Positions 1-64,000 of a stretch of DNA of 64,000 nucleotides are shown here, piece after piece. The position numbers and the translations under genes are program-made. The stretch's first letter is position 1. Each line of letters starts with the position of its first letter. The notes beneath the pieces were generated by a model. It had not been told where the DNA came from, searched no databases, and saw nothing but the letters and a program-made list of their open reading frames with translations. Origin of the DNA: Rhodococcus sp. X156 (GTDB lineage: Bacteria > Actinomycetota > Actinomycetes > Mycobacteriales > Mycobacteriaceae); contig NZ_CP034766.1 in the NCBI RefSeq assembly GCF_004006015.1, forward strand, positions 806,001 to 870,000, read 5' to 3'.

Positions 1-1
1 C

Positions 2-994
2 TACGACCGTGCGGTGCCCAGCGCGGAGGCGGTGGCGGTGTGCACCCGGGCCCTGGAGCGCATCCGGGACGCCGGCGCGGTGATCATCGCCACGTCCGGC
101 AACCACGACTCCGCGCCCCGGCTGGGTGCGGCCGCGTCCTTCGCCGCCGCCGGCGGGCTGCACCTGCGCACCCGAGTGGCCGAGCTGGACACCCCGGTGC
201 TCTGCACCGACGAGCACGGCCCCGTGGCGTTCTACGGGCTGCCGTTCCTGGAGCCGGACACCGCCCGCCACGCCCTGGCCGAGCCCGCGGCGCGCAGCCA
301 CGCGGCGGTGCTGGAGGTGGCCATGGACCGGGTGCGTGCCGACCTCGCCCAGCGCCCGGGCACGCGCAGCGTGGTGCTGGCGCACGCCTTCGTGGTGGGC
401 GGGGAGAGCACCGGCTCCGAGCGCAGCATCTCCATGGGCGGGGTGGAGACCGTGCCCGCCAGCGTCTTCGACGGGGTGGACTACGTCGCGCTGGGCCACC
501 TGCACTCCCCGCAGACCCTCACCGAGCGGGTCCGCTACAGCGGCAGCCCCCTGCCGTACTCCTTCGGCGAGCGCGACCACCGCAAGGCCACCTGGCTGGT
601 GGAGCTCGACGCCACCGGGCTGGGTGCGGTGCAGCGGCTGGACCTGCCCGTGGTGCACGGGCTGAGCCAGCTGCAGGGCACCCTGCCCGAGCTGCTCAAC
701 GACCCTGCCCACGCCGCGGCCGAGGAGCACTACGTCTCTGCCGTGCTCACCGACGAGGTCCGGCCGCTGGACGCCATGCGCCAGCTGCAGAAGCGCTTCC
801 CGCGGGCGGTGCACCTGGAGTGGTGCCGGCCCGGGGGACAGCCGGCGATGCGCTACGCCGAGCGGGTCCGCGGGCGCAGCGACGCCGACGTGGCGCACTC
901 CTTCCTCACCGACGTCCGCGCCGCACCGGCCGCGGCCGAGGCGCACCTGCTGGAGCGAGCGTTCGCCGCGGCCCTGGGCAAGGAGTCGCGATGA
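2..994 (+). CDS. sbcD: Exonuclease SbcCD subunit D, C-terminal part
   Basis: The reading frame is already open at the first base, so the N-terminus lies outside the window; about 330 residues are visible. It is the Mre11-type metallophosphoesterase subunit of the SbcCD nuclease, which opens hairpins and trims DNA ends in repair. Visible motifs are the phosphoesterase blocks SGNHDS (near the start), LAHAF, and the metal-binding ALGHLHSPQ, followed by the YSGSPLPYSFGE segment typical of SbcD. The stop overlaps the next start by 4 nt (ATGA at 991-994), so it is translationally coupled to sbcC. The N-terminal metal-binding motifs cannot be checked here. Confidence 0.95.
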   Translation, partial: YDRAVPSAEAVAVCTRALERIRDAGAVIIATSGNHDSAPRLGAAASFAAAGGLHLRTRVAELDTPVLCTDEHGPVAFYGLPFLEPDTARHALAEPAARSHAAVLEVAMDRVRADLAQRPGTRSVVLAHAFVVGGESTGSERSISMGGVETVPASVFDGVDYVALGHLHSPQTLTERVRYSGSPLPYSFGERDHRKATWLVELDATGLGAVQRLDLPVVHGLSQLQGTLPELLNDPAHAAAEEHYVSAVLTDEVRPLDAMRQLQKRFPRAVHLEWCRPGGQPAMRYAERVRGRSDADVAHSFLTDVRAAPAAAEAHLLERAFAAALGKESR

Positions 995-3948
995 GGCTGC
1001 ACTCGCTGCAGGTCAGCGCCTTCGGCCCGTTCGCCGGCACCGAGCAGGTGGACTTCGACACCCTCGGCGCCGACGGGCTGTTCCTGCTGCACGGGGAGAC
1101 CGGCGCGGGCAAGACCACCGTCCTCGACGCCGTGGCCTTCGCGCTGTTCGGCCGGGTCCCGGGGGCGCGCAGCGAGGCCAAGCGGCTGCTGTCCGACCAC
1201 GCCGCACCGGGCGCCCGCCCCGAGGTCACCCTGGAGCTGACGGTGGGCGGGCGGCGGATGCGCATCGTGCGCAGCCCCGAGTACCAGCGCCCCAAGCGGC
1301 GCGGCACCGGCTCCACCAAGGAGCAGGCCAAGGCCTCGCTCACCTGGGTGGACGAGCCGGGGTCAGAGGGCCTGACGCGGCTGGACGAGATCGGCGCGGC
1401 GGTGTCGGACCTGCTGGGGATGAGCGCGGAGCAGTTCTTCCAGGTGGTGCTGCTCCCGCAGGGGGAGTTCGCCCGGTTCCTGCGGGCCAGCACCGAGGAG
1501 CGGGCGACCCTGCTGCAACGGCTGTTCGACACCGGCCGCTTCGGTGACGTGGAGGCCTGGTTCCGGGAGGAGCGCCGGACCAGCGCCGCCCGGGTGGCGC
1601 AGTCCGAGGCCGCCCGCACCGTGCTGCTCGGCAAGCTCGCGACCGCCGCCGGGGTGGACGACGCCGAGCCCGGTGCCGAGCAGGACCCGCAGGAGTGGGC
1701 CGCCGAGCTGCTGCACGCCGCGGAGACCGCAGCCGTGCAGGGCGACGTCGACCTGGAGGCGGCGCGGGTGGCCGCCAAGAAGGCCAGCACCGCGCTGTCG
1801 GAGGCCCGGGAGCGCGCGGCCCTGCTGCAGCGCCGTCGGCGGGCGCAGGGCGAGCTGGCCGCGCTGGAGGCCGACCGGCCCCGGCTGCAGGTGCTCGACC
1901 AGGAGCTGAGCGCCGCACGCAAGGCGCACCCGGTGCAGCTGGCCGTCGCCGACGCCGAGGAGGCCCGCGCCCGCGCCCGCACGCTCGCTGCGGAGGTCAC
2001 CCAGCTCAGCGAGACCGTGCGCAACGACGTGGACGGGGCCTGCGGGCTGGAGGCCGAGCTGGGTGACTCCCTTGCGCAGTGGCGCGCGGAGATCGGCCGG
2101 CTCACCGAGCTGGTGGACCTGGCCGAGCGGACCGAGGCCGACGTCGCCGCGCTGGCCGGGCTCCGCACGGAGATCGACACCGCCACCGCCGCCCTGGAGC
2201 AGCTGCGCCAGCAGCTCGAGGCCCTGCCCGGCGCGATCGAGACGGCCGAGCAGCACCTGGGGCAGACCCGCCGCGCCGCCGACGCGGTCCCCGCCCTGGC
2301 GGCGCAGCGCACCCGCGCGGCCGAGGCCGCCCAGGCTGCCGGCACGCTGGAGAAGGTGCGGCTGCAGGCCGCGGAGGCCCGGCAGGCGCAGCTGCACGCG
2401 ATCGAGGCCCACCAGGAGGCCAAGCAGGACTGGCTGAACCTGCGTGAGCGTCGGCTGGACGGCATGGCCGCCGAGCTGGCCAGCACCCTCCTTCCCGGCG
2501 AGCCCTGCGCGGTCTGTGGCTCCGCCGAGCACCCGGCCCCGGCCACCGCCGGCGAGCAGCGGGTGACCCGTGCTGAGGAGGACGCCGCGCACCAGGTGGA
2601 GCAGCGGGCCGCCGCGACGGCGGAGGCCGCCACCGGGGCACTGCACGAGCTCGACCGCACCGTCGACAGCCTCACCGTGCGCACCGGCGGCGTGGCGCTG
2701 GAGGAGCTGCTGGCCACCCAGGCCGAGATCGACGCCGAGCACGCCCGCACCCAGGCGCTGGCCGACGAGGCCGATACGGCCGCGCAGCTGCTCACCGCGC
2801 TGCGGGCCGAGCGCGGCCGGCTGGACGCCGAGGCCGCGACGGTGCGCAGCGCCATTGACACCCACCGGGAGCGGGTGCGGGCCACGGAGGAGCGCATCGC
2901 CGCCGCCAAGGTTCGGCTGAGCGATGCCTGTGGGCCCGACGCCGACGTGCACACCCGCCGGGTGCGCCTGCAGCGCCTGGCCGAGGCCGCGGAGGCGCTG
3001 CTCAGCGCACAGGTGGCCGCTCGCGCCGCCGAGCGCCTGGCCGAGCAGGCCCAGGCCAAGGCTGAGCGTGCCGCCGCCGACGCCGGGCTGGGGGAGCTGA
3101 CGACGGCGCTGGCCGCCGTGCGGTCCGACGCCGAGGTCCGTGCGCTGGAGGAGCAGCTGCAGCAGGCCCGCGGCGCCGAGGCCGCAGCCTGCGCGGTGCT
3201 CGCCGAGCCCGAGGTGGCCGCCGTGGCCGATGCGGAGGTCGACCTGGACACCCCGCAGCAGACGTGCGAGACGGCCGAGGCTGCGCTGGCCCAGGCCACC
3301 GGGGCGGCAGCCGATGCCTCCCGCCGGCGCACGGAGGTGCGCCGGCTGCAGACCGAGCTGGACCAGCACTGCGCGGCGCTGGGTCCGGAGCTGGCCCGCC
3401 ACGCCGAGCTGGCCGCGCTGGCCGACGTGGTGAACGGGCTGGGGCAGAACAGCCGCCGCGTCTCCCTGCACTCCTACGTGCTGGCCGCCCGCCTGGAGGA
3501 GGTGGCTGCGGTGGCGTCGGTGCGGCTGCGCCGGATGTCCGGGGACCGCTACGAGTTCGTGCACTCCGACGCCCCCGGATCGCGGGGCACGCGCGGCGGG
3601 CTTGGGCTGGACATCCGCGACGACTACACCGGCGCGGTGCGCTCGGCCAAGACGCTCTCCGGCGGGGAGTCGTTCCTGGCGTCGCTGGCGCTGGCGCTGG
3701 GCCTGGCCGAGGTGGTGGCGGCCGAGGCGGGCGGCATCCTGCTGGACACCTTGTTCATCGACGAGGGCTTCGGCTCGCTGGACGCCTCGACGCTGGAGGA
3801 GGTGATGGCGGTGCTCGACGAGCTGCGCGCCGGCGGCCGGGTGGTGGGCCTGGTCAGCCACGTGGACGAGCTGCGCCAGCGCATCCCCAACCGGCTGCTG
3901 GTCTGCAAGGGGCGCACCGGCTCACACCTGCAGATGAGCTCGGCGTAG
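991..3948 (+). CDS. sbcC: Exonuclease SbcCD subunit C (SMC-like ATPase)
   Basis: A 985-residue Rad50-type ATPase that works with SbcD on DNA ends and hairpins. Walker A (GETGAGKTT, residues 35-43) lies at the N-terminus. A long Ala/Glu/Arg-rich coiled-coil arm is broken by a zinc hook CAVC (Cys506 and Cys509). The C-terminal half-domain carries the ABC signature LSGGES (889-894) and Walker B LFIDEG (921-926). The ATG at 991 overlaps the sbcD stop, which fixes the start even though the frame is open much further upstream as a shadow of sbcD. All key ATPase elements are intact. Confidence 0.97.
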   Translation: MRLHSLQVSAFGPFAGTEQVDFDTLGADGLFLLHGETGAGKTTVLDAVAFALFGRVPGARSEAKRLLSDHAAPGARPEVTLELTVGGRRMRIVRSPEYQRPKRRGTGSTKEQAKASLTWVDEPGSEGLTRLDEIGAAVSDLLGMSAEQFFQVVLLPQGEFARFLRASTEERATLLQRLFDTGRFGDVEAWFREERRTSAARVAQSEAARTVLLGKLATAAGVDDAEPGAEQDPQEWAAELLHAAETAAVQGDVDLEAARVAAKKASTALSEARERAALLQRRRRAQGELAALEADRPRLQVLDQELSAARKAHPVQLAVADAEEARARARTLAAEVTQLSETVRNDVDGACGLEAELGDSLAQWRAEIGRLTELVDLAERTEADVAALAGLRTEIDTATAALEQLRQQLEALPGAIETAEQHLGQTRRAADAVPALAAQRTRAAEAAQAAGTLEKVRLQAAEARQAQLHAIEAHQEAKQDWLNLRERRLDGMAAELASTLLPGEPCAVCGSAEHPAPATAGEQRVTRAEEDAAHQVEQRAAATAEAATGALHELDRTVDSLTVRTGGVALEELLATQAEIDAEHARTQALADEADTAAQLLTALRAERGRLDAEAATVRSAIDTHRERVRATEERIAAAKVRLSDACGPDADVHTRRVRLQRLAEAAEALLSAQVAARAAERLAEQAQAKAERAAADAGLGELTTALAAVRSDAEVRALEEQLQQARGAEAAACAVLAEPEVAAVADAEVDLDTPQQTCETAEAALAQATGAAADASRRRTEVRRLQTELDQHCAALGPELARHAELAALADVVNGLGQNSRRVSLHSYVLAARLEEVAAVASVRLRRMSGDRYEFVHSDAPGSRGTRGGLGLDIRDDYTGAVRSAKTLSGGESFLASLALALGLAEVVAAEAGGILLDTLFIDEGFGSLDASTLEEVMAVLDELRAGGRVVGLVSHVDELRQRIPNRLLVCKGRTGSHLQMSSA

Positions 3949-3958
3949 CGCGCCGCGC

Positions 3959-4651
3959 CTAGGCCTGGTGCCGGTGGTCGGGCTCGGCGGGCTGCTGCAC
4001 GGCCCGCCGGTGGCCACAGCCGCCGGGGCCGCGCAGCAGCACCGCCAGACCCGGGGACAGCTCGGCCACCGACTGCACCGGCCGGTCGAAGCTCAGCCGC
4101 AGCGTGTTGGCGCCCGCGTCGTCGAGGATGCTCAGCTCCAGGCCGTAGCGGTCCAACCGGCGCGGGTCGGCCCACAGCACGCCGGTGTGGCCGTGGGCCC
4201 GCACGCAGGCGGTGAGGTCGGCGCCGTGGTGGTGGCGCAGGTGATCCAGGATCGCCGGCGCCTCGTCGCGCAACGGGTCGGCCGTCGCCGCCCAGTACTC
4301 GTCCACGTCCACCGGCTCGCCGACCCGCTCGCCCACGCGCACCGCCCCGACGTCGAGCCGGTAGTGGGTCAGGCCCTGGTCGTCGGCGCGCTGCAGGCGC
4401 CGGGCGGCGCCCTGGATGGTGACGGTCTCGCACCCCTCGGGGGACAGCCGCACGGTGCCCAGCGGACGTCGCTCCAGAGTCTGGGCCGCGAGGGTGTGCC
4501 GCGGCAGCCGCAGCAGCAGGGCGCCGTCGGCGTCGCTGACCTCCACGGTGGCCAGCACCGAGCGGGCGTTGCGTGGATAGGTGGTCAGCACCGCCACCCG
4601 GGCACGGGCGACAGCGGTACGGGCGAGCTCGGCAGAACTGGGCGTGGACAT
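3959..4651 (-). CDS. DUF2470 domain protein, iron-regulated
   Basis: A 230-residue protein. The first half resembles a split-barrel flavin- or haem-binding fold (HugZ-like). The C-terminal part (about residues 140-215) is the DUF2470 module, with a His-rich stretch LRHHHGADLTACVRAHGH. Family members are linked to haem binding and iron release; that role is inferred here. The ATG at 4651 is preferred over an upstream in-frame GTG because an IdeR/DtxR-type operator sits just 18 bp upstream and would fall inside the longer version. The gene is convergent with sbcC (11 nt between the two ORF ends) and lies downstream of xfp-ackA on the same strand but with its own operator. Confidence 0.8.
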   Translation of the reverse strand: MSTPSSAELARTAVARARVAVLTTYPRNARSVLATVEVSDADGALLLRLPRHTLAAQTLERRPLGTVRLSPEGCETVTIQGAARRLQRADDQGLTHYRLDVGAVRVGERVGEPVDVDEYWAATADPLRDEAPAILDHLRHHHGADLTACVRAHGHTGVLWADPRRLDRYGLELSILDDAGANTLRLSFDRPVQSVAELSPGLAVLLRGPGGCGHRRAVQQPAEPDHRHQA

Positions 4652-4668
4652 GGCGGCGGCTCCGGTAG

Positions 4669-4687
4669 TTAGGGCAACCTTACCTAA
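4669..4687 (-). promoter_or_regulatory. IdeR/DtxR-type iron box
   Basis: The 19-bp sequence TTAGGGCAACCTTACCTAA matches the mycobacterial IdeR consensus TTAGGTTAGGCTAACCTAA at 14 of 19 positions, with both outer pentamers TTAGG and CCTAA perfect. It ends 18 bp before the start of the DUF2470 gene. This predicts repression of that gene when iron is plentiful. Confidence 0.75.
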
Positions 4688-4723
4688 TATCGTCCGCGCC
4701 GCTGTGTCAAGGGTCATCCCGCT

Positions 4724-5806
4724 CTAGAGCTGGCCGGCCAGCACCTTCCTGGCCATGTCGTCCATCACCGCTTCCTCGTCGGCGGTGCTCACCAGCAGCC
4801 GGGGCAGCCCGAGGTGGCGCAGGCGGTCGCAGATCGCCTCGCGCACCTGCGGGGAGTGCTCCCCGATGCCACCGGTGAACACCAGGGTGTCCCAGCCCGG
4901 CAGCACCGCGGCGGCCGAGGCGATGGCCTGCGCGGCGCTGCGGGTGAACACCCGCACGGCCAGGTCGGCGGCGGCGTTCTCCGTGCGCTGCGCCAGCAGG
5001 TCGCGCATGTCGGTGGTGCCGCCGGAGACCCCCGCCAGCCCGCACCGCTTGTCCAGCAGGATGCGCAGGTCGGGCACCTTCCAGCCGTGCTGCTCCACCA
5101 GGAACAGCGCTACCTCGGGGTCGAGGTCGCCGCTGCGGGTGGCCGAGATCATCCCCCCGGTGGGGCTGAAGGACATGGTGTTGTGCAGCGAGCGGCCCTG
5201 TGACACCGCCGTCACGCTGCAGCCGCTGCCCAGGTGCGCCACCACGGCGTTGCCCAGGTCGGGGATGCGGTCCACCACGTTCTGCACCGACAACCCGTGG
5301 AAGCCGTAGCGGCGGATGCCCAGCGCCACCAGGTCGTCGGGCAGCGGCAGCCGCTTGCCCTCGTCCGGCATCGTGTTGTGGAAGGTGGTGTCGAAGCAGG
5401 CCACGTGGCTCAGCTGCGGCCAGGTGGCGCGGGCGGCGGCGATGGACTCCAGGTTGCCCGGGGTGTGCAGCGGCGCCATCGGCGTCACCGACTCCAGGGT
5501 GGCCACCACGTCGTCGGTGATCACCGTCGGCTCCAGCAGGGTGGGGCCGCCGTGCACCACCCGGTGAGCCACCGCGGCAACGTCGATGCCGCGCCGGCGC
5601 AGCTCGGCGGCCACCGCCTGCACGGCGTCGGTCAGCGTCCGTCCCGGCGGCGCCTTCTCCGAGGTGCCCGCGGAGTCGGTGAACCACAGCTCGGCCCGGT
5701 CGGTGCCCAGCCGCTGCACGTGCGCGTTGACCACCACCTCGTCGGTGCGCACGGTCGCCTTCAGCGACGACGAGCCCGGGTTGAGGGCGAGTACTGCCGC
5801 GGTCAC
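4724..5806 (-). CDS. ackA: Acetate kinase
   Basis: A 360-residue ASKHA-fold kinase that converts acetyl phosphate plus ADP to acetate plus ATP. The start (LALNPGSSSLK) carries the N-terminal phosphate-binding loop. HRVVHGG, RRYGFHGLS, HLGSGCSV and VFTGGIGEHS are the expected conserved blocks. It is about 40 residues shorter than typical AckA (about 400), with no obvious catalytic loss. The start overlaps the stop of xfp by 4 nt, so the pair forms a two-gene unit in which phosphoketolase supplies acetyl phosphate and AckA recovers ATP. Confidence 0.95.
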   Translation of the reverse strand: MTAAVLALNPGSSSLKATVRTDEVVVNAHVQRLGTDRAELWFTDSAGTSEKAPPGRTLTDAVQAVAAELRRRGIDVAAVAHRVVHGGPTLLEPTVITDDVVATLESVTPMAPLHTPGNLESIAAARATWPQLSHVACFDTTFHNTMPDEGKRLPLPDDLVALGIRRYGFHGLSVQNVVDRIPDLGNAVVAHLGSGCSVTAVSQGRSLHNTMSFSPTGGMISATRSGDLDPEVALFLVEQHGWKVPDLRILLDKRCGLAGVSGGTTDMRDLLAQRTENAAADLAVRVFTRSAAQAIASAAAVLPGWDTLVFTGGIGEHSPQVREAICDRLRHLGLPRLLVSTADEEAVMDDMARKVLAGQL

Positions 5807-8217
5807 ACCGGCTCACCGGCCCACGTCCACTGCGCGATCTCCGGGATGTCCTCGAAGTGCTCGCGCACGTACCCGTGGTGCTTGGTGAGCATCTCCCGGC
5901 AGTGCGCCGCCAGCTTCTCCCCGTTCTCCGGCACCCGCCGGGAGCGGCGCAGCGCCTCCAGCACCAGGTCGTAGCGGCTCATCCCGTTGAGCACCACCAT
6001 GTCGAACGGCGTGGTGGTGGTGCCCTGCTCGTTGAAGCCGCGGACGTGGAAGCGTGCGGCGTTGGTGCGGCCGTGGATCAGCTCGTGCACCGCGCGGGGG
6101 TAGCCGTGGAAGGCGAAGACCACGTCGGTGTCACGGGTGAACAGGTCGATGAACCGCTGCTCGCTGTAGGCGTGCGGGTGGTCGCCGGGAGCCAGCAGCG
6201 CCATCAGGTCCACCACGTTGACCACCCGCACCCGCAGGTAGGGCACCCACGTGCGGAGCAGCTCGGCGGCGGCCAGCGTCTCCTGCGTCGGCACGTCCCC
6301 GGCGCAGGCCAGCACGATGTCGGGGTCCTCCGGTGCACCGATGGCGGCTGGCGCGTTCTCCGTGCCCGCCCACTCCCAGATGCCGGCACCAGCGGCGCAG
6401 TGCGCGTTGGCCTCCTCCATGTTCAGGTACTGCAGGTGCATCTGCTTGTCGGCCACGATGAGGTTGACGTGGTCGTGGCTGCGGAAGCAGTGGTCGCTGA
6501 TGGACAGCAAGGTGTTGGCGTCCGGCGGCAGCCAGACCCGCACCACCTCGGGCGAGAGCGGGATGGCGGTGTCGATCAGGCCGGGGCCCTGGTGGCTGAA
6601 GCCGTTGTGGTCGTTGCGCCACGCGGTGGAGGTCAGCAGGATGTTCAGCGAGGCCACCGGCTGGCGCCAGGGCAGCTGGTTGGCGTGCTGCAGCCACTTG
6701 ACGTGCTGCACCAGCATGGACGCGCTGACCATGGCGAACGCCTCGTAGGTGGCGAAGAGCCCGTGCCGGCCGGTGAGCAGGTAGCCCTCCAGCCAGCCCT
6801 GGCACAGGTGCTCGCTGAGCACCTCCATCACGCGCCCGTCCGGGGAGATGTGGTCGTCGGTGGGCAGCAGGGGAAGCTGCAGGCACCGGTCGGTCACCTC
6901 GAAGACGTCCTGCAGCCGGTTGCTGGCCGTCTCGTCGGGGGAGAACAGCCGGAAGGTGCCGCCACCGTCGGCGGTGGTGGTGCGCTGGTAGATGTCGCGC
7001 ATCATCGCGCCCAGCGGCTTGGTGGTCTGGTGCATCACCTGACCGGGCGCGGGCAGGTCCAGGGCGTAGTTCTCCATCGGCGGGACGTCCAGCGCCCGCA
7101 GCAGCCGTCCGCCGTTGGCGTAGGGGGTGGCACCCATCCGCTTGTCACCCTCGGGGGCGAGGCTGGCGACGTCCTCGACCAGCTTGCCCTCGGCGTCGAA
7201 CAGGGTGTCGGGGGAGTACGAGCGCAGCCACTTCTCCAGCGTCTGCAGGTGCTCGTGGTTGTGGATGATGTCCGACAGCGGGACCTGGTGGGACCGGAAC
7301 GTGCCCTGCACCTGCTTGCCGTCCACCACGTCGGGGCCGGTCCAGCCCTTGGGGGTGCGCAGCACGATGGCGGGCCACTGGACGAACTCGTGCTCGGCAC
7401 CCGGAGTGCGGGCGGCGTCCTGAGCGGCCTTGATCCGGGCATAGGCGTCGGTCAGTGCCTGGTAAAAGGCGGGGAAGACCATGGTGGGGTCGTCGCCCTC
7501 GACGATGATGGGGTCCCAGCCCTGCGAGGCCAGGAAGCGGCGCACGTCGCCGTCGGAGGTGCGGCCGAGCACCGTCGGTCCGGCGATCTTGTAGCCGTTG
7601 AGGTGCAGGATCGGCAGCACCGCGCCGTCACGGCGGGCGTTGAGGAAGGCGGGCAGCTTCCACGACCCCGCGAGCGGGCCGGTCTCCGCCTCACCGTCGC
7701 CGATGACACAGGCGACCACTAGGTCGGGGTTGTCGAACGCCGCCCCCGCGGCGTGGATCAGCGCGTAGCCCAGCTCGCCGCCCTCGTGGATGCTGCCGGG
7801 GGTCTGCACGCTGACGTGGCTGGGGACGCCCCCGGGGGTGGAGAACTGCCGAGCCAGCCGGCGCAGCCCCTCGGCGTCCTCGGAGATCTTCGGGTAGACC
7901 TCGGAGTAGGTGCCCTCCAGGTAGACGTTGGCCACCAGGGCCGGGCCGCCGTGGCCGGGCCCGGCCACGTAGAGGCAGTCCACGTCGGTCTTCTTGATCA
8001 GCCGGTTGAGCAGCGTGTAGATCATCGACAGTCCCGGGCTGGTTCCCCAGTGCCCGAGCAGCCGCGGCTTGATGTCCTCGATGGTCAGCGGGTCGCGCAA
8101 CAACACGTTGTTCTGCAGGTAGATCTGGGCGACGGTCAGGTAGTTCGCCGCGTCCCACCAGCGGAGGTCTCGCTGCAGCTCGGAGGTCGGGTAGCTCGCG
8201 GTGTCCGGGTTGCTCAT
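5803..8217 (-). CDS. xfp: Xylulose-5-phosphate/fructose-6-phosphate phosphoketolase
   Basis: An 804-residue thiamine-diphosphate enzyme that splits xylulose 5-phosphate (and often fructose 6-phosphate) with phosphate to give acetyl phosphate and an aldose phosphate. Recognisable blocks include GHWGTSPGLS, AGPGHGGPA and GSIHEGGELGY near the N-terminus, the TPP-binding GDGEAETGP, and the C-terminal GYPRAVHELIHGR. The ATG at 8217 has a GGAGG ribosome site 8 nt upstream and gives the usual family length; the frame is open 33 codons further upstream without family similarity. It is coupled to ackA by a 4-nt overlap and follows the GPP34 gene after 95 nt. Confidence 0.96.
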   Translation of the reverse strand: MSNPDTASYPTSELQRDLRWWDAANYLTVAQIYLQNNVLLRDPLTIEDIKPRLLGHWGTSPGLSMIYTLLNRLIKKTDVDCLYVAGPGHGGPALVANVYLEGTYSEVYPKISEDAEGLRRLARQFSTPGGVPSHVSVQTPGSIHEGGELGYALIHAAGAAFDNPDLVVACVIGDGEAETGPLAGSWKLPAFLNARRDGAVLPILHLNGYKIAGPTVLGRTSDGDVRRFLASQGWDPIIVEGDDPTMVFPAFYQALTDAYARIKAAQDAARTPGAEHEFVQWPAIVLRTPKGWTGPDVVDGKQVQGTFRSHQVPLSDIIHNHEHLQTLEKWLRSYSPDTLFDAEGKLVEDVASLAPEGDKRMGATPYANGGRLLRALDVPPMENYALDLPAPGQVMHQTTKPLGAMMRDIYQRTTTADGGGTFRLFSPDETASNRLQDVFEVTDRCLQLPLLPTDDHISPDGRVMEVLSEHLCQGWLEGYLLTGRHGLFATYEAFAMVSASMLVQHVKWLQHANQLPWRQPVASLNILLTSTAWRNDHNGFSHQGPGLIDTAIPLSPEVVRVWLPPDANTLLSISDHCFRSHDHVNLIVADKQMHLQYLNMEEANAHCAAGAGIWEWAGTENAPAAIGAPEDPDIVLACAGDVPTQETLAAAELLRTWVPYLRVRVVNVVDLMALLAPGDHPHAYSEQRFIDLFTRDTDVVFAFHGYPRAVHELIHGRTNAARFHVRGFNEQGTTTTPFDMVVLNGMSRYDLVLEALRRSRRVPENGEKLAAHCREMLTKHHGYVREHFEDIPEIAQWTWAGEPV

Positions 8218-8312
8218 CAAGGGGCCTCCGTCGTCGTCGGTAGTACCAAGGATGCGTGAGGACGTGGGTTCGCGCACTGGTCCAGGAGTGGGTAGGTGAG
8301 GGATGGGCGGGG

Positions 8313-8996
8313 TCACGAGGACCCGGAGGCGGCGACGGTGGTGACCGTGACCGCGCTGAGCACGGCGGCCTGCACCGCCTGCACCGACTGGGCCACGGCG
8401 CCGGACACCGCGGCGCTGGCCTGGGTCTCCTGGGAGATCGCCTTGGCCCGGGCCTTTGCTGCCTTGCGGTGCGGCTTGTCCACCGCCCTGCCCGCCAGGT
8501 CCAGCGGGTGCAGCAGCGCGATCAGCAGGGCCGTCCGCGGGTCGGGTGTGGTGCCGTCCACCAGCACCGAGCCGAGCCGGGCGCGCAGCACCTTCTCCGG
8601 GCCGCTGTCCACCGTCGGCCAGGTCGTGGTGGGGAAGAGCTTGAGCACCTTGCGGTGCTCCTCGGTGAGCAGCCCTCGCTGCACCAGGGAGCGCCCGACC
8701 GTGGGCGCCAGCGGCTTCAGTGCGGTGGGGAGCCTGCGCACCCAGTGTCCGGCGGAACGGGGACGGTCGGCGGCCAGCAGCTCGTCGTGGGCTGCGGCCA
8801 GCAGCGGGTGTGCGGGCGTGCCCGGTGCCGCGACGACGGTCTTGCCCTTGGCGCCCAGCAGCGACTCCGCGGCCAGGTCCAGCAGCAGCGCCCCGGCCAG
8901 CCCCTCGTCCAGCGCGAGGGTGACGTCAGCCTTGCCCGAGGTGTCGTCATGGGTCAGCAGGAAGAGCTCCTCAGCGAGGAGCAGCTGGTCCGTCAT
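8313..8996 (-). CDS. GPP34 family protein
   Basis: A 227-residue protein with the GOLPH3/GPP34 fold signature: LLLAEELFLLTHDD at the start, GLAGALLLDL, an LVQRGLL segment and a basic ARLGSVLVDG segment, followed by an Ala/Val-rich C-terminal tail. The eukaryotic relative binds phosphatidylinositol 4-phosphate at Golgi membranes. Actinobacterial members are common but their function is not established, so only the family is claimed. It is on the same strand as xfp, 95 nt upstream, and could be co-transcribed, though the gap is large enough for a separate promoter. Confidence 0.85.
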   Translation of the reverse strand: MTDQLLLAEELFLLTHDDTSGKADVTLALDEGLAGALLLDLAAESLLGAKGKTVVAAPGTPAHPLLAAAHDELLAADRPRSAGHWVRRLPTALKPLAPTVGRSLVQRGLLTEEHRKVLKLFPTTTWPTVDSGPEKVLRARLGSVLVDGTTPDPRTALLIALLHPLDLAGRAVDKPHRKAAKARAKAISQETQASAAVSGAVAQSVQAVQAAVLSAVTVTTVAASGSS

Positions 8997-9082
8997 GCCA
9001 GCTGATCATTCCACAGTGGCCTGGACGAGGGGTGGCTGGACACGGCTGCCGACGGCTGACGAAACGTCTTGGCTGGCCTGGG

Positions 9083-9541
9083 CTACGAGGAGGCGGCGAC
9101 GACGGCGATCGCGAACCGCAGCACCGTCCAAGCGGGCAGGAAGGCGAAGCCCAGGACGATGGCGGTGATGGCCAGGTACCGGTTGCCCGGCCGGGGCTGG
9201 TCATGCCTCGGGCCGGGGCGCGAGAGGGCGTTGAACGCCTGGGCCAGGGCGATGACCCACAGCACGAACGTGGGGAGGGCAACCGCCCAGAGCCAGCGAC
9301 CTGCGCTGGCCGCGGCCGCCTCCTCAGGTGAGCCGGGCTCGGTGTACACCACGGCCTCGTTGAGCACTGTGCCGAACAGCTCCACCGCCACCGCACACAG
9401 CGGGAGCACGAGAACCATGAGCAGGATCGCGACGACGGCCTGCCGCTCCTTGCGGGCCAGCACCGCCTGCACGGGCTCGGGCCGCCACTGCGCGGGCAGC
9501 GGCTGGTGGTCGTTGGCTGCGGGGAACGGGTGGCTGCTCAT
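9083..9541 (-). CDS. Small three-helix membrane protein
   Basis: A 152-residue protein of unknown function. A Pro-rich cytoplasmic N-terminus (about 35 residues) is followed by a hydrophobic segment near residues 38-58, a polar loop, a second segment containing FVLWV near 90-108, a basic loop, and a third segment near 125-148. The ATG at 9541 is preferred over a GTG 9 nt upstream because a purine-rich GGGTGAGG lies at ribosome-site distance. The layout closely matches the protein encoded at 12158-12544 on the other side of hrpB, so the two are probably distant paralogues. Confidence 0.65.
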   Translation of the reverse strand: MSSHPFPAANDHQPLPAQWRPEPVQAVLARKERQAVVAILLMVLVLPLCAVAVELFGTVLNEAVVYTEPGSPEEAAAASAGRWLWAVALPTFVLWVIALAQAFNALSRPGPRHDQPRPGNRYLAITAIVLGFAFLPAWTVLRFAIAVVAASS

Positions 9542-9651
9542 GCCCCTCACCCTTGCCGCACCAGCGCCCGGTGTCGTGAGTAGCGCTACCTGGTTCGCTG
9601 CCCAGATCTACGGAACGGGGTGCGGTGGTGACCGGCGGCTACCGTCGCCCC

Positions 9652-12153
9652 GTGCCCGCTGACGCTCTGCTCCCGCCCCGGTCGGCCCCCGGCGCCGACC
9701 TGCCGGTGCGCCCCGCGCTGCCGCAGCTGGTGGCCGCGCTGCGCAGCCACGGAACGGCGGTGCTGGTGGCGCCGCCCGGATCGGGCAAGACGTCGCTGCT
9801 GCCGCTGGCTCTGGCCGACGCCGTCGATGGCACCGTGGTGGTGGCCGAGCCGCGACGCCTGGCCACGCGGGCGGCCGCGCACCGGCTGGCCGCCCTGGTG
9901 GGGGAGCGCCCGGGCCAGCGGGTGGGCTACGCCATGCGCGGGGAGCGCACGCCGGGCTCGCGGGTGGAGGTGGTCACCACCGGCCTGCTGCTGCAGCGCC
10001 TGCAGCGTGACCCGGAGCTGCCCGGCGTCGGCGCGATCGTGCTGGACGAGGTGCACGAGCGTCACCTCGACGCCGACCTGGCGCTGGCCTTCGGCGTGGA
10101 CGTGCGGGCCACCCTGCGCGAGGACCTGCTGCTGGTGGCCACCTCGGCCACCCCGGACACCGATCGGCTGACCGCCGCGCTGGGCGGCGCCCCGGTGATC
10201 ACCGCTGAGGCCACCACCTACCCCCTGGACGTGGTGTGGGCGCCGCCGGAGCGCCCGCTGCCACTGCTGGCCGACGCACGGGTGGACCCGCGGCTGCTCG
10301 ACCACGTGGCCGACGTGGTCCGCCGCGCGCTCACCGAGGCGCCCGGGGACGTGCTGGTCTTCGCCCCCGGCGAGGCCGAGGTGCACGGCGTGGTGCGGCG
10401 GCTGCACGGCGTGGCGGCCGACGTGCTGCCGCTCTACGGGCGGCTGGCCAGCGCCGAGCAGGACCGGGCGCTGCGGGTGGGGGAGCGCCGGCGGGTGGTG
10501 GTGAGCACGTCGGTGGCGGAGAGCTCGCTGACCGTGCCGGGCGTGCGGGTGGTGGTGGACGCCGGGCTCGCCCGCCAGCCCCGCACCGACCACCGCCGTG
10601 GGCTGGCTGCGCTGGTCACCACCCGGGTGTCGCAGGCCTCGGCCGCCCAGCGCGCCGGGCGGGCCGCGCGGGAGGGCCCCGGCCGGGTGTACCGCTGCTG
10701 GTCGGCGGCCGAGCACACCCACCTCGACGCCCACACCCCGGCCGAGATCGCCACCGCCGACCTCACCGGGTTCGTGCTCACCGTGGCGGCCTGGGGCGCT
10801 CCCGGTGGGCGGGGCCTCGCGCTGCTCGACCCGCCGCCCGAGCCGGCGCTGGCCGCGGCCACCACGCTGCTCACCGAGCTGGGTGCGCTGCACGCCGACG
10901 GCCGGATCACTGCGCGGGGGCAGCGGATGGCGGCGGTGGGCGCGCACCCGCGGCTGGCCCGCGCCCTGCTCGACGGTGGTGAGCTGGTGGGGCCGGGGCG
11001 GGCCCGCGAGATCGTGGCGCTGCTGTCTGACGACACCCTCACCGGCCGCGACGACGACCTGGTGGCCCGCTGGCGCTCGCTGCGCCGCGGCACCGACCGG
11101 GCGGCCACCGCCCGCTGGCGCGCCGAGATCCAGCGCCTGGGCCGCGGCGGTGGCAGCGCCACGACCGACCTGCCGGACGACCTGGCGGTGGGCACGGTGG
11201 TGGCGCTGGCCCACCCGGACCGCATCGCCAAGGCCCGCGCGCCGGGCTCCGCGGACTACCTCCTGGCCGGCGGCACCGGGGCCGTGCTGGACGCCGGCTC
11301 ACCGCTGCGCGGCAGCGAGTGGCTGGCGGTGGCGGTGGCGGACCGCCCTAGAGGCCGGGTGGCCGCGCGCATCCGCTCCGCCGCACCGCTGGACGAGGCC
11401 ACCGCCCGGGCGGTCGCGGCACCGATGGTGCACGAGCAGGTTCAGGTGCAGTGGCGCGACGGGGCGCTGCTGGCCCGGCAGCGGGAGAGCCTCGGCGCCA
11501 TCACCCTGCGGGAGACGCCGCTGGCCGACCCGGACCCCGCCGCCGTGCTGGCCGCGGTGCGCGAGGGCCTGGCCAGCACCGGGCTGCGGGTGCTGCGCTG
11601 GACCCACGACGCCGAGCAGCTGCGGGCCCGGCTGGCCTGCGCGCACCGCGCCCTGGGTGCACCCTGGCCGGACGTCGGCGAGGAGGCGTTGCTGGCCAAC
11701 GTCGACGCCTGGCTGGGCCCGGACCTGCTGCGGGTGCGGCGCACCGCCGACCTGGCGCGCATCGACGTCGCCGCCGCGCTGCGCCGGCTGCTGCCCTGGC
11801 CGGCGGCGGCCCGCTTCGACGAGCTGGTGCCCGAGCGGCTGCCGGTGCCGTCGGGGTCGAAGGTGCGCCTGGAGTACGCCCTGGCCGACGAGCCGCCGGT
11901 GCTGGCGGTGAAGGTGCAGGAGGCCTTCGGCTGGACCGAGTCGCCGCGGGTGGCCGACGGGCGCGTGGCGGTGGTGCTGCACCTGCTCTCGCCGGCGGGG
12001 CGGCCGGTGGCAGTGACGTCGGACCTGGCGTCGTTCTGGCGGCAGGGCTACCCGCAGGTGCGGGCCGAGCTGCGCGGGCGCTACCCGCGCCACCCCTGGC
12101 CGGAGGACCCGCTGACGGCCACCCCGACCCGGCGGGTCTCGCCCCGGCGCTAG
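9652..12153 (+). CDS. hrpB: ATP-dependent helicase HrpB
   Basis: A DEAH-family helicase of about 833 residues. Walker A is GSGKT (residues 43-47), motif II is DEVH (132-135), motif III reads TSATPD, and motifs V/VI include STSVAESSLTVPGV and AAQRAGRAAR. The C-terminal half has the HrpB-specific region ending in a WPEDP-type segment. In E. coli HrpB has no clear essential role. The GTG at 9652 is preferred: TACCGT ends 6 nt before it, fitting a leaderless start. An in-frame GTG at 9625 gives nine more residues with no family match. Confidence 0.93.
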   Translation: MPADALLPPRSAPGADLPVRPALPQLVAALRSHGTAVLVAPPGSGKTSLLPLALADAVDGTVVVAEPRRLATRAAAHRLAALVGERPGQRVGYAMRGERTPGSRVEVVTTGLLLQRLQRDPELPGVGAIVLDEVHERHLDADLALAFGVDVRATLREDLLLVATSATPDTDRLTAALGGAPVITAEATTYPLDVVWAPPERPLPLLADARVDPRLLDHVADVVRRALTEAPGDVLVFAPGEAEVHGVVRRLHGVAADVLPLYGRLASAEQDRALRVGERRRVVVSTSVAESSLTVPGVRVVVDAGLARQPRTDHRRGLAALVTTRVSQASAAQRAGRAAREGPGRVYRCWSAAEHTHLDAHTPAEIATADLTGFVLTVAAWGAPGGRGLALLDPPPEPALAAATTLLTELGALHADGRITARGQRMAAVGAHPRLARALLDGGELVGPGRAREIVALLSDDTLTGRDDDLVARWRSLRRGTDRAATARWRAEIQRLGRGGGSATTDLPDDLAVGTVVALAHPDRIAKARAPGSADYLLAGGTGAVLDAGSPLRGSEWLAVAVADRPRGRVAARIRSAAPLDEATARAVAAPMVHEQVQVQWRDGALLARQRESLGAITLRETPLADPDPAAVLAAVREGLASTGLRVLRWTHDAEQLRARLACAHRALGAPWPDVGEEALLANVDAWLGPDLLRVRRTADLARIDVAAALRRLLPWPAAARFDELVPERLPVPSGSKVRLEYALADEPPVLAVKVQEAFGWTESPRVADGRVAVVLHLLSPAGRPVAVTSDLASFWRQGYPQVRAELRGRYPRHPWPEDPLTATPTRRVSPRR

Positions 12154-12157
12154 GTAG

Positions 12158-12544
12158 CTACAGCAGGGAAGCGAACAGGAACAACACCAGCAGGACGGCC
12201 GGCAGCGCCAGCACCCCGATGCCCAGGGTCCACGCCGGCAGGCGCCGCTGCCGGCGCAGGTCCAGGCGAGCCAGCGCCACCAGGGCCATGCCCATCGAGG
12301 CCACCCACAGGACGAAGGCCACCGCCTGCAGCGACCAGAACGGGACGATCGCGGCCTCGGTGTCGGCCTGCTGCTGCGGGGTCTGGGCGTTGTCGAACAC
12401 CCCGTCGGCCACCGGCCCGAGGTAGAAGAACGAGGCGACCAGGGCGGCGTAGGCCGCCACCAGGGTGAGCACGGCAGCGATCGACAGGCCCTGGCCCCAC
12501 TGCCGTGCGGGACGGACCGGGCGGCGCTGCGCCTGCGTGGTCAT
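12158..12544 (-). CDS. Small three-helix membrane protein
   Basis: A 128-residue protein of unknown function. It has a short basic N-terminus, a hydrophobic segment near residues 18-42, an acidic/Gln-rich external loop, a second segment with AVAFVLWVASMG near 72-90, and a third at the C-terminus. The ATG at 12544 starts just before the first basic stretch. Its stop lies only 4 nt beyond the convergent hrpB stop. The FVLWV helix and overall topology match the protein at 9083-9541. Confidence 0.65.
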   Translation of the reverse strand: MTTQAQRRPVRPARQWGQGLSIAAVLTLVAAYAALVASFFYLGPVADGVFDNAQTPQQQADTEAAIVPFWSLQAVAFVLWVASMGMALVALARLDLRRQRRLPAWTLGIGVLALPAVLLVLFLFASLL

Positions 12545-12661
12545 AGGCACGCAGCATTGCCCATCGCGGGACAGACTGCACGCGGGGGAGGGGCCGCGTG
12601 GGGCAACCGGCACCGACCGCCGCCGGAACGCCGCCCGCCAGCGCCGTAGACTCCACAGACC

Positions 12662-13741
12662 GTGAGCCTCACCCTTGGAATCGTCGGTCTGCCCAACGTC
12701 GGCAAGTCCACCCTGTTCAACGCGTTGACCAACAACGACGTGCTGGCGGCGAACTACCCGTTCGCCACCATCGAGCCGAACGTGGGCATGGTGCCGCTGC
12801 CGGACAAGCGGCTGGACGAGCTGGCCAAGATCTTCGGCTCGGAGAAGATCGTCCCGGCCACGGTGTCGTTCGTCGACATCGCCGGCATCGTCAAGGGCGC
12901 CAGCGAGGGGCAGGGCCTGGGCAACAAGTTCCTGGCCAACATCCGTGAGGCCGACGCCATCTGCCAGGTGGTCCGGGTGTTCGCCGACGACGACGTGGTG
13001 CACGTCGACGGCAAGGTGGACCCGCTGGCCGACATCTCCGTGATCGAGACCGAGCTGATCATCGCCGACCTGCAGACGCTGGAGAAGGCCATCCCGCGCC
13101 TGGAGAAGGAGGCGCGCACGCAGAAGGACCGCAAGGCGGTGGTGGAGGCGGCCAAGGCGGCCGAGGCCGTGCTGAGCGACGACCGCACGCTGTACTCCGC
13201 GGCCAAGGAGCTGGACCTGGAGCTGCTGCGCGAGCTGAGCCTGCTCACCACCAAGCCGTTCCTGTACGTGTTCAACGCCGACGAGAGCGTGCTCACCGAC
13301 GACGCCCGGGTGGCCGACCTGCGCGCCGCGGTGGCCCCGGCCGACGCGGTGTTCCTGGACGCCAAGGTGGAGCAGGAGCTGTTGGAGCTGGACGAGGAGT
13401 CGTCCCTGGAGCTGCTGGAGTCGATCGGTCAGGCCGAGCCCGGCCTGCACCAGCTGGCCCGCACCGGGTTTCACACCCTGGGGCTGCAGACCTACCTGAC
13501 GGCGGGGCCCAAGGAGGCCCGGGCGTGGACGATCCACAAGGGCGACACCGCCCCGCAGGCCGCCGGCGTCATCCACACCGACTTCGAGCGCGGCTTCATC
13601 AAGGCCGAGGTGGTCTCCTACGACGACCTCGTCGAGGCCGGCTCCATGGCGGCGGCCAAGGCCGCGGGCAAGGTGCGCATGGAGGGCAAGGACTACGTGA
13701 TGGCCGACGGCGACGTGGTGGAGTTCCGCTTCAACGTGTGA
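12662..13741 (+). CDS. ychF: Ribosome-associated ATPase/GTPase YchF
   Basis: A 359-residue Obg-family P-loop NTPase (YchF/OLA1), a ribosome-binding protein linked to stress responses. Walker A is GLPNVGKST (residues 9-17), switch II is DIAGIVKGAS, and the base-specificity motif is NADE (205-208), the NxxE form that makes this family prefer ATP over GTP. A coiled-coil domain and a C-terminal TGS domain (about 280-357) follow. The GTG start is preceded by a TAGACT element 9 nt upstream. Length and motifs are fully typical. Confidence 0.96.
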   Translation: MSLTLGIVGLPNVGKSTLFNALTNNDVLAANYPFATIEPNVGMVPLPDKRLDELAKIFGSEKIVPATVSFVDIAGIVKGASEGQGLGNKFLANIREADAICQVVRVFADDDVVHVDGKVDPLADISVIETELIIADLQTLEKAIPRLEKEARTQKDRKAVVEAAKAAEAVLSDDRTLYSAAKELDLELLRELSLLTTKPFLYVFNADESVLTDDARVADLRAAVAPADAVFLDAKVEQELLELDEESSLELLESIGQAEPGLHQLARTGFHTLGLQTYLTAGPKEARAWTIHKGDTAPQAAGVIHTDFERGFIKAEVVSYDDLVEAGSMAAAKAAGKVRMEGKDYVMADGDVVEFRFNV

Positions 13742-13769
13742 GTTGGCCGTTGGCGCAGGTCAGAGGGAT

Positions 13770-13788
13770 GCGGACCCCCGCGGTCCGC
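13770..13788 (+). terminator. Hairpin after ychF
   Basis: A 7-bp perfect stem, GCGGACC pairing with GGTCCGC around a 5-nt loop, lies 29 nt past the ychF stop. There is no T-tract, so if it terminates transcription it is of the GC-hairpin type common in actinobacteria. Confidence 0.4.
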
Positions 13789-13889
13789 GCTGAGTCCGCA
13801 AGAAATACAGCGTGATGGGTTCGATGTGACCGCTCGGAAGGTGCATCTCCGGACCCGGGTCCTGCCAGTCGACTTCTCCACCCGGCCGA

Positions 13890-15380
13890 TTAGGCGGGGA
13901 AGTGGAACGTCGGCGCATAGTTCACTCCGCCCTGGTGCTCGTAGACCGTCACCGGGGGGAGAACGTTCCACCGATGCCCCAGCAGCAGGGCGGTGCCAGC
14001 CGGTCCGGCCATGAATAGGTGGATCCTCGTCGCGTCGGTTTCCCTGACCTTGGCGATCAGAGCGTCCTGGAGCGCGGTGACCCAGGACGTGGCCCAGGCG
14101 GCGTCGACAACCGACTCCGGGCCGACGCCGGTCTCGCCGGTGACGGTGTACAGGCGTCCGGCTGGAACGCCGGACGCAGTGACGTAGTCGCGGACGTCGG
14201 CTGTGGGATCGTGGCGGAGGGCGACGCAGACGACGAGATCTTTGCCGTTGCTGGGCAATAGTTCGTCGGCGAGGACTACCAGCCTGGCGGATCCGCCCCT
14301 AGCGTCGCTGGCCCACTCGACGCCGTCCTGGTTCAGCGAGATGATCCATCGCCGCACTCCGGGAAGGGCCCGGCCGATCGCAAACCAGACCGGGAGACGG
14401 ACGGACGCGACGACGTGGACCCGGCGGGAGGTGAACGCCTCAAGCGCCCGAGCTGCTGACGCGAGCCGTGGGCGCACGATCGCGTCCCAGGCAGTGCGGT
14501 CGGTGATGGTCCGACGCTCGAAGGCGTCGCCGTCGGGGTAGAGGTCGGTGAAGTCGACGCGGGCGTTCGGGACCTGCCGGGACTCCTCGCGGTCGATGCC
14601 GTGCACGGCCAGTACCAGGGTCCCGCCCTGGGCCAGGAGGTCGCGGTCCTCGAGGCACCGTCGGGCGTCGGCGACGGTGACTTCTCCGACGCCGTCGGTG
14701 ACCCAGTCGCTGACCATGCGCAGGGCGCTGGTGACGGCCTCGTCGTCCCCGCGGAACCCGTTGAGTCGCATTAAGTCGGAGATCCGCTCGCGCCAGGCGT
14801 TTTCGGAGCCCTCGTTACGGAAGGTCACGCTGGAGAGAAACTCGAGGACCTCAGCACGCTCCGTGCCCAGGTGGGTCGCGAAGGTCGTGACGAGCCTTCC
14901 GAGGGTGGTCTGTCGTCGATCCAGAGCGTCGTGAAGCTTGGTCGGGTCGAGGCGATCGGACTTCTTGTCGAGTGCCTTGAATAGGGCGGAACCGTGGTCG
15001 AAGTTGCGGTTGGTTACCAGCTCGAGGTTGAACGGTTCTCCGCCATCGGTCAGCTTGCGCCAGGTGGTGTGGAAGGCATGGAGGGGCGAGACGCCCTTCT
15101 TCGACCTGGGCGTTGTCAGCCACTGGTCGTCGATGACCTCGCCGCCGTAGTTGCTGGACTTCACCTGGATCCAGGTTCCTGGCAGTCCGTTGGCGCGCCG
15201 GAGCACGACGTCATCGAACGCGCCGCCGTCGGGGTCCTCGATGCTTACGCTCACGGCGTGCTCGTCCTGAAGGGCCTGAAGAGCCGTGTGCAGGCCGACC
15301 GCATGCTGCAGATTGTCGCCCCGGATCGCGGCGGCGCGGGCTGCCAGTGATGCGGGGTTCCGGCGGAGGGGTGTCGCCAT
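13890..15380 (-). CDS. cap4: CBASS effector Cap4 (nuclease-SAVED)
   Basis: A 496-residue effector. The N-terminal DUF4297-type PD-(D/E)xK nuclease shows Asp56/Asp57 and a Gln-Val-Lys catalytic element (72-74). The C-terminal SAVED domain (about 290-496) contains the IHLFMAGPAGTALLLGH block typical of this nucleotide sensor. In characterised Cap4 proteins SAVED binds a cyclic oligonucleotide, usually a trinucleotide, and switches on promiscuous dsDNA cleavage, killing the infected cell. It is last in the four-gene operon, 15 nt after the TRIP13-like gene. Nuclease and sensor cores both look intact. Confidence 0.9.
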   Translation of the reverse strand: MATPLRRNPASLAARAAAIRGDNLQHAVGLHTALQALQDEHAVSVSIEDPDGGAFDDVVLRRANGLPGTWIQVKSSNYGGEVIDDQWLTTPRSKKGVSPLHAFHTTWRKLTDGGEPFNLELVTNRNFDHGSALFKALDKKSDRLDPTKLHDALDRRQTTLGRLVTTFATHLGTERAEVLEFLSSVTFRNEGSENAWRERISDLMRLNGFRGDDEAVTSALRMVSDWVTDGVGEVTVADARRCLEDRDLLAQGGTLVLAVHGIDREESRQVPNARVDFTDLYPDGDAFERRTITDRTAWDAIVRPRLASAARALEAFTSRRVHVVASVRLPVWFAIGRALPGVRRWIISLNQDGVEWASDARGGSARLVVLADELLPSNGKDLVVCVALRHDPTADVRDYVTASGVPAGRLYTVTGETGVGPESVVDAAWATSWVTALQDALIAKVRETDATRIHLFMAGPAGTALLLGHRWNVLPPVTVYEHQGGVNYAPTFHFPA

Positions 15381-15395
15381 TGTGGGTGCCTCGGC

Positions 15396-16334
15396 TCAGA
15401 CTGCGGGCCGGTCCTGGAACGGCGGGGTGGGGGTCATGTCCTCGGCGATGGCAAGGATGTGGTCGGCGGATAGCGCTGTGTCGGGATAGGCCTCGAGAAT
15501 CGCGGTCGGGACGAGGCGCTGGCTGAGGTCGGAGTAAGTGAAGCCGGGCTGTCCGGGTGCCCGTTCGCCGGTTACCAGGACGAGCTTGTCGATCGCGTCG
15601 TAGTTGAGGTCGAAGCCGGCGAGGGCGTCGGTGAGGACCGCGCGGCGCTGGTCGGCGTCGGGCCGGTGGAACTCGAAGACCGCGGCCGCCCGACGTCGGA
15701 CGGCCGGGTCGAGCGCGGCGAGGCGGTTGGTGCACATGACCACCAGCAGCGGAATGCCAGAGCCTGCGAAGTCGTCGATCCCGGCAAGAAACGCGTCCAC
15801 GCCTGCACGGTCCTCGTGGTGCATCTGGCTGGCCTCCCGGGACTGCACCAGTGCGTCCGCCTCGTCGATGACCAGGATGGTGACGCCGCGGAGGCGGCCG
15901 TCGGCGCCGCGGCCGAGCTTGGCTTCGCGCGTAACGGTCGCGAAGGCCTCGGCGATCAGCGTGGTCATCTCGCCAACGTGCCCGGTGCCTCGCGCCGACA
16001 GCTTGAGCCGGTACAGAGTCACCGGAACGTCGAGGTGGTTGCCGAGGTCGCAGCCAAAACTCTCCGCGAGCGCGGACTTGCCGGAGCCGACGTCGCCGGC
16101 GAAGACGAGCAGGGGGGCGCGATCGCGGAGGAGAGTGAAGGCCTGGTGGTCGCCGGTCAGACCACGGTGGTGGGTCGCGGCCCACCGGGTCAGGACGTCG
16201 GGGTTGGCGAGGACTGCAGCCTCCTTTCGCAGGCGGACCTTGACGTGGTCGAGGCCGACGAGGCGGCGGTACCTGTCGTAGCGGACGTCGTCGGGGAACT
16301 CGATCACAGGGTGGAAGAGGTCGCTGTCGCTCAT
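15396..16334 (-). CDS. cap6: CBASS TRIP13/Pch2-like AAA+ ATPase
   Basis: A 312-residue AAA+ ATPase. Walker A is GDVGSGKS (80-87), Walker B is LVIDEAD (Asp157, Glu158), and a sensor-like CTNR lies downstream. In type III CBASS this protein is known to remodel the HORMA partner and switch off the nucleotide cyclase, acting as the brake. The ATG at 16334 starts the conserved sequence; the longer open frame upstream is antisense to nothing conserved and overlaps the HORMA gene. It lies between the HORMA and Cap4 genes. Confidence 0.9.
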   Translation of the reverse strand: MSDSDLFHPVIEFPDDVRYDRYRRLVGLDHVKVRLRKEAAVLANPDVLTRWAATHHRGLTGDHQAFTLLRDRAPLLVFAGDVGSGKSALAESFGCDLGNHLDVPVTLYRLKLSARGTGHVGEMTTLIAEAFATVTREAKLGRGADGRLRGVTILVIDEADALVQSREASQMHHEDRAGVDAFLAGIDDFAGSGIPLLVVMCTNRLAALDPAVRRRAAAVFEFHRPDADQRRAVLTDALAGFDLNYDAIDKLVLVTGERAPGQPGFTYSDLSQRLVPTAILEAYPDTALSADHILAIAEDMTPTPPFQDRPAV

Positions 16335-16387
16335 GATTGCTCCGGGGGTCTGGGGAGTGCGAGCGAGGTACTCGCCCTCCCGGTGAG

Positions 16388-16891
16388 TCAGATCGCGTTG
16401 TAGAGGCTGCGGTCGAGTCCGTGACCGCCACGGGAGTACTGGAAGGTGTTCTCGTACGAGCCGGCGTGGGCCGTGGGCTCGGTGCCGGGCGTGCGGTCGA
16501 TGGGCAGGCCCGCCTGGAAGCTGGCGCGGTCGGCGGTGGTCAGGGCGTTGAACGCGCTGTTGTGGCTCAGGAAGCTGTGGAACTCGTATTGCGCGACCTC
16601 GAGGGCGCTGGGGAGACCGCCGGGCACGTCGTCGCGGAGCTGGCCGCCGGCGAGGGCGGTGTAACGCAGCCGCAGCTTCCACTCCCCACCGTTCTTGAAC
16701 CCGAAGTCGACGTAGTTGAGGTAGCCGGCCTTGAGGTACTGGGCGGTCTCCTCGACGTAGTTGGGGATCCAGTCCAGGCGCGGCTGGCCGTAGCGGGCGT
16801 TGAGGTTGCGCAGGTCGGCGCCGAGCTTGCTGGCGACGTAGCGGGCCTCGGTGATGGTGAAGGTGGCGGTGCGGGTCAGCGAGTAGGTCAT
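16388..16891 (-). CDS. cap7: CBASS HORMA-domain protein
   Basis: A 167-residue bacterial HORMA protein. The start (MTYSLTRTATFTITEARYVA) and the KLGADLRNLNARYG helix match the bacterial HORMA family, with the mobile safety-belt region expected in the C-terminal third. Known relatives sense phage proteins or peptides and, when closed, activate the paired CD-NTase. The ATG at 16891 follows the cyclase stop by one nucleotide (TGACATG), so translation is coupled. The open frame extends upstream of this ATG but only as antisense or overlap with the cyclase gene. Confidence 0.87.
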   Translation of the reverse strand: MTYSLTRTATFTITEARYVASKLGADLRNLNARYGQPRLDWIPNYVEETAQYLKAGYLNYVDFGFKNGGEWKLRLRYTALAGGQLRDDVPGGLPSALEVAQYEFHSFLSHNSAFNALTTADRASFQAGLPIDRTPGTEPTAHAGSYENTFQYSRGGHGLDRSLYNAI

Positions 16892-16892
16892 G

Positions 16893-17894
16893 TCAGGCCA
16901 CCGAGAAGGTCGGGCCGAACAGGGTGCGCCATGCGTCGACGGCGCTTCCCTTGCTGGTGGTGGTGCTGGCCCAGGACACCTGGTCGAGGGCCTGGCTGCA
17001 CCGGTCCACAATCCGCTGCCGGTCGTAGTCGGTGTAGGCGCGGACGACGTTGTTGTCGGGGTTCACCGGGTCCCAGACCTGCATCGCGTCGTAGCTGCGC
17101 TGCACTTGGGAAGTGGCGTAAAAGTCGGTGAAGATGATCGGTTGCTTCAGCCCGGTGGTGACGATGTAGCCGAGGATCTGCTCGAACGCGCGGGGGTAGT
17201 TCTTGGTCGCCAGCGGCTCGCCGTTCCAGCCGTGGTCGTAGAGGTGGGCGACAAGGAGTTCGACGAGGAAGCTCTTGAAGCGGAGCTCCTGCCCCGTGGC
17301 GGCGGACTCGTCCTTGATCCGGCGGATGAACTGCTTGAAGAGCCGGATGAGCTCCTTGAGCTCGGGACCGGCCACGCGGCCGCGGCTGTTGAGGAACTCC
17401 AGGTGCTGGGTGACCGAGGTCAGGACCCGGTCGCCGGACTGGGTCACCAGGTGGCCGCGGTCGTCAGGCTCGCCCTCGTAGACCACAGGGGCGACGTCGA
17501 TCTTGAGCCCGGTGCCGTGCATGGTGATGCCGACGGCGTGGTGGGAGATCTTGAAGTCCTCGGCATCCTTGGTCTTGCCGTAAACCTCCTTGCATCGCTC
17601 GAACAGCCAGTTCAGCAGTTGCGCCTCGTTGACCTGGAGGCCGCCGACGGCGGACGCCCGCACGTAGGCCGCGACGTCGGTGTCGGAGCTGGTCTTGATG
17701 GCGGTGTGCTTGGCGACGCTGCCGGAGCCACGCATCTTGACCAGGTCGTAGTCGGGGTGGCTGGCGATGTAGGTCTCGAGGCGGCTACGGAGGTGGGCGA
17801 CCTGGGCGCGGCGCGCCTTTGCCTTCTCCTTGGGGACGTTGACTTTCTCGACGGCGTACGTCGAGAGGGCGTTGTGGTCGACGTGGTCGTGCAT
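16893..17894 (-). CDS. CBASS CD-NTase (cyclic oligonucleotide synthase)
   Basis: A 333-residue polymerase-beta-fold nucleotidyltransferase, probably clade CdnC or CdnD. It shows the GSGS motif (56-59), the metal-binding Asp71-x-Asp73, and the third acidic residue Asp133. It is expected to make a cyclic di- or trinucleotide alarm when phage infection is sensed through the HORMA partner; the product cannot be read from the sequence. It is the first gene of the operon, with a GGAGG ribosome site 7-8 nt before the ATG and about 0.9 kb of non-coding DNA upstream. Confidence 0.92.
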   Translation of the reverse strand: MHDHVDHNALSTYAVEKVNVPKEKAKARRAQVAHLRSRLETYIASHPDYDLVKMRGSGSVAKHTAIKTSSDTDVAAYVRASAVGGLQVNEAQLLNWLFERCKEVYGKTKDAEDFKISHHAVGITMHGTGLKIDVAPVVYEGEPDDRGHLVTQSGDRVLTSVTQHLEFLNSRGRVAGPELKELIRLFKQFIRRIKDESAATGQELRFKSFLVELLVAHLYDHGWNGEPLATKNYPRAFEQILGYIVTTGLKQPIIFTDFYATSQVQRSYDAMQVWDPVNPDNNVVRAYTDYDRQRIVDRCSQALDQVSWASTTTSKGSAVDAWRTLFGPTFSVA

Positions 17895-18176
17895 GGGGGT
17901 TCCTCCCGGGTGTCATGAGTGGTCTCAAGACGGAGCCCGAGGGGGCGGGTGATGTTGATCTCGCCGGGAAACTCGCGTCGTACTCGTGCGAAACTGCACG
18001 GGTGCCCTACAGTGGAAAGCGACCAAGCAAGTCCACGTAGGCCCTGGATCAGACACCACGTCGGCCCCAGGGCCTTCGTCTTGTCAGAGCGCTCTTCGGT
18101 TGTGTACCCGCAGGCGGGCTTCTGTAGCCTAGCGGTGCGCGCCGACAAGTCGGGCCGGATAATGACAGCGATGTAG

Positions 18177-18185
18177 TTATCCACA
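18177..18185 (+). promoter_or_regulatory. DnaA-box sequence
   Basis: TTATCCACA is an exact match to the high-affinity DnaA box. A second box lies 158 bp away in the opposite orientation. No dnaA, dnaN or plasmid rep gene is present, so the role is unknown. Confidence 0.4.
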
Positions 18186-18342
18186 GGGAACAACATGCGG
18201 ACGCCAGGAACCAAGATGTAGTGTCCCCGCCTCGCTTCGAGACTAGATGTGGGCGTGCTTGATGATGAGAGGCGTCTCTCGCTGGGCACTCTCGCTCAGT
18301 CGCTTACTCATTGGTCTCGACGGCCACATGAGCTACAGCGCC

Positions 18343-18351
18343 TGTGGACAA
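18343..18351 (-). promoter_or_regulatory. DnaA-box sequence
   Basis: TTGTCCACA on the minus strand matches the actinobacterial DnaA-box form. It lies beside an A+T-richer stretch (18355-18385) that is unusual for this genome. Confidence 0.35.
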
Positions 18352-18789
18352 CTCTGTTATCAAATCGTTACCTAAACAACTCGTGATCTGGGTCAAGGCC
18401 CCGGCTCAGGCCGGTGCTGTGAGACGGCACCCGTTCACCCGGGCAGTGGGCGCGCTCCAGGGGAGCGGCTCACTCAGCTTGGCCTTGCCCCATTCGGCCC
18501 GGGCCGCGGCAGGCTGGCAGAGCGACGCGGAGATGATTGACTCCGCTGCCTTCCTCGTGCGGTCCTCGGCGGTCGGCCAGCGGTGGGCGTAGGTGTTCAG
18601 GGAAATCCGCGGACGCCAACAACTTCGTGGCCAGACCCGATATTAGCGGCTGTTTCCGTCCTGCTAGGCGGAGTTCTACAAGCGCCTCGGCAAACCGTTG
18701 AGCTGGTGGATCTGATGGTCGACCTGCATGCGGCGGGGGCTGATGCACCGGCCGACCAGGCGTTGAAGGCTCGCGCCCAGGGTCGCTGA

Positions 18790-20319
18790 TCAGGCCTTCC
18801 GCATCTGGTCGGCGATCACCTCTCCCACCAGCACGGCGCTGACGGCCGGGCCGCGCAGAGGGGCCGTGGGCAGGATCGACGTGTCGGCCACCCGCAACCG
18901 GCGGACCCCGTGCACCCGCCCGTCCGGCGCGACCACCGCGGCCGGGTCGTCGGCCGCGCCGAACGGTGCGGTGCCGCAGGTGTGGAACGAGGTGCTGAGG
19001 TGGGCGGCGATCCAGCCGTCCAGCGCGTCGTCGTCCGATGCGGTGGCGACGTCGAGGTCGACGACGCCGGCCGACACGTCTCGGAAGGCGCGGGCGGTGA
19101 GCGCGTCGACCGACGCCCGGACGGCCTGCCGCATCCGCCGGCGGTCATCGGCAGTGGCGAGGTAGCGGTAGTCGAGGAACGGCGTCTGCCGAGGATCGGC
19201 CGACTGCACCTCGACCCGCCCGGACCGCACCGGTGCGTGCACCGAGACCAGCAGCGGCAGGGGAGCCCCGGAAACGTGCGGTCCGCCGGCGAGCACGGGC
19301 AGGGGCACGAGGGACTGCAGCACCTCCGTGTCGCCCGAGGCCGGTCCGTCGCCGAGCGAGACGTTGAGCGCGGCCCCCGTCCAGGAGCCCTCGGGTGCGG
19401 GCAGGTCGACCCGGGGTTGCCACTCGACCACGACCTGGGGGTGGTCGCTGAAGCCCCCGACGGGGGCGTCGCGCACGATCGGCAGCCCGAGCCGGTCCAG
19501 CACGCCGCGCGGGCCGATGCCGGAGAGCACCAGCAGGTGTGCCGACCCGACCGCCCCTGCGGCCAGCACCACCTCGCCGGCGGACACGGTCTCGACCCGG
19601 CCGTCGCGCTCGACCTCGCACCCGGTGGCCACGCCGTGTTCGATGATCACTCGGCGCACCAGCGTGCCGCCCAGCACGGTGAGGTTGGGGCGGGACAGGG
19701 CAGGCACCACGTAGGCCAGCCCCGTGTTGACCCGCACGCCGTCCACCACGTTGCCCGGCACCGGGCCGACGCCGCCCACCCCGGCGGCGTTCTTGTCCGG
19801 CTCGGTGGCGTGCCCCAGCTCAGTCGCTGCTGCGACGAAGGCGGCGGCGGCGGGGGAGTCCAGCGCTGGACGCCGCACCGGCATCGGCCCGGTGGATCCG
19901 TGCTCCGGAGCCGAGCCGAAGTCCAGGTCGTGCTCGAGGGTGCGGAGGAAGGGCAGGACGGCATCCCAGCTCCACGTCGTGCCGCCGGTGGTTGACCAGC
20001 GGTCGAGGTCCTCTGGCCGTGGCCGCACGAAGTAGCCGCCGTTGGTCGTCGTCGAGCCGCCCAGCACCCGGCCCCGGGTGACCACCCAGGGGCGACCGTG
20101 GGACAGGCTCGCGGGGAACCGCCAGCTGGTGGACGCGCTCGGTTCGGCGCCGGGCACCCGGCGGGCATCCAGCAGACCAGGGGGGAACGCACTGCGATGG
20201 GTCGGCACCGGGCCGGCCTCCAGGAGCAGCACCCGCCGGCCGGCGTCCTCGCTGAGCCGGGCCGCCACCACCGCACCGCTGCCGCCCGCTCCGATGACGA
20301 CGACGTCCCACGCGCTCAT
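18790..20319 (-). CDS. GMC-family FAD oxidoreductase, MftG-like
   Basis: A 509-residue flavoenzyme starting MSAWDVVVIGAGGSG, the FAD-binding Rossmann motif. VLGGSTTTNGGYFVRPRPED is the GMC signature region, and the C-terminus has SFHTCGTAPFG and VADTSILPTAPLRGPA. From memory, the NGGYF-RP-ED-DRW and TGPMPVRR segments resemble MftG, the mycofactocin-linked GMC dehydrogenase; this assignment is inference. No mycofactocin biosynthesis genes are in the window. The ATG at 20319 is used because the conserved sequence begins there. It is divergent from the TetR gene at 20514. Confidence 0.8.
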   Translation of the reverse strand: MSAWDVVVIGAGGSGAVVAARLSEDAGRRVLLLEAGPVPTHRSAFPPGLLDARRVPGAEPSASTSWRFPASLSHGRPWVVTRGRVLGGSTTTNGGYFVRPRPEDLDRWSTTGGTTWSWDAVLPFLRTLEHDLDFGSAPEHGSTGPMPVRRPALDSPAAAAFVAAATELGHATEPDKNAAGVGGVGPVPGNVVDGVRVNTGLAYVVPALSRPNLTVLGGTLVRRVIIEHGVATGCEVERDGRVETVSAGEVVLAAGAVGSAHLLVLSGIGPRGVLDRLGLPIVRDAPVGGFSDHPQVVVEWQPRVDLPAPEGSWTGAALNVSLGDGPASGDTEVLQSLVPLPVLAGGPHVSGAPLPLLVSVHAPVRSGRVEVQSADPRQTPFLDYRYLATADDRRRMRQAVRASVDALTARAFRDVSAGVVDLDVATASDDDALDGWIAAHLSTSFHTCGTAPFGAADDPAAVVAPDGRVHGVRRLRVADTSILPTAPLRGPAVSAVLVGEVIADQMRKA

Positions 20320-20473
20320 CCGCTGCTGTCTCCTGATCGCTCCATCACCCGAGACAAGAAGTGGCACTGGCGCTCACCCTACGGCGAGGTCGCCCTGCCA
20401 GGGTTCGCTGAACGGGGCGGTCAGCGGTGCCGAAGCCGCCTCGTTGGTAAAGAGCGTTGTTTGCCCGTTCTTT

Positions 20474-20498
20474 ACGATACGCACCCGTTCCGTATCGT
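20474..20498. promoter_or_regulatory. TetR-type operator (inverted repeat)
   Basis: Perfect 8-bp inverted repeat ACGATACG and CGTATCGT separated by 9 bp, lying 3 bp before the -10 element of the TetR gene. It is placed to repress the TetR-MFS promoter, and it sits in the divergent space shared with the GMC gene. Confidence 0.75.
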
Positions 20499-20500
20499 GT

Positions 20501-20506
20501 TAGCCT
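20501..20506 (+). promoter_or_regulatory. -10 element of tetR-MFS operon
   Basis: TAGCCT ends 7 nt before the GTG at 20514, the spacing of a leaderless transcript. Its position next to the inverted repeat fits autorepression. Confidence 0.6.
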
Positions 20507-20513
20507 CGGCGGC

Positions 20514-21164
20514 GTGCAGATCAGCGACACCGATGCAGCCGCGCAGGAGCCCCGGCGGGGCCGTCCTCGGGACCCGAGCCGCGACCACGCGATCATCGAC
20601 GCGACGATCGACGTCCTCGTCCGGGACGGCTACGACCGCCTGTCCATGGAGGGCGTCGCCACCGCGGCGGGCGTCGGCAAGGCGACGGTGTACCGCCGGT
20701 GGGGCAGCAAGGCTGAGCTCGTCATCGACGCGATGATGTCGCTCAAGCCCGTCGTCGACACCATCGACACCGGCTCGCTCGAGGGCGACATCGAGCTGCT
20801 GACCGCCGCCTCCTGCAGCCCGCGCACGCAGCGCCTGCAGGAGGTCATGGTGAGCATCTGCTCCGCCCTGCCCCGCGAGCCCGAGCTGCTCGAGGCGTTC
20901 GCCACCCGCTTCACCGAGCCCCGCATCGCCCGCATCACCACGGTGCTCGAGCGTGCCCGGGACCGCGGCGAGCTGGGCCCCGAGGTCGACATCGCCATGG
21001 CCGCGAGCCTGGTGCCGTCGCTGATGCTGCAGCGAGCGCTCATGACCGGCAAGCCCGCCGGCCGCGCCTACGCCGAGCAGGTGGTGGGCAGCGTGCTGCT
21101 CCCGGTGCTCGGGCGTCCCCCGCGGCCTATCGCACCCACTGATGTGGAGAACCCCCATGACTGA
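20514..21164 (+). CDS. TetR/AcrR-family repressor
   Basis: A 216-residue regulator. The N-terminal region has the GRPRDPSRD lead-in and a TetR helix-turn-helix (about residues 25-70) with MEGVATAAGVGKATVYRRW. The C-terminal ligand domain is of the TetR_C type seen beside drug exporters. The GTG at 20514 is chosen because it follows a -10 box by 7 nt; the frame is open 19 codons upstream, through the operator. The stop overlaps the MFS start by 8 nt, so repressor and exporter form one unit that probably responds to the exporter's substrate. Confidence 0.88.
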   Translation: MQISDTDAAAQEPRRGRPRDPSRDHAIIDATIDVLVRDGYDRLSMEGVATAAGVGKATVYRRWGSKAELVIDAMMSLKPVVDTIDTGSLEGDIELLTAASCSPRTQRLQEVMVSICSALPREPELLEAFATRFTEPRIARITTVLERARDRGELGPEVDIAMAASLVPSLMLQRALMTGKPAGRAYAEQVVGSVLLPVLGRPPRPIAPTDVENPHD

Positions 21165-22665
21165 CGCACCACCCGCGCAAGCGACCCGCAACGGCGGTCT
21201 CGCCCTGACCGTGATCTGCGTGGCGCAGCTCATGGTCGTCCTCGATGCCACCGTGGTGAACGTGGCGCTGCCCAGCATCCGCGCCGATCTCGACTTCTCG
21301 CTGGACAACCTCACCTGGGTGGTCACCGCCTACTCGCTGGCTTTCGGCGGGCTCCTGCTCTTCGGTGGACGCACCGGTGACCTCTTCGGCCGCCGGCGCA
21401 TGTTCATGATCGGCGTCTCGCTCTTCGCGGCCGCCTCGCTGGTCGGCGGCCTCGCGAACAGCGAGGCGATGCTGATCATCGCCCGGGCCGCGCAGGGTGC
21501 CGGTGGGGCGATCGCCGCCCCCACCGCGCTCGCCCTGCTGGCCACCACCTTCACCGAGCCGGCGGCACGGTCTCGCGCCTTCGGCGTGTTCGCGGCCATG
21601 GGGGCCTCGGGAGGCGCCTTCGGGCTGCTGCTCGGCGGCATCCTCACCGACTACGCCAGCTGGCGCTGGGCGCTGTTCATCAACGTCCCGATCGGCGCGA
21701 TCGTGCTGCTCCTGGCACCGCGCGTGCTCCACGAGTCCCAGGGCTCAGGCACCAAGCTCGACCTGCCGGGCGCCATCACCGTCACCGCCGGCATGTCCAC
21801 CCTGGTCTACGGCCTGACCAAGGCCGCCAGCGACGGCTGGGGCTCCACGTCGACGGTGGTGACCCTCGGCATCGCCGCGGCGCTGCTGGTCGCCTTCGTC
21901 GCGATCGAGCACTTCGCGACCCACCCGCTCATGCCGTTCCGGGTCTTCGCCGACCGCAACCGCACCGGCGCGTACCTGATCATGTTGTTCCTGGCCGCGG
22001 GCATGTTCACGACGTTTTACTTCCTGGCGCAGTACCTGCAGAACGTGCACGGCTGGAGCCCGGTGCGCACCGGGGTCGGCTTCCTGCCCATGCCGACGAC
22101 GATCATGTTCCTGTCCGTCGTGGTGGTCCGCCGCCTCATCCCGCGGATCGGCATCCGCCCGTTCCTCACCATCGGCCCGATCTTCGCCCTCGCGGGGATG
22201 GTCTCGTTCGCGCAGCTCGACGCGAGCAGCAGCTACTGGCCCTTCCTGGGCGGCCTCCTGCTGCTCGGCGTGGGCATGGGCTGCAGCTTCGTGCCGCTGA
22301 CCATGACCGCGGTCAACGGCGTCGCGCCGCACGAGACGGGCCTGGCCTCGGCGCTGCTCAACACCGGTCAGCAGGTCGGCGGCGCCATCGGGCTCGCGGT
22401 CTTCGGCACGGTCTTCGCGCACGCCGCGACCGATCGTGCTGGCGAGCTGGGCAGCGGTGCCGGCACCGCGACGGGCCAGATGGAGGTCTTCGTGGCCGGG
22501 CAGCAGTCCGCCTTCCAGGCGGCCGTCGTGGTGACGGTGCTGGCGCTCGTCGCGTCGCTGGCGCTCATCCGCGTCAACAAGGTCGCTCCGCCGACGGCGT
22601 CGCCGGCCACCACACCGGGCTCCGACCCGGCCCGCGAGGAAGAGTCCGCCCGCACCGCTACCTGA
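21157..22665 (+). CDS. MFS drug exporter, DHA2 (14-helix) family
   Basis: A 502-residue transporter of the EmrB/QacA type. Motif C-like and DHA2 features are visible: MVVLDATVVNVALPSI in helix 1, the GRTGDLFGRRRMF motif A loop, and 13-14 hydrophobic segments. The ATG at 21157 has a GGAG site 7-8 nt upstream. It overlaps the TetR gene by 8 nt and is predicted to export a toxic small molecule by proton antiport under TetR control. Its stop overlaps the end of the convergent monooxygenase gene by 8 nt. Confidence 0.9.
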   Translation: MTDAPPAQATRNGGLALTVICVAQLMVVLDATVVNVALPSIRADLDFSLDNLTWVVTAYSLAFGGLLLFGGRTGDLFGRRRMFMIGVSLFAAASLVGGLANSEAMLIIARAAQGAGGAIAAPTALALLATTFTEPAARSRAFGVFAAMGASGGAFGLLLGGILTDYASWRWALFINVPIGAIVLLLAPRVLHESQGSGTKLDLPGAITVTAGMSTLVYGLTKAASDGWGSTSTVVTLGIAAALLVAFVAIEHFATHPLMPFRVFADRNRTGAYLIMLFLAAGMFTTFYFLAQYLQNVHGWSPVRTGVGFLPMPTTIMFLSVVVVRRLIPRIGIRPFLTIGPIFALAGMVSFAQLDASSSYWPFLGGLLLLGVGMGCSFVPLTMTAVNGVAPHETGLASALLNTGQQVGGAIGLAVFGTVFAHAATDRAGELGSGAGTATGQMEVFVAGQQSAFQAAVVVTVLALVASLALIRVNKVAPPTASPATTPGSDPAREEESARTAT

Positions 22666-24151
22666 GCGTGAAGTGCTCGAGCGTCGGTTCGTCGAGCATC
22701 GCGGCCAGGGTTGGCTTGTCGAACGGCCACAGGTCGACGGCGCCGCTCTCGGTGAGGTACCACGAGTTGCAGCCGGTGTTCCACACCGTGGGTCCCATGG
22801 CGTCGGCGACGCTGTGGTTGAACTCGTCGGTGGCCTCCTCGGTCACCGTGATGGACGTGGCCGTGCCGGTGGCGAGCAGCTCGAGCAGGTGCACCAGGTA
22901 CCGCGCCGTGCGCTCGGCGGAGTACTGCAGCGAGATGGACCCGGTGGGCGAGTTCGGCCCGAGGATCGTGAACAGGTTGGGCAGGCCCGGGATGGCCGTC
23001 ATCCGGTAGGCGCGCGGGCCCTGAGCCCAGAGCTCGTCCAGGGTGGTGCCGCCGGGCCCGGTGATCGTCATCGGCCGCATGTAGCTGTGGGCGTCGAACC
23101 CGGTGGCCAGGATGATGGCGTCAGCGGGGTGGTGGGTGCCGTCGGCGGTGGTGATCCCGTCTGGGGTGACCTCGACGATCTTCTCGGTGACCAACGCTGC
23201 GTTGCGGCGCTGGATGGCGCGGTAGTAGGTGCCGGAGACCACTGGCCGCTTGCAGAGCGGCTCGTCGTCAGGGGTGAGCTGGCGGCGCAGCTGCGGGTTG
23301 CGCACCTGCGCGCGCAGGGACAGCCGTGCGTAGGCCTGGACGAGGCGGCGCCGCCACGACGGGCGCGTGGTGATGTCGGCAAGGAATCCCGAGCCAAGGA
23401 GCAGCGTGTCGTAGAGGGTGCGGTGCAGCGCAGGGGACCGGCGCAGCAGTGTGCCGACGGCCCCGAGCTGGCGCAGGGACATCGGTGCCCAGAGGATCCA
23501 CTGCGGGGTGCGTACGAAGTGGGTGATCGCGGCGGCCTCCGGCTGCAGGGCGGAGACGATCTGCACCCCGGTGGAGCCAGTGCCCACCACGGCGACGGCG
23601 CGGCCGCGCAGGTCGAGCTCGCTGTCCCAGCGCGCGGTGTGCACCACCGGGCCGGTGAAGGTGTCCAGGCCGGGGATCTGCGGGGTGGCGGGGTGATGAA
23701 GGATCCCGGTCGCGCAGATGACGACCTCAGCCTCGAGGTACTCGCCCTCGGCGGTGGTGAGCGTGTACGAGGAGCGTTCCTCGGACCACTGCGCGGACAC
23801 GACCTCGGTGTTCAGCCGCAGGTGGCGGTCGAGGTGCAGGTCGTCGACGACGTCGCGGTGGTACTGCTGGATCTCGGCGCCGCTGGCCCAGACGTGCGAC
23901 CAGTCGGGCTTGGGCGCGAAGCGGAACTGGTACAGCTGGGACGGCACGTCGCAGGTCAGGCCGGGGTAGCGATTCCAGTGCCACACCCCACCCACGTCGG
24001 AGGCCTTGTCCACCACGGTCACGTCGGTGAACCCGTGCTCGGTGAACACGTGCAGCGCGGTGATGCCGGAGAGCCCGGCGCCGATGATGACGATGCGCGG
24101 GCGGTGCCGCTCGACGGTCCTGGGCGTGGAGCCCCGCGGCCAGAAGGTCAC
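22658..24151 (-). CDS. Flavin-containing monooxygenase, Baeyer-Villiger type
   Basis: A 497-residue class B flavoprotein monooxygenase. It has an FAD site GAGLSG (24-29), an NADPH site GTGSTG (190-195), and between them FTGPVVHTARWD (165-176), which fits the Baeyer-Villiger fingerprint FxGxxxHxxxW(P/D). Such enzymes insert oxygen next to ketones to form esters or lactones, or oxidise S and N. The GTG at 24151 follows a TAGCGT element by 8 nt; the longer open frame upstream lies within the cysteine hydrolase gene. The native substrate is unknown. Confidence 0.88.
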   Translation of the reverse strand: MTFWPRGSTPRTVERHRPRIVIIGAGLSGITALHVFTEHGFTDVTVVDKASDVGGVWHWNRYPGLTCDVPSQLYQFRFAPKPDWSHVWASGAEIQQYHRDVVDDLHLDRHLRLNTEVVSAQWSEERSSYTLTTAEGEYLEAEVVICATGILHHPATPQIPGLDTFTGPVVHTARWDSELDLRGRAVAVVGTGSTGVQIVSALQPEAAAITHFVRTPQWILWAPMSLRQLGAVGTLLRRSPALHRTLYDTLLLGSGFLADITTRPSWRRRLVQAYARLSLRAQVRNPQLRRQLTPDDEPLCKRPVVSGTYYRAIQRRNAALVTEKIVEVTPDGITTADGTHHPADAIILATGFDAHSYMRPMTITGPGGTTLDELWAQGPRAYRMTAIPGLPNLFTILGPNSPTGSISLQYSAERTARYLVHLLELLATGTATSITVTEEATDEFNHSVADAMGPTVWNTGCNSWYLTESGAVDLWPFDKPTLAAMLDEPTLEHFTLR

Positions 24152-24189
24152 GGGGCTCCACGCTACTGGCAGCTCTGGGAGCGTGGGGC

Positions 24190-24819
24190 TCAGCGTGCGT
24201 CGCGGCCCTGTGCCGCTGAGGTGACCAGGTCGCTCTTGGGCAACGGCTTGCCGGCCTGCAGCGCAGCAACCCAGGTGTCGGTGTCGGCCACCGCGGCCCA
24301 GCTCGAGTGGAGCAGCGCCATGAGGGTCTCGTGCACCTGCCGGGCGGGCACACTGCCGGCGTCGTTGGTCAGGTCGATCGCGCCGGTGGCGTCCGAGAGG
24401 ACCTCCACGGAGAAGCCGAGGCCCTCCGAGCCGGCGGCGGAGGCGAGCACACAGTTGTTGGTCATGTAGCCGCCCAGGGTGATCGTGTCGACGTCCCGCT
24501 CCCGCAGCCACGCCTCCAGATCGGTGCCGGCGAAGACGCTGGAGAGCTGCTTGGTGATGCGCTTGGACACCTGGCCCTCGCGGGCGGCGACGTCGGGGTG
24601 GTTGGCGAAGGTGGCCGATCCGGAGGCGAAGACCGGGGCCTCGGCGGGGAGCCCGTGCTGGACGAGCACGACCGGAGCACCTGCGTGCTCGGCGGCGTCC
24701 ATCGCCACCCGGATGCGCGCAACGGACTCGTCCGGGTCGGGGTGCTGGATCCGGAGCAGCCCGTCGAAGTACTCCTGCTGGGCATCGATGACGATCAGGG
24801 CGCGGCGGGGTGAGGTCAT
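24190..24819 (-). CDS. Isochorismatase-family cysteine hydrolase
   Basis: A 209-residue hydrolase of the isochorismatase-like superfamily. The catalytic triad is visible as Asp12 (LIVIDAQ), Lys90 (KQLSSVFAGTDL) and Cys123 (GYMTNNCV), the nicotinamidase-like nucleophile. Relatives hydrolyse amides such as nicotinamide, N-carbamoylsarcosine or biuret; the substrate here cannot be assigned. The ATG at 24819 has a GGAGAA site 6 nt upstream. It lies between the monooxygenase and luciferase-like genes on the same strand (38 and 44 nt gaps), so the three may form an operon. Confidence 0.88.
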   Translation of the reverse strand: MTSPRRALIVIDAQQEYFDGLLRIQHPDPDESVARIRVAMDAAEHAGAPVVLVQHGLPAEAPVFASGSATFANHPDVAAREGQVSKRITKQLSSVFAGTDLEAWLRERDVDTITLGGYMTNNCVLASAAGSEGLGFSVEVLSDATGAIDLTNDAGSVPARQVHETLMALLHSSWAAVADTDTWVAALQAGKPLPKSDLVTSAAQGRDAR

Positions 24820-24863
24820 GTGGTTCTCCAGGGTGTCGGGGTGGGGTGCGAGCGGACGGGTCG

Positions 24864-25931
24864 TCACGCGCGCGGGAGGTGGTAGTGGTCGGCGAGGAGC
24901 TCGATCCCGTGCTCGTCGAGGGCTGCCGAGTGCCCGCTGACGACGAGCATCAGCTCGTCGGCGCCGGTGCGTTCATGCAGGCGCTCGAGACGGTCGGCCA
25001 CCGCGGCAGGGGTGCCGTGGAAGCTGCGGCTGGTGTAGGCGTCGAGGATCTGCCGCTCCTGCGATGTGGCCGAGTACGCCTCGACCTCCTCCGGCGGCAG
25101 GAGCAGGTAACCCTGGCCCTTGAACATCCGCAGCATCGCCATCGCCGACGTCGCTGCCTGGCGCTGTGCTTCGGCCGGATCATCGCTGATCGCGACGGGC
25201 ACGCTGACCAGGGCGTGCGGGTGATCGAGCACGTCGGAGGGCCGGAAGGTCTCCCGGTAGATGCGCAGGGCCGTGTCGACGTCGGCGTCGCCGAACTGCA
25301 GCGCGAACGCGTAGGGCCGGCCGAGCTGCGCGGCCAGCTGCGCCGAGTACGGCGAGGAGCCCAGCACCCACACGTCCGGTCCGACCGAGTCCGAGGGCAC
25401 CCGGTTCTGGGCGGCCTGCCACGGACCGGGCACCGCGTGGACGTTCCGGTACCGGTGCCCGGCTGGGAACGCCTCGCCCAGGAAGCCCAGCAGCTCGAGC
25501 AGCTGCTGGGGGAACCCGTCGTTGGCGTCGGCTCCGCGGCGCAGGGCCGCGGCAGTTGCTCCGTCGGTGCCCGGGGCGCGCCCCAGCCCGAGGTCGATGC
25601 GGCCGGGGGCCAGCGCCTCGAGCATCCCGAACTGCTCAGCGATCAGCAGGGGAGCGTGGTTGGGGAGCATCACCCCACCTGCGCCGAGACGGATGCGCGC
25701 CGTCTCGGCGATGAGCCGGGCGACCATCAGCGGCGGGGAGGACACCGACGTCGCGCCCATCGCGTGGTGCTCGGACATCCAGAACCGGTGGTACCCGAGC
25801 ACGTCTGCTGCCCGGGCCAGCGAGACGGTGCTGGCGAGTCCCTGGGTCGCGGTGGTCCCGACGCCGGTGCCGCCGCTGGCGAGCACGGACAGGGCGACGG
25901 GCGCCGTGCCGGAAGGGGGTGGCAGCTGCAT
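24864..25931 (-). CDS. LLM-class flavin-dependent oxidoreductase (MsnO8-like)
   Basis: A 355-residue luciferase-like TIM-barrel monooxygenase. Recognisable blocks are YHRFWMSEHHAMG, GGVMLPNHAPL, FGMLEALAPGRIDLGLGRAPG and VLGSSPYSA. These enzymes use reduced flavin supplied by a separate reductase. The ATG at 25931 has GAGG 8 nt upstream; a TTG 12 nt further out is less likely. It is first in a possible three-gene unit with the cysteine hydrolase and the Baeyer-Villiger-type enzyme, and is divergent from the CGNR regulator. Confidence 0.88.
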   Translation of the reverse strand: MQLPPPSGTAPVALSVLASGGTGVGTTATQGLASTVSLARAADVLGYHRFWMSEHHAMGATSVSSPPLMVARLIAETARIRLGAGGVMLPNHAPLLIAEQFGMLEALAPGRIDLGLGRAPGTDGATAAALRRGADANDGFPQQLLELLGFLGEAFPAGHRYRNVHAVPGPWQAAQNRVPSDSVGPDVWVLGSSPYSAQLAAQLGRPYAFALQFGDADVDTALRIYRETFRPSDVLDHPHALVSVPVAISDDPAEAQRQAATSAMAMLRMFKGQGYLLLPPEEVEAYSATSQERQILDAYTSRSFHGTPAAVADRLERLHERTGADELMLVVSGHSAALDEHGIELLADHYHLPRA

Positions 25932-25990
25932 GCATGACCTCAAATCTCATGGAAATGTCTAACGTTTGACGTGGCCGGAGGCTAGCAGCA

Positions 25991-26020
25991 GTATCACGGT
26001 AAAAGCCACCTGATACCGTG
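25991..26020. promoter_or_regulatory. Interlocked inverted repeats before CGNR gene
   Basis: CACGGTA (25995-26001) pairs with TACCGTG (26014-26020), and GTATCA (25991-25996) pairs with TGATAC (26011-26016). The two inverted repeats overlap one another. They lie 6-36 bp before the CGNR start and 60-90 bp before the divergent luciferase-like gene, as expected for a shared operator. Confidence 0.55.
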
Positions 26021-26026
26021 TAACGC

Positions 26027-26623
26027 ATGGTGGAGAACTCACAACCGGTGGTGCCGGGCGTGCAGGAGCACCCCAGCCTGGCCCTGGTGAACAGCGTCAC
26101 CGACCAGCCCGGCAGCAGGCGCCACGACGACCTGGCTGACCCGGTGGCTGCGACGGCCTGGCTGGTCGACCGCGACCTGGTCGCGCCGGAGGCCGTGCTC
26201 TACGAGCACTGCCGGGGCCGGCTCGCCGAGCTGCGTGCGGAGCTGCGGGAACTCTTCACCGCGCACGTCACGGGGCGCCCGCCCAAGCCCGAGGCGGTAG
26301 CGGCGCTCAACCGGGCGCTGACCAGCGCTCCGGGAGCCATGCTCCTGCGCCACCACCCGACGATGGGGTTCTCCCGCAGCGCCGACCACCCGGCGACGCA
26401 GGTGGTGGAGAACGCGATGGCGGTGATCGCCGAGGACGCCGCCGCCCTGCTGGCCGGCGACGACGCGTCGTTGCTCGCCGCGTGCGAGTCGGACTCCTGC
26501 CAGTGGTTCTTCCTGCGCACGCACGCACGGCGGCAGTGGTGCTCCAACCGGTGCGGTGACCGGGTGCGTGCTGCGCGCGCCTATGCCCGCCGACACGCGG
26601 TGCTCAGCGAGCAGACCAGCTGA
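26027..26623 (+). CDS. ABATE/CGNR zinc-finger protein, probable regulator
   Basis: A 198-residue protein with an N-terminal ABATE domain (LALVNSV and LADPVAATAWL region) and a C-terminal CGNR zinc finger. Cys153, Cys158, Cys172 and Cys176 form the metal site, in CESDSC and WCSNRCGDR, followed by a basic RAARAYARRH helix. Family members are proposed ligand-responsive DNA-binding proteins. The ATG at 26027 follows paired inverted repeats, suggesting autoregulation and control of the divergent luciferase-like gene. Confidence 0.83.
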   Translation: MVENSQPVVPGVQEHPSLALVNSVTDQPGSRRHDDLADPVAATAWLVDRDLVAPEAVLYEHCRGRLAELRAELRELFTAHVTGRPPKPEAVAALNRALTSAPGAMLLRHHPTMGFSRSADHPATQVVENAMAVIAEDAAALLAGDDASLLAACESDSCQWFFLRTHARRQWCSNRCGDRVRAARAYARRHAVLSEQTS

Positions 26624-26646
26624 GCGCCGCTGGCCGTCTGCAGGGC

Positions 26647-27582
26647 TCAACGGTCTTGTGCGGCAGCCTCAGCCTCCAGCGCCGCACGGACTGTGGTCGG
26701 CGCGGTGCGCATCGCCGACTCGAAGGCGCGTCGTCGCCTGCTCCGGAGCATGAAGTGGGCGCCCAGACCAGCCAGGTCGGCGGCGCTCGGCAGGATCGGC
26801 ACGACGTGTTGGCCGCGCGCGCGTGCGGTGGCGATCTCGGCGGCGAGGGTGGCGGACATCGGGCGCCGGATCACCCGGTCCTCGAGCACGCCGCCCAGGC
26901 CGGGGACACGGACTCCTGGGTCCGACGCCATGGGGGCGAGGACGATGATGCGGTCGGCGTCGGCCGGGGAGATGAGGTCGACCGACGCGGTGGACGCGGC
27001 GCCGCCGTCGACGAAGCTCCTGGTGCCGATGGTCACCGGTCGCATCCAGCCGGGGATCGCCCACGATGCGCGCAGGGCCTCCGACACGGTTGCCGGCGGC
27101 GCGTCAGGGGCGCCGAAGGCAACCCGCTCGCCCCGTTGGTAGTCGTAGGCCACCATGCGGACGGGCCGAGCGAGGTGCCCGGTGGAGTCGGTGAAGTCGT
27201 CGGCGAGCTGCTGTAGCCAGGCTTGGCTGCCCGTGCCCCGCGGCACTAGGCCGGTGAGAGCGGCGAGGCCCGACTGGGTCTTGAGCAGGGACGGGTTCAG
27301 CAGGGGCAGCCGTGGAAGAGGCGGTCGTCCGGACGGGGTGTTCTCGAGGTGCCGACGCAGGCGGGGATCGTCACTCTCTTCCCGCTGCATCGCCACGAGG
27401 TCATCGACGGTGGCGCCGCCGCCGAGGATGGTGAGCAGCTCCGCCCCGGCTGAGGTGCCCTGCACGACGCTGGCCTGGGCGGGGTCGAACCCCGACTCGT
27501 CGGCGAGCGCCTTGAGCGTGGCGATGATCCAGGCGCCACCGATCGTGCCCCCGCAGCCGATGACCAGCGCTGTCCTGGTCAT
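26647..27582 (-). CDS. Patatin-like phospholipase
   Basis: A 311-residue serine hydrolase of the patatin fold. The oxyanion-hole GCGGTIGG lies at residues 9-16, the nucleophile elbow is GTSAG with Ser44, and the catalytic Asp is in FVDGGAAST. These enzymes hydrolyse acyl ester bonds of lipids. No signal peptide is visible. The ATG at 27582 overlaps by 4 nt the stop of a 26-codon upstream ORF, indicating translational coupling. It is convergent with the CGNR gene. Confidence 0.85.
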   Translation of the reverse strand: MTRTALVIGCGGTIGGAWIIATLKALADESGFDPAQASVVQGTSAGAELLTILGGGATVDDLVAMQREESDDPRLRRHLENTPSGRPPLPRLPLLNPSLLKTQSGLAALTGLVPRGTGSQAWLQQLADDFTDSTGHLARPVRMVAYDYQRGERVAFGAPDAPPATVSEALRASWAIPGWMRPVTIGTRSFVDGGAASTASVDLISPADADRIIVLAPMASDPGVRVPGLGGVLEDRVIRRPMSATLAAEIATARARGQHVVPILPSAADLAGLGAHFMLRSRRRRAFESAMRTAPTTVRAALEAEAAAQDR

Positions 27583-27659
27583 CGCCCGCGTCCCTGGGCG
27601 CGGGCCAGGTTGGCCACTGTGGACAGCTGGTTCACGGCTCGAATGCGCCGAGTGATCAT
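27579..27659 (-). CDS. Putative 26-residue leader peptide before patatin gene
   Basis: A short ORF, MITRRIRAVNQLSTVANLAR followed by six more residues. The start ATG has a GAGGGGG ribosome site upstream, and the stop overlaps the patatin start as ATGA. It contains five Arg and could be a coupling leader or a small basic protein. It is supported by spacing and ribosome site only. Confidence 0.4.
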   Translation of the reverse strand: MITRRIRAVNQLSTVANLARAQGRGR

Positions 27660-27798
27660 GAGAACCCCCTCTGCTGGAGTGCTGACCGTACGGGTTGGCC
27701 CAGGTTGCGGAGTGTGGCGAGATACCCGTCGTTCGCGGACCGGATCTCGCGCAGGGCGCCGGACGGTAGACAACAAACTTGCCGTCGACGGTCAAAGA

Positions 27799-28932
27799 TT
27801 AGGAAGCGACGCTCTCATGTTGCTTGCAACCGGATTGTGTGCAAACAGGGCGAGGCCCTTTGAGACGGCCGCTGGCATGGGATGCCCAGATGGCATCCAT
27901 TTCGATGCCGTCCTTAATGGCATTCCGCATACGAGTGTAGGCGTTGTCGGAGTAGCGCGGATGTCTCTGCGAGCCGAATGTGAAGGTGTAGCAGCAGTCG
28001 GGATCATTGTCGATCCCAAGGTGCTGCCGCAGCGCCGTCGCCCGCGGCCGGGACAGACCGACCTTGTCCGCCAGGTCGAAGGCCCCCCAATGAAACTTGC
28101 GTTGAAGCGGCACGAGGCGGATGGCGGCCGCATCGGTGGTGCCCTCATCCTCCTTCACGAGCTGGACTGGCAGACCCTCCTTCTTCACAAAGCGAACTTC
28201 GACAGTAGTGCCGGCGCCGTCAACGGCGGTCGCTACCTCCGACAGGCTTGGGAAGACTGCCGCACGGGTCTTACCGGCCTGGATTCCCTTAACGACTCGC
28301 TGGACGTCAGCGTTGCTGACCGCCGCCTCGCTGTTCACCTGCGATTCCATCGCGAGGAGTGCGCGCACCCGGGCGTCGGCCTCCGCACGAGCTCGCCGAC
28401 CAGGCTTCAGCAAGTCGGCGATGTTGTGGTATTCGCGATCGACGAGCGTCTGAAAGTCTTGTGGGGGTTCGGTTCCGACCGGGAGGACACGCACTGGCAG
28501 GTGGCCTGCAAGTCGCTCCGCGAAGACTCGATGTAGCAGGTCATCGAAGAGCGTGACGCCTGCACGGGTATAGAGGTAGAGCAGGCTCTCGTCGATGACC
28601 ACGTACCAGTGCTGCTCGTCGTCGCGCATAGCGTCAATCGCCCGCAGTGTGCCGGCTTCTTCGTTGGTGAGAGAGATCGGCTTCTCCGTGGCGTAGTTGA
28701 TGCACTTTTCGAAGCCGACGGACCGGCCAGTGTTCTTGTCGAACACCGGCCGCTTGTCCTGCACGAGCGCCGCCTTGAGAAGCATTTCGAAGGCGTGCTG
28801 AAGGTGCAGCAGCACGCGGGTCACCCGACCATCATCGTCTGGACTGTTGAAGGCAGTCATCGCCGATCGCATGGAGGAAATGGCCTTGAACTTCAGGTGA
28901 CGGGTGTCGTTCCGCAGCTTCACGCTCATCAT
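27799..28932 (-). CDS. DUF3644 domain protein
   Basis: A 377-residue protein of unknown function. The first half (about residues 1-220), with LHLQHAFEMLLKAALVQ and YLYTRAGVTLFDDLL, fits the DUF3644 family. A C-terminal region (GAFDLADKVGLSRPRATALRQHLG) looks like a helix-turn-helix that may bind nucleic acid. The gene is lower in GC than its neighbours and is flanked by 140-200 bp non-coding stretches, suggesting acquisition by transfer. The start is uncertain: tandem ATGs at 28932 and 28929 lack a strong ribosome site, and the frame is open 65 codons further upstream. Confidence 0.6.
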   Translation of the reverse strand: MMSVKLRNDTRHLKFKAISSMRSAMTAFNSPDDDGRVTRVLLHLQHAFEMLLKAALVQDKRPVFDKNTGRSVGFEKCINYATEKPISLTNEEAGTLRAIDAMRDDEQHWYVVIDESLLYLYTRAGVTLFDDLLHRVFAERLAGHLPVRVLPVGTEPPQDFQTLVDREYHNIADLLKPGRRARAEADARVRALLAMESQVNSEAAVSNADVQRVVKGIQAGKTRAAVFPSLSEVATAVDGAGTTVEVRFVKKEGLPVQLVKEDEGTTDAAAIRLVPLQRKFHWGAFDLADKVGLSRPRATALRQHLGIDNDPDCCYTFTFGSQRHPRYSDNAYTRMRNAIKDGIEMDAIWASHASGRLKGPRPVCTQSGCKQHESVAS

Positions 28933-29128
28933 GGTGACGCATAGCAACGACACCAGAGTGACCCGCACCACCGACTCGCCGCAGGAAGGTCGCTCGAATA
29001 GGACTGACTGGCTTTCTAAAGGAGTCTGCGCAGCAGCCAACACTGCCGCGCAGCACGGGCCCGCGCGGTCGCTGCGAAGGCGCGAAGTACTGCGGGATTT
29101 GGGAGAAATGGGTTGCGGGTGTGCCACC

Positions 29129-29308
29129 TCAATGCCTCGCCTGCCCCTCGCCGAGTCGACCTATCGACTCCTTGATAGCGAGGATCGGCGATTCGGCAGT
29201 CATGCCGCATTTCGGGCAGAGGTGGCGCCATGATTCAAACGGCGAGCCGGGCATCGAACAGCACGTGCGTTGCCGCAGCGCGTGTGGCCGGGTGTCCCTG
29301 GGCCTCAC
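29129..29308 (-). CDS. Putative small Cys-rich protein after sigma factor
   Basis: A 59-codon ORF whose GTG directly abuts the sigma-factor stop (TAAGTG). It carries two Cys pairs, a CC at about residues 17-18 and CPKC (about 31-34) in WRHLCPKCGMTAESP, so it may be a small zinc-ribbon protein. There is no independent ribosome site; expression would depend on termination-reinitiation. No family was recognised. It could instead be a relic. Confidence 0.35.
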   Translation of the reverse strand: MRPRDTRPHALRQRTCCSMPGSPFESWRHLCPKCGMTAESPILAIKESIGRLGEGQARH

Positions 29309-30568
29309 TTACTCCCTCGCCAGGTCTTGGTTCATCGCGAGGGCTGCCGCGAGCTTGCCCGCGAGCAGGCCGCGCTCCCGTTCGTTGCGGCAGCGCTTCA
29401 CCGCCTGCTCCAGCTCGTGCCGCGCCTCGGCGGTGCGCCCCAGCCGGGTGAGCAGCTCACCCCGCACGCTCGGCAGCAGGTGCGAGCCCGGCAGCGCGCC
29501 TGCCGCCGCCAGCTCGTCCACGATCGCGAGCGCTGCCGCCGGGCCCTGCGCCATCGACACCGCCACCGCGCGGTTCAGCTCCACCACCGGAGAAGGCCCC
29601 AGCCGGCCGAGCACCTCGTAGAGCAGCACGATGCGCTCCCAGTCGGTCGCCTCCACCGAGGGTGCCACCGCGTGGCACTCCGAGATCGCCGCCTGCACCC
29701 CGTACGGGCCCAGGCCACGGCCGGTGCGGCTGGCCCGGGCCAGTGCCGCCCGGCCGCGACGGATGGCGGAGGTGTCCCAGTGCCGCCGGTCCTGCTCGGC
29801 CAGGAGCACCGGCTCACCGTCGGCACCCACCCGCGCGGGAAAGCGGGCGGCGGTGAGCTCGAGCAGTGCCAGCAACCCGTGCGTCTCCGCCTCCTCCGGC
29901 GCCAGCCGTGCCACCACCCGGGCCAGGCGCACCGCCTCGTGCGCCAGGTCCGGGCGGATCCACTCCGCGCCGGAGGTAGCAGACGATCCCTCGGTGAAGA
30001 TCAGGTACAGCACGCTGAGCACCGAGCCCAGCCGCTCCCGGCGCTCCTCGGGCGCAGGCACCGCGAACGGCACCTGCGCGGCGGCCAGCGTCTTCTTCGC
30101 CCGGGTGATGCGGGCCTGCACGGTGGCGGTGGGCACCAGGAACGCCCGGGCGATCTCGTCGCTGGTCAGCCCACCGAGCACCCGCAGCGTCAGCGCCACC
30201 TGCGCCTCCCGGGAGAGCACCGGGTGGCAGGCCATGAACATCAGCGCCAGCACGTCGTCGTCGACGCGATCGGGGTCCCACAGCAGCCCGTCCTCGGAGC
30301 CCGAGCCGGAGGCAGCGCCGGCCTCGCGAGCGAGGACGGCGTACCGCTCGTCCAGCGCGGCGCGACGTCGGTAGGTGTCGATCGCCCGGCGCCGCCCCAC
30401 CGTGAGCAGCCACCCCGTGGGGTTGCGCGGTGCACCCTCCCGGGGCCAGGTCACCAGCGCCTCGGCCAGCGCCTCCTGGGCCAGGTCCTCGGCCAGGGCG
30501 AAGTCGCCGGTGAACCGGGCCAGGGTGCTCACGATCCGCGCGGAGTCGATCCGCCAGACCGCCTCCAC
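29309..30568 (-). CDS. ECF sigma factor, ECF42-like with C-terminal TPR region
   Basis: An RNA polymerase sigma factor of about 419 residues. Region 2 (FALAEDLAQEALAEAL, then GWLLTVGRRRAIDTYRRR) and region 4 (LTSDEIARAFLVPTATVQARITRAKKT) lie in the first 190 residues. The long C-terminal DUF6596/TPR-like extension is typical of the ECF42 group, which lacks a classical anti-sigma factor and uses the extension for control. The likely start is GTG 30568, because no ATG, GTG or TTG lies between it and the upstream gene. It sits 26 nt downstream of a DGPF-family gene, the hallmark ECF42 neighbour. Confidence 0.88.
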   Translation of the reverse strand: MEAVWRIDSARIVSTLARFTGDFALAEDLAQEALAEALVTWPREGAPRNPTGWLLTVGRRRAIDTYRRRAALDERYAVLAREAGAASGSGSEDGLLWDPDRVDDDVLALMFMACHPVLSREAQVALTLRVLGGLTSDEIARAFLVPTATVQARITRAKKTLAAAQVPFAVPAPEERRERLGSVLSVLYLIFTEGSSATSGAEWIRPDLAHEAVRLARVVARLAPEEAETHGLLALLELTAARFPARVGADGEPVLLAEQDRRHWDTSAIRRGRAALARASRTGRGLGPYGVQAAISECHAVAPSVEATDWERIVLLYEVLGRLGPSPVVELNRAVAVSMAQGPAAALAIVDELAAAGALPGSHLLPSVRGELLTRLGRTAEARHELEQAVKRCRNERERGLLAGKLAAALAMNQDLARE

Positions 30569-30594
30569 AGCCTGGCGTCCGGTGCCGGACGGGC

Positions 30595-31014
30595 TCAGAG
30601 CTGGCCGGTTTCCTCGCGCCACGCCCGCTCCCGCTTGACCCACTCGTTGTCCTGCGGGAACTCGTCGATGCTGGCGATGCGACGAATCTCGGTCTTCATC
30701 CCCGCCCCCGCCATCGGGGCCCGCCTGGCCCACTCCACGGCCTCCTGCTGCGACGCGACGTCCAGGATCCAGAAGCCGCCGAAGAGCTCCTTGGTCTCGC
30801 CGTAGGGCCCGTCGGTAACCACGGGCGGGGTGGCGGAGTAGTCCACGACCACCCCCGTGGTCGGGTCGTCCAAGCCCTCGGCCGCGACCATCACCCCGGC
30901 CGAGATCATCTCCTCGTTGAAGCGGCCCATCGTCTCGAGCATCTCGTTCATGTCGACGTCCTGCATGGCGGCGTAGCCCTCGTCGGTGCCGCGCATGATG
31001 AGCATGTACTTCAT
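30595..31014 (-). CDS. YciI-related DGPF-domain protein
   Basis: A 139-residue small protein of the YCII/DGPF family, with DGPYGETKE (68-76) as the name motif and an FGGFWILDV strand after it. Function is unproven. Its genes regularly neighbour ECF42 sigma factors and are likely targets of them. The ATG at 31014 has an AAGGGGA site 6-7 nt upstream. It is first in a unit with the sigma-factor gene and is divergent from the luciferase-like gene at 31142. Confidence 0.88.
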   Translation of the reverse strand: MKYMLIMRGTDEGYAAMQDVDMNEMLETMGRFNEEMISAGVMVAAEGLDDPTTGVVVDYSATPPVVTDGPYGETKELFGGFWILDVASQQEAVEWARRAPMAGAGMKTEIRRIASIDEFPQDNEWVKRERAWREETGQL

Positions 31015-31141
31015 GGTGATCCCCTTCCCTGGGAGGGCCCTCGGTGGACCCTCTCACCTGCAGGTCGAACGGGGGAACCCCCAGATCGACACCCGGCCCG
31101 GCACAATCAGGTGCCGCACCGTCCACGCTCAGGAGCCCCCC

Positions 31142-32167
31142 GTGAAGCTGTCCATCGTCGACCTGGGCACCGTGGCGCCCGGCACCACCGAGCAGGACGG
31201 CATCGCCGACTCCCTCGCCATCGCGCGCCACGCCGATGCTGCCGGCTTTCACCGCATCTGGTTCGCCGAGCACCACCTGAGCCGGATGGGCGCCTCCCAC
31301 CACCCGGAGCTGCTGATCGCCGCCGCCGGGATGCAGACCCGCGGCATCCGCATCGGCTCGGGTGCGGTGCTGATGAACCACTACAGCCCGTTCAAGGTGG
31401 CCGAGATGTTCGCCCAGCTGGCGGCGATGTTCCCCGGCCGGGTGGACCTCGGGATGGGCCGGGCCACCGCGGGTCCGGCGATCGACCTGGCGCTGCAGCG
31501 CGACCGCCAGCACCCCGCGCAGGCCGATCACCAGCAGCAGGTGCTGGAGACCCTCGCCTGGCTCTACGAGGCGTTTCCACCCGACCACCCCTTTGCCGAC
31601 AAGCCGCTGGTGCACACGCCGGCGGGCAAGCCGCAGACCTGGCTGCTCGGCTCCAGCCCCAGCGGGTCGGCCCTGGCCGCGGGCCTGGGCATCGGCTACA
31701 CCTTCGCCGGGTTCATCAACCCCACCGGCGCGGCCCCGGCGCTGCGGCACTACCGCGAGCAGTTCCAGCCGCAGGGCTTCGGCCTGGAGAAGCCGCGGGC
31801 CATCCTCGCCGTGAACGTCACGGTGGGGGAGAGCGCCGCGCACGCGCAGCACCTGGTCGGCTCGGCCAAGGGCTACTACGCCCGGCTGCGCACCGTCGGC
31901 GGTGGCGCGCTCCTGCCCTCGGCCGAGGAGGCCGCCCGCGAGCTGAGCACCACCGAGAAGGACCAGCCCACCGCGATCGTGGACGGCCGGTGGCCGCAGT
32001 TCGTCGCCGGTGACCCCGCGCAGGTGCGCGCCACGCTGGAGCAGATGATGGCCCAGAGCGAGGCGGACGAGGTGATGGTGCAGAACCTCATCGCCGACCC
32101 CGCCGACCGGATCCGCTCGCACCAGCTGCTGGCCGAGACCTTCGGCCTGACCCCGCGAAACAGCTGA
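31142..32167 (+). CDS. LLM-class flavin-dependent oxidoreductase (MsnO8-like)
   Basis: A 341-residue luciferase-like monooxygenase with FHRIWFAEHHLSRMG, GSGAVLMNHYSP, FPGRVDLGMGRATAG and WLLGSSPSGS. It shares the layout of the enzyme at 24864-25931 but is clearly a separate paralogue. The GTG at 31142 has GGAG 8 nt upstream; the frame is open further upstream, antisense to the DGPF gene. Substrate unknown; it needs FMNH2 or F420H2 from elsewhere. Confidence 0.88.
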   Translation: MKLSIVDLGTVAPGTTEQDGIADSLAIARHADAAGFHRIWFAEHHLSRMGASHHPELLIAAAGMQTRGIRIGSGAVLMNHYSPFKVAEMFAQLAAMFPGRVDLGMGRATAGPAIDLALQRDRQHPAQADHQQQVLETLAWLYEAFPPDHPFADKPLVHTPAGKPQTWLLGSSPSGSALAAGLGIGYTFAGFINPTGAAPALRHYREQFQPQGFGLEKPRAILAVNVTVGESAAHAQHLVGSAKGYYARLRTVGGGALLPSAEEAARELSTTEKDQPTAIVDGRWPQFVAGDPAQVRATLEQMMAQSEADEVMVQNLIADPADRIRSHQLLAETFGLTPRNS

Positions 32168-32211
32168 CGTCCCCCTCGGCGTGGTGACGCTGAGTAACGG
32201 ATGTCCGGATC

Positions 32212-32217
32212 TACGAT
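32212..32217 (+). promoter_or_regulatory. -10 element of pyruvyl transferase gene
   Basis: TACGAT ends 6 nt before the GTG at 32224, consistent with a leaderless transcript. Confidence 0.5.
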
Positions 32218-32223
32218 CACCAG

Positions 32224-33354
32224 GTGCTTGCACCGCCGTACTACCTGATCGGCTCCGCCGGATACCCGAACTTCGGTGACGAGCTGATCGCAGCGTCCTG
32301 GCTGCGGCACCTCGCCGAGGTGGCCCCGGCGGTGGACGTCTGGCTGGACTGCCCGCAGCCGGGCATGGCGCAGAACCTGTTCGAGGGCCTGCACCCACGG
32401 CTGCGCACCACCAACACGCTGTGGCGGGCCGTCGGCGATGCCGCTCACCTGCCGGTGGAGGAGGTCGGGCCGCGGGTGGCGGCGCTGATCCACGGCCTCG
32501 GCTCACCGCACTACGACCTGGGTCTGCTGCGGCTGCGCAGCGTCCGGTCGATGCACCTCATCGGCGGTGGCTACGTCAACGGCGTCTGGCCGCACCACGC
32601 CGGTCTGGTGGAGGGCATGAAGGCGGTCAAGCAGCTCACCGGTGCTCCGCTGTACGCGACGGGGCAGGGGCTCATGCCCGCGGCCGTCGACGCCGCCCGG
32701 GAGCTGTTCGCGGACTTCGACCACGTCACTGTGCGTGACGACGCCAGCGCCCAGGCGCACCACCTGCCACTAGGGCTGGACGACGCCTTCCTCGGCGCGC
32801 AGGCGGAGATCGCGCGCCGCCCAGCCCCGCCGGCGGGGCTGTACGTGTGCATCCAGAGCGACATGGCCGACGAGGGACGGTTCGACGAGGTGGTCACGGC
32901 CGCTCGTCCCCTCGTCGAGCACGCCGCCCGGCAGGGCAAGGCAGTGCACTACGTGGAGGCCATTCCCGGCGTGGACCGGCTGGCCTACGACCGGCTCGCC
33001 GACCTCATCCCGGACGAGCACTTCGTGCCCTTCTCCGACGTGTGGACCCGCGGACTGCCCGTCTCGCCCGAGCAGGAGTGGATCACCACCCGCTTCCACC
33101 TGCACCTGCTGGCCTCCGCGGCCGGTGCCCGGGGGGTCGCGGTGCCCATCCGCCACGGCTACTACGACGTCAAGCACCACTCGCTGCGGCGGCTGGGCAG
33201 CGGTTGGGGAGTGGCCGACGGTCCCGGCCCGCTGCAGGTGCCGCAGGGGACGGGCAGCCTCGCTGAGGTGCTGCCGGGCCTGGCCGCCCGCAAGCGCGCC
33301 GAGGCAGACCTGCTCTACCCGCTGGCCCGCACCCCCGAGGTGCTCAGGGTCTAG
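32224..33354 (+). CDS. Polysaccharide pyruvyl transferase family protein
   Basis: A 376-residue protein of the CsaB/PssM-like pyruvyl transferase family, which transfers pyruvate from phosphoenolpyruvate to sugars of cell-envelope polymers. Supporting blocks are GYPNFGDELIAASWL at the start, the glycine-rich MHLIGGGYVNG, a TVRDDAS motif, and TTRFHLHLLASAAGARGVAVP near the C-terminus. No other polysaccharide genes are adjacent, so the acceptor is unknown. The GTG start fits a leaderless transcript. Confidence 0.85.
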   Translation: MLAPPYYLIGSAGYPNFGDELIAASWLRHLAEVAPAVDVWLDCPQPGMAQNLFEGLHPRLRTTNTLWRAVGDAAHLPVEEVGPRVAALIHGLGSPHYDLGLLRLRSVRSMHLIGGGYVNGVWPHHAGLVEGMKAVKQLTGAPLYATGQGLMPAAVDAARELFADFDHVTVRDDASAQAHHLPLGLDDAFLGAQAEIARRPAPPAGLYVCIQSDMADEGRFDEVVTAARPLVEHAARQGKAVHYVEAIPGVDRLAYDRLADLIPDEHFVPFSDVWTRGLPVSPEQEWITTRFHLHLLASAAGARGVAVPIRHGYYDVKHHSLRRLGSGWGVADGPGPLQVPQGTGSLAEVLPGLAARKRAEADLLYPLARTPEVLRV

Positions 33355-33422
33355 CGGGGCGCACGCAGGCCCCGCGCGCGCCGCGCCAGCACATCGGCCG
33401 CGCCCCGGCGGCGCCGCGACCG

Positions 33423-33428
33423 TAGTCT
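33423..33428 (+). promoter_or_regulatory. -10 element of MFS gene
   Basis: TAGTCT lies 7 nt before the ATG at 33436, again leaderless spacing. Confidence 0.5.
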
Positions 33429-33435
33429 CTTTCGC

Positions 33436-34725
33436 ATGCCGAACGATCTGGTCGGGGCGCCGCTGTCCGAGCCGGCCACTGCCCGCCGCCGTGCCCAGCT
33501 CGGGGTGATGGCCTCGGTGGCGTTCACCGTCGTGGTGATCGGCTCCAACATCCCCGCTCCGCTGCTGCCGCTGTACCAGGAGCGCCTCGGGCTGTCCGCG
33601 CTCACCACCTCGGCGCTGTTCGTCATGTACTTCGTCGCGCTCATCGCCGTCTTCGTGCTCATGAGCCGCACCCACCTGGCGCGGTTGTCGTGGCTGCTGC
33701 TGCCGGTGGCCCTGCTGATCGGGGTGGTGGGCGATGCGCTGCTGTCCGTCGGCGCGGACAGCGTCGGGCTGCTCTTCGCGGGGCGGGCCACGGCCGGCCT
33801 GGCGGTGGGGCTGGCGACCGGCTCGGCGGCCACGCTGGCGGTGGTGGGCAAGGGGGAGCGGGGCCGCACCATCGCCGCCAGCGGCGCCATCGCCGGGTCG
33901 CTGCTGGGGCTGGTGCTCGCCGCGGTGGTGGGTGACCTGCTGCCGCGCCCCACCGAGCTGATCTACCAGGCGCACGCGGTGCTGCTGGTGCTGGCCGCCA
34001 CGTCGCTCAGCGTGGTGCTGTGGCGCAACCGCGCCGTGCTCGCCGTGGCGCTGGCGCACCTGCCGGCACCGCAGGACACCGCGTCGGTGCTGCCGCGTCC
34101 CCGGCTCGGGCGGCGGGCCGCCGCGGGCTACGTGCTCGGTGCCGCGGGCTGGACCGTCGGGGGCATCGCGCTGGGAGTGTTCCCCTCCGCGCTGCGCTCC
34201 GGGTCAGCGAGCGACTCGCTGCTGCTGGGGGTGGTGGCCGGCGTGGTGCTGCTCGCGGCGGCCTGGGCCACGCCGCACCTGCTGCGGGCGCTGGGCCGGG
34301 CGTTCACCGCTCCGCAGGCCCTGGCCATCCTGACCGTGGGCACCGTGCTCAGCTGCGCCGGCCTGCTGGCGGACGCGCTGTGGCTGATGATCCTGGGCTG
34401 CCTGTTCTGGGGTGCCGCCCAAGGCTTCTGCTACGCCTTCGGCCTGCGCCTGCTCACCCAGGGGCTCTCGCCGGTGATGCAGGGACGGCGCACCTCGGTG
34501 TACGCCTCCACCTCCTACGGCTTCTGCGGGGTGCTGGTGCTGTGCATCGGTGGGCTGACCACGGCGTGGAACGTGGACGCCGCGATGGTCTGCGCGACGG
34601 TGGCGTTCCTGGGCTGGTGCCTGCTGGCGGCCGTGCTCGGCCACGGGCGGTGGGCGGCGGACGCGGCGCCCGTGGAGGAGCAGGAAGGCCCGTACCTGCC
34701 GACGGCGGGCACCGAGGCGCGGTAG
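33436..34725 (+). CDS. MFS transporter
   Basis: A 429-residue major facilitator with 12 predicted hydrophobic segments. Helix 1 (FTVVVIGSNIPAPLLPLY) and the GRATAGLAVGLATGSAATLAV segment resemble sugar- or drug-exporting MFS permeases. The canonical motif A loop after helix 2 (normally GxLaDrxGrkxxl) is replaced by MSRTHLARLSWL, so it belongs to a divergent subfamily. The acidic C-terminal tail is cytoplasmic. Substrate cannot be inferred. It is convergent with the Bcr/CflA-type gene. Confidence 0.82.
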   Translation: MPNDLVGAPLSEPATARRRAQLGVMASVAFTVVVIGSNIPAPLLPLYQERLGLSALTTSALFVMYFVALIAVFVLMSRTHLARLSWLLLPVALLIGVVGDALLSVGADSVGLLFAGRATAGLAVGLATGSAATLAVVGKGERGRTIAASGAIAGSLLGLVLAAVVGDLLPRPTELIYQAHAVLLVLAATSLSVVLWRNRAVLAVALAHLPAPQDTASVLPRPRLGRRAAAGYVLGAAGWTVGGIALGVFPSALRSGSASDSLLLGVVAGVVLLAAAWATPHLLRALGRAFTAPQALAILTVGTVLSCAGLLADALWLMILGCLFWGAAQGFCYAFGLRLLTQGLSPVMQGRRTSVYASTSYGFCGVLVLCIGGLTTAWNVDAAMVCATVAFLGWCLLAAVLGHGRWAADAAPVEEQEGPYLPTAGTEAR

Positions 34726-34751
34726 CGCCCTGGCACCCGCCGTCGGCGGTG

Positions 34752-34789
34752 GTCAGTGCTCGATCAGTGGGTCAGTGCTCGATCAGTGG
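34752..34789. repeat. Perfect 19-bp tandem duplication
   Basis: Two head-to-tail copies of GTCAGTGCTCGATCAGTGG. The stop codon of the Bcr/CflA-type gene (34764-34766) lies in the first copy, so the duplication reaches into the last codons. Since 19 is not a multiple of three it changed the reading frame of the tail. Confidence 0.85.
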
Positions 34790-36062
34790 GCAGTGCCTCG
34801 GTCTGCTCGACCACCGGCGTCTCAGCCCTCGGGGTGAGCGTGGCGAAGGCCAGCATGGACAGCACGGTGCACACCAGCATGGCCACGGCCATCGGGACCG
34901 CGGTGTGCTCCCCGCCGATGCCCACCAGCGGGGTGATGGCCGCAGCCAGGAGGAACTGCACGAAGCCGAGGAACGCCGAGCCGGTGCCGGCGTGCGAGGT
35001 GACCTGCGCCAGCGCCAGGGCGGTGGCGTTGGAGAAGATGAAGCCGAGCGAGCCCTGGAAGATCGCGAACAGCACCAGCGTCGGCACGGTGGGCAGCCCG
35101 CTCAGGGCGGACACCAGCAGGCCGACGGAGGCCAGCGTCATCACCGTGACGCCACCGACGACCATGCGGCGGTAGGACACCCGGCCGGCCAGCGCCGCAG
35201 CGACGCTGCTGGTGAGCACCACCAGCAGGGCGTTGCCACCGAAGACCAGGGAGAACTGGCCCTCGGAGAAGCCCAGCACGTTCTGCACCACGAACGGCGA
35301 CGCCGAGATGTAGGCGAACAGCGCCGCGAAGGAGAAGCAGAAGGTGAGCAGGTAGCCGACGTAGCTGCGGTTGGCGAGCACCGTGCGCGCGCCCTGGATG
35401 ACGGACGCGAAGCCACCCGGGTGCCGCTCGCTCGGCGGCAGGGTCTCCTTCGCCAGCGTCACCGCACCGAGCAGCATCAGCGCGGTGAGGGCGCTCAGCG
35501 CCCAGAACACCACGCGCCAGCTGGTGCTGGCCACGATTGCTCCACCGGCCAGCGGGGCGACCACGGGCGCGATCACCATGATCACCATCATCACGCCGAT
35601 CAGCTTGGCCGCGGCGGCGCCCCGCGCGGTGTCGGAGATGATCGCGCGGGCCAGCACCACCCCGGCCGCGCCGCTCAGGCCCTGCACCAGACGGGCGACG
35701 GTGAGCAGCTCGACGTTGGGGGCGACCGCGCAGGCGACCGTGGCCACCAGGCACACCACCGAGCCCACCAGCAGCGGCTTGCGGCGCCCGATGGAGTCCG
35801 ACAGCGGTCCGATCAGCAGCTGCCCCACGCCCATGCCGAGCAGGAACGCGGTGAGGGTCAGCTGGATGCTGGTGGCACTGGTGCCCAGCTCGTCCGCCAT
35901 CTCGGGAAACGCCGGCAGGTACATGTCGGTGGCGAGCGGGGACACCGCGGTGAGCAGGGCCAGGATGAGGATGAGCGGGGTGGAGACGGGGCTCCGCGGC
36001 CGGGTTGGCGCAGAAGTAGGTGGCGCAGCAGAGGTTGACGCAGCCGAGGTTGACGCAGACAT
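34764..36062 (-). CDS. Multidrug efflux MFS transporter, Bcr/CflA family
   Basis: A 432-residue, 12-helix transporter. PLATDMYLPAFPEMA in helix 1, the motif A loop GPLSDSIGRRKPLL and LVQGLSGAAGVVLARAIISD are the Bcr/CflA markers. It exports drugs such as bicyclomycin or chloramphenicol-like compounds in characterised relatives. The N-terminus (about 25 residues) is a Ser/Thr/Ala-rich cytoplasmic tail encoded partly by a 15-bp tandem repeat (36031-36060). The C-terminal codons overlap a 19-bp tandem duplication. Confidence 0.92.
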   Translation of the reverse strand: MSASTSAASTSAAPPTSAPTRPRSPVSTPLILILALLTAVSPLATDMYLPAFPEMADELGTSATSIQLTLTAFLLGMGVGQLLIGPLSDSIGRRKPLLVGSVVCLVATVACAVAPNVELLTVARLVQGLSGAAGVVLARAIISDTARGAAAAKLIGVMMVIMVIAPVVAPLAGGAIVASTSWRVVFWALSALTALMLLGAVTLAKETLPPSERHPGGFASVIQGARTVLANRSYVGYLLTFCFSFAALFAYISASPFVVQNVLGFSEGQFSLVFGGNALLVVLTSSVAAALAGRVSYRRMVVGGVTVMTLASVGLLVSALSGLPTVPTLVLFAIFQGSLGFIFSNATALALAQVTSHAGTGSAFLGFVQFLLAAAITPLVGIGGEHTAVPMAVAMLVCTVLSMLAFATLTPRAETPVVEQTEALPTDRALTH

Positions 36063-36372
36063 GGGTGCCTTCCGGACAAGCAGGAACCACGGGAGCGGAG
36101 TCGGCGGGGGCCGGACTCATCACAGGCGCACCGCGGGGGGTGCGCCCGTCGTCGGTCTACAGCGGAACCGAGCCGGGAACACCATGGTAGGTCCGCCGAG
36201 TGGGTGTCCGGAAACTCGTCAACGGTGCTGATTCTCACGCCTGCTCGGCTTGAGATCTGCAGTCCTGGTCGCTACCAACGCACCCGCTGACCGGCGTGTG
36301 CCGGTGCGGCACGTTCCTTCTCGGGATGGTGTGGCCTACGTTCGGACATCACCACCCACCTCAGGAGGTCCC
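36063..36372. other. Divergent intergenic region
   Basis: 310 bp between the divergently transcribed Bcr/CflA-type exporter and the SDR gene. Apart from the SDR ribosome site (AGGAGG, 36363-36368), nothing recognisable was seen: no inverted repeat of note, no KstR2-type operator and no RNA gene. Confidence 0.5.
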
Positions 36373-37308
36373 GTGTCGGACGAGCTGCGACTGGACGGTC
36401 AGGTGGCCATCGTCACCGGAGCTGGCGGCGGGCTGGGGGCGGCGCACGCCGTGCTGCTCGCCGAGCGCGGCGCGCGGGTGCTGGTCAACGACCTCGGCAC
36501 GCCGGGGGTGGCCGGGGACGGCGATCCTGGTGCGGCGGAGCGGGTGGCCGCCGGCATCCGGGCCGCGGGCGGGCAGGCGCTGGCGGACACCCACTCGGTG
36601 GCCACCGTCGACGGCGCAGCGGCGATCGTCGACCACGCGCTGCAGGAGTGGGGCCAGGTTGACGTCGTGCTGAACAACGCGGGCATCTTCGGCCGCGGCG
36701 CCTTCTCGCCGCCCGAGGTCTACGACGCGGTGCTGTCCACCCACCTGATGGGCACGGTGAACGTGCTGCGGGCGGTGTGGCCGCACTTCCTGGAGCGCGG
36801 TTACGGCCGGGTGGTCAACACCGCCTCCTCCTCGTTCCTGGGCACTCCCGGCTCCGGCGACTACGCCGCGGCCAAGGGAGGGGTGATTGGGCTGAGCCGG
36901 GTGCTGGCCACCGACAACCGCGACCGCGACATCGCGATCAACGTCCTCATGCCGGTGGCGCACACCCGGATGACCGCGGCCGCGCCGGACCCGGTGTACA
37001 CCGACTGGCTGCAGCGCTGGTTCGCCCCGGAGAAGGTGGCGGCCTTCGCGCTGCTGCTGTGCCACCGCTCGGTCCCGGTGTCCGGGGAGACGTTCCTGGT
37101 GGGGGCGGGGCGGGCGTCCCGGGTGCTGTTCGCGACCACGCGCGGGCACTTCGAGGACGACCCGTCGCCGGAGTCGTTCCGGGACCACTTTGCCGAGGTG
37201 ATGGCGGGCCACGACCTGCAGACGCCGACCAGCGGGCAGGGCGACCTGATCCGCTACGCCGAGCTGCTGGGCGACCCGGGACCGTTCGCCCCGGCGGTGC
37301 CCGGCTGA
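36373..37308 (+). CDS. SDR-family oxidoreductase
   Basis: A 311-residue short-chain dehydrogenase. The cofactor motif TGAGGGLG lies at 15-22, NNAG at 101-104, and the catalytic residues are Ser152-154, Tyr164 and Lys168 (YAAAK). The sequence resembles the (R)-3-hydroxyacyl-CoA or 17-beta-hydroxysteroid dehydrogenase part of multifunctional enzyme type 2. It is thus a candidate beta-oxidation enzyme for the neighbouring catabolic genes, but no KstR2-type operator precedes it. The GTG start has a perfect AGGAGG 4-5 nt upstream. Confidence 0.87.
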   Translation: MSDELRLDGQVAIVTGAGGGLGAAHAVLLAERGARVLVNDLGTPGVAGDGDPGAAERVAAGIRAAGGQALADTHSVATVDGAAAIVDHALQEWGQVDVVLNNAGIFGRGAFSPPEVYDAVLSTHLMGTVNVLRAVWPHFLERGYGRVVNTASSSFLGTPGSGDYAAAKGGVIGLSRVLATDNRDRDIAINVLMPVAHTRMTAAAPDPVYTDWLQRWFAPEKVAAFALLLCHRSVPVSGETFLVGAGRASRVLFATTRGHFEDDPSPESFRDHFAEVMAGHDLQTPTSGQGDLIRYAELLGDPGPFAPAVPG

Positions 37309-37309
37309 G

Positions 37310-37648
37310 CTAGACCTCGGCAGCGCCCTCGATCAGCTCGTTGCCCAGCTCGCGCAGGCGAGCGTGCATGTTGCCCGGCGGCATCTGCTCGGCGATGAGC
37401 ACGCACTGGTTGCCCAGGCGACGCATCAGGTCCGCGGCCACCGCCGGGTCGGGGGCGTCGCTCTCGAGCTCGCCGCGCAGCTCGGCCAGCATGCCGCCTA
37501 TCTCCTCCAGGAGCGGTCCCTCGACACCGTCGAGGCGGTTCTGCCACCGCTCGATCTCCAGCACTCCGCCGGCCAGTCCCAGGTCGGTGGGGCCGGCCTT
37601 CAGCGCGCTCGTCGTCAGCTCGAGGTCGTGCTCTGCGGGATCGCTCAT
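37310..37648 (-). CDS. Conserved hypothetical protein, helical
   Basis: A 112-residue acidic, helix-rich protein with a Cys at about residue 82 (GNQCVLIAEQ) and no recognised domain, signal peptide or membrane segment. The ATG at 37648 starts MSDPAEHDLELTTSALK. The stop lies 1 nt beyond the convergent SDR stop. Function unknown. Confidence 0.55.
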   Translation of the reverse strand: MSDPAEHDLELTTSALKAGPTDLGLAGGVLEIERWQNRLDGVEGPLLEEIGGMLAELRGELESDAPDPAVAADLMRRLGNQCVLIAEQMPPGNMHARLRELGNELIEGAAEV

Positions 37649-37705
37649 CTCTCGAGTATGCGCCCGGAGACGGAGTGGCGTCGGGGCCGCGGACGGGGCC
37701 AGTGC

Positions 37706-37729
37706 TAAGGTCCGATCAAGCGCTTGCTC
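37706..37729 (+). promoter_or_regulatory. Promoter with KstR2-type operator
   Basis: A -10 element TAAGGT (37706-37711) is followed at once by the imperfect palindrome GATCAAGCGCTTGCTC (37714-37729), which contains the CAAG-NN-CTTG core of the mycobacterial KstR2 box and would cover the transcription start. The same 16-mer recurs at 40932-40947. Confidence 0.75.
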
Positions 37730-37809
37730 AACAGCAGGAACCGCACCACCCGCACCGCACCAGCCCGGGGCCGCCGGCCCCGGCCGAACCGACGGAGCAC
37801 ACCGCCCTG

Positions 37810-38502
37810 ATGACGACCACAGCAGGCGCACCGGGCCTGGCCACCACGCCCGCCCTCGACGCCGACCACCGGGAGGCCGCCGAGGACCTGGTGCGCGCGG
37901 CCCGCGAGGTGATGCTCGCCGTGGCCACCAGCGAGGCCGAGCCCGCCCAGCTGCGCGCGCACGCCGCGCGGCTGCGGGCGGCTGTCGCGGACATGGGGGG
38001 CCAGGGCCGCCCCCGGGTGATCCGCGCGCCCTTCCCCGGCCCCGCTGCCGCCAAGGCCGCCGGGCTGGACCAGCCGTGGGCGCTGTTCCGGTACAACCCG
38101 CAGGGCATCCCGATCGACGTCTTCTTCGACGGCACGACCGCGCGGGCGACCCTGCGCACCGACGCCCTGCTGGAGGGCCCGCCCGACCACCTGCACGGCG
38201 GCTTCAGCGCGCACCTCATGGACTGCATGCTCGGGGTGCTGCTGCAGGCCCAGGGCAAGCTCGTGGTCACCGCCACCCTGGACCTGCGCTACCTGCACCG
38301 CACCCCGCTGGACGCCAGCGTCGAGCTGCACGCCCGCATCCTCGACGTCAGCGGCCGCAAGACGGTGGCCGAGGGCTGGATCGAGGTGGACGGGGTGCGC
38401 ACCGTCGAGGCTCGTGGCCTGTTCATCGAGATCACCCGCGCCGAGCTGGCGGCCAGGTCGGCCGCTGGGAACCGGCTCACCGCACCCGCCGTGGAGGTTT
38501 GA
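37810..38502 (+). CDS. Hotdog-fold acyl-CoA thioesterase, PaaI-like
   Basis: A 230-residue protein. The C-terminal hotdog domain (about 115-220) contains DHLHGGFSAHLMDCMLG, the PaaI/4HBT active-site helix, and VVTATLDLRYLHRTPL. An Ala-rich N-terminal helical region of about 90 residues precedes it. It probably hydrolyses acyl-CoA intermediates or releases trapped CoA in the same pathway as the downstream ligase. The ATG at 37810 is about 80 nt downstream of the KstR2-type operator. One nucleotide separates its stop from the FadD start. Confidence 0.82.
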   Translation: MTTTAGAPGLATTPALDADHREAAEDLVRAAREVMLAVATSEAEPAQLRAHAARLRAAVADMGGQGRPRVIRAPFPGPAAAKAAGLDQPWALFRYNPQGIPIDVFFDGTTARATLRTDALLEGPPDHLHGGFSAHLMDCMLGVLLQAQGKLVVTATLDLRYLHRTPLDASVELHARILDVSGRKTVAEGWIEVDGVRTVEARGLFIEITRAELAARSAAGNRLTAPAVEV

Positions 38503-38503
38503 C

Positions 38504-40183
38504 GTGGAGACGTTCGCCGAGATCGTTCGGTCCCGAGCAGGCGACCAGGCGGTGGGTCTGCGCTTCGGCGACGAGCAGTGGACCTGGGACCAGGTGGTAC
38601 AGGAGTCAGCCGACCGCGCGGCGGCGCTCGCCGCGCTGGCCCCGGTGCCTGCGGACCGGCAGGTGCACGTCGGCGTGCTGCTGGAGAACGTCCCGGACTT
38701 CGTCTTCTGGCTCGGCGCGGGGGCGCTGGCCGGTGCGGTGGTGGTGGGGATCAACGCCAGCCGCAGCGGGCCCGAGCTCGCCCACGACATCGCCCACGCC
38801 GACATCGACGTCATCGTCACCGAGTCCCGGCTCAAGCACCTGGTCACCGGCACCGGTCAGCCGGTGCCCGCCGAGCGGGTGCTGGACGTGGACGACCCCA
38901 GCTACCAGCAGCTGCTGGCGCCGCACCGGGGCGCCGCGCTGCCCGAGACGCTGCCCGGCCCGGAGCAGCTGGCGCTGCTGATGTTCAGCTCCGGCTCGAC
39001 CGGCGCTCCCAAGGCGGTGATCGTCGGGCAGGGCCGTCTCGGTCGCCTCACCGCGGCGCTGGTGGACCGGGTGCGGATGAACCGCTCCACTGTGGCCTAC
39101 CTGTGCATGCCGCTGTTCCACGGCAACGCGGTGATGCTCAACCTGGCTCCGGCCATGGCCGTCGGCGGCACCGTGGTGCTCACCCGCAAGTTCTCCGCCA
39201 CCCGCTTCGCCGCCGACATCCACCGCTACGGCGTCACCTTCGTCAACTACGTGGGCCGGGCGCTGTCCTACGTGCTCAACCAGCCGGAGGACCCGCGCGA
39301 CCGCACCAGCACGCTGCAGCTGGCGTTCGGCACCGAGGCCTCCGAGGTGGACACCGCCCGCTTCCGGGAGCGCTTCGGCTGCGACGTGGTGGAGGGCTAC
39401 GGGCTCAGCGAGGGGGTCTTCCGCATCGGCAAGACGCCGGACACCCCGACCGGCGCGCTGGGCCTGCCGCAGAACAACGCCGACATCCGCGTCTACGACG
39501 AGAACAGCGGGCAGGAGTGCCCCCGTGCGCGCTTCGACGAGTCCGGGCGGTTGCTCAACCCCGAGGCCACCGGACAGATGGTGGCGGTCGGGCTGGCCCA
39601 CACCTTCGAGGGCTACTACCAGAACCCGGGCGCCATGGCCGACCGCGTCAAGGGAGCGGACTTCTGGTCCGGCGACCTCGCCTACCGCGATGAGGACGGC
39701 TACTTCTACTTCGCCGGCCGCTCCTCGGAGTGGCTGCGGGTGGACGGGGAGAACTTCTCCGCCGCACCCGTGGAGCGCATCCTGCAGCGCGTCCCCGGCG
39801 TCACGGCGGCGCCGGTGTACGCCGTGCCCGACCCGCGCACCGGCGACCAGGTGATGTGTGCGGTGGAGCTCAGCGCCGGGGCGTCGTTCGACCCGGCGGT
39901 CTTCGGCGCCTTCCTGGCCGACCAGCCGGACATGGGCGCCAAGTGGTGGCCCCGTTTCGTCCGGGTGGTCCAGCAGGTGCCGCTGACCGGCAGCAACAAG
40001 GTGAACAAGGCGCCGCTGCGGGCGCAGGCGTGGAACACCGCCGACCCCGTCTTCGAGCGGGTGGGGCGCGCCAGCGAGTACGTGCCGCTCGACGACGCCC
40101 GGCGCACCCAGCTCGAGGCGGAGTTCCGCGAGCACGGGCGGCTGGCGCTGCTGCCCGCCCCGCTGGAGCAGCAGGTCGGCTGA
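38504..40183 (+). CDS. Acyl-CoA synthetase, FadD17-like
   Basis: A 559-residue adenylate-forming ligase (FadD/FATP type). The P-loop FSSGSTGAPK begins at Phe161; further motifs are MPLFHGNAV, the A5-like VEGYGLSEG, the ATP-binding SGDLAYRDEDGYFYFAGR and a C-terminal Lys (SNKVNKAPL). It activates a carboxylic acid to its CoA thioester, the entry step of the pathway. Resemblance to mycobacterial FadD17 is judged by eye. The GTG start follows the thioesterase stop by one base, so both are expressed from the operator-controlled promoter at 37706. Confidence 0.88.
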   Translation: METFAEIVRSRAGDQAVGLRFGDEQWTWDQVVQESADRAAALAALAPVPADRQVHVGVLLENVPDFVFWLGAGALAGAVVVGINASRSGPELAHDIAHADIDVIVTESRLKHLVTGTGQPVPAERVLDVDDPSYQQLLAPHRGAALPETLPGPEQLALLMFSSGSTGAPKAVIVGQGRLGRLTAALVDRVRMNRSTVAYLCMPLFHGNAVMLNLAPAMAVGGTVVLTRKFSATRFAADIHRYGVTFVNYVGRALSYVLNQPEDPRDRTSTLQLAFGTEASEVDTARFRERFGCDVVEGYGLSEGVFRIGKTPDTPTGALGLPQNNADIRVYDENSGQECPRARFDESGRLLNPEATGQMVAVGLAHTFEGYYQNPGAMADRVKGADFWSGDLAYRDEDGYFYFAGRSSEWLRVDGENFSAAPVERILQRVPGVTAAPVYAVPDPRTGDQVMCAVELSAGASFDPAVFGAFLADQPDMGAKWWPRFVRVVQQVPLTGSNKVNKAPLRAQAWNTADPVFERVGRASEYVPLDDARRTQLEAEFREHGRLALLPAPLEQQVG

Positions 40184-40200
40184 GCAGCCGCGGGGCCGGG

Positions 40201-40794
40201 TCAGCCCTGCTGGCCCGGCACCGCGAAGCCGGAGAAGAACAGCGTCGTCATCAGCTCGGCGAACTCCTCCACCGTGTGCCCGCGCCGGTTGGGCCAGTGG
40301 TTGGTGGCCCACAGGGTGTCGCGCACCGTGCGGTAGAAGACCTCGGCCGGGATGTCGGTGCGGAAGGTGCCGTCCGCGGCACCGGTCTCGATCGCGGTGA
40401 GCCAGTGGGCACGCACGCCGCGGGAGGCGGTGTCGATGGGCTCGAGCAGCCCGTTGTCGCGCAGGTACTGGCGGTCGTTCTGGTAGATCGCGGTGGGGTG
40501 CGGGTGCTCGTCGATCACCAGCAGCGTCTCCCGGATCAGCCCGCGGACGGTCTCCGCCGGCGAGCTGGTGCCCCGGTCCACGCGGTCGAAGCGCTCCAGG
40601 ATGTCGTCCATGAACAGCCGCAGGATCTCGCTGGCGATGGCGTTCTTGGACTTGAAGTAGTGGTAGAGGCTGCCGGAGAACACCCCGGCGGTCTCGCCGA
40701 TGTCGCGCACTGTCGTCGCGGCGATGCCTTTCTCCGCGAACAGCTCCGCGGAGGACGACAGGATCATCGCGCGTCGATCGGGTGTGGCGGCCAC
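40201..40794 (-). CDS. KstR2-like TetR-family repressor
   Basis: A 197-residue TetR repressor. The helix-turn-helix region reads ELFAEKGIAATTVRDIGETA then GSLYHYFKSKNAI, and the ligand domain (IYQNDRQYL, FYRTVRDTLWATNHW) is close to KstR2 of mycobacteria, which senses a CoA thioester of a steroid ring intermediate. It lies between two operons that both start at a KstR2-type operator, so it is the obvious regulator. The GTG at 40794 begins the conserved part; the frame is open upstream. The operator at 40932 may also control this gene. Confidence 0.85.
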   Translation of the reverse strand: MAATPDRRAMILSSSAELFAEKGIAATTVRDIGETAGVFSGSLYHYFKSKNAIASEILRLFMDDILERFDRVDRGTSSPAETVRGLIRETLLVIDEHPHPTAIYQNDRQYLRDNGLLEPIDTASRGVRAHWLTAIETGAADGTFRTDIPAEVFYRTVRDTLWATNHWPNRRGHTVEEFAELMTTLFFSGFAVPGQQG

Positions 40795-40923
40795 CGGTGT
40801 CTCCCACTGTCTGCGGCACCTCTGCTGAGGATGCCGGCCGTTGATGCTAGGGCAGGTCGCCCTCCTGGCGTGCTGGTGCCACCGGCTCAGACGCGCTGTT
40901 GCGCCGGCGGACGACTCCGGTGC

Positions 40924-40947
40924 TACTGTCTGATCAAGCGCTTGCTC
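40924..40947 (+). promoter_or_regulatory. Promoter with KstR2-type operator
   Basis: -10 element TACTGT (40924-40929) and operator GATCAAGCGCTTGCTC (40932-40947), identical over 16 bp to the one at 37714-37729 and with the same offset from the -10. It lies in the divergent region between the repressor and the seven-gene operon. Confidence 0.78.
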
Positions 40948-40964
40948 AACTGGAAGGGTACGCC

Positions 40965-41519
40965 GTGCAGAGCCTGGAGAAGCAGCTCGAGCAGTTCCTC
41001 GGGGTGGAGGCGGAGCCACCCCGCGTCGCCCGCTACGAGGTCAACGCCCCGATGATCCGCAACTGGGTGGAGGCGCACGACGACCGCAACCCCGTCTACG
41101 TCGACGCCGAGGCCGCGCGCGCCACCGGGCGCCCGGACGTGGTGTGCCCACCGGCCATGGCCTCGACCTGGGTGATGTCGGGCTACCGCCGCTACCGCGA
41201 CGTGCAGCGGATGCGCAGCGAGGGAGTGGTGGAGGACTTCGCCTACTCCCGCCTGCTGCAGCTGCTGGACGACGCGGGCTTCACCTCGGTGGTCGCCACC
41301 AACCTCGAGCAGGAGTACCTGCAGGAGATCCACCCCGGCGACCACGTCACCACGCACTTCACCATCGAGGCGATCTCGCCGGTGAAGAAGACCGGCCTGG
41401 GGGAGGGCTGCTTCATCACCCTGCTGAAGAAGTACGTCAACCAGCACGACGACCTTCTCGTGGAGGAGCGCTTCCGCCTGCTCCGCTTCAACCCCAGCAC
41501 CCAGGAGGGCGCGGCATGA
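40965..41519 (+). CDS. MaoC-like dehydratase, ChsH2 N-domain homologue
   Basis: A 184-residue hotdog protein of the FAS1-type dehydratase (MaoC) family. Its hydratase-like loop reads DDRNPVY (39-45), where the catalytic His of the D-x-N-P-x-H motif is Tyr45. This matches the non-catalytic subunit role of ChsH2, whose partner ChsH1 carries the active site in cholesterol side-chain degradation. In M. tuberculosis ChsH2 is fused to a DUF35 domain; here DUF35 is the next gene, overlapping by 4 nt. The GTG at 40965 has GGAAGGG upstream. Confidence 0.85.
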   Translation: MQSLEKQLEQFLGVEAEPPRVARYEVNAPMIRNWVEAHDDRNPVYVDAEAARATGRPDVVCPPAMASTWVMSGYRRYRDVQRMRSEGVVEDFAYSRLLQLLDDAGFTSVVATNLEQEYLQEIHPGDHVTTHFTIEAISPVKKTGLGEGCFITLLKKYVNQHDDLLVEERFRLLRFNPSTQEGAA

Positions 41520-41959
41520 GCGCACCGACCGAGAACACGCCCGCCCGGTCCACCACGGTGCCGCACCTGGTGGTCACCCAGGACAACGAGTTCTTCTTCA
41601 CCGCCGCAGCGCAGGGCCGCCTGGAGATCCAGCGCTGCACCAGCTGCGAGACGCTGCGCCACCCCCCGGCGCCGGCCTGCCCGCAGTGCCGCTCCTTCGA
41701 CTGGGACACCGTGACCGCCAGCGGCCGCTGCACCCTGCACAGCTACACCGTCATCCACCACCCGCAGGACCCCGCGTTCGAGTACCCGCTCGCGGTGGGC
41801 CTGGTGGACCTGCCCGAGGGCACCCGGCTGGTCGCCGACATCGCCGGGGTGGACCACGCCGAGCTCAGGCCGGGCCTGGAGCTGGAGATCGGCTTCGCCG
41901 AGCACGCCCACGGAGCGGTCCTGCCCCAGCTGCGCAAGCCCGCCGGCGGTGCGGCATGA
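41516..41959 (+). CDS. DUF35 OB-fold zinc-ribbon protein
   Basis: A 147-residue protein. A zinc ribbon with Cys41, Cys44, Cys55 and Cys58 is followed by an OB-fold (SYTVIHHPQDPAFEYPLAVGLVDL). In the mycobacterial pathway the equivalent domain of ChsH2 docks on the thiolase-like aldolase Ltp2 and is needed for its activity. A separate gene here implies a stand-alone docking subunit for the Ltp2-like protein two genes downstream. It overlaps both neighbours by 4 nt (ATGA). Confidence 0.88.
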   Translation: MSAPTENTPARSTTVPHLVVTQDNEFFFTAAAQGRLEIQRCTSCETLRHPPAPACPQCRSFDWDTVTASGRCTLHSYTVIHHPQDPAFEYPLAVGLVDLPEGTRLVADIAGVDHAELRPGLELEIGFAEHAHGAVLPQLRKPAGGAA

Positions 41960-42390
41960 GTACCGCCACCACCGCCCGCTTTCCCGAGGCCGCGGTGGGC
42001 GACACCCTGCCGGTGCTCGAGCTGGACCTGGACCGCACCCTCATCGTCGCCGCGGCCATCGCCTCGCAGGACTTCGAGGACGTCCACCACGACCCGGGCA
42101 AGGCCCAGGACCGCGGCACCCCGGACATCTTCCTGTCCATCAACTCCACCAACGGCTTCCTGGACCGCTACGTCACCGACTGGTCGGGCCCGGCCTCCCG
42201 GATCGCCAGGATCTCCCTGCGCCTGGGCGTGCCCAGCTTCCCCGGCGACACCCTGCGCCTGACCGGCGAGGTGACCGCGGTGGACGGCGACGCCGTCACC
42301 CTCGCCCTCCGCGGGGAGACCAGCCGCGGAGTCCACGTCACCGCCACCGCCACCGTGGTCCCCACCGCCACCGCAGGAGGAGCAGCATGA
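41956..42390 (+). CDS. MaoC-like enoyl-CoA hydratase, ChsH1-like
   Basis: A 144-residue hotdog protein. It retains the hydratase pair Asp39 and His44 (SQDFEDVHHDPGKA) and the IFLSINSTNGFLDRYVTDW segment, close to ChsH1. Together with the upstream MaoC protein it should form the hydratase that adds water to an alpha,beta-unsaturated steroid-side-chain or similar CoA thioester, giving the substrate for retro-aldol cleavage. It overlaps both neighbours by 4 nt. Confidence 0.88.
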   Translation: MSTATTARFPEAAVGDTLPVLELDLDRTLIVAAAIASQDFEDVHHDPGKAQDRGTPDIFLSINSTNGFLDRYVTDWSGPASRIARISLRLGVPSFPGDTLRLTGEVTAVDGDAVTLALRGETSRGVHVTATATVVPTATAGGAA

Positions 42391-43571
42391 GCAGCCGAGG
42401 TTTTTCCCGGGACGCCGCGATCGTCGGCATCGGCGCCACCGAGTTCTCCAAGAACAGCGGCCGCTCCGAGTGGCAGCTGGCCTGCGAGAGCACGCTGGCC
42501 GCGCTCGCCGACGCCCAGATCGGGGTGGAGGAGGTGGACGGCTTCGCGCTGTTCACCATGGAGACCAACCCGGAGATCGCGGTGGCCCGCGCGCTCGGCA
42601 TCCCCGAGCTGACGTTCTTCAGCCGCATCCCGCACGGCGGCGGTGGCGCGTGCGCCCCGGTGCAGCAGGCGGCGCTGGCGGTCTCCTCCGGCGTGGCCGA
42701 CGTGGTGGTGGTCTACCGCGCGTTCAACGAGCGCTCCGGCCACCGCTTCGGCGCCGGCCCGCCGCCGTTCGCCTACAACGCCAACACCGACCAGGAGTAC
42801 CGCAACTGGATCAACCCCTACGGGCTGCTCACCCCGGCCCAGCAGGAGGCGTTCCTGGCGCGCACCTACATGGAGCGCTACGGCGCCACCAGCGAGGACT
42901 TCGGGCGGGTGTCGGTGCTCTCGCGCAAGCACGCCGCCAACAACCCCAAGGCGTGGTTCCACAACCGTCCGATCACCCTCGCCGACCACCAGGCCTCGCG
43001 GATGATCGCCGACCCGCTGCGGATGCTCGACTGCTGCCAGGAGAGCGACGGCGGCCAGGCCCTGGTCATCGTCAGCGCCGAGCGCGCCCGCGACCTGCCG
43101 CACCCGCCGGCGCTCATCGCCGGGGCCGCGCAGGGGGTGGGGCCGCAGCAGATCTCCATGAGCAGCTACTACCGCGACGACATCGACCGGATGCCCGAGG
43201 TGGAGCTGGTGGCCCGGCAGCTGTGGCAGCAGTCCGGCGGCGGCCCGGAGAGCATCGACGCCGCGATCCTCTACGACGCGTTCACCCCGATGGTGCTGCT
43301 GCAGCTGGAGGAGTACGGCTTCTGCGGGCGCGGCGAGGCCAAGGACTTCCTCCGCGAGGGCCACGCCGACCTCGATGGACGCCTGCCCATCAACACCCAC
43401 GGCGGACAGCTGGGCGAGGGCTACATCCACGGCGTCAACGGCATCGCCGAGGGCGTGCGGCTGATCCGCGGCACCTCCACCAACCAGCCGTCGAAGTCCC
43501 TCGACAACGTCCTGGTCACCGGCGGCTCGCCGGTGCCGCACAGCGCCATCGTGCTCTCCGCCGACCGCTGA
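42387..43571 (+). CDS. Thiolase-like aldolase, Ltp2-like
   Basis: A 394-residue thiolase-superfamily protein (lipid-transfer-protein type). It starts DAAIVGIGATEFSKNSG and ends with the INTHGGQLGEGYIHGVNGIAEG block. Mycobacterial Ltp2 is an aldolase that releases propionyl-CoA from the C17 side chain and needs the DUF35 partner, which is encoded here two genes upstream. The nucleophilic Cys position of true thiolases is not obvious, in line with an aldolase. The ATG overlaps the hydratase stop, with GGAGGAG upstream. Confidence 0.88.
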   Translation: MSSRGFSRDAAIVGIGATEFSKNSGRSEWQLACESTLAALADAQIGVEEVDGFALFTMETNPEIAVARALGIPELTFFSRIPHGGGGACAPVQQAALAVSSGVADVVVVYRAFNERSGHRFGAGPPPFAYNANTDQEYRNWINPYGLLTPAQQEAFLARTYMERYGATSEDFGRVSVLSRKHAANNPKAWFHNRPITLADHQASRMIADPLRMLDCCQESDGGQALVIVSAERARDLPHPPALIAGAAQGVGPQQISMSSYYRDDIDRMPEVELVARQLWQQSGGGPESIDAAILYDAFTPMVLLQLEEYGFCGRGEAKDFLREGHADLDGRLPINTHGGQLGEGYIHGVNGIAEGVRLIRGTSTNQPSKSLDNVLVTGGSPVPHSAIVLSADR

Positions 43572-43609
43572 GGCTCGCGCCGCACCCCTGACCCTGAAGG
43601 AGCACCACC

Positions 43610-44818
43610 ATGACCGAGCGCATCACCTACGCCCGCGCCACCCACGGAGAGGAGGAGATCCAGGCGGTCGTGGACGTGCTGCGCAGCGGCCACCAGGGGC
43701 TGCGCATCGGCAAGAACGTGCACGAGATGGAGACCCGCGTCGCCGAGCTCAGCGGCAAGGCGTACGGGGTGATGTGCAACTCCGGGTCCTCGGGGCTGTA
43801 CCTGGCCATCGAGCTGCTGGACCTGCCCGCCGGCAGCGAGGTCATCACCTCGCCGCTGACCTTCTCCACCGACGTGGCCCCCATCGTGCGGGCCGGGCTG
43901 GTCCCGGTGTTCGTCGACGTCGAGCCCAACACCTTCAACGTCGACGTGGCCAAGATCGAGGCGATGGTCAGCGACAAGACGCGGGCCATCCTCATCCCGA
44001 ACCTGGCCGGCAACTGCCCCGACTGGGACGCCATCCGCGCGGTCGCCGACCGGCACGGGCTCAAGGTCATCGAGGACACCTGCGACGCGCTGGGCCCACG
44101 CCTGCACGGCACCCCCACCGGGGCCCGCGCCGACATCAGCGTGACCAGCTTCTCGATGGCCCACATCATCACCTGCGCCGGCACCGGCGGCATGGTGATG
44201 GTGGACGACGTGGCGCTGCGCGACCGCGCGCTGCTGCTGCGCCGCTGGGGCCGGCGCTCCGAGCCCAACCTCTTCGGCAGCACCGGCAACGGCCGGGTGT
44301 TCCGCGAGGAGCTGGACGGGGTGGACTACGACAACGACTTCATCTTCGACGAGCTGTCCTGGAACTTCGAGCCCTCCGAGCTGGGTGCGGCCTACGGCGT
44401 GGTCCAGCTGGACAAGCTGCCGGCCAACTACCGGCGTCGTCAGCAGACCTTCGCGGCCTACACCGCGGCCTACGGCGCCCACCCGGAGCTGTTCACCACC
44501 CCGGTGCAGACACCGGGCCTGGACACCGCCTGGCTGTGCTATCCGGTGATGATCAACGCCGACGCGCCCTTCACCCGCAGCGACCTGCAGGAGGCCATCG
44601 AGGGCGACGGCATCGACACCCGCACGGTGTGGAGCGGCAACATCACCCGCCACCCGATGATGGCTGGCATCGACTTCCGCCAGCCGGAGGAGGGCCTGCC
44701 GGAGGCCGACGCGGTGTTCGCCCGCGGGATGACGCTGGGCATGAGCCACGGCCTCACCGACGCCGAGGTGGAGCGCATCGCCGAGAGCATCCACCGCTTC
44801 GCCGCGAAGTGGCAGTAG
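43610..44818 (+). CDS. DegT/DnrJ-family PLP enzyme with ColD/RfbH-type His active site
   Basis: A 402-residue fold-type I PLP enzyme. The segment SFSMAHIITCAGTGG places His185 where aminotransferases have the Schiff-base Lys, and EDTCDALG (155-162) matches the ColD/RfbH/E1 sugar 3-dehydratases. These remove a hydroxyl next to a keto group using PLP/PMP. No Cys cluster follows RRWGRR, so the iron-sulphur centre of E1 is absent, as in ColD. It sits inside an acyl-CoA catabolic operon with no sugar-nucleotide genes, so its substrate is an open question. The ATG has AAGGAG about 8 nt upstream. Confidence 0.85.
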   Translation: MTERITYARATHGEEEIQAVVDVLRSGHQGLRIGKNVHEMETRVAELSGKAYGVMCNSGSSGLYLAIELLDLPAGSEVITSPLTFSTDVAPIVRAGLVPVFVDVEPNTFNVDVAKIEAMVSDKTRAILIPNLAGNCPDWDAIRAVADRHGLKVIEDTCDALGPRLHGTPTGARADISVTSFSMAHIITCAGTGGMVMVDDVALRDRALLLRRWGRRSEPNLFGSTGNGRVFREELDGVDYDNDFIFDELSWNFEPSELGAAYGVVQLDKLPANYRRRQQTFAAYTAAYGAHPELFTTPVQTPGLDTAWLCYPVMINADAPFTRSDLQEAIEGDGIDTRTVWSGNITRHPMMAGIDFRQPEEGLPEADAVFARGMTLGMSHGLTDAEVERIAESIHRFAAKWQ

Positions 44819-44871
44819 CCGCGCGCCGGACGACCTGACCACTTCCCCCACCACTCGCAGGAGCCACCCCG

Positions 44872-46089
44872 ATGCACCTGGACCTGTCCGCCGAGTCGAA
44901 GCAGCTGCGCCGCGAGCTGCGCGACTACTTCGCCGCCACCATCAACGACGAGGACCGCCGCGCGCTGGTCCACCAGACCGAGGGCGGGCCGGTCTTCACC
45001 CGGATCCTGCGCCAGATGGGCCGGGACGGGTGGCTGGGGCTGGGCTTTCCCGCCGAGTACGGCGGCCGGGGGGAGGACCCGGAGGCCCTCTACGTCTTCT
45101 ACGACGAGGTGATCCGGGCCAACGCCCCGCTGTCACTCGTCACCCTGAACACGGTGGCGCCGGCGCTGATGAAGCACGGCACCCAGCAGCAGAAGGACTT
45201 CTTCCTGCCGCCCATCCTCACCGGCGAGCTGATCTTCGCCATCGGCTACACCGAGCCGGGCGCGGGCACCGACCTGGCGTCGCTGCAGACCAAGGCCACC
45301 GTCGACGGCGACGAGCTGGTGATCAACGGCAACAAGATCTTCACCAGCGCCGGCGTCTTCGCGGGCTGGATCTGGCTGGCGGTGCGCACCGACCCGGACG
45401 CCCCGCGCCACCAGGGCATCTCGGTGGTGCTGGTGCCCACCAGCGCCCCGGGCTTCTCGGTCACCGAGATCCACACCGTGGGCGGCATCAGCACCGCCGC
45501 CACCTACTACGACAACGTCCGGGTGCCGCTGACCAACGTGGTCGGCGAGCTCAACGCCGGCTGGCAGCTGATCACCCACCAGCTCAACCACGAGCGGGTG
45601 GCGCTGGCCGCCCGCGGCGGGGTGGCCAACGAGCTGTTCGCCGAGGTGCTGGCCTGGGCCAAGGAGACGCACCCGGACGGCCGGCGGCCCTACGACCAGC
45701 CCTGGGTGCGCGCCAAGCTGGCCGAGGTCTACACGCTGCTCAGCGCGGCTGACCTGATGAACCTGCGGCTGGTGGCCGACGTGGCCGCCGGAACCCTGGG
45801 CGGTGGGGACTCCGCGGCCGCCAAGATCTTCGGCACCGAGGCCGTGGTCAACGCCTACGGGATGCTGCAGGAGGTGCTGGGCGCCGAGGGGCTGCTCCGC
45901 GCCGAGAGCCACGGCGCCGCCATCCAGGGCCGGGTGGAGGCACTGGCCCGACGGGCGCAGAACAACACCTTCGGCGGTGGCACCAACGAGGTGATGCGCG
46001 AGATCGTGGCCGCCAAGTGCCTGGGCATGGCCCTGGCCGCCCGGCGCCGCGAGGACCCGAAGCAGCCCAGCACGAGTGGAAAGAGCTGA
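44872..46089 (+). CDS. Acyl-CoA dehydrogenase (FadE), subunit 1
   Basis: A 405-residue flavin acyl-CoA dehydrogenase. The FAD and substrate blocks GYTEPGAGTDLASLQT, NHERVALA and NTFGGGTNEVMREIVA are present. It lies one base before a second FadE gene; paired FadEs of this kind in steroid degradation (ChsE1-ChsE2) form alpha2-beta2 heterotetramers with two FADs, and the same is expected here. GCAGGAG lies 8-9 nt before the ATG. The C-terminal tail is basic and Ser-rich. Confidence 0.9.
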   Translation: MHLDLSAESKQLRRELRDYFAATINDEDRRALVHQTEGGPVFTRILRQMGRDGWLGLGFPAEYGGRGEDPEALYVFYDEVIRANAPLSLVTLNTVAPALMKHGTQQQKDFFLPPILTGELIFAIGYTEPGAGTDLASLQTKATVDGDELVINGNKIFTSAGVFAGWIWLAVRTDPDAPRHQGISVVLVPTSAPGFSVTEIHTVGGISTAATYYDNVRVPLTNVVGELNAGWQLITHQLNHERVALAARGGVANELFAEVLAWAKETHPDGRRPYDQPWVRAKLAEVYTLLSAADLMNLRLVADVAAGTLGGGDSAAAKIFGTEAVVNAYGMLQEVLGAEGLLRAESHGAAIQGRVEALARRAQNNTFGGGTNEVMREIVAAKCLGMALAARRREDPKQPSTSGKS

Positions 46090-46090
46090 C

Positions 46091-47221
46091 ATGGAGTTCG
46101 AGCTTGACGACGACCTGGCCTCCGTGCGCGAGCTGGCCGGGCAGATCTTCACCGACCTCGGCGAGGTGGACCGGCTCCGCGCCGCCGAGCGCGACGGCAG
46201 CGGTTTCGACGAGAAGCTGTGGCGGGTGCTCAGCGAGGCCGGCCTGGTGGGCATCGCGGTGGGCGAGGTGCACGGCGGCGCCGGGCTGGGCACGCTGGGG
46301 ATGATCACCCTGCTGGAGCAGCAGGGCCGCCGGGTGGCGCCCGTGCCGCTGTGGGCGGTGCTGAGCATGGCCGTGCTGCCGCTGGCCGAGCACGGCTCAC
46401 CCGAGCAGCAGCAGCGCTGGCTGCCCTCGCTGCTGGACGGCTCCACCCTGGTCACCGGCGCCTTCGACGTGCCGGCCGGGGTGGCGGCGGTGCTGCGGGC
46501 CGAGCTGGCGGGGCAGGGCTGGACCCTGCACGGGGAGGTGCCGGTGGTCCCCGCCGCGCAGCGCGCCGCCGCGGTGCTCGCTCCGGTGCTGCTGCCCTCC
46601 GGCGAGGTGATGGTGGTGGTGGTGCCCACCGACCGCGCCGGCGTCACGGTCACCCCGGTGCACGTCACCAACCACGAGAGCGCGGCGGCGCTGAGCCTGT
46701 CCGGGGTGGCGGTGGGCCAGGAGGATGTGCTGCCCGGCGACGGCGCGGAGATCACCGCCTGGGTGCGCCGACGGGCCCAGCTGGCGCTCGCGGCGCTGCA
46801 GCTGGGCGTGTGCGAGGAGGCGCTGGCGATGACCGCCAGGTACACCTCCGAGCGGGTGCAGTTCGGTCGGCCGCTGTCCACCAACCAGGCCGTGGCGGTG
46901 CGCGCGGCGGACGCCTACCTGGACACCGAGAGCATCCGGCTGACCACCCAGAAGGCGGCCTGGCTGATGGATGCCGGGCAGGAGGACGAGGCGCGGGCGG
47001 CCACCCTGGTGGCCAAGTGGTGGGCGGCCAAGGGTGGGCTCCGCGCGGTGCACGCCACCCAGCACCTGCACGGCGGCATGGGCGCGGACATCGACTACCC
47101 GATCCACCGCTACTTCCTGTGGGGCCGCCAGATCGCCTTCACCCTGGGCAGCGCGGCCGCGGTGGAGGCAGAGCTGGCCGAGGTGCTCGAGCACGGCGGC
47201 GCGATCGGCTCCCCAGCCTGA
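46091..47221 (+). CDS. Acyl-CoA dehydrogenase (FadE), subunit 2
   Basis: A 376-residue FadE partner. It has the short N-domain (MEFELDDDLASVRELAGQIF), RYTSERVQFGRPLSTNQAV, and the C-terminal HLHGGMGADIDYPIHRYFLW block of the FadE27/28-type subunit. The middle beta-domain is poorly conserved, and the usual TEP-G-GSD FAD loop is replaced by GAFDVPAGV, as in non-catalytic subunits of heteromeric steroid FadEs. It is the last gene of the operon and is followed by a long inverted repeat. Confidence 0.88.
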   Translation: MEFELDDDLASVRELAGQIFTDLGEVDRLRAAERDGSGFDEKLWRVLSEAGLVGIAVGEVHGGAGLGTLGMITLLEQQGRRVAPVPLWAVLSMAVLPLAEHGSPEQQQRWLPSLLDGSTLVTGAFDVPAGVAAVLRAELAGQGWTLHGEVPVVPAAQRAAAVLAPVLLPSGEVMVVVVPTDRAGVTVTPVHVTNHESAAALSLSGVAVGQEDVLPGDGAEITAWVRRRAQLALAALQLGVCEEALAMTARYTSERVQFGRPLSTNQAVAVRAADAYLDTESIRLTTQKAAWLMDAGQEDEARAATLVAKWWAAKGGLRAVHATQHLHGGMGADIDYPIHRYFLWGRQIAFTLGSAAAVEAELAEVLEHGGAIGSPA

Positions 47222-47254
47222 GCCCGGCGTCCCCCTTCGGGCCTTCAGCTTCGA

Positions 47255-47317
47255 GGCGTTCAGGGCCCGCAACGCCCTTTTCGGGGGCCGTTGCCGGCGA
47301 TGCGGGCCCTGAACGCC
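47255..47317. terminator. Long perfect inverted repeat, probable bidirectional terminator
   Basis: GGCGTTCAGGGCCCGCA (47255-47271) pairs perfectly with 47301-47317 around a 29-nt loop. It lies between the convergent FadE and nitroreductase genes. No T-tract; the stem would form on either strand. Confidence 0.7.
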
Positions 47318-47333
47318 GGGGGGAGCGGGGGAG

Positions 47334-47954
47334 TCAGGCCCAGGTGAGGGTGTCGGCCTGCTCCAGGCGGGGCAGCCGGTCGAACCAGGCGTTCTCCGCG
47401 GCGGGGTGGCCGATGTTCACCACCAGCTGCGAGCGCCAGCGGCCGTCGGCGAAGAACTCCGCGTCGATGCCGGCGTGGTCGAAGCCGGCCATCGGGCCTG
47501 CGGCCAGGCCGGCCGCGCGCACGGCCAGGATGAAGTAGCCGGCCTGCAGCGCGGCGTTGAACGTGCCCATGCCGGTGCGCATGGCCTCGTCCGCCTCGAA
47601 GGCGTCGCGCATCCCCGGGTTGATCGGGAAGACGGTGGGCAGGTGGTCGTGGAAGCGGCTGTCCACGGCGAGCACGGCGACCGCGGGGGCGGAGGCGGTC
47701 TTGGCCTGGTTGCCCTCGGCCATGTGCGGCAGCAGCCGCGCCTTGCCTTCGTCGGTGCGCACGTAGAGCACCCGCATCGGCTGGGTGTTGGCGGCGGTGG
47801 GCGCCCACTTGGCCAGGTCCCAGATGCCGGCGAGCTCGTCGTCGGTCACGGGGGTGTCGGTGAAGGCGTTGGCGGTGCGCGCCTCGGTGAACAGGATCTG
47901 ACGGCTGAGCTCGTCGATCGCGGTACCGGCGGTGGAGCTCGTCGTGGAGGTCAC
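47334..47954 (-). CDS. Nitroreductase-family protein, RutE/HadB-like
   Basis: A 206-residue FMN nitroreductase-fold enzyme of the malonic semialdehyde reductase type. It shows ELSRQILFTEARTANAF, KWAPTAANTQP for FMN binding, and FDHAGIDAEFFADG near the C-terminus. Relatives reduce malonic semialdehyde to 3-hydroxypropionate or reduce nitro compounds. The GTG start at 47954 is divergent from an HxlR regulator 78 bp away, the standard layout for an HxlR-controlled reductase responding to quinones or aldehydes. Confidence 0.87.
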   Translation of the reverse strand: MTSTTSSTAGTAIDELSRQILFTEARTANAFTDTPVTDDELAGIWDLAKWAPTAANTQPMRVLYVRTDEGKARLLPHMAEGNQAKTASAPAVAVLAVDSRFHDHLPTVFPINPGMRDAFEADEAMRTGMGTFNAALQAGYFILAVRAAGLAAGPMAGFDHAGIDAEFFADGRWRSQLVVNIGHPAAENAWFDRLPRLEQADTLTWA

Positions 47955-48020
47955 GTGGGTGCTACCTACTTCCTATTGGCTTCGAAAAAACAAGCAACAA
48001 GAGAGACGCTAGCACCTGCC

Positions 48021-48026
48021 TATGAT
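48021..48026 (+). promoter_or_regulatory. -10 element of hxlR-type gene
   Basis: TATGAT lies 6 nt before the GTG at 48033, a near-consensus -10 with leaderless spacing in the divergent nitroreductase-HxlR region. Confidence 0.6.
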
Positions 48027-48032
48027 GGTGTG

Positions 48033-48392
48033 GTGAGTCCAGCCGAGAGTGCCCCCCTGCACGAGCCGCGCGTCTGTGACGCCGCGCTCGCGCGGGCGTT
48101 CGGGTTTCTGGGCAAGCGCTGGAACGGCGTCATCCTCGCCACCCTGCTGGCCGGGCCGGCCGGCTTCGCCGTGCTGCGCCGCGGGGTCGGGGGCATCAGC
48201 GACTCGGTGCTCTCCGAGCGGCTCAGCGAGCTGAGCAAGGCGGGGCTAGTGCAGCGCACCGTCGCGGAGGGCCCGCCGGTGGCGGTGGAGTACAGCCTCA
48301 CCCCCGCCGGTCAGGCGCTGCTGCCGGCGCTGAGCGAGCTCACCGCCTGGGCCAGGGACAACCTGCCCGAGGGTGGCTGCCCCAACAGCTGA
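48033..48392 (+). CDS. HxlR-family regulator
   Basis: A 119-residue winged-helix protein. CDAALARAFGFLGKRW, FAVLRRGVGGISDSVLSERLSEL and the wing VAVEYSLTPAGQALLP are HxlR-type. Cys16 near the N-terminus occupies the position used for redox or electrophile sensing in QorR/YodB-type members. It is divergent from the nitroreductase and probably represses it. Confidence 0.87.
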   Translation: MSPAESAPLHEPRVCDAALARAFGFLGKRWNGVILATLLAGPAGFAVLRRGVGGISDSVLSERLSELSKAGLVQRTVAEGPPVAVEYSLTPAGQALLPALSELTAWARDNLPEGGCPNS

Positions 48393-48420
48393 CCACGCTG
48401 CGGCTCAGCCCTGCTGCAGC

Positions 48421-49731
48421 TCAGCCCTGCGGAGCGCAGGTGCTCGGCGCCGGGCCGGTGCTGCCGGTGGCCGCAGCCACGAAGCGCTCGTAGAGCCAGC
48501 GCTGGGCGTCGGGCGCACCGAGCACGAACGGCAGCGCGTGGCCGATGCCGACCCCGGGGAACACCGCCGGCAGGGTGATCTCCTGCAGCTGCACCCTGGT
48601 GCCCGGCTGGGCGCACCAGTCCGCGGCGAGCTGGCGAACCTGCCCGATGGGGACCACGTCGTCGTTGGTGCCGCTCCAGAGGTAGACCGGGGCGTCCGGG
48701 GTGTGCCGACCCACCCGCAGGTCGGCCAGCGCCGAGGCGAAGGGCTCGGTGAACAGGAAGGAGGTGAACGGCTGACCGTCGACGGTGTACTGGCCGGACT
48801 GCTGGAAGCCGAACCGCAGGATGGTCTCGCCCAGGCACTGCGTGCGCACGGCCTGGACGAAGTCCTTCCCGCGCTGGTTCAGCCGAGCGTCGAAGGCGGC
48901 CGCCAGCTGGGGGTCGTTGGCGGCGAGGCTGTTGATCGCGTAGCCCAGCGCCCCGGAGAGGATGGTGCCGTCGCTGCCCATCGCCACCGGGACCACGTCG
49001 GCCGGGGGAGCCCCCACCGCGCTGCCCACCAGGTTCACCTGCGGGGCGTAGGTGGAGTGCAGCTCGGCTGCAGCCCCCGCCGCCTGCCCGCCCTGGGAGT
49101 AGCCGTAGATGCCGACCGGGCCGTCGGCGGGGACGTCGAGGCCAGGCACCTCGCGGCCCAGGTTCTGCGCAGCGGTGGCGGCGTCGAGCACGGCGTGCGC
49201 CTCCTCCACCGGGTTGAGGTAGCTGTGCACCCGGTCGGGGGTGCCCAGGCCGAGATAGTCGGTGACCACCACGTTGGCGCCCGCGGCCAGCAGCGAGGGC
49301 AGGGTGATCGCCTCGTACTCCAAGCCCTGGCCGAGCAGCACCGACGGCGCGCACTGGTCGCCCTGACCGATGGTGCCCACCGCGTAGCTGATCAGCGGGC
49401 GGTCGCCGCCGCCACGCCACGGGGCGGTGGCCTGCAGCACCGTTCCGGTGACAGCCACGGCCTCGCCGTTCGCGTCGGTGCTCTTGTACATGATCGTGGT
49501 GGCGGGCACGCCCAGGTAGGCCACCGTGGCGGGCCGGTGGCGGACGAGGTCGCCGTTGGTCGCGGGCAGCTCCGCGGGTGGCGTGTAGAACGCAGCGCCG
49601 CCCAGGGCAGCGTCTCCGGGAGCGGCGGCGCCGGGAGCAGCGGCGCCGGCGGGCGCGGTGGCCAGCACCGTCAGCCCCACTGCGGCCAGGGCGATGACGG
49701 GGATGGTCCGCAACCGGTGCCGAGCGAGCAT
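48421..49731 (-). CDS. Secreted lipase (LIP family)
   Basis: A 436-residue alpha/beta hydrolase. A signal peptide (about residues 1-30, ending PAGAAA) targets it outside the cell. The nucleophile elbow is GYSQGG with Ser212; the catalytic Asp is probably in LWSGTNDDVVP and the His in GIGHALPF. Two Cys near the C-terminus may form a disulphide. The family includes secretory lipases and mycobacterial-type esterases acting on host or environmental lipids. A strong AAGGAGAGG site precedes the ATG. Confidence 0.88.
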   Translation of the reverse strand: MLARHRLRTIPVIALAAVGLTVLATAPAGAAAPGAAAPGDAALGGAAFYTPPAELPATNGDLVRHRPATVAYLGVPATTIMYKSTDANGEAVAVTGTVLQATAPWRGGGDRPLISYAVGTIGQGDQCAPSVLLGQGLEYEAITLPSLLAAGANVVVTDYLGLGTPDRVHSYLNPVEEAHAVLDAATAAQNLGREVPGLDVPADGPVGIYGYSQGGQAAGAAAELHSTYAPQVNLVGSAVGAPPADVVPVAMGSDGTILSGALGYAINSLAANDPQLAAAFDARLNQRGKDFVQAVRTQCLGETILRFGFQQSGQYTVDGQPFTSFLFTEPFASALADLRVGRHTPDAPVYLWSGTNDDVVPIGQVRQLAADWCAQPGTRVQLQEITLPAVFPGVGIGHALPFVLGAPDAQRWLYERFVAAATGSTGPAPSTCAPQG

Positions 49732-49944
49732 GGGTCCTCACCTCTCCTTGCGGGACAGGTGCGCGACGACTGCCGCGGCAGCGGGCTGCCCGGGCTCACC
49801 GTGACACAGCAAGTGGCCTGAGTCACGCACCACGGCGCCGCCGCGCTCGGTGGCCGGTGACCTGCCCTTGTCCTGCTCACCTCGACGTGGCTGGATGGAC
49901 GGTGGCGGGGCCAGCGAGGCCCTTGGCGGTGGCCGGAGGTGCGC

Positions 49945-50436
49945 ATGAGCCTGGTGAGTGGACCGATCTTCCAGATCTGCTGGGTGGTGGAGGACCTCGA
50001 GGCCGCCGAGCAGTGGTTCACGGACACGCTCGGGGTGCCGCACTGGATGCGGGTGCCCAACGTGGTGTTCGGGCCCGAGCACGCCACGTACCGCGGGGAG
50101 CCCGCCGACTTCGTCATCGACGTGGCGCTGGGCTACTTCGGGGAGCAGCAGGTGGAGCTCATCCGGCCGGTGTCCGGGCCCAGCCTCTACACCGAGCACC
50201 TGCAGACCAGCGGCCCCGGGCTGCACCACGTGGCCTGGGTGCCCGAGGACTTCGACGCGGCGCTGGAGCAGGCCCGTGCCCAGGGGCTGACGGTCACCCA
50301 GTCGGGCACCTTCCCCGGTACCGGCATGGAGTTCGCCTACCTCGACGGCACCGCGGGCGGCGCCCCGCACGTCGAGCTGCTGCGCCTGTCCCCGGACATG
50401 GTGGCGCTGTTCGACTCCGTGCGGCACCCGGGCTGA
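49945..50436 (+). CDS. VOC-family (glyoxalase-like) protein
   Basis: A 163-residue protein with paired beta-alpha-beta modules of the vicinal oxygen chelate fold: FQICWVVEDLEAAEQWFTDTLG, then GPGLHHVAWVPEDFDAA and PHVELLRL. The usual first metal-binding His is Gln (FQIC), while later His and Glu positions are present. It could be an isomerase, epimerase or dioxygenase-like enzyme; the substrate is unknown. The ATG at 49945 has GGAGG 5 nt upstream. Confidence 0.8.
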   Translation: MSLVSGPIFQICWVVEDLEAAEQWFTDTLGVPHWMRVPNVVFGPEHATYRGEPADFVIDVALGYFGEQQVELIRPVSGPSLYTEHLQTSGPGLHHVAWVPEDFDAALEQARAQGLTVTQSGTFPGTGMEFAYLDGTAGGAPHVELLRLSPDMVALFDSVRHPG

Positions 50437-50548
50437 GGCGGCACGCGGCTGAGCAGTCGGCGTGGTCCGATGTGTCCGATTTATCAGTACTGCCCGTGAG
50501 CAGGGCAGCATCCACCGGTAAGATGTGGATAAACCTCCCGCCCGTGCT

Positions 50549-50569
50549 GCCGGACCGTGTGCGTCCGGC
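50549..50569 (+). promoter_or_regulatory. Hairpin enclosing the annotated mrpA start
   Basis: GCCGGAC pairs with GTCCGGC around a 7-nt loop that contains the GTG (50557-50559). It could hide that start or control entry to a start further downstream. Confidence 0.4.
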
Positions 50570-53500
50570 TGTGTGACCCACTGACGGAGCTCCCCCTGCT
50601 CTTACTGCTGATCATCCATGCCGCCGCGGCGCTGCTCGCGCCTGCGCTCGTGCGCTGGATGGGTCGCAGGGCGTTCCTGGTCCTGGCCGCTGTTCCCGCC
50701 GCCGGCCTGGTGTGGTCGGTGCGCACCATGGGCACCGTCCAGGAGATCTACCACCAGTGGATACCTGGCCTGGACCTCAACTTCGTCCTCCGGCTGGACC
50801 CGCTCGCCTCGATCCTCTGCGTGCTGGTCACCGGGGTCGGTGCGCTGGTGCTGCTGTACTGCTCCCGCTACTTCGACGACGACGAGCCGCGCCTCGGGCT
50901 GTTCGCCGGTCTGATGGTGGCCTTCGCCGGGGCCATGTACGGCCTGGTCCTGAGCGACAACATGCTCCTGCTCTACATGTTCTGGGAGCTCACCACCGTC
51001 CTGTCCTTCCTGCTGGTGGGTCACTACGCCAGCAAGGCCCGCAGCCGTCGGGCCGCCACGCAGGCGCTGCTGGTCACCACCGGTGGTGGCCTGGCGATGC
51101 TGGTGGGCATCGTGATCCTGGGCCGGCTCACCGGCAGCTACCTGCTCTCCGACGTGGTGGCCGCCGGCCCCGGGCTGATCACCTCGCACAGCTGGCTCAC
51201 CGGTGTGGGCATCGTGCTGGTGCTCGTCGGTGCGCTGAGCAAGTCGGCCATCGTCCCCCTGCACTTCTGGCTGCCCGGCGCGATGGCCGCTCCCACCCCG
51301 GTGAGCGCCTACCTGCACGCCGCGGCCATGGTGAAGGCCGGCATCTACCTGGTGGCGCGGCTGGCACCGGGCTTCGCCGACGCCGCCGCGTGGCGGCCCC
51401 TGGTGATCACCCTCGGCCTGGCCGCCATGCTCATCGCCGGGTGGCGGTCGCTGCGGGAGAACGACCTCAAGCTGGTGCTGGCCTTCGGCACCGTCAGCCA
51501 GCTCGGCTTCCTCACCGTGCTGGTGGGTGCGGGCACCCGGGACATGGCGCTGGCGGGGATGGCCATGCTGGTGGCCCACGCCCTGTTCAAGGCCACCCTG
51601 TTCCTCGTCGTCGGCATCATCGACCACTCCACCGGCACCCGGGACCTGCGCAAGCTCAGCGGGCTGGGCCGAAAGCAGCCGCTGCTGGCGGTGGTCGCCA
51701 TCGCTGCGGCCGCGAGCATGGCCGGCGTCCCGCCCTTCATCGGCTTCGTGGGCAAGGAGGCGGCCTTCGACGCGCTGCTGCACTCTGGCCTGCCGGCCAC
51801 CTGGGGCCTGAGCGCCGGGACGGCCTCCACCCTCACCCTGGTGGGCCTGGTCGCCGGCTCGGCGCTGACGGTGGCCTACAGCCTGCGCTTCGTCTGGGGT
51901 GCGTTCGGCGCCAAGGGTGAGGCGGAGCCCAGCGCCAAGGTGCGCAAGCTGCACGCCCCCAGCCCGCTGTTCCTGGTGGCACCCGCCGTGCTCACCGTGG
52001 CCGGTCTGCTGGACGGGCTGTTCGCGCCCCTCATCAGCGACATCTTCGCCGACTACGCCGACACCCTGCCCGGCTCCCAGTCCTACCACCTGGCCCTGTG
52101 GCACGGCCTCGGCCCGGCGCTGGCGCTCACCGGGGTGGCCTTCCTCGGGGGTGGTCTGCTGTTCGTGGCGCGGGAGCAGGTGGTGCGCCTGCAGTGGGCC
52201 AGCCCGCCGCTGGGCAACGCCGACCGGATCTACGACGGCGTGCTGCGCCAGGCCGACGTGCTGTCCCAGAAGCTCACCGGCACCACGCAGCGCGGCTCGC
52301 TGCCGCTGAACCTCACCACCATCCTGCTGGTGCTGCTGGTGCTGCCCTCGGTGTTCCTGGCCATCGGCACCGACACCGGTCTCCGGCTGAAGCTGTGGGA
52401 CGCGCCGCTGCAGGTGGTGATCGGGCTGCTGGCGGTGGTGGCCGCGCTGGCGGCCACCCAGGTGCGCAACCGCCTCGCCGGGGTGCTGCTGGTCGGCGTC
52501 ACCGGCTACGCCAGCGGCGTCATCTTTGCCCTGCACGGTGCCCCGGACCTCGCCCTCACCCAGTTCCTGGTGGAGACGCTGCTGCTGGTGACCTTCGTGC
52601 TCGTGCTGCGCAAGCTGCCGCCGGAGATGCTGGACAGCAACTCCATCGGCCGCCGGGGCCCGCGTGCCGCGCTGTCGATCGCGGTGGGCACCCTGCTCAC
52701 CGTGCTGGGGGCGTACGCGCTCAACGCCCGCAGCACGCTGCCGATCGCGCTGCAGCTGCCCGACCTGTCGTACCTGGAGGCGGGCGGGCGCAACGTGGTC
52801 AACGTGCTGCTGGTGGACATCCGCGCCTGGGACACCATCGGCGAGATCTCGGTGCTGCTGGTGGCGGCCACCGGCGTGGCCAGCCTGGTGTTCGGCCACC
52901 GCCGAGTGGGCACCGCGCCGCGGGTGTCGGACGTCGACGACGGCGGCGGCGGCTCGCTGCCGCCCCCGGAGAACCAGCCCACCGCGAGCTCCGCGCAGGA
53001 GCCCGGCTTCCCGGAGAGCTCACCGCGGTCGCAGGAGGGCACCACCTGGCTGCGCGGCGGCGACGTGATCGACCCGCGCTACCGCTCGCTGATGCTGGAG
53101 ATCACCGCCCGGCTGGTGTTCCCCACGATCATGGTGCTGTCGGTGTACTTCCTCTTCGCCGGCCACAACGCCCCCGGTGGCGGCTTTGCCGGTGGCCTGG
53201 TCGCGGGGCTGGCGCTGGCCGTGCGCTACCTCGCCGGCGGTCGCTACGAGCTGGGCGAGACGCTGCCGGTGGACGCCGGGCTCATCCTCGGCCTGGGTCT
53301 GCTGATCTCCGGCATCACCGCCGGAGCCTCGGTGCTCCTGGGCGCCCCGGTGCTGTCCTCGGCCATCATCGAGGTGACGCTGCCGGTGCTGGGCCACGTC
53401 AAGCTGGTCACCGCGCTGTTCTTCGACATCGGCGTCTACCTCATCGTCATCGGGCTGGTGCTGGACGTGCTCCGCAGCCTCGGCGCCGGCCTGGACCTGC

Positions 53501-53625
53501 AGGAGGAGTCCGACGAGGAGGTCCGCGACGCGGACAACCGTGAGTCGCTGGAGGCGGCCAACGCAGGGGACTGGACCGGCAGCGACCCCACGGCTCACAC
53601 ACAGCGAAAGGAGTGGAACCGATGA
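50557..53625 (+). CDS. mrpA: Na+/H+ antiporter subunit MrpA with fused MrpB domain
   Basis: A protein of up to 1022 residues. The NuoL-like core (about 20-500) has [34 protein letters not shown], the proton-channel helix (given here only to locate it between residues 228 and 262). It is followed by an MbhE-like region and a C-terminal MnhB/MrpB domain (about 860-990) with [17 protein letters not shown]. It drives Na+ or Li+ efflux and pH homeostasis in the cell membrane. The start is uncertain: similarity begins only around residue 14, where GGAG precedes an in-frame CTG at 50596. Confidence 0.92.
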   Translation: [1022 protein letters not shown]

Positions 53626-54149
53626 CCGCGAACCTGGGGATGCTCGTCGTCATCGGGGTGCTCTACTCCTGCGGGATCTACCTGCTCATCGAGCGCAGCG
53701 TCACCCGGCTGCTGCTGGGGGTGCTGCTGATCGGCAACGCCACCAACCTGCTGCTGCTCACCTCGGGCGGACCCTCCGGGAGCGCGCCGATCGTGGGCCG
53801 CGGTGACGGCGGCCCGATGGCCGACCCGCTGGCCCAGGGCATGATCCTCACCTCGATCGTCATCACCATGGGGCTCGCCGCGTTCGTGCTGGCGCTGACC
53901 TACCGCGCGTTCCGGCTCAACCGGCAGGACCTGGTGGAGAACGACCCCGAGTCGGCGAAGATCTCCCGACGCAGCCTGGCCGAGGCTCCCGACCGGGACC
54001 GCTCCGACGACCCCGTCACCGGTGAGCCCGCCCCCGAGGTGGACGAGTCGGAGTTCGACCCGTCGGAGTTCGACGTCGAGGACCCCGAACCGGTGGGCGC
54101 CGACGGCGTGCCCGGGCCGGGCGGCCGCACCCGGGGGGAGCCGCAGTGA
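53622..54149 (+). CDS. mrpC: Na+/H+ antiporter subunit MrpC
   Basis: A 175-residue NuoK-like subunit with three membrane helices in the first 105 residues (GIYLLIERSVTRLLLGVLL, DPLAQGMILTSIVITMGLAA). A long acidic, Pro/Gly/Asp/Glu-rich cytoplasmic tail of about 65 residues makes it longer than typical MrpC (about 115-125). The ATG overlaps the mrpA stop, with AAAGGAG upstream. Confidence 0.93.
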   Translation: MTANLGMLVVIGVLYSCGIYLLIERSVTRLLLGVLLIGNATNLLLLTSGGPSGSAPIVGRGDGGPMADPLAQGMILTSIVITMGLAAFVLALTYRAFRLNRQDLVENDPESAKISRRSLAEAPDRDRSDDPVTGEPAPEVDESEFDPSEFDVEDPEPVGADGVPGPGGRTRGEPQ

Positions 54150-55720
54150 TCGCCACCCTCGCTCCGCTGCCGGTGCTGCTGTCGCTGCTCGGTGCTGCCG
54201 CCACCATGGTCATGGGCCGCCGGCCCCGCGCGCAGCGGCTGATCAGCATCGTCGTGCTCACCGCCGTGCTCGCGGTGGCGGTGGCCCTGCTGGTGCTCGT
54301 CGACCGCGACGGCATGGCCGCGGTGCAGGTGGGCGGCTGGGCCGCTCCGGTGGGCATCACCCTGGTGGTGGACCGGCTCTCCGCGCTGATGCTGGTGGTC
54401 TCGGCGGTGGTGCTGCTGGCCGTCCTGCTGTTCGCGGTGGGCCAGGGTGTCAGCGACGGTGACGAGCAACGTCCGGTGTCGATCTTCCAGCCCACCTACC
54501 TGGCGCTGTCGGCGGGCGTGAGCAACGCCTTCCTGGCTGGCGACCTGTTCAACCTCTACGTGGGCTTCGAGGTGCTGCTGGCGGCCAGCTACGTGCTGCT
54601 GACGGTGGGCGGCTCGGCGGAGCAGATCCGCGCAGGGGTGTCCTACGTGGCGGTGAACCTGCTGTCGTCGCTGGTGTTCCTCTCCGGCATCGGCTTCGTC
54701 TACGCCTCCACCGGCACGCTGAACATGGCCCAGATCGCCCAGCGGATGCCCGACGTGCCGGAGGGAACCCGCAACGCCATCTTCGCGGTGCTGCTGGTGG
54801 CGTTCTGCCTCAAGGCCGCGGTGTTCCCCATGTCGGCGTGGCTGCCCAACAGCTACCCGACCGCACCGGCACCGGTCACCGCGGTGTTCGCCGGCCTGCT
54901 CACCAAGGTGGGTGTCTACGCCATCATCCGCACCCAGACGCTGCTGTTCCCGGGTGGGGCGATGGACCGGGTGCTGATGGTGGCCGGGCTGCTCACCATG
55001 CTGGTGGGCATCCTGGGCGCGCTGGCCCAGAACGACATCAAGCGGCTGCTGAGCTTCACCCTGGTCAGCCACATCGGCTACATGGTGTTCGGCATCGCGC
55101 TGTCCTCGCAGGCGGGCCTGTCCGGCGCCATCTACTACGTGGTGCACCACATCGTCGTGCAGACCTCGCTGTTCCTGGTGGCCGGCCTGGTGGAGCGCCA
55201 AGGTGGCTCCACGTCGCTGCGACGCCTCGGCGGCCTGGCCGTGGCCAGCCCCCTGCTGGCGGTGCTCTACTTCATCCCGGCGATGAACCTGGGTGGCATC
55301 CCCCCGTTCTCCGGCTTCATCGGCAAGACCTCGCTGCTGCAGGCCGGGGTCGCCGACGGCAGCGTGCTCGCCTGGGCGCTGGTGGTGGGCAGCGTGCTCA
55401 CCAGCCTGCTCACCCTCTACGCCGTCGCCCGGGTGTGGACCAAGGCGTTCTGGCGGCCCCGCGAGGATGCTCCCGAGGGGGAGCTGGCCGAGACCGGCCC
55501 GCTGGCCAAGGTCCCCGCCGCCTCGGACACCGCGGTGGCCGAGAAGGTCGGGCCCATGCCCGCCAGCATGCTGGTGCCCACCATCGGCATCATCGGGGTG
55601 AGCATGCTGCTCACCGTGCTCGCCGGCCCACTGGTGGGCATCACCGACCGCGCCGCCACCGACCTGCGCCAGCCGGCGCACTACGTCGAGACGGTGCTGG
55701 GGCCGGGTGCGGGCCGATGA
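54146..55720 (+). CDS. mrpD: Na+/H+ antiporter subunit MrpD
   Basis: A 524-residue NuoM/N-like antiporter subunit with about 14 helices. AVFPMSAWLPNSYPTAPAPV carries the conserved channel helix, and ALAQNDIKRLLSFTLVSHIGYM is the Lys-containing broken helix. It forms the second proton path with MrpA. The GTG overlaps the mrpC stop by 4 nt. Confidence 0.95.
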   Translation: MIATLAPLPVLLSLLGAAATMVMGRRPRAQRLISIVVLTAVLAVAVALLVLVDRDGMAAVQVGGWAAPVGITLVVDRLSALMLVVSAVVLLAVLLFAVGQGVSDGDEQRPVSIFQPTYLALSAGVSNAFLAGDLFNLYVGFEVLLAASYVLLTVGGSAEQIRAGVSYVAVNLLSSLVFLSGIGFVYASTGTLNMAQIAQRMPDVPEGTRNAIFAVLLVAFCLKAAVFPMSAWLPNSYPTAPAPVTAVFAGLLTKVGVYAIIRTQTLLFPGGAMDRVLMVAGLLTMLVGILGALAQNDIKRLLSFTLVSHIGYMVFGIALSSQAGLSGAIYYVVHHIVVQTSLFLVAGLVERQGGSTSLRRLGGLAVASPLLAVLYFIPAMNLGGIPPFSGFIGKTSLLQAGVADGSVLAWALVVGSVLTSLLTLYAVARVWTKAFWRPREDAPEGELAETGPLAKVPAASDTAVAEKVGPMPASMLVPTIGIIGVSMLLTVLAGPLVGITDRAATDLRQPAHYVETVLGPGAGR

Positions 55721-56268
55721 AGATCCTGCGCCGCAACTCCCTGCACGGCGCCGCCGTGGTCGCCTGGCTCGCCTCCGTCTGGGTGCTGCTGTGGGGCAAC
55801 ATCTCCGCCGCGAACATCCTGGGCGGCATCGTCGTGGCCATCGTCATCCGCACCCTGCTGCCGCTGCCCCCGGTGCCGGTGGAGAGCCGGGTGCACCTGT
55901 GGGCGCTGGTCAAGCTGGTCGCCCACGTGGTGTGGGACCTGGTGGTCTCCAGCACCCAGGTGGCGCTGCTGGCCATCCGCCCCGGACCACCGCCGCGCAG
56001 CGCCGTGGTGCGCACGCACATGCGGGTGGAGTCCGAGCTGGTGCTGGCCCTCACCGTCACCACCCTCACCCTGGTGCCGGGATCGATCGTGATGGAGATC
56101 GACCGCACCAACCGGGTGATCTACTCGCACGTCCTCGACGTCCGCTCGGAGAAGGACATCCGGCGCTTCAAGGAGCAGGTCCGACGCCTGGAGGACCGGT
56201 TCATCGCGGCGTTCGAGTCCCCGGACGAGCCGAGCGCGGTGTCCCCGAGCGGGGGAGGTGTGCGATGA
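55717..56268 (+). CDS. mrpE: Na+/H+ antiporter subunit MrpE
   Basis: A 183-residue subunit with two N-terminal helices (AAVVAWLASVWVLLWGNIS, ANILGGIVVAIVIRTLL) and a soluble C-domain with LTLTPGS-like LTLVPGSIVMEI, a family marker. Basic and acidic C-terminal tail. It overlaps mrpD and mrpF by 4 nt each. Confidence 0.93.
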   Translation: MKILRRNSLHGAAVVAWLASVWVLLWGNISAANILGGIVVAIVIRTLLPLPPVPVESRVHLWALVKLVAHVVWDLVVSSTQVALLAIRPGPPPRSAVVRTHMRVESELVLALTVTTLTLVPGSIVMEIDRTNRVIYSHVLDVRSEKDIRRFKEQVRRLEDRFIAAFESPDEPSAVSPSGGGVR

Positions 56269-56525
56269 CCGTGCTCGCCGTCGTGCTCGCCGTGATCTTC
56301 ACCCTGGCCGGTGCGTTCACCGTGGTCCGCATCGTGCGTGGCCCCACCACGCTGGACCGGGTGGTGGCGGTGGACGTGCTGGTGGCCGTCATCCTGTGCG
56401 CGCTGGGCGCGCAGGCCGCGGTCACCAAGGACTCCTCCACGGTGCCCGCCATCGTGGCGCTGTCGCTGCTGAGCTTCGTCGGCAGCGTGAGCGTCGCCCG
56501 CTTCCGAGTGAGGGACGACCAGTGA
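56265..56525 (+). CDS. mrpF: Na+/H+ antiporter subunit MrpF
   Basis: An 86-residue three-helix subunit. FTVVRIVRGPTTLDRVVAVD carries the conserved Arg-Gly-Pro and Asp-Arg residues of MrpF. The start overlaps mrpE and the end overlaps mrpG by 4 nt. Confidence 0.94.
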   Translation: MTVLAVVLAVIFTLAGAFTVVRIVRGPTTLDRVVAVDVLVAVILCALGAQAAVTKDSSTVPAIVALSLLSFVGSVSVARFRVRDDQ

Positions 56526-56980
56526 GCACCTTTCTCGACGTGATCTCCGGCATCGCCCTGCTCGGCGGTGCGCTGCTGGCCCTGACCGCCTCGATCGCCC
56601 TGGTGCGCTTCCCCGACACCATGTCGCGCATGCACGCCGGCGCCAAGCCGCAGGTGCTCGGCCTGCTGCTGGTGCTGGCCGGCGCCACCATCCGGCTGCG
56701 CGGCAACGTCGACGTGGGGATGCTGGTGCTGGCCGGGATGTTCCAGCTGATCACCGCCTCGGTGGTCGCGCACCGGCTCAGTCGCGCGGCCTACCGGGAG
56801 CGGGACCGCTGCGTGCGCGCCGACCTGCTGGTGGCCGACGAGCTGGCCGAGGACGAGGGCACCGGCGAGGCGATGTGCGAGTGCGAGGTGCCGCCGCCGG
56901 TGGCTCAGCCCCGCCCGGAGCCGGCCGTGCGCGAGGAGCCCGTGCACGCCCAGTCCCCCAACGGAGCGGGCCGGGGCTAG
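56522..56980 (+). CDS. mrpG: Na+/H+ antiporter subunit MrpG
   Basis: A 152-residue subunit. The first 95 residues form the three-helix MrpG core with VRFPDTMSRMHAGAKPQVLG, the family signature. A 55-residue acidic/Pro-rich C-terminal tail with a CEC motif is extra. The GTG overlaps mrpF. The stop is 5 nt from the convergent amt stop. Confidence 0.93.
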   Translation: MSTFLDVISGIALLGGALLALTASIALVRFPDTMSRMHAGAKPQVLGLLLVLAGATIRLRGNVDVGMLVLAGMFQLITASVVAHRLSRAAYRERDRCVRADLLVADELAEDEGTGEAMCECEVPPPVAQPRPEPAVREEPVHAQSPNGAGRG

Positions 56981-56985
56981 CCGGG

Positions 56986-58593
56986 CTACAGGGTGCTGAC
57001 CTCCTGCTGGTGCAGGGACCGCGGCTCCACCCCGGCGCGGTTGAGGGCGGCCACCACCTCCGGCAGCCGCGACTGGTCCACCAGCACCTCCACCCGCAGC
57101 CGGTCGTGGAAGCTGGACTGCTGCAGGCTCCCGCGGAACATCGCCGAGCGCAGCTCACCGGTGTACACCGCGGCGCTGGTGAGCTCCAGCGACTGGGCGC
57201 CGGCCGCCAGCAGGGCGTCGCGCAGCTCGTCGACCTGCTCGCTGCGCACCGTGGCCGTCACCAGGCGCAGGGCCCCGTGCCCGTCGCCGCCGGCGTCGGC
57301 CGGGGTGAGGCGGTGACCGTTGGTGCGGGCCGGCACCGCCGACTCGGTGAGCCGGCTGGTGACGTCGCCCAGCGCGTAGCCGGTGGCGCCCTGCTGCACC
57401 TCGTCCAGGTGGTCCTGCTCGTCCAGGGGCTCGCGCAGGCCGATGGTCAGCTGCACCGCCATGGCGATGATCCAGCTGACCACCAGCGAGAAGACCACCA
57501 CGCTGACCAGGGCCACCACCTGGTGCCACAGCAGGCTGCCGCCACCGCCGTAGAACACCCCGTCGGCGCCGACCGGGTTGATGTCGCTGCTGCCGAAGAA
57601 CCCCAGCAGCAAGGTGCCCAGCACGCCGCCGAGGAAGTGCACGGCGATGACGTCGAGCGCGTCGTCGTAGCGCAGCAGGAACTTCAGCCGCACCGCCAGG
57701 TTGCACAGCAGGCCGGCGATGAGCCCGATGGCGACGGCGCCGCCCGTGCTGACGAAGCCCGCGCACGGGGTGATGGTGGCCAGCCCGGCGATCGCGCCGG
57801 AGACGGCGCCCACCAGGGTGGAGTGGCCGCTGGTGAGCTGCTCCACCAGCAGCCAGGTGAGCATGGCGGCGGAGGCGGCGATGTGGGTGTTCATCATGGC
57901 CTGCGCGGCTACTGCGTCGGCCTGCAGGCCGTCACCGGCGTTGAAGCCGAACCAGCCGAACCACAGGATCCCGGCGCCGACCAGCATGAGCGGCAGGTTG
58001 TTGGGGGAGGAGGCGGTGCTGGACCACCCCTTGCGCCGGCCGACCACCAGCAGCACCGCGATCGCGGCTGCGCCCGCCGAGGCGTGCACCACCATCCCGC
58101 CGGCCCAGTCCTGGGCGCCCAGGTCGGCCAACCAGCCCTGTGGAGCCCACAGCCACCGCGCCACGAGCGGGTACACGACGATGGACCAGATCACCAGGAA
58201 GCACACCCAGCCGAAGAACTTGAGCCGCCCGGCCACCGCGCCGGTGAGCAGCGCCGGGGTGATCACCGCGAACATCATCTGGAACGCCACGAAGGCCAGC
58301 GCCGGAATGGTGACCGCTCCGGCGACGGTGTGGAACTGCGGGGCGTCCACCTCCAGCAGCGAGAAGGCGTCGACGTTGCCGATGACGGAGTTGCCCTCGT
58401 TGGAGAACGCCAGGGTGTAGCCGACGATCACCCAGGTCAGGGAGATGACGCAGAGCGGAATGATGTTCTGCATGATCATGGTGAGCACGTTGTTGACGCG
58501 CACCATCCCGCCGTAGAACAGCGCCAGGCCCGGCGTCATGAACATGACGAGCGCCGCGCAGACGAGCACCCACGCGGTGTCGCCGGCGTTCAT
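56986..58593 (-). CDS. amt: Ammonium transporter Amt fused to a PII-like domain
   Basis: A 535-residue protein. Residues 1-400 are an 11-helix Amt/Rh channel with the pore twin His170 (GGMVVHASAG) and His319 (DVIAVHFLGG), Phe-gate region AFQMMFAV and WFGWFGFNAG. A linker follows, and residues 442-535 fold-match the nitrogen regulator PII: LRLVTATVRSEQVDELRDAL, FRG, then RLRVEVLVDQSRLPEVVAAL. The PII T-loop is short and the C-terminal TGxxGDGKIFV nucleotide element is missing. Free PII normally plugs Amt from the cytoplasm; here a degenerate version is tethered. Confidence 0.92.
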   Translation of the reverse strand: MNAGDTAWVLVCAALVMFMTPGLALFYGGMVRVNNVLTMIMQNIIPLCVISLTWVIVGYTLAFSNEGNSVIGNVDAFSLLEVDAPQFHTVAGAVTIPALAFVAFQMMFAVITPALLTGAVAGRLKFFGWVCFLVIWSIVVYPLVARWLWAPQGWLADLGAQDWAGGMVVHASAGAAAIAVLLVVGRRKGWSSTASSPNNLPLMLVGAGILWFGWFGFNAGDGLQADAVAAQAMMNTHIAASAAMLTWLLVEQLTSGHSTLVGAVSGAIAGLATITPCAGFVSTGGAVAIGLIAGLLCNLAVRLKFLLRYDDALDVIAVHFLGGVLGTLLLGFFGSSDINPVGADGVFYGGGGSLLWHQVVALVSVVVFSLVVSWIIAMAVQLTIGLREPLDEQDHLDEVQQGATGYALGDVTSRLTESAVPARTNGHRLTPADAGGDGHGALRLVTATVRSEQVDELRDALLAAGAQSLELTSAAVYTGELRSAMFRGSLQQSSFHDRLRVEVLVDQSRLPEVVAALNRAGVEPRSLHQQEVSTL

Positions 58594-58721
58594 CGCCAGG
58601 TCCCGAGGTCGAGTGCCGGTGACGGGCTGCAGCTTCGGTACATGGCGACCACCAGTTTCGTGTCTGGTTCACGGGAGCTGTCGCCGAGCGCTCCCCGCCT
58701 CGGCGCTGCACGGGCCTCATT

Positions 58722-58749
58722 AGTCTACCGGCAGAAAAATTGCAACCAA
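58722..58749 (-). promoter_or_regulatory. Promoter of the amt-PII gene
   Basis: On the minus strand, TTGGTT (-35, complement of 58744-58749) and TAGACT (-10, complement of 58722-58727) are separated by 16 bp in an unusually A+T-rich stretch, giving a leader of about 120 nt. Confidence 0.5.
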
Positions 58750-58794
58750 AGTGTGGGAATTCACCACAAACGGGCGGGCGGACGGGGTTCCGGT

Positions 58795-59211
58795 TCAGCG
58801 GCGGCGCACCCGGTTCTGGGCCCAGGTGATGCGCAGCCCAGGAACCGCCTGCGGCGGCACGCCGGGCAGGCTGAACACGGAGCCGTCGCGCAGCTCGATG
58901 CGGGCCTGCTCGTCGCCAGGACGGGGGTCGAGCACCCAGCGGACCTCCCACCACGGCACGAAGATGCGCCGCATCACCAGGCGCAGCCCGTCCGGGGTGA
59001 CCACCGTCAGCGGGACCAGCCAGATGGCCGCGATGCCCAGCGCGGCCAGCGGCACCAGCACCACCCAGGCGATGCTGTGCGAGGCGATGGTGAACATGAC
59101 CAGCCAGGCCATCGTCATGCCGAACAGCATGGTCAGCCAGGTGCGTGCGTAGCGCGCCCCGCGGAAGCGGCCCAGCGCGGGTCGTTGGTCGTCGTCGTCC
59201 CTGCGTGCCAC
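58795..59211 (-). CDS. PH-like domain membrane protein
   Basis: A 138-residue protein. Two hydrophobic helices (about residues 25-46 and 47-68) precede a small beta-rich domain (VTPDGLRLVMRRIFVPWWEVRWV) of the bacterial PH-like type common in actinobacteria. Function unknown. The GTG at 59211 follows a TATCCT element by 6 nt, a leaderless start; the longer open frame upstream is antisense to the thioesterase gene. Confidence 0.72.
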   Translation of the reverse strand: MARRDDDDQRPALGRFRGARYARTWLTMLFGMTMAWLVMFTIASHSIAWVVLVPLAALGIAAIWLVPLTVVTPDGLRLVMRRIFVPWWEVRWVLDPRPGDEQARIELRDGSVFSLPGVPPQAVPGLRITWAQNRVRRR

Positions 59212-59319
59212 TGATCGAGGATATCGCCGGGCCCCGAGCGCGCCGCGGGCCCCGGTTGTCCGGAAGGATGGGGCGCCTGGCCACCGGGCCGGAGCGCGAC
59301 CGACACCGAGGAGCAGCAC

Positions 59320-59685
59320 ATGACGGGCTTTGCGGAGCAGCTGGGACTGCAGCCGGGCACCACCGAGGACGGTCGGGCGGAGCTGGACTTCACGGCGACC
59401 GAGGAGCACCTCAACCCCGCCGGAGCCGTGCACGGCGGGGTGCTCGCGACCCTGGTGGACACCGCGATGGGCCTGGCCGTGCGCAGCCGCACCGGCGAGG
59501 ACGACTCCCCGGCGACCAGCCAGCTGACCATCACCTACCTGCGGCCGGCCAAGCCGGGGGAGCTGCGGGCGGTCGGCAAGATCCGCACCCAGGGCGAGCA
59601 CCTGATGGTGTGCGAGGCGGAGGTGCTGCAGGGCGAGGAGTCGGTGGTGCACGCCCTGGCCACCTTCGCCCTGCTGCACCGCTGA
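59320..59685 (+). CDS. Hotdog-fold thioesterase, PaaI family
   Basis: A 121-residue protein of the PaaI/4HBT hotdog family. HLNPAGAVHGGVLATLVDTAMG is the active-site helix, and SQLTITYLRPA the following strand. It probably hydrolyses aromatic or aliphatic acyl-CoAs. GAGGAG precedes the ATG. It differs from the thioesterase at 37810-38502, which is longer and lies in the catabolic cluster. Confidence 0.88.
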   Translation: MTGFAEQLGLQPGTTEDGRAELDFTATEEHLNPAGAVHGGVLATLVDTAMGLAVRSRTGEDDSPATSQLTITYLRPAKPGELRAVGKIRTQGEHLMVCEAEVLQGEESVVHALATFALLHR

Positions 59686-59695
59686 GGCCCGACCC

Positions 59696-60562
59696 GTGTC
59701 CGGCCCCGGCGGCGGTGACCCCGCGACCGACGACGTCCACCCGATCTGCGTGACCTGCGGGGTGCAGTACGACCCGCTGCTCGTGGTGGACGGCCGCTGC
59801 GTCGTGTGCGAGGACGAGCGGCAGTACGTGGGCTGGGACGGCCAGCGCTGGACCACGCTGGCCGAGCTGGCCGAGCAGGGCCACCAGACGGTGCTCCGCC
59901 AGGAGGGCGCGCTGTGGGGCGTCGGCACCGAACCGTCCTTCGCCATCGGGCAGCGGGCCCTGCTGGTGCCCGGCGAGGGCGGGAACCTGCTGTGGGACTG
60001 CGTGTCCTACCTCGACGCGGAGACCGTGGCCGCGGTGGCCGAGCAGGGTGGCATCGCGGCGGTGGCCGTCTCGCACCCGCACTTCTACTCCTCGGCGATC
60101 GCTTGGAGCGAGGCCTTCGGTGGTGTGCCGGTGTACCTGCACGCCGCCGACGCAGAGTGGGTCTGCCGCGACGGCAACATCGTCTCGTGGACCGGCGACA
60201 CCCTGGAGGTGCTGCCGGGTCGGACCCTGCTGCGGGCCGGGGTGCACTTCGCCGGCGGCACGGTGCTGCACTGGGACGGTGCCGACGCCGGCGGCGTCAC
60301 CCTCGCCGAGCCCGCGCTGTGCACCGGCGACATCCTCACCGTGGTGATGGACCGGCGCTACGTCTCCTTCATGTACAGCTACCCCAACCACGTGCCCGAG
60401 TCGCCCGCGGTGATCGACCGGGCGCTGCGGCTGCTGGAGCCCTGGCCGTTCGACACCATCTACGGCGGCTGGTGGCGGCGGGTGGTCACCGGTGACGCCA
60501 AGCAGGCCGTGCAGCGCTCCGCCGAGCGGTACCTGGCCCGGCTGGAGCACGAGCCGGACTAG
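59696..60562 (+). CDS. MBL-fold-like protein with N-terminal zinc ribbon
   Basis: A 288-residue protein. An N-terminal zinc ribbon has Cys18, Cys21, Cys35 and Cys38 (CVTC, CVVC). The rest resembles the metallo-beta-lactamase superfamily: VAVSHPHFYSS (His127, His129), GVHFAGGTVLHW and LCTGDIL. The usual HxHxDH motif is reduced to HPHFYS, so catalytic ability is uncertain. The GTG start is 10 nt after the thioesterase stop, suggesting co-transcription. Confidence 0.75.
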   Translation: MSGPGGGDPATDDVHPICVTCGVQYDPLLVVDGRCVVCEDERQYVGWDGQRWTTLAELAEQGHQTVLRQEGALWGVGTEPSFAIGQRALLVPGEGGNLLWDCVSYLDAETVAAVAEQGGIAAVAVSHPHFYSSAIAWSEAFGGVPVYLHAADAEWVCRDGNIVSWTGDTLEVLPGRTLLRAGVHFAGGTVLHWDGADAGGVTLAEPALCTGDILTVVMDRRYVSFMYSYPNHVPESPAVIDRALRLLEPWPFDTIYGGWWRRVVTGDAKQAVQRSAERYLARLEHEPD

Positions 60563-60574
60563 TGCCGGGGCGGA

Positions 60575-61594
60575 CTAGAGGCGGGAGCGCCGGGTCCAGG
60601 CCAGCAGGTCCGCCAGCGGCCAGGTGTTCACCACCCGGTCGGGGTCGACGTCGCACTCCTCGGCCCGCGCACAGCCGTAGGCCTGCCAGTCCAGCTGGCC
60701 GGGGGCGTGGGCGTCGGTGTCCACGCTGAACAGGCAGCCCGCGGCCACCGCCTGGCGCAGCAGCCGACGCGGCGGGTCCAGGCGCTCGGGGCGGCTGTTG
60801 ATCTCCACCGCCACGTCGTGCTCGGCGCAGGCGGCGAACACCGCCTCGGCGTCGAAGTCGCTCTCCGGGCGCACCCCCCGGTCGCCGGTGACCAGCCGGC
60901 CGGTGACGTGGCCGAGGACGTCGGTGTGCGGGTTGCGCACGGCGGCCAGCATCCGCGCGGTCATGGCGGCTCGGTCGGTGCGCAGCTTGGAGTGCACGGA
61001 GGCCACCACCACGTCCACCTCGCCCAGCAGCTCGTCGGTCTGGTCCAGCGTCCCGTCCACGTTGATGTCGCACTCGATGCCCGACAGCAGCCGGAACGGT
61101 GCCAGCTGCTCGTTGACGGTGGCCACCAGGGCGAGCTGCTCGCGCAGCCGCTCGGCGGTGAGGCCACGGGCGACGGTCAGCCGCGGGGAGTGGTCGGTCA
61201 TGGCCAGGTACTCGTGGCCCAGCTCGACCGCCGTCGCCGCCATCTCCTCCACCGGGCTGCCGCCGTCGCTCCAGCTGCTGTGGCAGTGCAGGTCGCCGCG
61301 CAGCTGCGCCAGCAGCTTCTCCCCGCCCTCCACCAGGTGGCCGGCGGACTCCTCCAGCCGGACCAGGTAGTCGGGGGTGTGCCCGGTGTGCGCCTGGGTG
61401 ATCACCGCGGCGGTCTTGGGGCCGATGCCGCCGAGGTCGGTGAGCGTCCCTGCCGCCACCCTCCGGTCCAGGTCGGTGGGGGAGAGCCGGGTGACGACGT
61501 CGGCGGCGTTGCGGAAGGCTTGCACCCGGTGGCTGGCCTCGCGGGCACGCTCGAGCAGGAAGGCGATCCGTCGCAGGGCCGTCACCGCGTTCAT
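60575..61594 (-). CDS. PHP-domain phosphoesterase with helix-hairpin-helix region
   Basis: A 339-residue protein matching the C-terminal part of PolX-type enzymes. A helix-hairpin-helix segment (LGGIGPKTAAVI, about 53-66) is followed by a PHP domain with metal ligands in DLHCHSSWSDG (101-111), MTDHS (132-136) and VDTDAHAPGQ near the end. No polymerase catalytic domain is present. It is probably a stand-alone phosphoesterase or nuclease in DNA repair. Confidence 0.85.
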   Translation of the reverse strand: MNAVTALRRIAFLLERAREASHRVQAFRNAADVVTRLSPTDLDRRVAAGTLTDLGGIGPKTAAVITQAHTGHTPDYLVRLEESAGHLVEGGEKLLAQLRGDLHCHSSWSDGGSPVEEMAATAVELGHEYLAMTDHSPRLTVARGLTAERLREQLALVATVNEQLAPFRLLSGIECDINVDGTLDQTDELLGEVDVVVASVHSKLRTDRAAMTARMLAAVRNPHTDVLGHVTGRLVTGDRGVRPESDFDAEAVFAACAEHDVAVEINSRPERLDPPRRLLRQAVAAGCLFSVDTDAHAPGQLDWQAYGCARAEECDVDPDRVVNTWPLADLLAWTRRSRL

Positions 61595-61638
61595 GGGGTG
61601 AGGCTAGCCAAGGTGGGCGTGGCTAGCCCAGAGGAAGA

Positions 61639-62202
61639 TCAGCCGCTCGGCGCCAGGACCTTGGTGAGCACCTCGAGCTCCAGGTCGTCGCGCAGCGGCA
61701 CGCCGAACCGCTCGTCGCCGTAGGGGAAGGGGCGCCGCTCGCCGGTGCGCCGGTAGCCGCGCCGCAGGTACCAGGCGATCAGCTCGGCACGCTGGGTGAT
61801 CACCGTCAGCTCCATCGTGGAGCAGCCCAGCTCGGTGACGGCGCGGCGCTCGGCCTCGGCCAGCAGCAGCCGGCCCAGGCCCTCGCCCTGGTGCCCCGGG
61901 CGGATGCTGAACAGCCCGAAGTAGGCCTGTCCGGGAGTGCCCTGCCCGGGCGTGGGGCCGGTCAGCTCGCAGCAGCCCAGCAGGGCCCCGTCCGCCGCGC
62001 ACAGCAGCAGCACCTGGGTACCCGGCCGGGCCAGCCGCTGGCGCACCTGCCCGGCGTCGGTGCGCTGGCCCCGCAGCAGGTCCGCCTCGGTGGTCCACCC
62101 GGACCGGCTCTCCTCGCCGCGGTAGGCCAGCTGCACCAGCGCCGCGACCGCCTCGGCATCGGTGTCCTGGGCGGTGCGGAAGGTCGGGGAATCGGTCACC
62201 AC
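61639..62202 (-). CDS. GNAT-family N-acetyltransferase
   Basis: A 187-residue acetyltransferase. The acetyl-CoA site is SIRPGHQGEGLGRLLL, followed by a tail resembling WYLRRGYRRTGERRPFPYG of the YhhY/RimI-like group. Acceptor unknown. The GTG at 62202 (or the adjacent one at 62199) follows a TAGGAC element by 7 nt; the longer frame runs into the intergenic region. Confidence 0.85.
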   Translation of the reverse strand: MVTDSPTFRTAQDTDAEAVAALVQLAYRGEESRSGWTTEADLLRGQRTDAGQVRQRLARPGTQVLLLCAADGALLGCCELTGPTPGQGTPGQAYFGLFSIRPGHQGEGLGRLLLAEAERRAVTELGCSTMELTVITQRAELIAWYLRRGYRRTGERRPFPYGDERFGVPLRDDLELEVLTKVLAPSG

Positions 62203-62290
62203 GGTGCTAGTCCTACGCCACCGGGATGTACCGGGCCCGTGCGGGTTCGCGGGCCGACCGGTGTGACCTGAGTCGCTATACATTGGAGAG

Positions 62291-62725
62291 GTGAGCGTCC
62301 GGCACCCGCACGACATCGTGGAGCACGAGCTGGCGGTGCTCTTCCGTCGGGCCCGCTCGTTCTCTGGCGAGCTCGCCCGCGAGGTGCACCCCGGCCTGGA
62401 ACCGGCGGCCTACGCGCTGCTGCAGCGGGTGGAGGAGGTGGGCGAGGTCCGGCTCACCGACCTGGCCGCCTTCTACGGCGTGGGCAAGCCGACGCTGAGC
62501 CGTCAGGTGGGTCTGCTGCTGAAGCTGGGCCTGATCAAGCGGGTGGAGGACGCCGCCGACCGCCGCTCGGCCAAGCTGTCGATGACCGACGACGGACTGG
62601 TGCGGCTGGCGCACGCCCGCACCGCCCGTCGCCAGCGCTTCGCCCGGCTGCTGGACGACTGGTCGGCGGAGGACGTGAGCCGGTTCGGGGAGCTGCTGGT
62701 GCAGTTCAACCGCATTCAGGACTGA
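62291..62725 (+). CDS. MarR-family regulator
   Basis: A 144-residue winged-helix regulator. VRLTDLAAFYGVGKPTLSRQVGLLLKLGLIKRVEDAADRRS holds the recognition helix and wing; the wing Asp-Arg-Arg is intact. The GTG start lies 6 nt after TACATT (62279-62284), indicating a leaderless transcript. No operator palindrome is obvious. It is divergent from the GNAT gene. Confidence 0.88.
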   Translation: MSVRHPHDIVEHELAVLFRRARSFSGELAREVHPGLEPAAYALLQRVEEVGEVRLTDLAAFYGVGKPTLSRQVGLLLKLGLIKRVEDAADRRSAKLSMTDDGLVRLAHARTARRQRFARLLDDWSAEDVSRFGELLVQFNRIQD

Positions 62726-62751
62726 GGCCGACGAGGCTCTAGGGTGAGCGG

Positions 62752-64000
62752 GTGCGACTCCAGCAGGTCATGTCCCGGGCCCTCGCGCTGGTGCAGTCGC
62801 ACTGGTGGCTGGCGCCGCTGGTCCTCCTCGTCTCCGGTGCCTCGCGCCTGGTGCTCAGCTTCGTCACCCGCACCGGGCTGAACATGGTGGACCTGCGCGT
62901 CTACAGCTTCGGCGCGCAGTCGCTGGAGCGCGGGGAGCTCTACACCTTCACGTTCTCGGAGATGACCCCCAACTTCCCGCTGCCCTTCACCTACCCACCG
63001 TTCGCGGCGCTGCTGTTCTTCCCGCTGCACTACGTGCCCATCACCGCCCTGGCCGTGCTGTGGCTGGTGGTCACCATGGTGGCGCTGTGGGGCGTGGTCC
63101 GCCTGAGCCTCACGCTGCTGCTGGGTGCGGAGCGCTCGGCCGAGCCCTTCTGGCGCAACGCCGCCATGCTGTGGGCCGCGGTGGGGATCTGGATGGAACC
63201 GGTGCGCACCACGCTGGACTACGGCCAGGTCAACGTCTTCCTGGTGCTGGGGGGCCTGGCCGCGGCCACCACCAGCCGGTGGTGGCTGGCCGGCGGCATC
63301 GTCGGCGTGCTGGCCGGGGTGAAGCTGACGCCGGCGATCACCGGCCTGTACTTCCTGGCCCAGCGCCGCTACCTGGCGGCAGTGTTCTCCGCCGTGGCCT
63401 TCGCCGCCACCATCGCCATCAGCTTCCTGGCCATCCCGGACGCCACCCGCACCTACTTCGGTGAGCTGCTGGGCAAGGCGGACCGGATCGGCCCGGTGGG
63501 CTCGGCCATCAACCAGTCGCTGCGTGGGGTGCTCAGCCGCTTCGCCGGCCACGACGTGGGCACCGGCCCGGTGTGGGTGGTGGCGGTGCTGCTGGCCGCG
63601 GCACTGTGCGTGTGTGCCTGGCGGGGCCTGGCCGCCGACGACCGGCTCGGCACCCTGGTGATCGTCCAGCTGTTCGGGCTGCTGGTCTCGCCCATCTCGT
63701 GGAGCCACCACTGGGTGTGGCTGGTGCCCGCCGTGCTGTGGCTGGCCCACGGCCCGCTGCGCCAGACCAGGCTGGCCTTCGTCGCGAGCCTGGTGTGGGT
63801 GGTGGTCATGCTGATCGGGGTGATCGCGCTGCTGCTGCTGCAGCAGCCCAGCATCTGGGAGTTCGAGCGGCCCCTGCTGGAGTCGATCTCCGGCGCGATC
63901 TACCCGGCCGGCACCGCCTTCATCCTGGTGCTCATGGGGTTGCAGCGGCGTCTGGTCAGGCCTCGGCCAGCAGTGCCGCAACCTGCTGTGCCAGCTCCAC
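62752..64000 (+). CDS. GT87-family mannosyltransferase-like protein, C-terminus cut off
   Basis: The frame is open from GTG 62752 to the last base (416 codons), so the end is outside the window. It is a multi-helix GT-C membrane glycosyltransferase of the DUF2029/GT87 type. The N-terminal loop NMVDLRVYSFGAQSLERGELY holds Asp47, at the place of the catalytic Asp of PimE, and FPLPFTYPPFAALLF follows. Relatives use polyprenyl-phosphate-mannose or -arabinose to build phosphatidylinositol mannosides, lipomannan or arabinan. Whether it is PimE itself cannot be decided. Confidence 0.82.
   Translation, partial: MRLQQVMSRALALVQSHWWLAPLVLLVSGASRLVLSFVTRTGLNMVDLRVYSFGAQSLERGELYTFTFSEMTPNFPLPFTYPPFAALLFFPLHYVPITALAVLWLVVTMVALWGVVRLSLTLLLGAERSAEPFWRNAAMLWAAVGIWMEPVRTTLDYGQVNVFLVLGGLAAATTSRWWLAGGIVGVLAGVKLTPAITGLYFLAQRRYLAAVFSAVAFAATIAISFLAIPDATRTYFGELLGKADRIGPVGSAINQSLRGVLSRFAGHDVGTGPVWVVAVLLAAALCVCAWRGLAADDRLGTLVIVQLFGLLVSPISWSHHWVWLVPAVLWLAHGPLRQTRLAFVASLVWVVVMLIGVIALLLLQQPSIWEFERPLLESISGAIYPAGTAFILVLMGLQRRLVRPRPAVPQPAVPAP

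Follow-up and report, generated by a model that had tools for sequence, protein, structure and literature searches.

Gene content of the locus

The window, by which we mean the whole 64,000-nucleotide stretch of the Rhodococcus sp. X156 genome that was analysed, holds an intact open reading frame on the forward strand, 43610-44818, which runs from an ATG at 43610 to a stop at 44818, encodes 402 amino acids and is designated D. By profiles, PDB match, alignment, tree and fold, D (43610..44818, +) is a predicted His-type, DegT/E1-like PMP-dependent dehydratase, and its gene has that of an Ltp2-type steroid aldolase on one side and, on the other, genes for two steroid acyl-CoA dehydrogenase (ACAD) subunits. 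The aldolase gene, immediately 5' of D (42387..43571, +), matches the Thermomonospora curvata Ltp2 (6ok1, E 1.7e-161), and the ChsE-type ACAD subunits match 6wy8_B (E 4e-123) and 4x28_A (E 2.6e-111) in the case of the first (44872..46089, +), and 6wy8_A (E 2e-79) and 4x28_D (E 6e-51) in the case of its partner (46091..47221, +). On the other side of the aldolase are a MaoC hydratase subunit equivalent to the N-terminal part of ChsH2 (40965..41519, +; 4w78/4wnb ChsH1/ChsH2, E about 5e-32), a zinc ribbon and OB-fold protein equivalent to the split-off C-terminal part of ChsH2 (41516..41959, +; PF12172, PF01796), and a small ChsH1-like hydratase subunit (41995..42390, +), for which a Pfam search gave no match and which was assigned through synteny in 25 loci and 49% identity to the paralogue at the equivalent position of a second such set in the host genome. 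A KstR2-like TetR repressor is encoded divergently (40201..40767, -; 4w97/4w1u KstR2, E about 2e-32), and beyond it lie a CasI-like steroid-22-oyl-CoA synthetase (38504..40183, +), whose top NCBIfam model is NF052587 (E 7.6e-193; 642 bits, below that model's 900-bit cut-off), and a 4HBT thioesterase-like protein (37810..38502, +; PF03061, E 2.2e-6). An earlier note, made from the letters of the DNA, had named MaoC hydratases, an Ltp2-like aldolase and two FadEs as the neighbours, and both the coordinates and the solved relatives bear this out.

Judged by sequence, the neighbours of D make up a complete set for removal of the C3 (steroid-22-oyl) side chain, accompanied by a KstR2-like repressor, with the features of igr/cas-type systems: a heteromeric ChsE, ChsH1/ChsH2 with an OB domain, Ltp2 and a C22-CoA ligase. 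In the breakdown of cholate, CasI is the activating enzyme for C3 side chains, after which an ACAD, a MaoC heteromer and an aldolase release propionyl-CoA and leave a 17-ketone (PMC8399759). What had been described as a steroid-like operon can thus be called steroid-type, its best solved relatives being Ltp2 (6ok1), ACAD (6wy8/4x28), ChsH1/ChsH2 and KstR2, and we hold it highly probable that the pathway around D is of this kind. A fatty-acid or terpene pathway is not favoured: the neighbours have steroid enzymes as their best solved relatives, and KstD, KshA and HsaD-like genes are found near other D genes.

For the KstR2-type operator that had been proposed there is also a candidate: CAAGCGCTTG occurs exactly at 40935-40944 and at 37717-37726, with the KstR2-like TetR gene divergent. 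The 3.72-Mb genome has just two mismatch-free copies of the form TCAAGCGCTTG, and each of them is in the window. One, a perfect site at 40934..40944 (no strand assigned), has the TetR gene on one side and on the other the ChsH-Ltp2-D-ACAD operon, in front of which it is a predicted operator; the second predicted operator, also perfect (37716..37726, no strand assigned), lies in front of the thioesterase-ligase pair. Among intergenic regions beside divergent TetR genes of the same cluster, 27 of 35 contain CAAGNNCTTG with at most one mismatch. The putative regulator is KstR2-like by similarity, with a TetR match to KstR2 (4w97, E 2e-32) and CAAGnnCTTG-type palindromes.

Other genes border these. 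An SDR oxidoreductase (36373..37308, +; PF00106) is possibly linked to the pathway, and no operator was seen in front of it. A 112-amino-acid protein without a family match (37310-37648, -) is encoded divergently to the thioesterase gene and starts about 70 bases from the second operator. A nitroreductase (47334-47954, -) and a secretory lipase (48421-49731, -; PF03583) adjoin the operon, with no operator seen in front of either.

Family, catalytic residues and fold

D belongs to the DegT/DnrJ/EryC1/StrS family, with the DegT/aspartate-aminotransferase fold (Pfam PF01041, 267 bits). Its top NCBIfam model is RfbH (NF011936; 259.5 bits, below the curated 423-bit cut-off), and its top PDB match in a phmmer search is E1 of Yersinia (3bcx, E 4e-51, 177 bits), with ColD at 118 bits. 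It had been claimed that His185 replaces the Schiff-base lysine, and indeed the phmmer alignment to 3bcx sets His185 (codon 44162..44164, +) on the catalytic His of E1, at the catalytic-base position that is Lys in aminotransferases; in an alignment with relatives, the residue is His in all 58 clade rows that have a residue there. The motif EDTCDALG, likened earlier to that of the sugar 3-dehydratases, has the clade-wide form EDxCD and is common to D and E1, as are WGR, Tyr240-Asp241, Asn252 and GN..R (near 343-347). The change from Lys to His does not by itself prove a reaction, and D could be another PLP enzyme of the same pathway, such as an aminotransferase with another base, or a non-catalytic or regulatory protein with the PLP fold; we think this improbable, since the His-type residues listed above are kept in 57-58 of the 58 clade rows, which argues for conserved dehydratase chemistry.

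The four cysteines that bind [2Fe-2S] in E1 are all absent from D, where the alignment shows S217, E218, P219 and others instead, and they are retained in the next-nearest actinobacterial relatives (L079-L090). In E1 and SpnQ the [2Fe-2S] cluster serves reduction, and in ColD, which lacks the cluster, hydrolysis of the intermediate gives an enamine, from which ammonia is lost, with glutamate renewing PMP (PMC8987622). The missing cysteines rule out an iron-sulphur reduction of the E1/E3 type for D and favour a ColD-like, glutamate-fed PMP mechanism. To go by its residues, D has ColD-type equipment despite a sequence closer to E1. The earlier assignment to a ColD/RfbH type is thus right as to the E1/RfbH lineage and needs amending in its detail, because D stands closer to E1/RfbH than to ColD but does not have the Fe-S ligands of E1.

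An AlphaFold model of D built from a 33-sequence input (pLDDT 83, pTM 0.85) has E1 as its best Foldseek match, and VIA-align gave Z 45.2 with E1 (rmsd 2.5 over 367 residues) and Z 42.2 with ColD; the model is unreliable at the catalytic loop 183-190 and at 214-251, where pLDDT is below 50.

Distribution and gene settings

A contig scan of genomes returned 55 clade loci, distributed over Rhodococcus, Nocardia, Prescottella, Tomitella, Geodermatophilus, Blastococcus, Nocardioides, Actinomadura, Streptosporangium, Nakamurella, Saccharopolyspora, Amycolatopsis, Dactylosporangium and the Acidimicrobiia. The settings of D were defined by gene clustering, with locus genes called by our own script. 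The type A setting, ChsH-Ltp2-D, comprises 27 loci and the window, and D is often followed there by an SDR, a steroid 3-ketoacyl-CoA thiolase (NF005889, above cut-off), a fused ACAD and two ChsE-type ACADs. Ltp2 lies directly 5' of D in 27 of 27 fetched type A loci as well as in the window, and the recurrence of this adjacency in 27 loci beyond the window means that the arrangement is not due to chance; an isolated local insertion or a misassembly is ruled out by the same recurrence. Type B, mainly from Prescottella, has D together with amidohydrolases, an SDR and a fused ACAD, and some of these loci also contain KshA. In types C and D, from Nocardia and Saccharopolyspora, the gene of the D protein is accompanied by a mycofactocin-type SDR, a VOC protein, an LLM oxidoreductase and an organic-acid transporter, with KstD, KshA, and HsaD-like or HsaB-like genes nearby in several. 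The matches near other D genes include KstD at 1025 bits (above cut-off) and KshA (4qdf, E 2e-164), besides HsaD-like and HsaB-like proteins. D adjoins Amidohydro_2 proteins at L053-L057, L060, L071, L072 and L103, with two such proteins in the Prescottella-type loci, and L072 seemingly has two tandem copies of D.

At fixed identity thresholds, steroid-degradation markers lie within about 10 kb in 43 of 60 actinobacterial D loci, which were found via D, so that these counts are silent on how often such operons lack D. The genes rfbF/rfbG were found in none of the 60 at the same kind of threshold, which goes against the case that the earlier note would have taken as a refutation, homologues always lying with sugar-nucleotide genes and near FadE genes only here. 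Control loci gave a different picture, with a steroid marker in 0/12 and rfbF/rfbG in 3/12 E1-like loci, and a steroid marker in 0/5 and rfbF/rfbG in 5/5 alphaproteobacterial loci. Seventeen of the 60 D loci have no steroid marker at the thresholds used; those inspected contain SDR, VOC, LLM or transporter genes, not sugar-nucleotide genes. Homologues of rfbF/rfbG were likewise found neither in any clustered D locus nor in the window, as had been said of the latter, where no sugar-nucleotide gene had been seen nearby.

A sample chosen regardless of D, 299 genomes of the order, was searched with D and with the Ltp2 of the window. D is present in 8 of these genomes and the window's Ltp2 subtype (at least 78% identity) in 6, five of which also have D. 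The sixth (G257; L157, genes 2-10) has a syntenic operon without D and without the SDR that in many loci comes after D, with a TetR of 70% and an Ltp2 of 83% identity, which rules out D as an obligate partner of Ltp2. The host genome itself contains a second Ltp2-ChsE-ChsH set without D (L096, C1:972000-991900, genes 7-11), with a fused ChsH2 and an Ltp2 that is 64% identical to that of the window. Given these two sets without D, D has the appearance of an addition that serves substrates bearing an extra group. The L096 set is followed by peptide-type ABC transporter genes, and similar ABC genes lie near D in some Nocardia loci. A spot check of ring degradation in the host found three KstD-like places.

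Phylogeny and origin of D

In a maximum likelihood tree (quick search, 68 rows), the actinobacterial D proteins form a single group (SH-aLRT 96) whose sister consists of plasmid-borne alphaproteobacterial proteins with 46-51% identity. Together, the two clades are the sister of the Fe-S-bearing E1/RfbH group, and the Lys aminotransferases fall outside the His-type group (SH-aLRT 99), the root position being less certain because of long outgroup branches. The earlier note had held that D is not an aminotransferase and had set a phylogeny beforehand as the test of this claim; D falls among the His-type dehydratases, and this placement in the tree, along with His at 185, rules out a Lys aminotransferase.

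The sister genes lie directly 3' of rfbF and rfbG, usually ahead of a methyltransferase and a reductase gene, on plasmids of Leisingera, Roseibium, Palleronia, Sinorhizobium and Ensifer (L138-L141, L144). Their products also lack the Fe-S cysteines and, as in D, have an extra residue after T188 and Glu254, so that Glu254, common to this CDP-sugar clade, is ruled out as a steroid-specific mark. These proteins are probably CDP-sugar 3-dehydratases without an iron-sulphur cluster. About 30 columns have one fixed residue in the first clade and a different one in the second, residues 86, 88, 131, 216, 218, 229 and 242 among them. With such a sister group, D might still be a 3-dehydratase of a CDP- or other NDP-4-keto-6-deoxyhexose whose gene merely travels with steroid genes, but we judge this very improbable in view of the 0/60 count for rfbF/rfbG, the position of D within a putative KstR2-type regulon with a whole side-chain pathway, and the differently fixed columns. 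Rather, the presence of the sister clade in rfbF-rfbG operons makes it appear that, in D, a sugar 3-dehydratase has been taken over by steroid catabolism. The simplest history would be that a CDP-sugar 3-dehydratase already without Fe-S was taken once into actinobacterial catabolism, a change of substrate class suggested by gene context and residue shifts.

Proposed reaction and substrate

From its sequence, we consider it likely that D catalyses a PMP-dependent deoxygenation, and somewhat likely that it is, as the best explanation has it, a PLP/PMP enzyme acting on a steroid catabolite, which would lose a hydroxyl alpha to a ketone. In PMP enzymes of this type, the hydroxyl that is expelled comes from the carbon adjoining the bound ketone. 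With the cofactor state and the glutamate donor that we infer, PMP would form a ketimine with the steroid ketone, His185 would take the C4' proton, the alpha-hydroxyl would depart, and the enamine freed from PLP would be hydrolysed to the deoxy-ketone and ammonium, PMP being renewed by an amino donor such as glutamate, as in ColD.

The surrounding genes would strip the C3 side chain as propionyl-CoA to give a 17-ketone. C13, a neighbour of C17, is quaternary, and hence only C16 can bear a removable alpha-hydroxyl beside this ketone. Since Ltp2 gives a 17-ketone with C16 as the sole free alpha-carbon, we infer a 16-hydroxy-17-ketosteroid, an alpha-hydroxyketone, as the substrate, an argument that presupposes action of D on the Ltp2 product. 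Action at C16 specifically is, in our estimation, a possibility somewhat short of an even chance. For a glycosidic side chain, suggested earlier as one target, there is no support; a ring ketone produced by the aldolase is the simpler target.

Another alpha-hydroxyketone position may apply, above all in types C and D. The same deoxygenation could take place at a 2-hydroxyl beside a 3-ketone, at an 11-hydroxyl beside a 9-ketone after ring B opening, or at a 17- or 21-hydroxyl beside a 20-ketone. KstD and KshA near D in Nocardia favour another steroid position, and the mycofactocin-type SDR, Baeyer-Villiger-type monooxygenase and esterase adjoining D in Saccharopolyspora would suit 20-ketosteroids; however, throughout the largest group, with its 27 loci and the window, D has as its invariant neighbour the aldolase, whose product is the 17-ketone, not an enzyme acting at C20, C3 or C9, and we regard another position as unlikely.

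The most likely substrate of D is then a 16-hydroxy-17-ketosteroid. Plant sapogenins with oxygen at C16, 16-hydroxy bile acids and steroids of the estriol type are examples of compounds from which it would arise. Among plant sapogenin products, the 22,16-lactones of the vespertilin type are C22 acids (PMC2983680, PMC7287600). Estriol is converted in cultures to 16alpha-hydroxyestrone and then to estrone, and the authors of that study suggest that a dehydroxylase or dehydratase, still unidentified, is at work (PMC12502722); a 2025 review finds it not clear how estriol becomes estrone (PMC12507874). According to the same review, 16alpha-hydroxyestrone is the product of a Rhodococcus 17beta-HSD, and estriol supports growth of Rhodococcus sp. 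B50 through a mechanism that was not reported (PMC12507874). Neither publication concerns D, and the suggested link between D and estriol dehydroxylation is our own.

D would combine a known chemistry and fold with a new pathway and probably a new substrate class. If this is true, its fixation in steroid-degradation operons over many actinobacterial genera would represent a clear change of substrate class and of pathway direction, and D would be the gene for a step seen in cultures without an assigned enzyme, the loss of the C16 hydroxyl beside a C17 ketone (PMC12502722, PMC12507874). It would then be a candidate for the C16 dehydroxylase of actinobacterial estriol, sapogenin or 16-hydroxy bile acid degradation. 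We tentatively put forward, at rather less than even chances, that in D catabolism has its first PMP-dependent deoxygenase acting on a non-sugar substrate. D would then be a steroid 16-dehydroxylase, turning a 16-hydroxy-17-ketosteroid into a 17-ketosteroid, and derived from a CDP-sugar 3-dehydratase after Fe-S loss. Such an enzyme could serve steroid biotransformation and the tracing of hormone breakdown in sewage.

Comparison with known systems

Nucleotide sugars are the substrates of every characterised member of the enzyme group of D, and the pathways are biosynthetic (PMC8987622). A full-text literature search found no report of a DegT/PLP enzyme in steroid or Rhodococcus catabolism, and terms of the aminotransferase type were absent from the examined literature on steroid-degradation genes and genomes and from the Sphingobium sapogenin paper. 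The nearest solved relative of D by both sequence and fold is E1/RfbH, the CDP-4-keto-6-deoxyglucose 3-dehydratase of Yersinia (3bcx), with which it has in common its fold, a His at the Lys position and the motifs EDxCDALG, WGR and GN..R. D differs from E1 in the absence of the four cysteines for [2Fe-2S], in a single additional residue following T188, in Glu254 instead of Lys, and in lying among steroid genes without rfbF/rfbG. ColD, the GDP-4-keto-6-deoxymannose 3-dehydratase (2gms/3b8x), resembles D as a His type without Fe-S, with a glutamate-fed cycle proposed for D as well, but it acts on a GDP-sugar, has another gene context and is less similar to D (118 versus 177 bits for E1). The alphaproteobacterial RfbH-like proteins share with D the lack of Fe-S cysteines, the extra residue and Glu254; they differ in being encoded in CDP-sugar operons and in the roughly 30 columns fixed differently.

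At the level of the operon, the window resembles igr of M. tuberculosis and casI and casL-casP of Rhodococcus jostii RHA1 in its CoA ligase, heteromeric ACAD and Ltp2 aldolase, and the RHA1 list of C3 side-chain genes names no DegT-type gene (PMC8399759). The MaoC heteromer with a DUF35/OB domain is a further likeness to the igr/cas genes. Control of the KstR type is presumably common to C3 side-chain genes of this kind. What sets the window apart from igr/cas is that ChsH2 is divided into two genes and that D is inserted after the aldolase.
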